Below the pieces are notes generated by a model. The model did no database searches, was not told the origin of the DNA, and was given only the letters and a program-made list of their open reading frames with translations. Of a stretch of DNA of 30,329 nt, positions 1 to 30,329 are shown one piece after another. Numbering within the stretch: position 1 is the stretch's first letter; the number at the start of each line of letters is the position of its first letter. This DNA is from a virus, in IMG/VR virus record IMGVR_UViG_3300043256_000411, positions 1 through 30,329 of that record, one strand, 5' to 3'. The position numbers and the translations under genes were made by a program.

Positions 1-3000
1 CGAACGTGATCCGGGCGTTCGCCGCGTCGTAGGACACCTCGGCGGGGTCCGAATCGACCGTCCAGTCACCCGACAGGAACGGGTCGGAGGTGAAGAAGTC
101 GCGCCCGATCAGCCCGTCCTCGACGAGCGCGAAGTCCTCCGCGGGGTTGATCGCGCACTGCCCGCCCGACTCGACCTTCCCGAGCGCCGAGACGCTGATC
201 ACGTCTCCCGGCAGGAGCCCCGCCTCCGTGAGCGAGACGTTCGGGTAGGTGAAGCCCGCGAGCGCGCCGGCGCCCGAGACGCAGTGCTCGTCCACCGCGC
301 CGATCGGCGCGATGTTGCGGGCCTGGACGTTGGCCGCCACCCGGATCCCCGGATAGATCGAGGAGCACTCGTCGGAGCAGGAGATCGTCGCGCCGGACCC
401 GACGAAGCAGTCGTCCACGCAGAGCCGGAAGTGCCAGGTCGCCCCCTGCTCGACGGGCGGCGTGAAGTGCCAGAAGGCCCAGGTCTCCAGGTTCCCGGTG
501 CCCGGGATCCCGACGTCGAGGTCCACCTCGAACTCGTCGGCCACGGCGTCGTCCAGGAAGGTGCCCTCGTTGATCGTGAAGCCGGAGGTGCCCGACCCGT
601 AGACCTTGATCCGCGTGTCCTCCCGGATCTTGCCTGTCACGTCGAGCGCGATCCGGACGGTCCCGTTCCTCGCGTAGTAGATGACGAACCCGTCGCCCTC
701 TCGGAACTTGTCGCCCCAGGAGGCGATCTCCACGAGGTCGTCGCAGTCGACGAAGGTCATGCTCTGCCCGACGTCGCCCGAGCAGTTCTGGAGGAACAGG
801 AGGGCGGACGCCTGCCAGTTCGTGTCCAGGTCCGTCAGGTCGTCCGAGCCCTGGTTCGACAGGTTCACCGCCGCGACCTCGATCCGCATGGTCGCGCCCT
901 CGATCTGCGAGCCCGCGAGGATGAAGGACGCGATCACCGCCCCGGACTGCGTGGCCGCGGTGTACGCCTGGATCTTCCACTCCCCCGCGTCCCCCGCGAG
1001 CGGCCCGTCGTCGTCCTCCCACCGCCACCGCATCGGGTGGCTCTTGGTCACATCGGGGTCGAGGTTCGGGCTCGCACTGATCGTGAACGCGAATCGTGCC
1101 TTCAGCGTCGGGATGTTGTTCGGGCACGTCAGCTCGCAGGTCGTCACGAGGTCCGTCGGCGGAGCCACGTCGCCCACGGTCGGAGGGAAGATCCCGGCCT
1201 CCGGGATCTTGACCTCGAACAGGTTGATCTCCTCGTACGCCTCCGGGTTGTAGCGCATGAGGCTGTACTGGATGTGGCCCGTCTGGAGGTAGGCGACCGA
1301 CATGACCCAGAACCAGCCTGCCGGGTTGACGATGCCGTGGCTGACGTAGAGCAGGGACCCCACCCCGTAGGTGAGGAACCGCTCCGAGACGGTGACGCCG
1401 ATGACGTCCGCCTCCCGAAGCTCCTTGAGGATGATCGCCGCGAGCCGGACCGCCTGGTACGGGTCCGTGACCGCCGGGAGGTCGATCGACATCTCGCCCG
1501 GGATCGAGTTGTCCTCCAGCAGGAACGGGTTCTGGGAAGGGTCGTCCTGTTGCGGCCAGCTGATCGTTTCGACGGCCCAGTTGTTGAACGGGAAGACGTA
1601 GGTCGAGTGGACGGAGTTCGCGCCCTGCCGCCCGTGCGAGGACTTGATCCCGGCGAAGGCGAACTCGACCTCCGACTGGACGTACTCCTCGTTGATCTCG
1701 ATCAGCGTCTCCTTCGTCGGCGCGATCGAGGGCAGCCCGCCGTCCGAGAGCGCGGCCCGCCGGATGAAGGGCCGGAACTTGCCCGACTCCCAGAACAGCG
1801 AGCCGTGGCAGGCGGAGAGCACGTTCGTGATCCGCGTCGAGATCGGCTCCTCGGTGTCGACGATCAGGTTGGAACGATACCGCGCCACCGCCTCGGTCCC
1901 GCCGAGCGCGCCGCCCTCCTGGATGACCGGCTGCTCCACGACCTCGTCGCAGTGGTTCACCTCCCGGATCCAGGCCACGAGGTTGTCCACCTCCTCCAGG
2001 GGCAGCCCCGCGCCGTAGATCGGCGAGAGGAGCAGATCGTAGACCTGGAGGATCGGGTTCTGGCCGGGGTTCGCGGCGGCCAGCGTGAGGGTCGGCTCGT
2101 CCTCCGGCGGCTGCTCGTCCGGCTCGTCGACGGGCGACATGAGGACCCGGAACTTCGAGCAGATCTCCTCGGTCCGGACGCATTCGAGCCCGGAGCAGCC
2201 GAACGGTCCCTTGTTGACCTCGTAGACCTCGGCCTGGCTGGCGCTGTCCGGGATCGTGTTCCCGTCGAACTGGCGGGCGACGTAGGAGGCGTCCCGGAAC
2301 GGCGCGCTCTCGAAGCCGCCGACGAACCGACCGCTCGCGTCGAACCAGTCGATCCGGGCTGCCACGCCGTCCCCCGTGTCGCCGCTCGTGTTGTGGAGTT
2401 CGACGAAGTAGCGGTAGACGTCCCCGGGCCGGAGCCCGAGCTGGGAGATCGGGACGCGCTCGGGCGCGGTCCTCCAGACCAACTGCCCCCGGATGAGCTC
2501 CAGCGCCTGGAACTCGTTGCACTGTTCTCCCTGCCCGAGCGGGACGATGTCCTCGCCCGTGGCGGGCGGGTCGCTGATCGCCGCGGGGTTGAGGTAGCCG
2601 AACAGGTCGGTGCGCGGATCCCATACTCTCGCGCCCCGGACGACGACGGTGATGACCGGCACGCCGCGGAACGTCTCGGGGTCGTTCTCGAGCTCGAAGA
2701 TCAGGTAGGCGATCCCCGCGCCGCTCGCCGTGTCCCTCCAGCGCCCGGTGAAGTTCGGGACGGTGTTCGACAGGAAGAAAAGCGCGGGGTGGAGCGGCTG
2801 ATCGGCCCGGCCATAGGCGACGCCCCACCGGACCTTGTTGTTCCAACGATCCTCCACGCCGTCGCCCGAGAAGCCCATGTCGGGCGCGCCGGTCGCGTCG
2901 ACCACGAGCTCGCCGTTGAAGTAGATCTCCCCGAAGCCCTCGATCCCCGACCCGTCACGGCTGCCGTGGCAGACGGCGAGCACGATGTAGAGGAGCTTGT

Positions 3001-3286
3001 TGTCCTCGCCCGAGAGCCTGTAGTCGACGACGATCCCGCCGATCAGCCGCTCCCCGTAGATCACCGGCAGCGGATCCAGCATGGAGAGGCGGTTCGCGCG
3101 GAACTTCGCGTCCTGGTCGCGGAGCGACGACTGTGCGATCAGGCCGGAGAGGACCCCGATCCCGGCCGTGATGAGCGCGAAACCGACCGGCCCCGCGAGG
3201 CCGAAGGACAGGCCCGTGATGATGATCCCGCCCGCGACGAGCGCGACTCCGGCGATCCCCTTGAGGATGTCTCCGAACAGGCCCAC
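1..3286 (-). CDS. J-like tail tip / receptor-binding protein, 3' end outside window
   Basis: Starts at a GTG (3286) just beyond the previous stop. Open to the left edge: 1095 codons visible, no stop. The N-terminal residues about 9-50 are hydrophobic (IAGVALVAGGIIITGL...AGIGVLSGLI). They are followed by LDPLPVIYGERLIGGIVVDYRL (about 70-91), the usual opening of lambda J-type central tail-tip proteins, with CHGSRDGSGIEGFGEIYFNGEL. Later segments such as SPIYGAGLPLEEVDNLVAWI (near 450), IEINEEYVQSEVEFAFAG and SERFLTYGVGSLLYVSHG also fit. The last about 250 visible residues hold many cysteines (CVDDCFVG, CSDECSS), so disulphide-stabilised receptor-contact domains are likely. The protein is at the tail tip. 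Confidence 0.8.
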   Translation of the reverse strand, partial: MGLFGDILKGIAGVALVAGGIIITGLSFGLAGPVGFALITAGIGVLSGLIAQSSLRDQDAKFRANRLSMLDPLPVIYGERLIGGIVVDYRLSGEDNKLLYIVLAVCHGSRDGSGIEGFGEIYFNGELVVDATGAPDMGFSGDGVEDRWNNKVRWGVAYGRADQPLHPALFFLSNTVPNFTGRWRDTASGAGIAYLIFELENDPETFRGVPVITVVVRGARVWDPRTDLFGYLNPAAISDPPATGEDIVPLGQGEQCNEFQALELIRGQLVWRTAPERVPISQLGLRPGDVYRYFVELHNTSGDTGDGVAARIDWFDASGRFVGGFESAPFRDASYVARQFDGNTIPDSASQAEVYEVNKGPFGCSGLECVRTEEICSKFRVLMSPVDEPDEQPPEDEPTLTLAAANPGQNPILQVYDLLLSPIYGAGLPLEEVDNLVAWIREVNHCDEVVEQPVIQEGGALGGTEAVARYRSNLIVDTEEPISTRITNVLSACHGSLFWESGKFRPFIRRAALSDGGLPSIAPTKETLIEINEEYVQSEVEFAFAGIKSSHGRQGANSVHSTYVFPFNNWAVETISWPQQDDPSQNPFLLEDNSIPGEMSIDLPAVTDPYQAVRLAAIILKELREADVIGVTVSERFLTYGVGSLLYVSHGIVNPAGWFWVMSVAYLQTGHIQYSLMRYNPEAYEEINLFEVKIPEAGIFPPTVGDVAPPTDLVTTCELTCPNNIPTLKARFAFTISASPNLDPDVTKSHPMRWRWEDDDGPLAGDAGEWKIQAYTAATQSGAVIASFILAGSQIEGATMRIEVAAVNLSNQGSDDLTDLDTNWQASALLFLQNCSGDVGQSMTFVDCDDLVEIASWGDKFREGDGFVIYYARNGTVRIALDVTGKIREDTRIKVYGSGTSGFTINEGTFLDDAVADEFEVDLDVGIPGTGNLETWAFWHFTPPVEQGATWHFRLCVDDCFVGSGATISCSDECSSIYPGIRVAANVQARNIAPIGAVDEHCVSGAGALAGFTYPNVSLTEAGLLPGDVISVSALGKVESGGQCAINPAEDFALVEDGLIGRDFFTSDPFLSGDWTVDSDPAEVSYDAANARITF

Positions 3287-3287
3287 G

Positions 3288-5114
3288 CTAGGTGCCCACC
3301 CCCCAGGGGATCTCCTTGCCGATCAGCTGCTCCCGAGCCTCGAAGAACGTGTCGCCCGGGTAGTAGACCTGGTGCGACGTGGCGTTGGCGCGGATCCCCG
3401 TCGTTCGGTCGAGGTCGCCCATCCGAGACGCGACCCGCAGCCGGATCGTCGCCTCGCCGGAGCCGGAGCCCGCGCGGCCCTCCCGGACCTCCGGCCCGCT
3501 CTGGACGTGGCCCTGGAACATCAGGGTCGGCGCGCCCTTGCGTACGCCGGTTCCGGGCCGGTAGTGGACGGCGTAGATCCGGCACAAGGTCCCGCGGAAC
3601 CGGTTGTTCTCGGCGATGACGTCGAGCGTCGAGCCACGGTGCTCCGCCGGGATCTCGATGTTGATCGAGCCACCCCGCACGTCCTCCGTCTCGCGCACCG
3701 CGTCGAACCGCAGGCTCTCTTTCCCGAGCCCGAGGTAGGTCCTCCCGTTCCACTCCAGATCGACGTCGGCGTCCGTGTAGGTGGCGATCGGCCCGAGCCC
3801 GACCGCGAACCGGAAGCAGTCGCCGCCCCAGACGCCGTTCGGTGGCGCGAGCGTGATCCTGTCGACGCCGTAGACCGCCGGGTCGAGCCCTCTCACCTCC
3901 ACCTCGCTCACCGGGTAGATCTTGCCGAGGAACTGGAGGCTCACGGTGTCGCCGTCCGCGCACGCAGTCTTCCGATGGAGCGGGTTCTCGTTCGGGCAGT
4001 TGTCCGGCCCGAGCGTGAAGCCTGAGCCGAACCGACGACTGAACGAGGAGACGGTGGGCGCCCCGAAGTCGGACAGGTAGATCTTGCTCGTGACCGAGTG
4101 CGTGCCGGGGACGGACGAGTCGGCCGAGATCCGCGCCTCCTGGGCCGCCGTGATCGCACCTTTCGCGCTGACCCATGCGCCCTTCGGCAGGTTCTCGAAG
4201 CAGATGATGTCGGACTTCATCGCCCATACAGCGAGGTAGCGGACAGGGTGCGGGAACGCGATCGGGTTCGTGAAAGGCGACGGGAACTGGACGTTGCTCT
4301 GGTTCAGCGTGCCCCAACCGAATGGCCCCGGCGGGTAGACGAGGGATGTCCCCCGGAGCAGCCCGAAGGAGAAGGCGAAGCCCATCGGATACGTCCAGCC
4401 GACGTTCCCGTAGAGGCCGCCCGTCCACGAGATCATCGGGTGCGTGTCGGGCCAGTTGGAGAAGTCGACACCGGTCCCGGCGAAGGTGCAGGCCGTCGTG
4501 AACCCGCCGCCGAACGAGTCCTTGTTCTGCGACATCACGCCGGGTGTCGGGTTGGGGTCGATCCCGCCGCCCGAGCCGAGCGACGAGAGGAACTGCCCGT
4601 AGAAGTCGCCGCGCCACTGCACGAGGCCGGGGAAGCTCTGTCCCGCGATCTGAACCGCGGGGTGGATGTTGAACGTGAACCCGGCGAACAGGTCCTCTCC
4701 CGCCACCGCCGGATCGTCCGAGTCGCCCTCCCTGCCGCTGCGGCGCGACTGGAGATAGATCAGCTTCCCGTTCGCGTCCTGGACCCGGCTCCAGCCCGAG
4801 TAGCGGATCGACGTGCAGAGCGCCGCCATCGAGTTCGCCCAGGTCGAGCTGCCGCCGTCCGAGCGCACGACGATCGCCTTCCCGTCGGGCGTCGTGTCCA
4901 GCGTCACATCGACCCACGGGGCACCCTTGATGATCTGGAAGTCGTCGAGGTCGTCGAGCGTCGAGAAGTCGACGTAGTCGATGTATCCCTCGCGGTGCCG
5001 CTCGAACTTGAGCGTGGAGGCGTCGACCCCGAGGAACTCGATGAAGTGGACGAGCGTGCCCGTCTCCTGCCGGGTCGCGTCCTCGTAGTCGAGGTCCAGG
5101 TTCCGGCGGGTCAC
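3288..5114 (-). CDS. Tail hub-like protein with DUF2163-type C-terminus
   Basis: GTG start at 5114 (weak ribosome site). 608 residues. The first about 410 residues are glycine/aromatic-rich and not recognised (LVHFIEFLGV, FIIKGAPWVDVTL-type strands, WTYPMGFAFSFGLL). The last about 200 (GRTYLGLGKESLRFDAVRE, VRGGSINIEIPAEHRGS, NNRFRGTLCRIYAVHY, APTLMFQGHVQSGPEV, GEATIRLRVASRMGDLDRTTG) resemble the beta-structured hub domain DUF2163 of gene-transfer-agent and phage baseplates. It sits between the distal-tail and tip genes, so a baseplate hub is likely. The N-terminal part looks like an added lectin- or adhesion-type module; its cysteines (about 325, 390 and 400) are worth noting. Confidence 0.65.
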   Translation of the reverse strand: MTRRNLDLDYEDATRQETGTLVHFIEFLGVDASTLKFERHREGYIDYVDFSTLDDLDDFQIIKGAPWVDVTLDTTPDGKAIVVRSDGGSSTWANSMAALCTSIRYSGWSRVQDANGKLIYLQSRRSGREGDSDDPAVAGEDLFAGFTFNIHPAVQIAGQSFPGLVQWRGDFYGQFLSSLGSGGGIDPNPTPGVMSQNKDSFGGGFTTACTFAGTGVDFSNWPDTHPMISWTGGLYGNVGWTYPMGFAFSFGLLRGTSLVYPPGPFGWGTLNQSNVQFPSPFTNPIAFPHPVRYLAVWAMKSDIICFENLPKGAWVSAKGAITAAQEARISADSSVPGTHSVTSKIYLSDFGAPTVSSFSRRFGSGFTLGPDNCPNENPLHRKTACADGDTVSLQFLGKIYPVSEVEVRGLDPAVYGVDRITLAPPNGVWGGDCFRFAVGLGPIATYTDADVDLEWNGRTYLGLGKESLRFDAVRETEDVRGGSINIEIPAEHRGSTLDVIAENNRFRGTLCRIYAVHYRPGTGVRKGAPTLMFQGHVQSGPEVREGRAGSGSGEATIRLRVASRMGDLDRTTGIRANATSHQVYYPGDTFFEAREQLIGKEIPWGVGT

Positions 5115-5226
5115 GTGAGAGCACCCCGGGCCGGTTGCGGGCTCCTGGCCGCCCCGCAGGCTCGTGTTTTACGCAAACCCCCCACTACCCTATCCTCAGG
5201 CCGAAGGCGACCGCCTACAGGCGTTT
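5115..5226. other. 112-base gap without a gene
   Basis: The longest gap inside the tail genes. It contains a TGCGGG/CCCGCA stem (5136-5158), a CGCCTGTAGGCG hairpin close to the upstream gene, and a slightly AT-richer patch (TTTACGCAAAC). There is no U-rich tail and no clear promoter, so I assign no function. Confidence 0.5.
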
Positions 5227-5907
5227 TCACGCCGGATCCAGGGAGGTCTCCTGCCTGCTCGGCACGGCCTCCTCGAAGCTGATGTCGAACCCGCCGAAGT
5301 GCTCGGGCCCCGGCGAGATCGTGGCCGGCATCTGCGGCGGCACGGCGATGTAGCACTCGAACAGGCCGTTCAGCGTGGCCGTCGAGTTCTGCTGCGGCAG
5401 GGTGCCGGCGAAGACCGGCGGCTCGAAGGAGACGACGACGACCCCGGCGCTGACCGTGGCATCGGCCGTGAGCCAGAGCACGTAGGGGAAGTTCTCGACG
5501 GCCAGGTAGTCGCCGGCGCGGATCAGCCCGTCGGCCGAGAAGCCCGTGACCCTCAGCGTCGTGTTGTCCGCGCCGAACCCGAAGGCCACGTCCACGACGC
5601 CCGCGGCACCGGCGGCGGGCCCGCCCGCGAGCTGCTCGCGCGTCCTGCGGTGGAAGAACGGGCGGACGAGGACGGGGCGACCCTCGCGGTGCCAGCGCCG
5701 TGCCTGCGTCATCAGCTCGTACGCCTCCTGGGACCGCGCGAAGACGGGCGGGAAGGTCTCCGTCCACCTCACGCCCACCTGGATCGAGTCCCTGACCTGC
5801 TTCCGCGAGCTGTGGGAGGCGGAGATCAGGGGGCTCTTGCCCTCGGGCCACGTCGTGCGCATGGGCGGGAAGGTGCGAGGCCAGGTCACGGCGGTGAGCG
5901 GGCTCAC
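5227..5907 (-). CDS. Tail protein in distal-tail position (226 residues)
   Basis: GTG start at 5907 overlapping the tape measure stop (GTGA). The product is beta-rich (VLVRPFFHRR, GVVDVAFGFGADNTTLRVTGFS, YVLWLTADATVSAGVVVVSFEPP) after an N-terminal helix with SQEAYELMTQARRWH. In siphoviruses the gene after the tape measure is usually a distal tail or baseplate component that joins tube and tip, so that role is assigned by order. No domain signature is recognised with certainty. Confidence 0.6.
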   Translation of the reverse strand: MSPLTAVTWPRTFPPMRTTWPEGKSPLISASHSSRKQVRDSIQVGVRWTETFPPVFARSQEAYELMTQARRWHREGRPVLVRPFFHRRTREQLAGGPAAGAAGVVDVAFGFGADNTTLRVTGFSADGLIRAGDYLAVENFPYVLWLTADATVSAGVVVVSFEPPVFAGTLPQQNSTATLNGLFECYIAVPPQMPATISPGPEHFGGFDISFEEAVPSRQETSLDPA

Positions 5908-8900
5908 TCGAGGAAGCTCCTTCGCAGTCCCCGGTTCGCCTCGGTCGCCCGGACGAAGGCGCGGCCCAGGGCGGGCGCCTCCCGCTCGAACAGCTCGACG
6001 GCGAAGGCGGGGTCCAGGGACGTCGCGTTGATGTTGAACACGACGGCGGGCGGCTGAGAGCTGGAGACCGGGCGCGCGGCGAGCAGCTTCGCGAGGTCCT
6101 TGCTGGAGACGACCTCGCCCGAGGCCTTGGGCCGGATCAGCTCGGGCCCCACCTCGCCCGCGATGAAGGCGTCGCCCGCCCGGAAGGTCCCCCCGCCCTG
6201 GAACAGCTTGATCTTCCCGGTCGACACACCGGCGGTGAAGACCGAGGCGCCGATCCCGAGCACGGTGCTAGCGATCTTCCCGAACGTCGACTCGCCGAAG
6301 ATCCCGGACAGCAACGAGGCGAACAGCGGCGCCAGCGCGGCCGGGAGGAGCACCGCCAGGGCGGCCGGAGAGGCGGCGATCTCGCGGTCGACCGAGCCGA
6401 GCGTGTCTGCGGACTCCTCGACGGCCTCCGAGGTCCGCTCCATGAACAGCTCGAGGCGCGGGATGCGGATCTCCCGGCCGGGGCCGCCGCCCTTCCCCCG
6501 ACCGCCGCGGAGCGGCGCGGCGAAGACCGGCGCGGGGTCGAGGGGCCGGAGCCCCGCGCCGGTCCTCGTGAGGAAGGCCTCGAAGTCCGCTGCGCCGCGG
6601 CCCGTCCGCAGCGCGGTCGTCCCCTGGGCCATGCCCGCCTGCTGCGTCTGGAGCACGCGGGCCAACAGCTGCACGTTGCCGCCGAGTTCCGCGATCAGTC
6701 GGGTCTGCGTGTCCTGCCGGCTCGTGACCTTCTCGGTGTCGGCGGCGGCGGCCGGGACGATCCCCTTGAGCACCTCGATCGTCGTCTCGCCCTGCACGAG
6801 GATCGGCGCGATGTTGAAGCCCTCGATCGGACCGCCGCGCGGGCCGAGGCGCGGCAGCGTGAGGTCCCTCACGTCGGGCGGCGGCTCGACCCCCGTCACG
6901 GGCGGCGGCGGGCGGGGCGTGGGCCGGAGGTCGCGGAGGAACCCGAACAGCGGCTCGACGACGAACTCCTGGGTGACGAAGTCCTGGATCGCGCGCAGGA
7001 TCCCGCCCAGGGTCCTCTTGAGCGCGTCGAGCGCGTTCTCTCCGTCCGTGGCGATCGAGGAGAAGAAGTCGCCGATCGACTCCGAGATGGACCGGAACGT
7101 GCTCTCCAGGCGCTGCGCCTCCGCGATGAGCTCCGCCTGCCGCAGCTGGCCGAGGAACCGGCGGACGGCGTCCCGCGCCTGCTTCTCGTTCTGCTCCTGG
7201 AACCGGATGCGCCTCCTGTGCTCCTGTTCGATCTCCCGCTGGAGCGACTTCGAGGCCGCCTCCTGCTTCCGCATCGCCTCGACCTCGGCGGCGCGGAGCA
7301 CGATCAGGTCGCGGATCGTCTCGGCCTGCGCGAGCGCCGCGCCCGTCAGCCCCTCCCGCGCGATCTGGAGGGTCAGCGCGGCCCCGACGCCGCCCGTCAT
7401 CTCCGCGGCCTCGTCCGCGAGCGCGTCGGCGCTCGACTGGAGCGAGTCGAGGAACGCCTGGATCTTCTTGGCCGCCTCCGCCCCGGCGTCGCCCACGTCC
7501 TCGATCTCGTCGACCACGCCCGCGATGGAGGTCTCGACGGACCCGAGCGTGCCTTTCAGCTCGTCGAACTCGGCGATCGCCTGCTCGACCGCCTTCTGCG
7601 CCTTCTCACCCGCCTCCTCGGCCCGCGTGCCGAACACGTCGAAGATGTCGGCCTGTCGGAACCCCTTGATCCCGAACAGCCCGGTGACCGTCTTCTCGAG
7701 TTCGCCCTGGAGCCGTGCGACCTTGATCGCCGCCTCCTCCATGCGGTCGGTCAGACCCTTGGCGATCGCCTGCTTCGCCTCGAAGTCCATGTCCTTCAGG
7801 CCCTCGCGGATCTCCCGCATCTCCTTCGAGAGTTCCGAGGCCGCCGTCCTCGCCACCTGGAGCGCCGGGCCGATCGCCAGCACCTTGCCGATCTCCGCGA
7901 CCCGCCGCTGCTGCTCCTCGAACGCCTCGGCCTCCCGCCTCGCCTTGCCGAAGCTGATCGCCAGGAGGCCGAGCCCGGCGACCACGGCGGCGATCCAGCC
8001 GGCCGGACCCGCCAGGACCGCCAGCGCGCCTCCGAGTCCGACGCCCCCGAGCGCCAGGGAGAAGGTCGAGAGCGGCCCGATGATCGTCGTCAGGATCAGG
8101 GCCAAAGGTCCCAGAAGGGCCAGCAGGCCGGTGAGCCCCACCACGGCGCCCTTCACGGGGCCGGGCAGGGCGGAGAAGGCCTTGATCGCCAGCGTCAGGC
8201 CTTCGAGCAGCGGGAGGATCGCCTGGACGACCGACGTGGCGGCCGGGGTGAGCTCGTTCCCGAGCGCGATCGCCGTGGCCTCGATCTGCGCCTTCAGCAT
8301 GGCGAAGTTCTGGGCGGGCGTGGCGAGGGTCCGCTTGAACGCCTCGTCCAGGATCCCGACCGAGTTCCGGATGTTGTCCAGGATGATCTCGAAGGTCTCG
8401 GCCTGGGCTCCGGCCGTGCCCATGGCGCCGGCCAGGGCCCGGACGTTCGGGATCGCCTGACTGAGCGCCGAGATGTTGCCCCCGAGCGCGTCGAACATGT
8501 CGATCAGGGCGGCGGTCAGGCCCCGCTCGCTGATCTGCTTTCGGAGCTTCTCGACGGAGAGACCGACGGGCGCCAGCGCCTCGTTCATCATCTTCGCCCG
8601 GCGGCCGCCGCGCAGCATGATGGTGAGGAGACCCCGGAGCGAGGTCACGGCGATCTCGGCGCTGATGCCGAGCCGGGTGAACGTGGCGACGAAGGCGCCG
8701 ATCTCCTCGAACGCCACGCCCATCTGCTGCGCCACCCCGATGACGCGGCCCAGGACGGGGGCCAGCTCGGACGCCTCGAGGTTCCCCTCCCGGATCGTGG
8801 CGACCAGGATCTCGGTCGCGCGCTTCGCGTCGAGGACCTCCACGCCGTAGGCGTTGACGGCCGCCGTCACGGCGCGGGCCACCTCGGCCGTGTCGCCCAG

Positions 8901-9305
8901 GCCCACGGCCGACGCCCTGGCCGCGTTCTCCAGGATCCTCAAGGCTTCCGCGCCGCGCTGCCCGGCCGACGTGATGAAGAACATCGCCTTGGAGAGTTCG
9001 CGCGGCCCGCGCCCGACGGCCGGCGCCAGGGCGAGGATGTCCTTCCGCCACTGGTTCACCTGGGCGTCGGCGACGCCGACCAGCGTGACGATCTTCGTCA
9101 TCTCGCGGTCGAAGTCGACCGCCATCTTGGTCGAGGCGACCCCGACGCCGATCGTGGCCGCCGAGAGGGCGAGGAGCGCGGGCGTGGCGGCGCGGATCCC
9201 GGCCGTCGTGCCCGACATCCGCTTCTGCACGCCCCGCATCTTCTTGTCGAAGTCGGACGTGTCCGCCGTGACCAGCGCCTTGAGGGTGGGGAGGAGCCCG
9301 GCCAT
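5904..9305 (-). CDS. Tape measure protein
   Basis: 1133 residues, the largest complete gene in the window. It sets tail length and is ejected during infection. Order: N-terminal LPTLKALVTADTSDFDKKMRGVQKRM and a TP901-type core (about residues 60-310, AVDFDREMTKIVTLVG, SAGQRGAEALRIL, LASELAPVLGRVIGVAQQMG-like), a hydrophobic membrane-active stretch (about 383-455, VVGLTGLLALLGPLALILTTIIG and following), a long charged coiled coil (about 455-760), a proline-rich linker near 800, and the C-terminal GGGTFRAGDAFIAGEVGPELIRP motif common to these proteins. By the usual rule of about 0.15 nm per residue the tail would be about 170 nm. It starts exactly after the frameshift stop and ends in a GTGA overlap. 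Confidence 0.92.
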   Translation of the reverse strand: MAGLLPTLKALVTADTSDFDKKMRGVQKRMSGTTAGIRAATPALLALSAATIGVGVASTKMAVDFDREMTKIVTLVGVADAQVNQWRKDILALAPAVGRGPRELSKAMFFITSAGQRGAEALRILENAARASAVGLGDTAEVARAVTAAVNAYGVEVLDAKRATEILVATIREGNLEASELAPVLGRVIGVAQQMGVAFEEIGAFVATFTRLGISAEIAVTSLRGLLTIMLRGGRRAKMMNEALAPVGLSVEKLRKQISERGLTAALIDMFDALGGNISALSQAIPNVRALAGAMGTAGAQAETFEIILDNIRNSVGILDEAFKRTLATPAQNFAMLKAQIEATAIALGNELTPAATSVVQAILPLLEGLTLAIKAFSALPGPVKGAVVGLTGLLALLGPLALILTTIIGPLSTFSLALGGVGLGGALAVLAGPAGWIAAVVAGLGLLAISFGKARREAEAFEEQQRRVAEIGKVLAIGPALQVARTAASELSKEMREIREGLKDMDFEAKQAIAKGLTDRMEEAAIKVARLQGELEKTVTGLFGIKGFRQADIFDVFGTRAEEAGEKAQKAVEQAIAEFDELKGTLGSVETSIAGVVDEIEDVGDAGAEAAKKIQAFLDSLQSSADALADEAAEMTGGVGAALTLQIAREGLTGAALAQAETIRDLIVLRAAEVEAMRKQEAASKSLQREIEQEHRRRIRFQEQNEKQARDAVRRFLGQLRQAELIAEAQRLESTFRSISESIGDFFSSIATDGENALDALKRTLGGILRAIQDFVTQEFVVEPLFGFLRDLRPTPRPPPPVTGVEPPPDVRDLTLPRLGPRGGPIEGFNIAPILVQGETTIEVLKGIVPAAAADTEKVTSRQDTQTRLIAELGGNVQLLARVLQTQQAGMAQGTTALRTGRGAADFEAFLTRTGAGLRPLDPAPVFAAPLRGGRGKGGGPGREIRIPRLELFMERTSEAVEESADTLGSVDREIAASPAALAVLLPAALAPLFASLLSGIFGESTFGKIASTVLGIGASVFTAGVSTGKIKLFQGGGTFRAGDAFIAGEVGPELIRPKASGEVVSSKDLAKLLAARPVSSSQPPAVVFNINATSLDPAFAVELFEREAPALGRAFVRATEANRGLRRSFLE

Positions 9306-10051
9306 CTACTTAGTCAGCTTCAGCCCTTTCGCTTTCGCGTACCGCGAGATCATCGACAGCGTGCCGGGGCGGATGTCCTGCCGCTGGACCTCGCGCCAGT
9401 AGTGCGCGTGGCGCAGCCGGTCGATCTCGATCAGTGTCAGTTGGTACAGGTTGCCGGGCCCGACGTACGGATAACCCAGGTCGTGGAGCCAGGCTTCGGT
9501 CTCCTTGTCCTCCAGCTGGGTCGGCCCAAAGACGTCTAGGCCCTCGTCCCGTTTCCCTCCGCTCCTTTGGCCCTGAGGAGCGGACGCCTGAACATGTCTC
9601 TGCTGTAGGTGAGCGCGGCCGCGACGAGGTCGTCGACCGAGGTCCAGCCCAACTCCGACGCCATCTGCTTCTGCGACGTGACGGGCGGGACCAGCGTCGG
9701 GTCCTCCTTCGACTTCCGGACCCGGATGTGGTTGCGGATGATCCGGAACTTCAGCTTGTCGGGGAACGACTCGACGGTCGTGTCCTCGTCCACGGCGAGC
9801 GAGTATCTCAGCTTGTCCGCGTGCGTCATCGGGAGCACCGCGACGGGCGTGAAGTCGCGCGGCGTCACGACGAACAGCGGCTCGACGTCGCCCTTCTTGT
9901 CGCGGACGATCCTGATCTCGTCGAGCGTGACGGGGATGAGCTCCTCGGCCTCCTCGGCCTCGTGCTTCGCCTGCTCCGCGGCCACCTCTGCGGTCTGCTC
10001 CGCGGCCTCCGTCACGCTCGTGTCCTGCTCGTTGGCTCCGTCGTCGGGCAT
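9306..10051 (-). CDS. gpGT-like frameshift fusion of the tail assembly chaperone
   Basis: By a -1 slip at GGGAAAC (9557-9551) the ribosome leaves the gpG frame and continues with RDEGLDVFGPTQLEDKETEA... to a stop at 9308-9306. This adds 81 residues (total about 248). The extra domain is helical with IDRLRHAHYWREVQRQDI and a basic end (YAKAKGLKLTK). Lambda-type tails need both G and GT in a fixed ratio. The extension frame has no start of its own in the correct place, so shifting is the only route to it. The tape measure ATG begins at the base after its stop. Not proven by experiment. Confidence 0.82.
9536..10051 (-). CDS. Tail assembly chaperone, gpG-like (unshifted form)
   Basis: 171 residues, ATG 10051 after GAAGGAGGG. 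The N-terminus is acidic and alanine-rich (EQAKHEAEEAEE), followed by a folded part (LDEIRIVRDKKGDVEPLFVV, VLPMTHADKLRYSL) and helical end DDLVAAALTYSRDMFRR. It binds and chaperones the tape measure protein before tail assembly, as in lambda G. It lies between major tail protein and tape measure. The zero-frame stop follows 14 codons after the slippery site's surroundings. The end of the reading frame contains the -1 frameshift site. Confidence 0.82.
   Translation of the reverse strand: MPDDGANEQDTSVTEAAEQTAEVAAEQAKHEAEEAEELIPVTLDEIRIVRDKKGDVEPLFVVTPRDFTPVAVLPMTHADKLRYSLAVDEDTTVESFPDKLKFRIIRNHIRVRKSKEDPTLVPPVTSQKQMASELGWTSVDDLVAAALTYSRDMFRRPLLRAKGAEGNGTRA
9551..9557 (-). promoter_or_regulatory. 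Programmed -1 ribosomal frameshift slippery site
   Basis: Minus-strand heptamer G GGA AAC, in register with the gpG codons GGA and AAC (previous codon GAG), is a textbook X XXY YYZ site for -1 slippage. Slipping puts the ribosome into the open frame that ends immediately before the tape measure gene. A short GGCC/GGCC pairing lies downstream, so a weak stimulatory hairpin is possible. Confidence 0.85.
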
Positions 10052-10076
10052 GTGTGGGCCCTCCTTCTCGCTGGGT

Positions 10077-11315
10077 TCAGCCGCTGACCGCCACGCCCTT
10101 CGACTCGAACGTGATGTCCAGCTGCGCGGTGACCTGCCCGACCTCGATGAGCCGGGTGGGCGGGTCGCGGGAGATCGCCTCGGTGAAGTCGATCGTGCCG
10201 CCGCCCATGGTCCACCGGATCGTCTCCTCGACGCCCCGGAGGTGCTTCATGATCTCCTCGTGGGATTCGGACGGGCCGAAGACGTTCGCCTGCAGCTCCG
10301 TGGTGCGGAAGCCGGGGACGATGATCTGCCGGAAGGTCCCGCCCTGCGGGATGGTCTCCAGGTTGTTGTTGATCCGCGCCTCGACGCTCTGGATGTAGGG
10401 CGCGAGGGTGGTGCCGGCCGGCTGCTCGACCGGGTCGTCGATGAACTGCTCGTACGGCGTGCCGATCACCGCGCCGTGGGAGCCCGAGCCGAGCAGCGGG
10501 AGCCCGAGGTCGCCCTCGGTGCCGGCGTACTGCGCGCTGCCGTAGATGATGCCCAGGACCGTGCCCTTGACCGGCGCGATGTCGGTGCCGGTGTTGATCG
10601 AGATCTCGACGTCGCCCACCGTCTCCAGGTCGAGCAGCGCGCCCTCCCAGTCGGCGTAGGTGATCGGGCCGAGGCTCACGTAGGTGGTCCCGTTCAGGGC
10701 CGCGCCCTGCGAGGTCGTGGCCGCCTCGTTCTCGACGGTCAGCGTCTGCGTGGTGTCGGCCGCGTTCGTCGAGTCGATCCCGAGGAGTGTGGTCGCCAAG
10801 GGCTGGCTCCACTCGTAGGACCGGATCTTGTTGGCCTGGTAGATGACGTTCGGTCGGATCGGCTCGCCCGACGCGATCTGCCCGGGGATGGTGATCTGCC
10901 CGGCGTAGCACCCGCCCGCCACCGTGTAGATGCGGAGGCCGCCGCCCACCGCTCCGCCGCTGACCTGCAGCGCGGTGCGGATGACGATCGACAGGGAGTT
11001 CGGGATGTTCCCGTCGACGTCGCGCACGATCGCGTCGCCGAGCGGGTCCAGCGGGTCGCCGGCCGAGAGGAGCCACCGCTGGAGGTAGTATTCCATCGTG
11101 AGCGTGTGCGCCTCGGGACCCGTGAAGAACTTCTGCGGGTCGACGGAGCCCAACGCCCGCTTGGCGAAGATCTCCTTCTGCGGCTCCCACTCGGCCTTGA
11201 ACACCTCGTCCGAGAACAGCTCCCAGGCGGGGTCGGCCGGCGTCAGGCCATAGGTCACCTCGCGGACGAACTCCGGCCTCGTGTCCCGGAGCCCGGCCTC
11301 AACGAGTATCGACAT
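10077..11315 (-). CDS. Major tail (tube) protein
   Basis: ATG 11315, four bases from the previous stop and preceded by GAGGAGGG. At 412 residues the protein is longer than the usual 140-300 residue tube proteins, so it may carry an extra domain. It begins with helical/strand REVTYGLTP...AWELFSDEVFKAEWE and continues with many strands (SLSIVIRTALQVSGG, AGQITIPGQIASGEP, NVIYQANKIRSYEW, VEISINTGTDIAPVKGTVLGIIYG), and ends with AQLDITFESKGVAV, a closing strand typical of tube proteins. It directly precedes the chaperone and tape-measure genes, as expected. Extended domain could be exposed on the tail surface. Confidence 0.78.
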   Translation of the reverse strand: MSILVEAGLRDTRPEFVREVTYGLTPADPAWELFSDEVFKAEWEPQKEIFAKRALGSVDPQKFFTGPEAHTLTMEYYLQRWLLSAGDPLDPLGDAIVRDVDGNIPNSLSIVIRTALQVSGGAVGGGLRIYTVAGGCYAGQITIPGQIASGEPIRPNVIYQANKIRSYEWSQPLATTLLGIDSTNAADTTQTLTVENEAATTSQGAALNGTTYVSLGPITYADWEGALLDLETVGDVEISINTGTDIAPVKGTVLGIIYGSAQYAGTEGDLGLPLLGSGSHGAVIGTPYEQFIDDPVEQPAGTTLAPYIQSVEARINNNLETIPQGGTFRQIIVPGFRTTELQANVFGPSESHEEIMKHLRGVEETIRWTMGGGTIDFTEAISRDPPTRLIEVGQVTAQLDITFESKGVAVSG

Positions 11316-11318
11316 GGA

Positions 11319-11657
11319 TCAGCCCTCCTCGGTTGCGGCGGTCGCCACGGGCTCCAGCAGCGCGGCACCCTCCTGCTTCAGATAGTCGGCCAGCGGGATC
11401 CGGCCGCTCTTTGGTCCGGGACCCTTCACCCTCCGGAAGGTCTCCGGGAACTTCGCGATGACCTTCTTGGCGAGCGGGTCGGGGACGCTCGCCCGGTGGT
11501 TCGCGCTGAAGACGATCGACTTGCCGACGTCCACGCAGACCCGCACCGTGGACTTCTCGCCGGTCAGCTCGTCCTCTCGCTCCTGCTCCTCCCACTTCCC
11601 GCCGCACTCGGCGTCGCGGAAGTGGGTCATCCGCTGGTTGGCGCACTCGACCCACAT
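11319..11657 (-). CDS. Hypothetical 112-residue protein before the tail tube gene
   Basis: ATG 11657 with GGGAGGATCCC upstream. The product starts MWVECANQRMTHFRDAECGGKW, with two cysteines, and contains a charged segment (EEQEREDELTGEKSTVRVCVD), a strand KSIVFSANH and a basic C-terminal region (AKKVIAKFPETFRRVKGPGPKSG). No family recognised. It could be a small tail-tube partner or regulator; nothing in the sequence decides. The next gene is only four bases away. Confidence 0.52.
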   Translation of the reverse strand: MWVECANQRMTHFRDAECGGKWEEQEREDELTGEKSTVRVCVDVGKSIVFSANHRASVPDPLAKKVIAKFPETFRRVKGPGPKSGRIPLADYLKQEGAALLEPVATAATEEG

Positions 11658-11753
11658 GGGATCCTCCCATTCGCTGTGCTGGTCTACTTGCTGCGCACCC
11701 GGCGTCCGGGTACGGGCGTGTTCCGGGAGCCGGCGTCCGGCCCCCGGCTGCTA
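11658..11753. repeat. Short gap with paired 11-base repeats
   Basis: The 96-base gap between the tail terminator and the 112-residue gene has no reading frame. It contains CCGGCGTCCGG twice (11699-11709 and 11730-11740) and is able to fold into GC hairpins such as AGCCGG/CCGGCU, but lacks a U-rich tail, so a terminator is not supported. Confidence 0.6.
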
Positions 11754-12227
11754 CTACGGGTCCTCGAACCGGCTGTAGCCGGCGAGGAACTGGACCATGT
11801 AGAGGACCGGGCTTATCTCCCGGTCGACGACCTTTATGAGCCCTCCCGGCGACACGTGCTCGAAGTCCGCCATGGCGCTCGCTGCCGCGTGGACGATCCG
11901 CTGCGCCTCGCGGCACAGGAGCCAGGCCATGTCCTTCGGCCCGTTGGCGGGCAGGCCCGTCATCTCGTCGTGCGCGAACCCGACCACGAGCACCGTGCCG
12001 AACGGGAACTGCGACGGCCCCGCGGGCGTCATCGCGTTGTAGCCGCTCTCCGTACTCAGGCTCTCGCTGTGCCCGTCGAACGGGACAGCGATCTGCGGGT
12101 TCGGGTTCTTCGTGTCGTACCATCCGCTCTGGAAGCTCGGCGTGACGCCGGCCGTGTTGCCGGGGATCCAGTTCGCCACCAGCAGGTTGAAGAACTGGAG
12201 GGTCGGGTCGACGATCGTGGTCGTCAT
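11754..12227 (-). CDS. Tail terminator / tail completion protein
   Basis: 157 residues. Starts MTTTIVDPTLQFFNLLVANWIP, an N-terminal helix with strand, with later strands (GTVLVVGFAHDEM, PVLYMVQFLAGYSRF). Position between the stopper and the tail tube genes is the fixed place of the tail terminator in siphovirus operons, which caps the tail tube. The sequence is compatible (alpha/beta, about 150 residues) but the assignment is from gene order. A double stop (TAG TAG) closes the gene. Confidence 0.58.
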   Translation of the reverse strand: MTTTIVDPTLQFFNLLVANWIPGNTAGVTPSFQSGWYDTKNPNPQIAVPFDGHSESLSTESGYNAMTPAGPSQFPFGTVLVVGFAHDEMTGLPANGPKDMAWLLCREAQRIVHAAASAMADFEHVSPGGLIKVVDREISPVLYMVQFLAGYSRFEDP

Positions 12228-12580
12228 CGCCGCGCCTCGCAGAACAGCGTCCGGATCCCGTTCTGGTCGGGCGAGACCCGGACGACGAGGTACTCCAAGC
12301 CGCCCGCGATGAGGAGCGGCTGAGAGGCGTCGTCCGCCGACTCCGCAGGCTCCTCGCCGTCGGCCACGTAGGCCTTCGCGTCGACCCGGACCTCCCGGCC
12401 CGTGGCGGCCCGCACCATAGTCGGCGAGCCGACCAGCTCGAAGATGCCCTGCACCGCGCGGTCGACCGGCACCTTGGCGGCGTCGCCGTAGGCGTTCTTC
12501 GTGCCGGCCGTGAACTCGCGGACCGTCATCGCCTCGCCCCGCTCGTCGAGGAACCGCGTGGCCTGCGCCAGGGGGCTCAT
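12224..12580 (-). CDS. Head closure protein (stopper)
   Basis: 118 residues from ATG 12580, sharing one base with the previous stop (TGATG); a GTG one codon upstream (12583) in GTGATG is an alternative. The order RGEAMTVREF..., AYGD, VDRAVQGIFELV..., GREVRVDAKAYVADG..., LLIAGGLEYLVVRV..., GIRTLFCEARR resembles stopper or head closure proteins (SPP1 gp16/HK97 gp7-like: beta barrel with a final Arg-ending strand). It plugs the portal channel and receives the tail. Its stop overlaps the next ATG (ATGA). Confidence 0.7.
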   Translation of the reverse strand: MSPLAQATRFLDERGEAMTVREFTAGTKNAYGDAAKVPVDRAVQGIFELVGSPTMVRAATGREVRVDAKAYVADGEEPAESADDASQPLLIAGGLEYLVVRVSPDQNGIRTLFCEARR

Positions 12581-13080
12581 CACACGATCGCCGTGGCGCC
12601 CATGCCGGGCTTCACCATCGCGCGGCTGCGCTGGATCATCTGGGCCTCGGTCTTCCCGTGCGCGATCGAGCCGTGGTAGTTGCCCGTCTTGAAGACGCGC
12701 TTCGCCTTGATCTGCCGCTTCACCTCGCGCTTGAGCAGGGCCGCGAGCCGGCCGGGCGCCGACTTCTCAGGGCCGAACCAGAGTTCCCACTCGCGGCGGC
12801 CCCCGAACGGGCCCCGGATCTTGATGTCGCTCGACCGGCGGCGGCGGACGCCCGGCAGCGAGCGGCCGTCGTCGGGGATCCCCTGCGAGAGTTGGAAGAT
12901 GGCCGGGCGCCAGTGCGGCCTCGCCCGCATCCGGCGGGTGCCGAACTCGTGGTGCTGACCGTAGCCGACCACCGTGCCGACGACCCAGTTCACCCGACCG
13001 TCCTTGCGCGCCGCCTGTCCGAACTGGTTGATCTGCGACAGGAAGGCCTTCTCGCCCTTGACCTGAAACTGGCTGGTCAA
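12580..13080 (-). CDS. HK97 gp10-like neck protein, TTG start
   Basis: 166 residues from a TTG at 13080 that overlaps the previous stop (TTGA), with GGAGGG upstream; there is no better start. The recognisable family signature is GYGQHHEFGTRRMRARPHWRPAI (about residues 42-64; variant of the family YAxxxEFGTxxMxAxPFxxPA). C-terminal to it there is a long basic stretch (KREVKRQIKAKRVFKTGNYHGS), which is often found in this family. These proteins build part of the head-tail joint or tail completion. The next gene overlaps its stop. Confidence 0.75.
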   Translation of the reverse strand: MTSQFQVKGEKAFLSQINQFGQAARKDGRVNWVVGTVVGYGQHHEFGTRRMRARPHWRPAIFQLSQGIPDDGRSLPGVRRRRSSDIKIRGPFGGRREWELWFGPEKSAPGRLAALLKREVKRQIKAKRVFKTGNYHGSIAHGKTEAQMIQRSRAMVKPGMGATAIV

Positions 13081-13517
13081 GAGAGGGCGCCCTCCGGGGC
13101 GGCTTCCTCCCTCGGTGTCCCGCCGCTGGCCTCGTAGAGGAACGGGACCGACTGCGAGGCGTTGAGCTGCTTCAACGCGCCCGTCGGATCCAGGTCCATC
13201 GCCATCTGTCCGTAGTGCGTGGACTCCAGGTGCATGCCCGTCTTGCCCTGGTACTTGAACGCGGCCGGGCCGACCTTGTCCTCCGCGACCCGCTTGTCGC
13301 GGTGCGCGACGGCGTGGGCGGCCAGCCACCGCTCGATCTCCTTGAGCGTCGGGTCGTCGATGGGGCCGATCGTCTCGTCCGGGTGCACGTAGTCCCGGTC
13401 GACCAGGTTGTCCTCGACGACCCTGTTGGCGGCCACGATGAAGGGCGCCAGCGCGGGCGCGCCGAGCGCGGTCTCGAGGATCTCCAGGACCTCCTCGTCC
13501 GTCACGCGTATCGCCAT
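13077..13517 (-). CDS. Head-tail adaptor (gp6-like)
   Basis: 146 residues. The helical core MAIRVTDEEVLEILETALG, PFIVAANRVVEDNLVD, PTLKEIERWLAAHAVAHRDKR followed by a loop GKTGMHLESTHYGQMAMDLDPTGALKQL matches the adaptor proteins that bind the portal from below (HK97 gp6 / SPP1 gp15-like: three to five helices and a C-terminal arm). The location after the capsid genes and before the gp10-type gene fits. Start ATG 13517 has a weak ribosome site, but coupling to the previous gene is likely. Assigned by shape and order. Confidence 0.62.
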   Translation of the reverse strand: MAIRVTDEEVLEILETALGAPALAPFIVAANRVVEDNLVDRDYVHPDETIGPIDDPTLKEIERWLAAHAVAHRDKRVAEDKVGPAAFKYQGKTGMHLESTHYGQMAMDLDPTGALKQLNASQSVPFLYEASGGTPREEAAPEGALS

Positions 13518-13523
13518 CTCAGG

Positions 13524-13811
13524 TCAGGCCGGTTCGTAGAGGACCGTGATGGAGTCGCAGTTCGTGAGATCGGCGAAGACGTCGGTGCGGAACAGGATGC
13601 CGCGCTGCGGCAGGATGAGGTCTCGGACGGCCACCACCGCGTCCGTGTCGATCGAGAGGAGCACCGTCCCGCCCGCGCCCCCGTCCTTCAGCTCGAAGGC
13701 GATGCCCGCGACGGCCGTGGTCCGATAGTGGATCCCCACGACGTAGGCCTGCCCGGCGACGATCTCGCCGTCGGCGACCAGCTTCGTGCTCAGCAGGTTG
13801 TCGGCTGCCAT
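13524..13811 (-). CDS. Small beta-rich structural protein (95 residues)
   Basis: ATG 13811 with TAGGAGGGAG upstream. The product is almost entirely beta: LLSTKLVADGEIVAGQAYVVGIHYRT, AGIAFELKDGGAGGTVLLSID, and IITVLYEPA-type end strands. No family recognised. Order (after the 230-residue protein and before the adaptor) suggests a head surface or neck protein; a decoration or fibre-like role is possible. Confidence 0.6.
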   Translation of the reverse strand: MAADNLLSTKLVADGEIVAGQAYVVGIHYRTTAVAGIAFELKDGGAGGTVLLSIDTDAVVAVRDLILPQRGILFRTDVFADLTNCDSITVLYEPA

Positions 13812-13823
13812 CTACTCTCCCTC

Positions 13824-14516
13824 CTATGCGGCGTCGTCGAGGCTGTTCGGGACCGCGTAGACGATCCTCACGCGGACGGCACCGGCCGAGGCCGCGGTGT
13901 CGCCGATCGCACCGGCGGCCGTGACCATGTTGATCTGGATGTCCTCCAGGGCAGCCAGCACGGCGTGGGCGGGGATCAGGTCGGCCTTCGTGTTCTTCGC
14001 CAGGTCGGCGGTGAGCCCGTACTGGTCCGGGTCGCCGACGGGGCCGATCCCGACCTTCACGCTCGTCCCGCCCGCCACGACCGCCGTCTCGATGTTGGCC
14101 TGGACGGACAGGATCACCGCGCCGGAGGGCACGTCCTCCGTGAGGTCGGTCGAGATGGCCGCCAGCGCCAAGAGCGTCTCGTCGATGACGCGGACCTCGT
14201 AACCCTCGCTGACGGTTGCCCCGAACCGATCCGCCACTTGCGCGGCTGCGGCTCCCGCACGCTTGAGCGACGCGAAAGCCGACAACGTGCCCGAGAGCGT
14301 CAGGTTGTTGAGCGACGCGAGGTTCCTGCTGGCGTCGACGATCAGCGCCTTGAGCTCCGCCACCGTACCCGGAACCACGCCCTCCAGGACCGCCAGCTCG
14401 GCCGCGGACAGCTCCGCACCGGTCGCCCTGAACTTCGCCTCGGCCGCGGTGCCTCCCAGGCCGGATACCGGCTTGGCGGCGAGGCCTTCGGCCGCGGTGC
14501 CTCCCAGACCACCCAT
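13824..14516 (-). CDS. Structural protein with N-terminal repeat and beta C-terminus (230 residues)
   Basis: ATG 14516 with AAGGAGG upstream. The N-terminus holds two copies of LGGTAAE (residues 4-10 and about 20-26) joined by a spacer, encoded by a 20-base perfect repeat. Residues about 35-95 are a helical region (ELSAAELAVLEG, DASRNLASLNNL). From about 95 to 225 it is beta-rich (ATVSEGYEVRVIDETLLALAA, GAVILSVQANIETAV, VKVGIGPVGDPDQYGLT), a shape common to small head-surface or neck accessory proteins. It follows the E3-binding-domain gene and precedes a 95-residue gene of similar type. No firm family. Confidence 0.6.
   Translation of the reverse strand: MGGLGGTAAEGLAAKPVSGLGGTAAEAKFRATGAELSAAELAVLEGVVPGTVAELKALIVDASRNLASLNNLTLSGTLSAFASLKRAGAAAAQVADRFGATVSEGYEVRVIDETLLALAAISTDLTEDVPSGAVILSVQANIETAVVAGGTSVKVGIGPVGDPDQYGLTADLAKNTKADLIPAHAVLAALEDIQINMVTAAGAIGDTAASAGAVRVRIVYAVPNSLDDAA
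14440..14507. repeat. Two 20-base direct repeats in the gene for a structural protein
   Basis: The 20-base string TCGGCCGCGGTGCCTCCCAG occurs at 14440-14459 and again at 14488-14507, 28 bases apart. On the coding (minus) strand it encodes LGGTAAE twice near the protein's N-terminus. The repeat preserves the reading frame (48-base period), so it looks like a small in-frame duplication. Confidence 0.85.
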
Positions 14517-14528
14517 GGGGGGACCTCC

Positions 14529-14939
14529 TTATGCTGCGGCGGCCTTGACGTCCTTCAGGAGGATCCGGCCGCCTGCCCCGGTCCCCTTCACGTTCACGAG
14601 GTCGACCTCGATCTCGGCCGCGAGCTTGACGGCGGACTCGGTCGCCGCAGGCTGTTCGACGGGTGGAGCCGTCGTGGGCTCCTCCTCTGCCTCCCCCTCC
14701 GCATCGGGCGGCGTCCCTTCCACCACCGTTTCCGGCGGTGGAGGCGGCTGTTGCCGGCGCGGGTCGCTCACGACCTTCAGCCTGTCGGCGAAGGCGCGCG
14801 CCTGCCTGCGGTTGACCCGGAAGCGGCTGCCCGGCGGCAGGTTGACGGACCGACGCCTGGCCTTGTCCTTCTTGAGGATGGTGTGGAACGGCTTGCCCGG
14901 TCGGACCTCGACCATCACCATCTCGCTGTCGCCCTTCAT
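14529..14939 (-). CDS. Head-neck protein with C-terminal E3-binding (PSBD) domain
   Basis: Chosen start ATG 14939 (GGAG seven to eight bases before). Residues 1-60 are basic and beta-like (MVMVEVRPGKPFHTILKKDK, FRVNRRQARAFADRL). Residues about 61-102 are a proline/glutamate/alanine linker. Residues about 102-133 read SAVKLAAEIEVDLVNVKGTG then AGGRILLKDV, which fits the peripheral subunit-binding domain consensus of E2 2-oxoacid dehydrogenase subunits (AxxLAxExxVDLxxVKGTGxxGRIxxxDV), including the GTG and GRI core. Such domains bind E1/E3 dehydrogenases in cells. In a phage structural operon it may instead be a small protein-binding module used in the head. A gap of about 130 bases without a gene lies between this gene and the capsid gene. 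The domain call is by motif; no search was run. Confidence 0.7.
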   Translation of the reverse strand: MKGDSEMVMVEVRPGKPFHTILKKDKARRRSVNLPPGSRFRVNRRQARAFADRLKVVSDPRRQQPPPPPETVVEGTPPDAEGEAEEEPTTAPPVEQPAATESAVKLAAEIEVDLVNVKGTGAGGRILLKDVKAAAA

Positions 14940-15070
14940 GGTTCGGCTCCGTTCAGGCTCCGATAGAGGATGAGGTGGTGGGGAGGGGCGGGGTCCGGAG
15001 CCAAGCTCAACCCACACCCCTCCGCCGTGTCACGTGCCCGAAGGCCCGCGACGATCAGCCGCTTCCCGGT

Positions 15071-16066
15071 CTAGCTGCCGTGGCAGATGCCGGTGGCGCC
15101 GTTGTAGTCGGACTTCAGGCGCGGCGCGAGCGCCGTCATCACCTTGAACCGACCGATCGCCCCGCCCTGGATCTCCCAGTCCACGGAGACGATGTCCTGA
15201 GCGACGGCGAGATCGAGCACGTCGCGCGTCATCTGCAGGAGGATCACGTTCCCGTCCGCGAGCTTGTCCGCGACCTTGATCGCGTTCAGGTCGGGAAGCT
15301 CGAGGAGCCGCTGCATGATCGTCTTGTCCGAGTTGGCCTTGAAGTCGTCCTGCAGCGGCAGCCAGTAGTTGCCGGCCACGTACAGGTCGTACGGGCCGAA
15401 GTAGTTGACGTCGTGAAGGAGCTGGATCATGGCGAGGACGTCCGCGAGGATCGTCGCGCCGCCGTCCGTTGTCCAGTCCACGATCGAGGTGTAGGTCGCG
15501 CGGTCCGGGAAGTTGGTCAGCCCGTAGATCTGGTTCCCGCTCAGCAGGATGTCCCCGCCGTTGAAGACCATGTCTTCGAGCTTTTCGGCCACCTGCCGAC
15601 CGGCGAGACCGGCGGCGGTGACGTCGATCGGCTCGCCCCGGATCCTCGAACTCTCCAGGAAGCGGAGCTCGATCTCCCACTCCTTGAAGGTGACGGGGAT
15701 CGGGACGATCGAGATCTCCTTCTCCGGCAGGTCGCGGTCGCCCGCCCCTGCGCCGCTCATCGACTGCTCCGCCGGTTCCATGTCGCTGATCCGGTGGAAC
15801 TCGCTTTCGAGGACGCCGAACCCGCCGAGCTGGTGAACCAGCCCGCCGGCACGCATGTCGGCCACGATCCGAAGGCGCTCCTCTGCCGCCCGGATCACCT
15901 CGGTGTCGATCTCCTTCCACTGGTCGTCGGTGAGCAGCGTGTTGGTCCGCATCCTGCGGACGTCGCCGTTCGCCTGGATGACCCGCCGCATGGCCGGCGT
16001 CTGAGCTGCCAGCATGAAGGGGTCCACGATCTCCACGGGTCGCCTGCTCAGGATCGATATGGGCAT
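15071..16066 (-). CDS. Major capsid protein (HK97-fold, encapsulin-like)
   Basis: The 331-residue length and the position after protease and decoration genes are as expected of the shell protein. The N-arm (about 1-70) includes ILSRRPVEIVDPFMLA and a helix ending DTEVIRAAEERLRIV. Then comes LGGFGVLESEFHRISDME, an E-loop-like region with IPIPVTFKEWEIELRFLESSRI, the spine-helix segment AAGLAGRQVAEKLEDMVFNG, and a P-domain/A-domain with NYFGPYDLYVAGNYWLPLQDDF, which is typical of encapsulin-related phage capsid proteins. The final LDLAVAQDIVSVDWEIQGGAIGRFKVMTALAPRLK is the A-domain strand set. The N-terminus is probably not processed much, as it is short. Assignment is by fold-pattern and context. 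Confidence 0.85.
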   Translation of the reverse strand: MPISILSRRPVEIVDPFMLAAQTPAMRRVIQANGDVRRMRTNTLLTDDQWKEIDTEVIRAAEERLRIVADMRAGGLVHQLGGFGVLESEFHRISDMEPAEQSMSGAGAGDRDLPEKEISIVPIPVTFKEWEIELRFLESSRIRGEPIDVTAAGLAGRQVAEKLEDMVFNGGDILLSGNQIYGLTNFPDRATYTSIVDWTTDGGATILADVLAMIQLLHDVNYFGPYDLYVAGNYWLPLQDDFKANSDKTIMQRLLELPDLNAIKVADKLADGNVILLQMTRDVLDLAVAQDIVSVDWEIQGGAIGRFKVMTALAPRLKSDYNGATGICHGS

Positions 16067-16534
16067 CTAGGCCACCCTCACAGCACCACGGCCGATCGTG
16101 CCGCCGATGGTGATGTCCTCTGCCGCGTAAGCCACGATCGACTCGCGCGCTGTATCTGGTGTCGCCGCCGCGGTCGGCAGCGCGTGAAGGGTCCCGTCTC
16201 CGGCGCTCGAAAGAGCGTCGCCCTCGGAGAGGGTCTCGTTGGCCGCGATCCGGGCGTTGATCTTGTCGCCCCGCTTGCAGCGGGCCAGCAGGACCGAGTC
16301 GGCCGCCGGGTACACTGTGTCGATCGAGAGGACGCCGGGGGCGCTCTCGATCCAGGGGTTCTCCAGGGCGAAGACCGCCTCGGCGTTCACGTCGACGGTG
16401 CCGTGCTCCTGCACCTCTCCGGCCGTGGCCGCCGCCTCGACGAGGTCGCCCGGGAAGATCGTCGTGGCCGCAGCCGCGACCTTCGACTCATCCCTGAGCG
16501 GATCGCCCTGGAGGACGATCACTTTCCTTGCCAT
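16067..16534 (-). CDS. Head decoration-type protein
   Basis: A 155-residue protein between protease and major capsid gene, the usual place for decoration or stabilising proteins. ATG 16534 has AGGAGGG upstream. The product is beta-rich with small residues: IFPGDLVEAA, EVQEHGTVDVNAEAVFALEN, SVLLARCKRGDKINARI and ALSSAGDGTLHAL. The GDxV...GDxIxAR...GDxLxSAGDGTL order is shared with small capsid-surface proteins of several siphoviruses that keep a barrel-like fold. No firm family name. Its stop is immediately followed by the capsid ATG (TAGATG). Confidence 0.65.
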   Translation of the reverse strand: MARKVIVLQGDPLRDESKVAAAATTIFPGDLVEAAATAGEVQEHGTVDVNAEAVFALENPWIESAPGVLSIDTVYPAADSVLLARCKRGDKINARIAANETLSEGDALSSAGDGTLHALPTAAATPDTARESIVAYAAEDITIGGTIGRGAVRVA

Positions 16535-16546
16535 CGGTTCGCCCTC

Positions 16547-17197
16547 CTAGTTCTTCTTCTCGGTGGCAGGCTTCTCCCGCAGCAGGATGCCCGGGTACTT
16601 GTAGTCGTCGCCCGACGCGGGCTCGATCGTGCGCGGCAGGCCGCGCGCCGCGAAGGACGCGGCGATCGGGTTGTAGGCCTGGTCGAGGCCTCGGAGGGCC
16701 TCCAGGTCGTAGCCCTTCAGCACCGTCTCGATGATCGTGCAGCGCTCGTTGGCGACCAGCGCCTTCACGAGGATGTCCTTCTCGTCGGCCGCCTCCTTCT
16801 GGACCGCGCTCGCCACCTGGGCGATCGCCAGCAGCCCCTCGGCGCCGATCTTGCCGAGCGCCTCGATCGCGGCGACGCTCTCCGCGCTCAGGGTCACCCC
16901 ACCCGTCTCCCCCTTCCCGTCCTCGGCAGCCTTCTTCTCGGCTGCGACCTTCTCATCCGCGGCCTTCTTCTCCGCAGTCGCCTTCTCCGCCGCCTGCTCG
17001 GCGGCCGTCAGCTCCGTCCCCTTCCCGTCGCCCTTCCCCTTCCCGTCGCCCTTGCCGTCACCCTCGCCCTTGCCGGCGCTCGCCGCCGTGAGCGCCTTCA
17101 GGACCTCGAGCGAGGAGCCGTCCAGCTGCTCCTTGGTGAGCTCACAGTCCTTGCACTCGACGAGGGCCTTGATGAGCCGTTCCTTCTCGTCGGCCAT
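16547..17197 (-). CDS. Probable nested scaffold protein (internal start in the protease gene)
   Basis: Within the protease gene an in-frame ATG (codon 299, 17197) is preceded by CACAGGGGGGCGAAGCG, a ribosome-site-like purine run at normal spacing. It falls just before the domain boundary between protease and scaffold-like region (MADEKERLIKALVE...). Translation from here would give a 216-residue free scaffold, the same arrangement as lambda C/Nu3, where the scaffold is the nested in-frame C-terminal part of the protease gene. The product would be cytoplasmic, inside the prohead, and removed on maturation. The start is inferred from sequence alone. Confidence 0.45.
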   Translation of the reverse strand: MADEKERLIKALVECKDCELTKEQLDGSSLEVLKALTAASAGKGEGDGKGDGKGKGDGKGTELTAAEQAAEKATAEKKAADEKVAAEKKAAEDGKGETGGVTLSAESVAAIEALGKIGAEGLLAIAQVASAVQKEAADEKDILVKALVANERCTIIETVLKGYDLEALRGLDQAYNPIAASFAARGLPRTIEPASGDDYKYPGILLREKPATEKKN

Positions 17198-18091
17198 CGC
17201 TTCGCCCCCCTGTGGCGCGTGGACGTTCACGATGACTTGGGGTGCGCCCTTCCCCCCGTCATCGGTCTTCCCATCGGTCGAGTTGGCGCGCGTGATCCCG
17301 AGCGCGCTCCCGACCGCCTGCATGGTCGCCATGAAGACGCCGAGCTTGTCGGCCTCACCGCTCATCTGGCCCTCCAGGTCGTTGTTGATCCCGCACCCGT
17401 CGGCGATGCTGCACTGGCCTTGGCCGACCCCGACCGCGAAGTGGTCTGGGATGAGGTGCTCGTGGATGTTCGAGTAGCGCCGCCCCTGGAACTCCCCCCC
17501 CTGCGGTCGGCGGCCGGACAGGTAGCCGGTGGAGACCTCGATCCTCTTGCCGGCGCGGATATCGTCGAGCAGCTGGGCGCCCTTCTCGAAACGCTCGGCC
17601 AGCCCGACGTCGATCCAGACCTCACCGCGCAGCCGGTGGTCGCCGCCGTCCTTGATGTTGTGGACGGCGCCGATCCAGCGCTCCGCCACGTCTACGTGGC
17701 CCGCGTTGATGAACTGCCCGTTCTTGGTGGGGTGCGAGAGGACGATCGGCTTCCCCTCCCAGGTGTGCTCGTCGATCGTGCGCTGGATCTCGCTCCACGG
17801 GATGAAGGCGTCCCAGCCGGGGAGCACGATCTCGCGGAGCATCGTGGCCGGAGCGACGAGGTGGGTCCGCCCCCGGAGCGTCTCCTCCCGGACGGGGCCG
17901 TCAAGCTCGGCCTGGACGTAGAACATCGACTGATCGCTCAGGTCGTTCCCCCTCCCCCTGGCGCGCCGGTAGGTCGAGTGGCAGAAGGCGGCCCGCACGT
18001 CCTGCCGCGGGAAGTCGCGGCGGGCCTCGGGGTCGCCCATGCACCTCGACACGAACTTCTGCTCGGTCTCACCTGTCCTCGGTGTCGGCAT
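16547..18091 (-). CDS. Prohead protease (DUF2213-like) with fused scaffold-like C-terminus
   Basis: Cleaves scaffold and capsid N-termini during head maturation. Of 514 residues, the first about 48 (MPTPRTGE, RCMGDPEARRDFP...DVRAAFCHSTYRR) match the short Cys/Arg module often at the start of such fusion proteins, which supports ATG 18091 even though no ribosome site precedes it (U-rich bases instead). Residues about 50-235 look like the DUF2213 protease: GKPIVLSHPT with a candidate catalytic His120, IEVSTGYLSG with candidate Ser189, and HLIPDHFAVG. Residues about 236-514 are low-complexity: a GKGDGKG repeat (340-357), an Ala/Lys/Glu coiled coil (362-393) and a capsid-contact-type tail, as expected of a scaffold. 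The last residues lie just before the decoration gene. Catalytic assignment is by analogy. Confidence 0.82.
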   Translation of the reverse strand: MPTPRTGETEQKFVSRCMGDPEARRDFPRQDVRAAFCHSTYRRARGRGNDLSDQSMFYVQAELDGPVREETLRGRTHLVAPATMLREIVLPGWDAFIPWSEIQRTIDEHTWEGKPIVLSHPTKNGQFINAGHVDVAERWIGAVHNIKDGGDHRLRGEVWIDVGLAERFEKGAQLLDDIRAGKRIEVSTGYLSGRRPQGGEFQGRRYSNIHEHLIPDHFAVGVGQGQCSIADGCGINNDLEGQMSGEADKLGVFMATMQAVGSALGITRANSTDGKTDDGGKGAPQVIVNVHAPQGGEAMADEKERLIKALVECKDCELTKEQLDGSSLEVLKALTAASAGKGEGDGKGDGKGKGDGKGTELTAAEQAAEKATAEKKAADEKVAAEKKAAEDGKGETGGVTLSAESVAAIEALGKIGAEGLLAIAQVASAVQKEAADEKDILVKALVANERCTIIETVLKGYDLEALRGLDQAYNPIAASFAARGLPRTIEPASGDDYKYPGILLREKPATEKKN

Positions 18092-18518
18092 AAACGAAAA
18101 ACGGGGCCCGGAGGCGGACTCTGTGTCTCATCCGCTTCCGGGTCCCGTTCGTGCGGGTACCCGTCTTTTTCGCTTCGCTAGTGCTGGCGGCCCCGCGTCA
18201 TCCTGGCCGCTCTATGTGGTCGGGGCCGCCCAGGGGTTCCCTGACGGGATCTCCGCTCTCGCGTTCATCCCCGGTGCGCCCCGGCGGGGCCACTTGCCGT
18301 CCGGCCCTTGTCGACCGGGGACAGCCCTGCCCTTTCGGCCGCGGTCCTACGGCCCCGTCTGTCCTGCGCGCCTCCGCTCGCTCGCCCCTCGGAGGGGTGA
18401 ACCTCCTCCCCGGCTTGTCCCGCCCAACCACTCGTCACGTTGTGAAACCTGACTCAGGTGTGCGTCCGGAGATCGGGTCCCGGTCCCCCTCGGGGCTCTG
18501 AAAGCTACCAACTTTCGC
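18092..18518 (-). ncRNA. Candidate structured RNA in the head operon (no gene found)
   Basis: This stretch has no convincing coding frame, although almost all other bases in the window are coding. Read on the minus strand it is a chain of hairpins: GAAAG/CUUUC (18500-18516); ACCUG/CAGGU (18447-18459); CCCCU/AGGGG (18385-18397); GGACAG/CUGUCC (18319-18364, enclosing a CCGAAAGG tetraloop-like element); GUGGCCCC paired with GGGGC-G-CAC (18274-18293); GGGAU/AUCCC with a purine internal loop and CGC-GAGA-GCG tip (18246-18271); CAGGG/CCCUG (18231-18243); a 10-pair stem GGCGGCCCCG/CGGGGCCGCC (18186-18230); and a final terminator-like hairpin. The GAGA and GAAA GNRA loops exist only on the minus strand, so that is the likely sense strand. 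No match to RNase P RNA, tmRNA, or group I or II introns was recognised. It could be a phage-associated ornate RNA, or a long structured leader of the capsid genes. Ends are approximate. Confidence 0.5.
18100..18149 (-). terminator. Terminator-like hairpin before the protease gene
   Basis: Minus-strand stem AACGGG-A-CCCGGA-A-GCGGA pairs with UCCGC-C-UCCGGG-C-CCCGUU (17 pairs, two mismatches) around a 12-base loop, followed by UUUCGUUUA, so the stem's own UU plus a U-rich run. This is the form of a rho-independent terminator. The start codon of the protease gene follows nine bases after the stem, so a complete stop here would block the head genes unless read-through, antitermination or a separate promoter exists. 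Confidence 0.6.
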
Positions 18519-18719
18519 CTAACGTATCGCACGCCGCTCCTCCGGCGTCAAGTGGAGGTTCGGGTTCAGCTCCTTCGCGGTGATGGTCGACGTGGGCTGG
18601 ATCTTCGAGATCGTACCGTTCTGGATGTGCAGCGTGATGGAGCCGGAGAACCGCTCGTTGAGCAGCCGGCGGACCTCGCGCATGAGCTCCACGTTCGCCG
18701 CCCGGTCGGCGGGCCTCAC
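18519..18719 (-). CDS. Hypothetical 66-residue protein (beta-hairpin, DUF2292-like outline)
   Basis: GTG at 18719 overlapping the previous stop (GTGA). A helix (VELMREVRRLLNERF) is followed by GSITLHIQNGTISKIQPTSTI, a beta hairpin of the kind seen in small DUF2292/YezD-type proteins (a GSVxIxIQxGxVxxI pattern), and a charged C-terminus. The resemblance is by pattern only. It is the last gene before the 427-base gap without a gene. Confidence 0.55.
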   Translation of the reverse strand: MRPADRAANVELMREVRRLLNERFSGSITLHIQNGTISKIQPTSTITAKELNPNLHLTPEERRAIR

Positions 18720-18841
18720 GTCAGCAGCCGCCTGATCTGGGGTGGAAGCCCAGCCCTGATCGCCCGACCGAGTCGGCGCCAGAGGACGGCCCACTCGAAC
18801 CAGGCGCGGAGGATCGAGCCCCTCACCGGCGGCCGCTTCAC
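18716..18841 (-). CDS. Small basic, tryptophan-containing protein (41 residues)
   Basis: GTG at 18841 overlapping the previous stop as GTGA. The product VKRPPVRGSILRAWFEWAVL... is very basic with an amphipathic, tryptophan-containing helix. The stop overlaps the next GTG again (GTGA). Reality is suggested by the double overlap; nothing is known about function. A spurious reading between two real genes cannot be excluded. Confidence 0.4.
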   Translation of the reverse strand: MKRPPVRGSILRAWFEWAVLWRRLGRAIRAGLPPQIRRLLT

Positions 18842-19002
18842 CAGAGCAGCGCCCCGATCAGCATCCCGAGCCCGAGCAGGAAAGCCGTCCCGGCGGCCGC
18901 CAGCCACGCGAGCGTCTGCACCGGGTTCCCCTCCGCCCACTTCAGGAGGCGCATGAGCCGCCCGGTCGGCGGAGGGACCCCGATCCACTGGACCGGCTTC
19001 AT
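18838..19002 (-). CDS. Small membrane protein (54 residues)
   Basis: ATG at 19002 with only a weak purine stretch upstream. After a basic N-terminus (PPTGRLMRLLKWAEGN) the last about 24 residues form a transmembrane helix (TLAWLAAAGTAFLLGLGMLIGALLW) running to the C-terminus. It could be a holin-like or other membrane peptide. The stop overlaps the next GTG (GTGA). The real status is supported mainly by coupling and by the clean hydrophobic helix. Confidence 0.5.
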   Translation of the reverse strand: MKPVQWIGVPPPTGRLMRLLKWAEGNPVQTLAWLAAAGTAFLLGLGMLIGALLW

Positions 19003-19049
19003 CTCTATCTCTGGCGGGGTCCTCCTCCGGCGGGTCGGGCCGAAGCGGG

Positions 19050-19265
19050 TCAAGGCTGCAACCCCGCTGGAAGCTCCATCACCAGTACAAGGTGGAGGTT
19101 GATCTCGTCGGCATCGGTACGAGCTTGCAGGATCGTCAGATACTCCTCGCGGAGCCGTCGAGCGGCCTCGTCGAACGCGTGGTTCGGGCCGCCCTGCGAG
19201 ACCCGACAGCCCGGCGTGATGACGGCATGCAGCGCCACGAGCCCTCCCTCGACCTTCACCTTCAT
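19050..19265 (-). CDS. Hypothetical 71-residue protein
   Basis: ATG at 19265 preceded by GAGGAGGGGG, a strong ribosome site lying in the short gap after the head morphogenesis gene. The product starts with a beta-type stretch (MKVKVEGGLVALHAVI), has a helix with EAARRLREEYLTILQ and ends in strands (INLHLVLVMELP), giving a compact alpha/beta outline. No family recognised; head-proximal location. Confidence 0.58.
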   Translation of the reverse strand: MKVKVEGGLVALHAVITPGCRVSQGGPNHAFDEAARRLREEYLTILQARTDADEINLHLVLVMELPAGLQP

Positions 19266-19277
19266 CGCCCCCCTCCT

Positions 19278-20258
19278 CTACGCCGCGATCCCGACCGGGA
19301 ACCAGGCACAGCGGCAGCCGATGTGGACCGGGATCACGCCCCGCGCGTCGTCGACCGTGAACAGCACGCCCTCCAGATCGTTGCATCGGACGCAGACCTT
19401 GGCGTCGCCGGCCGTCGTGAACTCCATCTCGACCGCCGCGCCGACCTGGGACACGCCCAGGTCCTCGAAGCGGTTCAGCGTGGCCTCGGCGTGGGCCCGG
19501 ACGATCTCGGTCCGCGCCAGCGCGTTCGCCTGGTTCATCTGGAGCCGCGTCTGGTCCCGGATGTTCCGGACGATCTCCTCGATCGGCGTGTTCCGCGAGA
19601 CACCGAGCGTGAGCTGCCTGATGATCCGGCTCTCGTAGACGGGCCCCACGCCGTGGATCTCGCGGTAGTTGGCGTTCAGGAGGAAGTCGATCGCCCCCTG
19701 GTGCCGCGCCTGCCGGAGCACCTGTTCCGGGACGGCGGGGAAGATGGAGCGGATCCGGGCGTCGCGGATGATCTTGCGGATCGCGCTCGGCGTGCCCACC
19801 GGCAGCCCCGTCCCGCCGCGTGGCTCGACGCCGACGGCGCGCCGGAACTTCACGTCGGCCTGAGCGACGGCCCGCGCGTAGGCCTGAGTGATGGCGATGT
19901 CCACGAAGTCGGGGCCGCCGACGAGCGCGCCCAGGTCGTCGAACTCGAGCTCGAAGACCTCGATCCAGTTCTCCCGCAGCCAGCCCCGGAACCGTTCGAT
20001 CTGGACGGCGGGCGTCAGGCCGACCCAGGCGCGGGGCGGCGGGAGGCCCCCACCCTGCATGGCGAACAGCCTGTTGGAGCGGCCGAACACGTCGAGGTCG
20101 ACCAGTGCCGTGCGCACGTTCCGCTCGATCTGGAGGAGCCGCCCGTTGATGTTCTGCCCGTAGCGCTTCCGGATGGTGATGGTCTTCGTCGGGTCGACGC
20201 CGCCCGTCGTAGCGAGGGACCTCACCGATCGACCCACCTTGACCTGTGAGGTGGTCAT
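19278..20258 (-). CDS. Head morphogenesis protein, Mu gpF / SPP1 gp7 type
   Basis: Minor head protein that binds the portal and is injected or stays inside the capsid. The 326 residues contain a helical N-terminal half and the family core near the C-terminus: ARTEIVRAHAEATLNRF (about residues 245-262), then TTAGDAKVCVRCNDLEG and the closing IPVHIGCRCAW, the typical TAxDxRVCxxC...HPxCRC pattern. The four cysteines of that core are all present, which in this family are thought to form a zinc or disulphide site. It comes after the portal, with two small genes between, which is the normal neighbourhood. ATG at 20258 overlaps the previous stop. Confidence 0.85.
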   Translation of the reverse strand: MTTSQVKVGRSVRSLATTGGVDPTKTITIRKRYGQNINGRLLQIERNVRTALVDLDVFGRSNRLFAMQGGGLPPPRAWVGLTPAVQIERFRGWLRENWIEVFELEFDDLGALVGGPDFVDIAITQAYARAVAQADVKFRRAVGVEPRGGTGLPVGTPSAIRKIIRDARIRSIFPAVPEQVLRQARHQGAIDFLLNANYREIHGVGPVYESRIIRQLTLGVSRNTPIEEIVRNIRDQTRLQMNQANALARTEIVRAHAEATLNRFEDLGVSQVGAAVEMEFTTAGDAKVCVRCNDLEGVLFTVDDARGVIPVHIGCRCAWFPVGIAA

Positions 20259-20722
20259 TCGAGGTCGAGGTCCACGAAGGAGGCCGGGTCGGGTAGGGCG
20301 CCCCGCTCGCCGGTGATCGCGGTCGCCGCCACCTGGTCGGTCAGCCGCTCCGCGAACGTCTTCGCCATCGCCACGAACCGGTCGTCCGTCAGGGAGTGTG
20401 CGACCCGGAGTCGCTCGAAGCTCTCGGGGTGGGAGAGCGCCCAGGCGCAGCCGGAGACGAAGCCGTTGTAGTGCGCCGTGAGTACGCTCTGCATAGACGA
20501 GGCGAAGTCGCAGAACCAGCCCGGCGCGGGGATGGGCGGCTTCACAGGCGTCGGTGATGGGTCCGGCTGCGGTCGGGGACCCTCCTTCGGCTTCTTCCCC
20601 TTGAGCTCGTCCGCGACCCTGAGTACGGGGTCCTCGTGTCGGCGTGCGTGCCGGTAGCCGCCGACCAGGCCGGCCAGCGCCGTGAAGACCGCGAACCGGA
20701 TCGATCTACCCATGCCGCTCAT
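20255..20722 (-). CDS. Membrane-anchored protein with proline-rich linker (155 residues)
   Basis: ATG at 20722 in ATGA overlap with the previous stop (a second ATG three codons on is possible). The N-terminus MGRSIRFAVFTALAGLVGG is a signal anchor (hydrophobic about residues 8-22). It is followed by a charged stretch and a proline-rich linker (about 46-68), then a helical domain containing WFCDFASSMQSVLTAHYNGF and a second Cys. The layout, anchor, stiff linker, globular end, suggests a protein displayed outside the cytoplasmic membrane. Function unknown. Its stop overlaps the start of the head morphogenesis gene (ATGA). Confidence 0.57.
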   Translation of the reverse strand: MSGMGRSIRFAVFTALAGLVGGYRHARRHEDPVLRVADELKGKKPKEGPRPQPDPSPTPVKPPIPAPGWFCDFASSMQSVLTAHYNGFVSGCAWALSHPESFERLRVAHSLTDDRFVAMAKTFAERLTDQVAATAITGERGALPDPASFVDLDLE

Positions 20723-21009
20723 CCGAGGATGTTCCGCTCGGTCTTCCGCACGAGCGCTTGGGCCAGCCTTCGAAGCGCCTCCGTGTCCAGGTCCTCCGGC
20801 GAGAGGGCCGGATAGCGGTAGCCGCCCCGATGCAGCCAGTAGTTGATCGTCACCGGCTCGCCCGCCACGATGTCTCGTGTCACGTCCACACTCGACGGCA
20901 CGGTCCACGTCACGTCGCGGACCTCCTCTCCACCCTTGGGCAGGAACCGAGCGAGTGGCGTCGCTGCCAACGCCCCGAGCGCGGCCCGGAAGAACCTACG
21001 CCGCCGCAT
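20719..21009 (-). CDS. Small protein with twin-arginine-like signal (96 residues)
   Basis: I choose the ATG at 21009, with CAGGAG upstream, rather than the upstream in-frame ATG, since it overlaps the portal by only 14 bases. The product starts MRRRRFFRAALGALAATPLARFLP: an arginine cluster with RRxFF followed by an alanine/leucine core, as in twin-arginine (Tat) signal peptides, though the core is short. The rest is about 70 residues, mixed strands and a C-terminal helix (ALRRLAQALVRKTERNILG). No domain recognised. An exported phage protein next to the portal is odd; alternatively the N-terminus is simply a basic amphipathic helix. Confidence 0.55.
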   Translation of the reverse strand: MRRRRFFRAALGALAATPLARFLPKGGEEVRDVTWTVPSSVDVTRDIVAGEPVTINYWLHRGGYRYPALSPEDLDTEALRRLAQALVRKTERNILG

Positions 21010-22477
21010 CGGCCGTGCTCTCCTGCGCGTCCCTGGAGGTGGGCGGACCGCCGTCACCGCCGTCCGGCGCCGGTATCAGTGCGGGCGGCTTCTCGACCAT
21101 GAACTCGCCCATCTCGATCATGCCCTCCGGGAGGTTCGGGTCGAGCGCGAGGACCTGCTCCCGCGCCTCCTCGATGGACGCCGGGACTCCCAGCACGAGC
21201 GCCTCGGCCAGCGCCTTCCAGGCGTCCGCCTTGGCCTTCATGACCTCCGCCAGGTCCTTCTCGTCCAGCTCCGAGAGGGGCGGCCAGTCGACCTCGTACT
21301 CCTTCGCCTCCGGCAGTGCGCCGACGACCTGGAGCCGGTCGACGAAGGGGCGAAGCATCTGCGGCTCGGCGAACGACTCCTGCCGCTCCCGGATCCTGCC
21401 GAGCCAGTTCTTCTCGTCCATGCTGGAGGCCAGCTCGCCGGCCTCCGCGCCGAACAGGATCCGCTGCGGGATCTGCTTCGCGGCCGAGATCAGCGACTTG
21501 ATGACGAAGAAGACACCGCGCGGGTCCGGCGTGTCGCCGCCGACCATGGTGAGTTCGGCCTCCCGCGTCTGCACGAACCGCCGGATGCCCGACTGGATCG
21601 CCTCCTGGACCTTCTCGTCCAGGAGCTTCAGATCGGCCGGGTCGACATCGACGTCGCCCTTGATGTTCAGGTGCCAGATGCCGCCGACCATGTTCCAGAA
21701 CATCTCGGCCGACCCGCCGCCGATCTTCAGCAGGTCGTCGAGCAGGTTCCACACGTCTTCGAGGCGGGGCGTCCCGTTCACGTCGTCTTCGAGCAGGTCG
21801 TCCGCGACGTGCAGGATCCTCGAGTGATGGACCTTGCGCTTGCTCCTGCCGATGCCGGAGCCCCCCGCAGACTTCGCCACGCCGAACTGGATCTCGTACA
21901 TCGCAGGCAGGCCGAAGCGCGGCTCGGTCGGGTCGGACTCCAGGCTGTCGATGTCCGCGTTCTCCTGCCGGAAGACGGAGAGGAACTGGATGTCGTCGGC
22001 CCCCGAGATCCCGTCCTCGGAGAGCGGGGCTTCGAGGTCGGTGCCCTTCTGCGAGCCGATCAGCATGACGGCGTAGTTGCCGATCCCCGCCAGCCGGTCC
22101 ACACGCTCCATATAGTGCCAGAGCCGGAGCCGCTTCGCGAGGTCCTCGAAGGCGGTCTCGAAGTTCCCCTTCTGCCCCGCGGCCTGCTTCTCGTCCTCGG
22201 TGCCGGGCTCGAACACGCGGGGTGGTCTCCTCCACGTCGTCTGGGCCGGCGCGTCGACGATCGTCTTCGAGATGTCCTGGCGCCTATACCTCCGGTAGTA
22301 GTCCTTGAACTTGATCTCGTCCTGGTAGCCGAGGACCTTCCACATGTTGCGCTCGCCGCCGTGGGTGATCCCCGCCCGGTGGGCGAGCAGCTGGCGGGAG
22401 AGCGCGTCGGACACGGCGTTCGTCATGAGCCGGGTCGCCAGCTCCATCTGCTCCGAGTCAGTCAGCGGCACGGGCAC
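20996..22477 (-). CDS. Portal protein (DUF1073-type)
   Basis: Dodecameric portal at the packaging vertex, through which terminase pumps DNA and to which the neck attaches. The 493 residues fit the family. The start is a GTG at 22477 backed by a strong AAGGAGGCG site. The order of features matches the DUF1073 portals: helical N-terminus with YRRQDISKTIVDAP, an AGIGNYAVMLIG strand region, KVHHSRILHV, the FWNMVGGIWHL wing segment, and IPQRILFGAEAGELASSMDEKNW, which corresponds to the crown or stem region usually written as GIPxxxLFG with a following NW helix. The C-terminus is disordered and acidic. Its gene lies in the expected place between terminase and head morphogenesis gene. Confidence 0.88.
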   Translation of the reverse strand: MPVPLTDSEQMELATRLMTNAVSDALSRQLLAHRAGITHGGERNMWKVLGYQDEIKFKDYYRRYRRQDISKTIVDAPAQTTWRRPPRVFEPGTEDEKQAAGQKGNFETAFEDLAKRLRLWHYMERVDRLAGIGNYAVMLIGSQKGTDLEAPLSEDGISGADDIQFLSVFRQENADIDSLESDPTEPRFGLPAMYEIQFGVAKSAGGSGIGRSKRKVHHSRILHVADDLLEDDVNGTPRLEDVWNLLDDLLKIGGGSAEMFWNMVGGIWHLNIKGDVDVDPADLKLLDEKVQEAIQSGIRRFVQTREAELTMVGGDTPDPRGVFFVIKSLISAAKQIPQRILFGAEAGELASSMDEKNWLGRIRERQESFAEPQMLRPFVDRLQVVGALPEAKEYEVDWPPLSELDEKDLAEVMKAKADAWKALAEALVLGVPASIEEAREQVLALDPNLPEGMIEMGEFMVEKPPALIPAPDGGDGGPPTSRDAQESTADAAA

Positions 22478-22736
22478 GTTTCGCCTCCTTGGTCTTGCGC
22501 ATGAACTCGTCCAAGCGTGCGGCTCCGATGGGGTTGTCGTCGAGGTAGCAGGGCAGGCAGACGTGGATCCCGTTCGGGAGCTTCCGCGCCCTCGGGTTCT
22601 CGCGGCACCGCTCGCAGAGCTTGTTCAGCGCCCTGCGACGGGCGCGCCGGTCGGTGCCTGCACGCGCCAGCGGGGTCTTCCCGTCGGGCCCGACTATCAC
22701 GCCGGCCGCCTCGTGCGGCTTGAGGATCAGGCCCAC
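22458..22736 (-). CDS. Small zinc-finger-like protein (92 residues)
   Basis: GTG start at 22736, overlapping the end of the previous gene by 10 bases. A basic helix (GTDRRARRRALNKL) leads into CERC (about residues 41-44) and, after a hairpin-like NPRARKLPNG, a second knuckle CLPC (about 60-63), a four-cysteine zinc ribbon. The C-terminus is a basic helix (LDEFMRKTKEAKRARAAD). Overlaps the portal start by 20 bases. A role in nucleic-acid binding or head assembly is possible but not shown. Confidence 0.57.
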   Translation of the reverse strand: MGLILKPHEAAGVIVGPDGKTPLARAGTDRRARRRALNKLCERCRENPRARKLPNGIHVCLPCYLDDNPIGAARLDEFMRKTKEAKRARAAD

Positions 22737-22927
22737 GGGACGGGCTCGCAGCGGAAGCGGGAACCGTCCCGCGTCAGCGTGCGCCGGATCACTTTGCGGG
22801 CCTGCTCATCGCTGATCGGTTGCTTGCAGAGGGAGCAGCGCCAGCGGCGGAGCGGCCTGTAGTGCGCGATCGGCACGGGCGGGACGGAGTACATCTCGAC
22901 CTCGCGGTGTCGGCACGGCCGCGTCAC
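22727..22927 (-). CDS. Small cysteine-containing protein (66 residues)
   Basis: GTG at 22927 overlapping the previous stop (GTGA). The product has Cys5 and His7 near the start, a CSLC knuckle at about residues 31-34 and a Cys near residue 60, so it could hold a zinc ion. The remainder is basic (EQARKVIRRTLTRDGSRF). The pattern resembles the small zinc-finger proteins found on either side. Function unknown. Confidence 0.52.
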   Translation of the reverse strand: MTRPCRHREVEMYSVPPVPIAHYRPLRRWRCSLCKQPISDEQARKVIRRTLTRDGSRFRCEPVPWA

Positions 22928-23163
22928 TCGCTCCTTCGCATCCCGAGGTTCTTGAACGGCGCCGCCGAGATCGTCCGCCTGTCCCACCCCCAGAACGGGA
23001 ACCGCTTGGGCTGGAGCCGCGGCCTCGACTTCGCCCGGGAACGTGCCTCTCGTCGACCGTGCCACGGTTCCCGGTTCGGGTGCAGATGCACGGGCACCGA
23101 CAGCTCCGCCTTCTCGACTCCGAGATGTCGCAGACGGTCCGGGACCCTCCGGAACATCCTCAT
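22924..23163 (-). CDS. Hypothetical very basic 79-residue protein
   Basis: ATG at 23163 overlapping the upstream stop (ATGA). The product MRMFRRVPDRLRHLGVEKAE... is rich in Arg, with a short strand (LSVPVHLHPN), an arginine-rich middle and an aromatic segment FPFWGWDRR. No family recognised. Both junctions are overlaps (the next gene starts in GTGA). The identity rests on coupling and position more than on protein content. Confidence 0.5.
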   Translation of the reverse strand: MRMFRRVPDRLRHLGVEKAELSVPVHLHPNREPWHGRREARSRAKSRPRLQPKRFPFWGWDRRTISAAPFKNLGMRRSE

Positions 23164-23444
23164 ACCGACCTCACGACGAAGCCCATGGCCTGCGCCCGCT
23201 TCAGCGTCTCGCGCAGCAGGGCGCAGAGGCGAAACCAGTTCACCCTCGGCAGCGCGCGCCTCAGGTAGGCGTCCGGACTCTCGAGCCCGTGCGCCAGGAT
23301 GCCGCTCTCGCGCTCGCGGCCGCTCAGCTTCCCGTTCTTCCGCCGCGCCCGGTAGCGGACCATGATCTTGCCGTTCCTGCACATCAGGGCGGCCGTCTCG
23401 TCGATGGCCGCGTCCTCGTCCCACCTCAACCTCAACCTCCTCAT
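23160..23444 (-). CDS. Hypothetical basic 94-residue protein
   Basis: ATG at 23444 in an ATGA overlap. The product is strongly basic (MRRLRLRW, YRARRKNGKLSGRERE), begins with a probable beta strand pair and ends with a helix (LCALLRETLKRAQAMGF). There is no recognised domain. The charge and the small size would suit nucleic-acid contact. Coupled on both sides to other small basic or cysteine-rich genes between terminase and portal. Confidence 0.54.
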   Translation of the reverse strand: MRRLRLRWDEDAAIDETAALMCRNGKIMVRYRARRKNGKLSGRERESGILAHGLESPDAYLRRALPRVNWFRLCALLRETLKRAQAMGFVVRSV

Positions 23445-23683
23445 ATCGCCATCCTCGCGTGTCGTCGGGCCCAGAGTTCTCGGAGGCCGATCTTCTCGTG
23501 CCGCCGGATCAGCTTGAGGGCCGTCGCCAAGCGGCGGGAGTCCTTCACCTTCAGCTCGCCGAGGACCATGCGGGTGTCGACTCCCCGGGCGGAGCCCACG
23601 ACGATCCGGTCGATGAGCTCCTCCTCGACCGCTCGGGCCTCTTGCTCGGCCTTCGCCAAGTCGCCGTGTTGCGGGATCCTCAT
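23441..23683 (-). CDS. Hypothetical 80-residue protein, possible helix-turn-helix
   Basis: ATG at 23683 overlaps the upstream stop (ATGA). Residues about 8-35 form a charged helix (LAKAEQEARAVEEELIDRI). ARGVDTRMVLGELKVKDSRR followed by LATALKLIRRHEKIG looks like a short winged-helix or helix-turn-helix arrangement (helix, turn, basic helix), and the C-terminus is very basic (RELWARRHARMAI). DNA binding is therefore plausible but unproven. It ends with an ATGA overlap with the next basic protein gene. Confidence 0.55.
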   Translation of the reverse strand: MRIPQHGDLAKAEQEARAVEEELIDRIVVGSARGVDTRMVLGELKVKDSRRLATALKLIRRHEKIGLRELWARRHARMAI

Positions 23684-23859
23684 GCCTCGGCCTCCACCTC
23701 GTCCGGGTCGAGCACGACAAACTCGTCGCCCTCCCAGCGGTGCGCCGTGCGCCCCTTGCCGCCGCAGACGGGACAGCGACCGGGCTGGGGCACGTCGTAT
23801 CTCGTATCGAGCCCCGTGCCGTCGCAGCAGATGCACGTGCGGACCACCGCCTCGCCCAC
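23680..23859 (-). CDS. Small DnaJ-type zinc-knuckle protein
   Basis: A 59-residue product from a GTG at 23859. It contains TCICCDGTG (about residues 8-16) and CPVCGGKGR (about 30-38), i.e. two CxxCxGxG-type knuckles as in the DnaJ cysteine-rich domain, able to hold one zinc ion. The C-terminal part is acidic. The start is uncertain, as a second in-frame GTG lies four codons later and the ribosome site is weak. Its stop overlaps the ATG of the next gene (ATGA). Such lone DnaJ-like zinc ribbons are frequent in phage genomes and may bind protein or RNA; the role is unknown. Confidence 0.6.
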   Translation of the reverse strand: MGEAVVRTCICCDGTGLDTRYDVPQPGRCPVCGGKGRTAHRWEGDEFVVLDPDEVEAEA

Positions 23860-23872
23860 GACTACTCTGCCA

Positions 23873-23995
23873 TCATCGGAAGGGCAAGTCCACCTCGACC
23901 GCCCACTGGACGAACCAGATCCACGTCCAGAGGATGAAGCCCAGGAGGAGTACGCCCACTACGATCGCTGCGACCCACGCGGAGACGTTCGGCAT
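23873..23995 (-). CDS. 40-residue membrane microprotein
   Basis: ATG at 23995 within the upstream stop overlap and preceded by CCGAAGGGAG. The product is nearly all one transmembrane helix: MPNVSAWVAAIVVGVLLLG, then FILWTWIWFVQWAVEVDLPFR, tryptophan-rich towards one end. Together with the preceding 34-residue gene it makes a pair of coupled membrane microproteins placed between terminase and portal. The longer in-frame extension to 24097 is rejected because it runs through the preceding gene. Function unknown. Confidence 0.6.
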   Translation of the reverse strand: MPNVSAWVAAIVVGVLLLGFILWTWIWFVQWAVEVDLPFR

Positions 23996-24099
23996 CAGTC
24001 TCCCTTCGGGGTCAGCTTCCCGAGCCAGCCCTTGATCCGATCCCGCTGCCAGTAGGCCACGAGCACCAGCACGGCGAGCACGACTAACGCGATACACAT
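23995..24099 (-). CDS. 34-residue membrane microprotein
   Basis: An ATG at 24099 follows AAGGAGCTGAAAG, a good ribosome site just downstream of the terminase stop. The product begins MCIALVVLAVLVLVAYWQ, a single hydrophobic helix (about residues 3-17), followed by a basic tail (RDRIKGWLGKLTPKGD). Its stop codon shares one base with the ATG of the next membrane microprotein (TGATG). Size, topology and coupling argue for a real gene. It might be a holin- or inhibitor-like peptide, but no family is recognised. Confidence 0.6.
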   Translation of the reverse strand: MCIALVVLAVLVLVAYWQRDRIKGWLGKLTPKGD

Positions 24100-24128
24100 C
24101 TTTCAGCTCCTTGGGTTGAAGGTTCGCC

Positions 24129-25607
24129 TCACGTCCCGAACGTAACCTTGCGTGGGGTCTTCCCCGCCAGCTTGTTGTAGCAGCCTCCCACGGCGATCAC
24201 CCGGTCGTCGTGCATGCCCTTCGGCCACTGACCGACCTCCTCAAGGAACCCGGTGTTCCAGGGGCCGCGGACGAGCTTCACGTGCCCGATCTCCGAGGCG
24301 GAGGCGAACGGGTCCACCCGGGTCTCCGGGGAACCTGTCGCGCGGTCGGCGAAGGTCCGCATCCCGAACGCGATGTGCGCCCGCTTGAAGGCGAGCGACA
24401 CCGTCTTGCCCGCCGAGCCCGGCTCCTCCTCGATCCCGAACGTGATGGCGTGGCCGTGGGCCCCGTAGTCCGCCTGGTCGGTCTGGAGGATCAGCTTGTC
24501 GCGCACGCCGGGTCCCTCCCGGAAGTGCTGGATGTCGAGGATGTAGTAGACCCCGTCCGTCTGCTGCATCTTCGCCCCGGCCGTCGCGTCGCCGCCGCCC
24601 TCGGTGGAGGCATGGTCCCAGAAGCGGACCAGCCGGCCCTCCTCCGGCACGCTCTTGGGGTCGACGATCTCGTACCACGACCGCTTGAAGGTACCGCCCT
24701 CGCGCGGCGACGGCCGCTGCTGGTAGAGCGCCGAGAAGTTGTACTCGCTCATCAGCGCCTTGACGTGGACCAGGTCCTCCTCGCTTTGGCGCTCGGGGCA
24801 GAGCGGCTCGCCGGGTTCCCTCCAGTCGGGCTCCAGCGTGCAGGCCTCGGGCCAGCGCGGCGGCCGATCCCCGTTCGCCGACGGCGGGGGGTCGGGCGGG
24901 TCCTTCAGCGCCTCGAAGTTGACGATGTGCCAGCGCTCCGGGCTCCCGCCGCGCTCCTTCTCCAGCAGGAAGCCCGAGAGGTCGTCCTCGTGCCACCGGG
25001 TCTGGACCACGACGATCGCCGCGCCGGGTTCCCTCCGCGTGTAGAAGGTCGATTCCCACCAGTCCTTGTTCCGCTCCCGGATGACCTCCGACTCCGCCTC
25101 GACCCTGTCCTTCACCGGGTCGTCGACGATCCCCAGGTTGAAGCCCTTCCCCGTGATCCCGCCCCCGACGCCGGAGGCCCACATCCCGCCGCCCTCGGCC
25201 GTGTCCCACCGCCGCACGGCGCGCGAGTCGGCGACCAGCGGGTTCGTCCGCTCGTAGTTCTGCCGCGCGTGGCGCGAGAGGATGCCGGCGAGGTCGTGGG
25301 CGTAGGAGCAGAGGCCGACGTAGAAGCGCGGGTGGCGGTCCAGGTAGTAGGCGGGCAGCAGCCGGGAGATCAACTCCGACTTGCCCATGCGGGGCGGCAT
25401 GAAGACCATCACGCGGTCGAGCTGCCCGTCCACCACCTGCTGCAGCACGTCGGCTAGCACGACGCAGTGCTTGAACCAGATGTAGTCCGGCTTCACGAGG
25501 TCGACGAACTCGGGGAAGCTGCGCGCGGGGCCGCGCCCGCCCTCGACCGGCGGCGGCGTGATGCGGAGCGCGAGGTCCCGGAGGAACTCGGCCTCAGCCG
25601 TCAGCAT
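24129..25607 (-). CDS. terL: Terminase large subunit
   Basis: ATP-driven DNA packaging motor and headful or cos nuclease, acting at the portal vertex of the prohead. The 492-residue length is typical. The N-terminal ATPase shows Walker A MPPRMGKSE (about residues 69-77), a following SYAHDLA segment, Walker B LGIVDDP (about 158-164) and the coupling-type VVVQTRWHEDDLSG (about 198-212). The C-terminal RNase H-like nuclease begins with RFWDHAS (about 327-333), where the Asp is the usual first metal ligand, and ends near KGMHDDRVIAVG, carrying later acidic ligands. No truncation is visible. It starts within the end of the upstream zinc-finger gene and is separated by 29 bases from the next micro-gene. 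Confidence 0.95.
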   Translation of the reverse strand: MLTAEAEFLRDLALRITPPPVEGGRGPARSFPEFVDLVKPDYIWFKHCVVLADVLQQVVDGQLDRVMVFMPPRMGKSELISRLLPAYYLDRHPRFYVGLCSYAHDLAGILSRHARQNYERTNPLVADSRAVRRWDTAEGGGMWASGVGGGITGKGFNLGIVDDPVKDRVEAESEVIRERNKDWWESTFYTRREPGAAIVVVQTRWHEDDLSGFLLEKERGGSPERWHIVNFEALKDPPDPPPSANGDRPPRWPEACTLEPDWREPGEPLCPERQSEEDLVHVKALMSEYNFSALYQQRPSPREGGTFKRSWYEIVDPKSVPEEGRLVRFWDHASTEGGGDATAGAKMQQTDGVYYILDIQHFREGPGVRDKLILQTDQADYGAHGHAITFGIEEEPGSAGKTVSLAFKRAHIAFGMRTFADRATGSPETRVDPFASASEIGHVKLVRGPWNTGFLEEVGQWPKGMHDDRVIAVGGCYNKLAGKTPRKVTFGT

Positions 25608-25857
25608 CGGTCACCAGCGCCATGCCGCGAGCGCAGCGCGGGCAGAGGTCCACATAGTAGCGGGTCTCCCCGTCCGACATCGTGCGCCGCCTGCGGATCC
25701 AGCCGGCGTTGTAAGCCCTCTCGCGCATCTCCACGATCGTACCAGGGACGATGCCCTCGTGCTCCAGGCAACCACCCACACGGCCGCAGCGGACCCCACC
25801 TCCTGTTCGACCGGCACGCCCATCGCAGACGAGGCGGGTCACGACGCGGATGGTCAC
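25594..25857 (-). CDS. Small cysteine-rich, zinc-finger-like protein
   Basis: GTG start overlapping the previous stop (GTGA). The 87-residue product has cysteines at about 11, 24 and 30 in its first part and a CPRC knuckle near residues 72-75 after YYVDL. The arrangement, an N-terminal Cys cluster, a helix (ERAYNAGWIRRRR) and a DLCPRC end, is often seen in small phage zinc-finger proteins of unknown role. It overlaps the start of the large terminase by 14 bases, so it is co-expressed with packaging genes. Confidence 0.58.
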   Translation of the reverse strand: MTIRVVTRLVCDGRAGRTGGGVRCGRVGGCLEHEGIVPGTIVEMRERAYNAGWIRRRRTMSDGETRYYVDLCPRCARGMALVTDADG

Positions 25858-26249
25858 TTGGCGCGCCCGACGAAGGGATACCGACTCTCTTGGATCGAGA
25901 GCCAGCAGCCCCGCAGCGCGTCGATCCAGACCTGGATGATCCAGGGGGGCCGCCAGCGCGGTCGCTTCCGGAGGACCTCAGCGGGAGCGTAGGAAGCCCC
26001 GCCGGGCTCGTGGGCGACGTCGTTCCAGTCCACTTGGAGCAGGACGCCCATCTTGCCGATAGTGGCCGCCAACCTCTCGATGTCAGAGACGGACTCGCGC
26101 AGTGATCCCGTCATCTCTGCTCGCTGCTCCAGCGCGGCCATCTGCCGCTTGGCAGCCCGGTGACGCCCGGCGCCGTAGCGGACGTTGGTCCCCACGAGGA
26201 CCTGGTACTTCGTCAGCGCCTCCCGGAGATCTTCGATCCGATGAGCCAT
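25854..26249 (-). CDS. Hypothetical 131-residue protein
   Basis: ATG start coupled to the previous stop. The first about 65 residues are helical and charged (MAHRIEDLREALTKYQVLVG..., AAKRQMAALEQRAEM), the central part has a hydrophobic strand (MGVLLQVDW), and the C-terminal third contains tryptophan-rich RPRWRPPWIIQVWIDALRGCW. No known domain recognised; the aromatic segment could be a packing or membrane-contact surface but is not a clean transmembrane helix. Followed with a GTGA overlap by a cysteine-rich gene. Confidence 0.57.
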   Translation of the reverse strand: MAHRIEDLREALTKYQVLVGTNVRYGAGRHRAAKRQMAALEQRAEMTGSLRESVSDIERLAATIGKMGVLLQVDWNDVAHEPGGASYAPAEVLRKRPRWRPPWIIQVWIDALRGCWLSIQESRYPFVGRAK

Positions 26250-26524
26250 CAGCCCCCCTGGAGAAGTTCGTCCAGTTCGGCGTGGAAGACGTCGAGGGAG
26301 TCATGGCGCCCCGCATCGAGCACCTCGGCCAGCCGCCGCAGCTTGTCAGCGTCGCGAAGGGCCTGCTCGGCCAGCTCGTCGGCCAGCTCCGCGTTGACCT
26401 CCGAGAGGGCGCCGCTGCCGTCCTTGATGTGCTCGCGGATCAGGATGGCGGTCGCCTTGGAGTCCTGCATCGAGAAGCGTGCGTATCCGACCGCACGCTC
26501 CAGCGCCCCCACGAACCCGGTCAC
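26249..26524 (-). CDS. Hypothetical helical 91-residue protein
   Basis: GTG start (26524) overlapping the upstream stop as GTGA; a longer reading with an upstream ATG would overlap the previous gene fully and is rejected. The product VTGFVGALERAVGYARFSMQ... is an alanine/leucine/charged helical protein with likely coiled coil between about residues 40 and 90 (ELADELAEQALRDADKLRRL). No recognisable motif. Its stop shares one base with the next ATG (TGATG). Function unknown. Confidence 0.55.
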   Translation of the reverse strand: MTGFVGALERAVGYARFSMQDSKATAILIREHIKDGSGALSEVNAELADELAEQALRDADKLRRLAEVLDAGRHDSLDVFHAELDELLQGG

Positions 26525-26829
26525 AGTTCCTCCTCGGCGCGGGCCGCGACCTCGCTCCCGAGCCGGTCCATCCTCGCGTGGATGTCCGCGTCGGGATCCC
26601 TCGGGAACAGCACCCCGAACCGATCGAACAGGCAGTCGATCTGCGCGTCGGTGGAGACACCGTTTCGCGTCAGCTGGACGACGTAGCGGAGGAGGCGTTC
26701 GAGCTCCTCCTCGCCCATCACGCCGTCGCGGATCGCCTTCCAGACCAGAGTGCTGACCCGCGTGACGTCCCCGGTAAGGAGGTCCGCCATCGACGGGAGC
26801 GGTGTCGGCCTGTCGGACCGGCCGCTCAC
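26521..26829 (-). CDS. Hypothetical 102-residue protein
   Basis: Starts at a GTG overlapping the upstream stop (GTGA) and ends in the same kind of overlap with the next gene. The product is helical with a leucine-rich middle (EEELERLLRYVVQLTRNG) and a single cysteine; the second half DAQIDCLFDRFGVLFPRDPDADIHARMDRLG is charged. No membrane segment, metal site or known fold recognised. Part of the run of small pre-terminase genes; function unknown. Confidence 0.58.
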   Translation of the reverse strand: MSGRSDRPTPLPSMADLLTGDVTRVSTLVWKAIRDGVMGEEELERLLRYVVQLTRNGVSTDAQIDCLFDRFGVLFPRDPDADIHARMDRLGSEVAARAEEEL

Positions 26830-27098
26830 GGCTCCATCGAAGCGCCGGGCTTCGGCGTCCAGGTAGCGATCCCGCTGCCACCCTGCGGTGGCTCAGGCTC
26901 AGTGGTGCTCGGCCCGGGCGTATAACCACCAACCTTGTAGCCGATCGGCAAGTCACCGCCAGCATCGACCCACCCGGCCTCCGGGTGAAGCTTGTCGATG
27001 AGCGCCTCCAGGGCGTCGACCCGTCGGAAGATCAACCGGATCAGGATCGTCGCGACCACCATCCAGCCCACGATCCCGACGTAGAGCACGGTCGTCAC
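26826..27098 (-). CDS. Membrane-anchored small protein (90 residues)
   Basis: GTG start overlapping the lipoprotein gene's stop (GTGA). One clear transmembrane helix at about residues 3-24 (LYVGIVGWMVVATILIRLIF) followed by a short charged helix (RRVDALEALIDKLH) and a glycine/proline-rich C-terminal half. The direct coupling to a lipoprotein gene raises the possibility of an inner-membrane spanin partner, but the helical periplasmic region is much shorter than that of typical Rz proteins (about 150 residues). A holin-like or other membrane role is equally open. Function unproven. Confidence 0.6.
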   Translation of the reverse strand: MTTVLYVGIVGWMVVATILIRLIFRRVDALEALIDKLHPEAGWVDAGGDLPIGYKVGGYTPGPSTTEPEPPQGGSGIATWTPKPGASMEP

Positions 27099-27394
27099 AG
27101 GACCGGACAGAGCAGGAAGCCGAGCCCCAGGCTCTCAAGGCAGGTCTCCAGGTCGGCCTCGGTGGGTGCGAACGGCTCGGGGTCCGGGCACGACGGGCAG
27201 GGCTCGGGCTCCGGGCACTCGAGGGGCGGCGGCGGCACCTCGATGGGGTCGCCCGGGACCTCCACGGTGTCGACCGGGACCTCAGGCAAGGGCTCCGGTC
27301 CGCCGCAGGCGGTCAGGGCCATCAGCCCGAAGAACAAGGCTGCGGCCGCCAGTGCCGGTATCGCGTTGTGCAGGATGCGCTCCAACCGTGTCAT
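27095..27394 (-). CDS. Proline-rich lipoprotein, possible outer-membrane spanin
   Basis: The chosen ATG at 27394 overlaps the upstream stop (ATGA) and is preceded by GAGAGGAGGAG, a strong ribosome site. The 99-residue product has a lipoprotein signal peptide: charged MTRLER, hydrophobic core (about residues 11-28) and the lipobox LTAC with Cys30. The mature part is short, very rich in proline and glutamate (EVPPPPLECPEPEP) with several further cysteines. Short, proline-rich lipoproteins are the hallmark of Rz1-type outer-membrane spanins in phages of diderm hosts. The following gene encodes a membrane-anchored protein that could be the partner, although spanin pairs usually have the inner-membrane protein first and lie beside lysis genes, none of which are seen here. 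Any other phage lipoprotein, for example a superinfection-exclusion protein, is possible. Confidence 0.62.
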   Translation of the reverse strand: MTRLERILHNAIPALAAAALFFGLMALTACGGPEPLPEVPVDTVEVPGDPIEVPPPPLECPEPEPCPSCPDPEPFAPTEADLETCLESLGLGFLLCPVL

Positions 27395-27681
27395 GGCTCC
27401 TCCTCTCCGAAAAACTCCTCGATCCGCGGCTCCCATCCGAACCGCTTGGTCATCTCCTCGCGAACGATCTTCCGGATCTTGAGCTCCGCGTCGGTCTCCA
27501 GCTCGCCAAGCTCGATCCGAGCCCGGATGTGCGGCGTCACCTCCTCCCGGATCAGCTCGTGGACCCGCGCCTCTTGCGCGTCGGTCAAGACAGGGATCCT
27601 CCTCCTCACCGACGGCGCGCGCCTCGCCCAGTCAGGGCAGGCCGTCGTGTCGTGCTCTTGGAAGCAGTTGGGGCAGATCAT
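27391..27681 (-). CDS. Small protein with N-terminal CxxC site
   Basis: A 96-residue protein beginning MICPNCFQEHDTTACP, with a CxxC pair at residues 3-6, a histidine and another cysteine (about 15), together a possible half zinc ribbon. The rest is charged and helical (TDAQEARVHELIREEV, DAELKIRKIVREEM), ending in an acidic tail. No enzyme motif. ATGA overlaps tie it to the genes on both sides. It could be a nucleic-acid-binding or protein-binding adaptor; unknown. Confidence 0.6.
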   Translation of the reverse strand: MICPNCFQEHDTTACPDWARRAPSVRRRIPVLTDAQEARVHELIREEVTPHIRARIELGELETDAELKIRKIVREEMTKRFGWEPRIEEFFGEEEP

Positions 27682-28184
27682 ACCCGCTCCGGATCGGATG
27701 CGGCCTCGGGCTTCGCGAGTTCGTCGACGCGTTCCAGGTCGATGCTCTGTCCCTCGACCGCCCCCTTGAGCGTCCCCGTCGCGACGTACGCGCTGCGGTC
27801 GATCTCCTCCAGCGGCACCATGTCGACCGGCTCGGCGTAGGCCCGGAGGAACGCGGTGCAGGCCTTCTCCATCCGCGCCATCGTCTCGACCGCCCGGCTC
27901 GCGTCCGCCGTGATGCCGGACACGATGTCCCCGATCTTGCTCGTCGGCCGGTAGAGTGCGCCCGCGTCGGCCTCCTCCTCAAGCTCGCGGAAGCCCTTCG
28001 CGACGTAGTCGAGCGCCTCCTCCCTCGTGACGAAGTCGGTCGGCAGCGCCCCGAGATCGACAGCGGCCGCCTCCGCCCTGTCGAACTCCTGCTTCGCGAG
28101 GTCTCGATCCGCGATCGAAGACGCCATCTCTTCTGCCGACAGGGCAAGCTCCTCGTCCGTCAGCGGCGCGTCGGGGTCGGGCAT
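27678..28184 (-). CDS. Hypothetical acidic 168-residue protein
   Basis: An acidic, alanine- and glutamate-rich protein, probably mainly helical. Residues about 5-45 and 55-80 are strongly charged helices with heptad-like spacing; the C-terminal third holds short hydrophobic stretches (DMVPLEEIDRSAYVATGTLKG). No motif or membrane segment is visible. It begins with ATG directly after the 80-residue gene and ends with an ATGA overlap with the following zinc-site protein, so the three genes are expressed together. Function unknown. Confidence 0.62.
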   Translation of the reverse strand: MPDPDAPLTDEELALSAEEMASSIADRDLAKQEFDRAEAAAVDLGALPTDFVTREEALDYVAKGFRELEEEADAGALYRPTSKIGDIVSGITADASRAVETMARMEKACTAFLRAYAEPVDMVPLEEIDRSAYVATGTLKGAVEGQSIDLERVDELAKPEAASDPERV

Positions 28185-28185
28185 C

Positions 28186-28428
28186 TCACGCCTCCCCCCG
28201 GAACGGGAGCGAGCCCCGCTCCTTCTCGGAGCGCCCCGAGTCGAGCGCCTCCTCGAACCCCTCCTCCGCCGCGGCCTTCCACTCCGGCTCCGGCCCCAGG
28301 AGCGCGATCAACTGATCGCACACCTTGACCATAAGGTCGGCAAGCGGGTTCCCCGTGCCGCCGTACTTGTTGAGGATCTCAGCCCTCGTCTCGATCACTT
28401 CTTGGACGGTCATCTGTGGCTCCGTCAT
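28186..28428 (-). CDS. Hypothetical 80-residue protein
   Basis: Starts at the ATG that shares one base with the stop codon of the upstream zinc-motif gene (TGATG), a clear sign of translational coupling. The product is helical and acidic in its first half (EVIETRAEILNKYGG) with a middle segment DLMVKVCDQLIALLG that could be an amphipathic helix, and has a charged C-terminus. No family recognised. Its place among small genes just before the packaging and head genes suggests a minor morphogenesis or regulatory role, but nothing in the sequence proves it. The next gene starts two bases after its stop region (ATG at 28184). Confidence 0.6.
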   Translation of the reverse strand: MTEPQMTVQEVIETRAEILNKYGGTGNPLADLMVKVCDQLIALLGPEPEWKAAAEEGFEEALDSGRSEKERGSLPFRGEA

Positions 28429-29186
28429 CAGTCCTCCTCCTCCTCCTCTACGTGGACTCCCACTATCTCCTGGCCGGGCGTCAGCGCCAGCCGGGACACG
28501 AAGTTCGCCACCTGGGTCAGCGCCCTGCGACGCTCCTTCTCGCTGGAGACGTTCTCGCTGATCGCCCGTTGGATCCCCTGCGCCAGGAACACGAGCAGGG
28601 ACGCGAGCCGGGCGCGGGTGACGTTCTGCTCGGTCGCGGCCCTGGTCGCCGCCTCCGTCCTGACGAGCTTCCGGCGCAGCTCGCCCAGCCTGCACACGTC
28701 CTCCCACGAGGAGGTGTACTCGGCACCCCGCAGCAGGGCGGTCCTGAGCTCCGCCTGCGCCGCAGCCATCGCCGTGCGGTCCTGGTTGACCACCGCCGCC
28801 TCGAACTTCCGCTGCGCCTCCTTGGCCTCGATCCAAAGGTCGGTGCCTGCGCCCTCGGGCATCCCCCGGAAGACCTCGGCGATCCGGGCGTCGAGGGCCG
28901 CGATCTGCTCGTCGAGGGCCAGCTGGTCTGCGCGCCGGAGCGAGGCCTCGTAGTCGTCGGCCAGCCACTGCGGGATGTACTTGCTGCGGCGCAGGTGCTT
29001 GGCCCCCGGGTGGGCGGCGCCCCGAAGGCTGGCTCCGCCGTGGCGCTTGCACCGCCCGTCGCTCGCCTCCGGGACACCCCACCCTACGGGATGCTTGCAG
29101 TAGCCGACGCCCGCCCAGGGGCCGATGTCGACCTTCGGCTTGCCGTTCGCCCGGGTCCCCTTGTTTCGCCCGTTGCAGTACCGCAT
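28428..29186 (-). CDS. Zinc-motif HGG protein, possible small terminase subunit
   Basis: A 252-residue protein. The N-terminus carries a putative metal site: Cys4, then GYCKHP (Cys near 29) and DGRCKRHGG (Cys near 44, His near 47). This is the C...C...CxxHGG pattern common in phage proteins encoded near terminase genes. From about residue 70 to 235 it is almost entirely helical and charged, with likely coiled coil, and it ends in a run of acidic residues (VEEEEED). Small terminase subunits are typically a small DNA-binding N-terminus plus helical oligomerisation region, and no other gene upstream of the large terminase fits better, so a small-terminase role is a reasonable guess but not shown. 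The start ATG at 29186 has only a weak ribosome site. Its stop overlaps the next start by one base (TGATG). Confidence 0.55.
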   Translation of the reverse strand: MRYCNGRNKGTRANGKPKVDIGPWAGVGYCKHPVGWGVPEASDGRCKRHGGASLRGAAHPGAKHLRRSKYIPQWLADDYEASLRRADQLALDEQIAALDARIAEVFRGMPEGAGTDLWIEAKEAQRKFEAAVVNQDRTAMAAAQAELRTALLRGAEYTSSWEDVCRLGELRRKLVRTEAATRAATEQNVTRARLASLLVFLAQGIQRAISENVSSEKERRRALTQVANFVSRLALTPGQEIVGVHVEEEEED

Positions 29187-29201
29187 GGACTCGCGGGTCG
29201 T

Positions 29202-29696
29202 CTAGGCTAGCGGAGCGTCGTCGGTCCCCATGTGGAACGTCTCCGCTGCGACGCTCATGAGGAAGACGCGGGCGCGGGCCTCGTTCGCCGGCTCGTTCCA
29301 CCAGCGGTTGATGCCGCTCGGGTGGGGGACTACGGCGTGGCGGCGTCCGGGTGCTCCCTGCTCCCAGACCAGCCACCCGTGCCCTCTCAGGCCGAAGGCG
29401 CGAGCCACGTTGCCGCCCGCCAGCAGCACGTCGGCCTCGCGCGGGATCTCGCGAAGCAACTTTCGCGCCCCTGCCCTGGCCTCCCGGATCGGGAACCGAT
29501 CGCCCCTGCCCGCCTTCCCCGGGAAGTCGTCGAGGAGGTTCACGCGCGTCGTGAGCCGGAGCAGGTCGTCGGGCGACAGGCCCATCAGGTCGGCGAGTCG
29601 GTGGCCCGAGCCCGGTCCGTCGAAGGCTCCTTCTCCCTTCGCGCGCTCGCCCGGTGCCTGACCGACGATCCAGAGCGGCCTGCTACTCGTCGTCAT
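29202..29696 (-). CDS. Uracil-DNA glycosylase superfamily protein
   Basis: A 164-residue protein with the outline of the uracil-DNA glycosylase fold. GQAPG (residues 12-16) sits after a first beta strand (LWIV) as in motif A of families 4-6, SGHRLADLMGL (30-40) is the usual helix after it, and HPSGINRWWN (125-134) takes the place of the second catalytic loop (HPS/NPSG in relatives). Enzymes of this superfamily remove bases such as uracil or altered pyrimidines. Whether this phage form cuts, binds or processes a modified base cannot be read from sequence. It starts inside the upstream glycosyltransferase gene (14-base overlap), so the two are probably co-translated, which suggests a link to base modification. 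The length is short compared with family 4 enzymes (around 200), and no iron-sulphur cysteines are seen. Confidence 0.68.
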   Translation of the reverse strand: MTTSSRPLWIVGQAPGERAKGEGAFDGPGSGHRLADLMGLSPDDLLRLTTRVNLLDDFPGKAGRGDRFPIREARAGARKLLREIPREADVLLAGGNVARAFGLRGHGWLVWEQGAPGRRHAVVPHPSGINRWWNEPANEARARVFLMSVAAETFHMGTDDAPLA

Positions 29697-30329
29697 CGGC
29701 CAGGTCCTCTACGAGGCGTCGGTGGTCGGCGACCAGCTCCCTCATCTCGGCGCTCCGGATCTCGGGCGCGACCTGCCGCAGCGTCATCCCGTACTCGTCG
29801 GGGCCCGTCCCGACCTCGACGTCCGGCCGCCGCTTGAGCGGGGTGTCGAACTTCTGCCACGCGCTGTGGACGACGTGCTGCGGTCGACCCCACCGGCGCT
29901 TCACCTCGACGACGCCCGGCCAGCGGCGCTCCAGGCTCCGGGCCATCTTCAGCCGACCGTCCCCGGACTCGTAGAGTTCCGTCGTGTTGCCGCCCTTCAT
30001 GTTCATCGACGCGATCTTCTGGACCAGGAACGCGTTGATCAGGATCGTGCACCACCCGCCCGCGAGCACCTGCAGACAGTAGTCGGTGTCCTCGTTGTAG
30101 CGGCCGCGCCAGCGGTAGGGGAGCGAGTTCAGGACCAGCGTGCAGGAGTAGACGCGGCAGTTGAGGATGAACGGCTTCGTCACGTGCAGGCCGAACATGA
30201 CGTAGTTGAGACCCGCGAGCGCGACGTTCTCGTAGCGGTCGACGAAGTCCTCCGAGGCCGCCAGCGCGGGGCCCGACTTGCAGTGGAGGCGCTCGCCGCG
30301 GTAGACCCGCCACACGTCGTTGATGTTGT
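29683..30329 (-). CDS. TAGT-like (TET/JBP-associated) glycosyltransferase, C-terminal part; 5' end outside window
   Basis: The reading frame is open to the right edge, so only the last 214 residues are visible; a GTG at 30315 is internal. The visible part matches what I remember of the phage TAGT family, related to the C-terminal region of animal GREB1, which is thought to glycosylate oxidised 5-methyl-pyrimidines in phage DNA. Seen: a VALAGLNY block (about residues 36-42), then YRWRGRYNEDTDYCLQVL (71-88) in which ED resembles the xED catalytic-base motif of GT-A glycosyltransferases, KGGNT (111-115), DGRLKMARSLE (123-133) and GRPQHVV (147-153). The N-terminal sugar-nucleotide half, with the expected DxD, is missing from the window. 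It overlaps the next gene by 14 bases. Family assignment is from motif memory, not a search; a different GT-A enzyme is the main alternative. Confidence 0.66.
   Translation of the reverse strand, partial: NINDVWRVYRGERLHCKSGPALAASEDFVDRYENVALAGLNYVMFGLHVTKPFILNCRVYSCTLVLNSLPYRWRGRYNEDTDYCLQVLAGGWCTILINAFLVQKIASMNMKGGNTTELYESGDGRLKMARSLERRWPGVVEVKRRWGRPQHVVHSAWQKFDTPLKRRPDVEVGTGPDEYGMTLRQVAPEIRSAEMRELVADHRRLVEDLADDDE

Follow-up and report, generated by a model that had tools for sequence, protein, structure and literature searches.

Many phages carry TAGT glycosyltransferases without a known source of hydroxymethyl groups, and what these enzymes do has been called undefined; solitary TAGT genes were reported in 288 of 753 phage genomes (PMC13216743). 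Another phage modification system, CmoX/CmoA/CmoY, is associated with 5-carboxymethylcytosine. ParBc proteins were reported near CmoX, and no glycosylase was mentioned (PMC12783734). Modified bases are in turn attacked by host glycosylases of the uracil-DNA glycosylase (UDG) superfamily. Brig1 attacks alpha-glucosyl-5hmC (PMC11078745), while Brig3 attacks 5hmC and Brig2 attacks modified thymine (PMC13160076). For phages carrying 5-hmdU, phage-encoded inhibitors have been suggested (PMC6449724).

The window (the whole stretch of DNA that was analysed, 30,329 bp, 69% GC) is an entire IMG/VR virus record whose annotated genes all lie on the minus strand. At its right edge, a TAGT gene overlaps a gene for a UDG-superfamily (UDG-like) protein. 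The record stops at position 30329, where the TAGT gene runs off the edge, and what lies to the right of the window is upstream in gene order. From comparison with relatives, the UDG-like protein looks like a shared accessory of phage DNA modification. A conserved partner of this kind, which is sometimes fused to TAGT and recurs in two pathways of characterised chemistry, offers a tangible way into TAGT function; one gene can be followed in three experimental systems, and phage M6 is culturable. The interest lies in the wider pattern, in which three phage hypermodification systems share a repair-fold protein and one of them has it in fused form. No description of this pattern was found in the literature consulted, and an earlier mention of the UDG-like gene in the primary TAGT or M6 papers is possible. 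It poses the question of whether a repair-glycosylase fold now assists modification as a cofactor, repairs modified DNA, or shields it from host base-excision immunity.

The TAGT gene and its overlapping UDG-like neighbour

The original prediction took the right-edge protein for the C-terminal half of a putative TAGT, and a profile search with the fragment bears this out. The fragment (214 codons, open at the contig end) matches positions 113-205 of the 205 in PF20691 with 60.6-62.4 bits (E 1e-16 to 1e-18), against a curated gathering cut-off of 27.5 bits, and also matches phrog_842, annotated as beta-glucosyl-HMC-alpha-glucosyltransferase (E 1.6e-17). The blocks NEDTDYCLQVL, KGGNT, DGRLKMARSLE and GRPQHVV are all present in its translation. 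In the alignment the fragment begins just after the conserved LDDNI (DDN) motif of full-length relatives, and therefore the truncation reflects the contig end and not a broken gene. The N-terminal half with the DDN motif is seen in those relatives. The window thus holds a truncated member of an already known family. A pattern scan of 2.9 million IMG/VR viral contigs yielded 450 relatives confirmed by tblastn, the best of them 66% identical, and the best 80 were analysed as TAGT loci. Among isolates, 22 phage records matched, mostly Aeromonas and Vibrio phages, all below 60% identity. Two contigs carry tandem TAGT genes (L055:2984-4673 and L056:3076-4784), which may add two sugars one after another.

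The overlapping gene had been assigned to the UDG superfamily, and this assignment holds. Its product scores 34.4 bits against PF03167 (cut-off 24.3, E 2.7e-8) and matches phrog_12275 (E 2.2e-27). The AlphaFold model (pLDDT 90.8) has the MUG/UDGa fold. With Foldseek, its best solved matches were 1mug, 1ui1 (a family-4 UDGa), 3ikb, UdgX and TDG, at probability 1.00 for 1mug, 1ui1, UdgX and TDG. Motifs in the protein include GQAPG, R-x-N53, PGK-x-G-(K/R)-GD and HPSGINRWWN. Codon-position GC supports both frames, since GC3 is 0.96 in the TAGT frame and 0.87 in the UDG-like frame.

A single-sequence scan with the UDG-like protein gave no match, and an alignment of 13 UDG-like sequences was used instead. 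It found 84 relatives in viral contigs, of which 80 were kept, and a larger alignment added six relatives in metagenome-assembled bacterial contigs. Among isolates, 46 records matched, for the most part Pseudomonas phage M6 with related phages and Bordetella phage MW2, and identity was 38-42%. No isolate record among the matches listed carried both TAGT and the UDG-like gene.

As had been proposed, the two overlapping genes form one unit upstream of packaging and head genes (Table 1). The genes annotated downstream of the UDG-like gene are for packaging, head (including head morphogenesis) and tail, and genes resembling the terminase small subunit also lie between TAGT and TerL in L006, L015 and L029. 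A scan with the window TerL gave no matching relatives. Between the head and tail genes, positions 10077-11315 (minus strand) encode a 412-aa protein matching phrog_34360 at 295 bits.

Table 1. Coordinates of the gene pair, of its downstream genes, and of UDG-like genes beside CmoX/CmoA types
Feature	Contig	Position	Strand	Evidence
TAGT (PF20691), GT-A-type glycosyltransferase, C-terminal half	window	29683..30327	-	PF20691, phrog_842, relatives' alignment
UDG-superfamily (UDG-like) protein, 164 aa, ATG start	window	29202..29696	-	PF03167, phrog_12275, AlphaFold, PDB matches
TAGT/UDG-like reading-frame overlap, 14 bp	window	29683..29696	-	ORF coordinates
Probable terminase small subunit (weak), directly downstream of UDG-like gene	window	28428..29186	-	phrog_9231 E 0.015
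Terminase large subunit (TerL)	window	24129..25607	-	PF03237 + PF17289; phrog_38 3e-80
Portal protein	window	20996..22477	-	phrog_146 4e-65
UDG-like gene adjoining CmoX/CmoA types	L100	7974-8453
UDG-like gene adjoining CmoX/CmoA types	L104	7974-8429
UDG-like gene adjoining CmoX/CmoA types	L123, L128, L132, L134, others

Profile alignment to UDGa placed Q13 of the window protein at E41, A14 at G42 and N53 at N80, and H125 corresponds to H155 by motif. The family-4 hallmarks are Glu41 (GE-GP motif) and the Glu47 gate at C5; the window protein has GQAPG and Ala at these places. At the E41 position, 42 of 68 relatives have Gln and 19 have Glu. The E47 position is Gly, Thr, Ala or Ser in 59 of the 68 and Glu in none. 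The base-reading N53 is kept in all 68. H125 is likewise invariant, a count that is partly biased because the search pattern contained His; a catalytic-type His was also present in 13 of 13 members of a smaller set found without that pattern. No cysteine occurs in the 164 residues of the window protein, which therefore has no Fe-S cluster. In Tth UDGa, E47 blocks thymine, and k2/Km falls from 2.4e5 to 2.7e2 with E41Q and to 9.4e1 with H155S (PMC5387724). Judged from these residues, the pocket is probably open at C5 and catalysis probably reduced, though not certainly absent. Since 19 of the 68 relatives keep Glu at the E41 position, attenuation is not family-wide.

Genomic partners of the two families

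The functional link that had been proposed between TAGT and the UDG-like protein is borne out in other contigs. TAGT is rare in the collection, yet 21 of the 80 UDG loci have it within about 8 kb of the UDG-like gene. Conversely, the UDG-like family was found in 11 of the 80 TAGT loci (the best 80 of 450). Apart from the window, both families occur together in 21 distinct IMG/VR contigs, and in eight of these TAGT is directly upstream of the UDG-like gene, on the same strand and within 150 bp. Random placement gave a mean of 0.11 such same-strand direct adjacencies and a maximum of three in 20,000 trials. The arrangement of the window is repeated in L086, where the two frames overlap by a few bases. 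In four contigs (L053, L054, L062 and L110) they are a single fused ORF, with TAGT N-terminal and the UDG domain C-terminal. This recurrent adjacency and fusion show that the pairing is not due to chance and support a functional link between the two proteins. By sequence the four fusions sit in one clade and may represent a single event.

The fusion in L053 was modelled as two separately folded domains with a low-confidence joint at residues 354-358; UDG-only rows were misplaced when aligned with the fusions and were left out of the model. Structure comparison matched the TAGT part to GT-A enzymes, among them TarP and heparosan synthase, and the UDG part to family-4 UDG and MUG.

Further analysis of the TAGT loci revealed a different upstream partner from the one expected. 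The original prediction had placed oxygenase or other modification enzymes beyond the right edge; in 76 of the 80 TAGT loci (the best 80 of 450), a ParB-like gene lies upstream on the same strand. Such a gene is therefore the best prediction for the sequence beyond 30329. Its product is of about 209 aa (e.g., L079:1537-2166 and L003:9051-9731). For this comparison, neighbouring genes were clustered with a coverage rule, as plain single-linkage mixed ParB-like and TAGT genes. Genes of terminase/portal clusters follow within 4.5 kb of TAGT in at least 39 of the 80 loci, and radical SAM/SPASM proteins occur in nine. SAM methyltransferases and a sugar-nucleotide epimerase/dehydratase also recur near TAGT. 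In L006, a close relative in which both genes occur, the order is radical SAM, UDG-like, ParB-like, TAGT, epimerase and then terminase. Base-modification genes, which had been expected nearby, were thus found in relatives only (the M6-type 5-hmdU genes, CmoX/CmoA, radical SAM, methyltransferases and epimerase).

A source for the acceptor group was sought in 49 TAGT contigs, some of up to 141 kb and many of them fragments. Tet_JBP (PF12851) was detected in none of the 49, a result that weighs little against an oxygenase partner since the control genomes were silent as well. Thymidylate-synthase-type hydroxymethylase (PF00303) was also absent from all 49, with the control positive in nine of 14, and is not supported as the acceptor source. 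C5 cytosine methylase was set aside as a TAGT partner because it is present in only six of the 49. Neither the PF00303 search nor the TET search (control silent) accounts for the acceptor group of the TAGT sugar. In one TAGT contig (L047:6697-7902), the 3'-5' exonuclease domain of a DNA polymerase A is fused to a canonical UDG domain, which is separate from the UDG-like family.

The UDG-like family was found in three modification contexts. After removal of contig duplicates, with some near-identical contigs left in, 72 UDG loci were sorted by their neighbours: 13 have TAGT, 24 have CmoX or CmoA, 11 have HMUDK, ADDT or PLP genes of the M6 type, and 24 have none of these. The three contexts do not overlap in any of the 72. 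In M6 and MW2, the UDG-like gene is flanked by ribonucleotide reductase on one side and by the thymine-hypermodification genes on the other; the latter include HMUDK (PF18723) and ADDT (PF18724). In about 22 loci it is directly beside genes for a CmoX-type C5 methylase and a CmoA type. The CmoX-type call rests on PF00145, and the CmoA call on TIGR00740 at 136 bits, below the 193-bit equivalog cut-off, together with neighbourhood similarity to phage S-B43. Two loci counted here, L103 and L122, have a distant C5 methylase alone, and their assignment is doubtful. On the UDG tree, whose deep branches are weakly supported and on which the position of the window is not settled, the partner labels are clustered, yet parsimony requires at least 17 changes. 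This suggests that the UDG-like protein moved between pathways and was not carried along in one frozen neighbourhood. Outside these contexts, L124 (L124:3-1555) has no TAGT, and its UDG-like gene is overlapped by a radical SAM/SPASM gene from the family that also occurs around TAGT. In both L124 and L125, TerS (PF20901) and a TerL-cluster gene lie downstream; this arrangement is possibly a fourth modification context.

Candidate roles of the UDG-like protein

We favour, with a probability of about 0.4, a hypermodification cassette in which TAGT sugars a C5-substituted pyrimidine and the UDG-like protein serves as an attenuated, C5-tolerant subunit that reads the base and hands it over. Beyond the observed families, fold, linkage, fusion, shared contexts and pocket residues, we infer the sugar, the base, its flipping and the hand-over. 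The cassette would follow the order seen in relatives, namely ParB-like, TAGT, UDG-like and then terminase. TAGT would take a sugar from a nucleotide-sugar and attach it to a C5-substituted pyrimidine of the phage DNA. Having flipped the C5-modified pyrimidine, the UDG-like protein would keep hold of it, excise it rarely if at all and pass it to the modifying enzyme, and half-finished bases might incidentally be kept from host glycosylases.

Tentatively, this role may reach further than TAGT. A former repair glycosylase with its C5 gate opened and its catalysis weakened could have become a base-reading and hand-over module of at least three pathways. These would be TAGT sugar transfer, CmoX/CmoA carboxymethylcytosine and amino-acid-derived thymines, which are otherwise unrelated, and in some phages the reader would be fused directly to the sugar transferase. 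Reading and hand-over are supported by the fusions, the directional adjacency, the three contexts, the open C5 gate, the Gln at the E41 position and the kept Asn, and the cassette by the epimerase/dehydratase and SAM methyltransferases that recur near TAGT. Several observations count against them. A pure reader would not need the invariant catalytic-type His. CmoX and other C5-methyltransferases flip the target base themselves, so that a helper should be unnecessary. The one-third of UDG loci outside the three pathways and the fusions confined to one clade, maybe a single event, also weaken hand-over, and the missing hydroxymethyl-acceptor source in TAGT contigs weakens the cassette.

Much of the same pocket evidence bears on a somewhat unlikely alternative, in which the protein is a repair glycosylase of the SMUG1/TDG type. 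It would remove C5-substituted uracils arising from deaminated modified cytosines, or stray uracil and intermediates, in phage DNA that ordinary host UDGs cannot service. The lost C5 gate suits such a substrate, N53 (UDGa N80) and H125 (H155) are conserved, and the best fold matches include MUG and TDG. However, fusion to a glycosyltransferase is unexpected for a repair enzyme, Gln at the E41 position in most members predicts weak catalysis (PMC5387724), and a canonical UDG is separately encoded in contigs such as L047. In M6-type phages, moreover, 5-hmdU in the phage's own DNA could itself become a target of a C5-tolerant uracil glycosylase. One protein serving three chemistries would instead be accounted for by a counter-defence shield, that is, a weakened glycosylase-fold protein that covers modified bases or abasic sites and blocks Brig1, Brig2, Brig3 or Mug-type repair. 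Host glycosylases of the UDG superfamily attack exactly such modified bases. This reading is improbable, as a soluble shield needs neither fusion to nor overlap with a transferase and the catalytic-type His is kept.

Base-excision attack on phage DNA by a UDG fold is known (PMC11078745), and an offensive glycosylase directed at host or rival-phage DNA that lacks the phage's own modification would, with the adjacent modification enzyme as self-protection, resemble restriction-modification. We regard this as very unlikely, given that no toxin-antidote layout was seen, that the association covers different modifications on C and T, and that predicted catalysis is weak in most members. It is scarcely credible that TAGT and the UDG-like protein are separate early or packaging-proximal genes that came to sit together by chance. 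No UDG-like gene was detectable in 69 of the 80 TAGT loci within the stretches examined, and 24 of the 72 UDG loci have none of the three pathways, as mere proximity would allow. The fusions, a directional adjacency far above chance and the enrichment of TAGT at UDG loci over its rate in the collection all speak against it.

Comparison with known systems

The closest counterpart of the window TAGT is the family of PF20691 and the T6 beta-glucosyl-HMC-alpha-glucosyltransferase (phrog_842), with which it shares the NEDTD and KGGNT blocks and a profile match in the half that is present. A GT-A fold was reported for the T6 enzyme (PMC13216743), and the relatives' model matches the GT-A enzymes TarP and heparosan synthase. 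Unlike the T6 system, the relatives of the window have no detectable hydroxymethylase or TET (the TET control was silent), and they have a ParB-like gene and sometimes a fused UDG-like domain.

The UDG-like protein is 38-42% identical to M6 gp48 and MW2 gp08 over about 90% of its length (tblastn), and the MW2 protein matches the fold of the window model at a TM of 0.82. The partners in M6 and MW2 are ribonucleotide reductase, ADDT, PLP, radical-SAM and 5-hmdU kinase genes, and not TAGT. With family-4 UDGa and MUG it shares the fold (TM 0.66 to 1ui1 and 0.62 to 1mug) and the equivalents of N80 and H155. It differs from family-4 UDGa in having no Fe-S cluster, Gln for Glu41, no E47 gate, and PGK-x-GKGD in place of the N89 region.

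The 5-carboxymethylcytosine system of CmoX, CmoA and CmoY (PMC12783734) is linked to the window through the UDG-like family, which adjoins CmoX and CmoA homologues. ParB-like proteins accompany both this system and TAGT, whereas the chemistry differs. Brig1, Brig2 and Brig3, which act on modified phage bases in host base-excision defence, resemble the UDG-like protein in belonging to the UDG superfamily. They are host-encoded and destructive, whereas the window protein is phage-encoded and lies inside a putative modification cassette.
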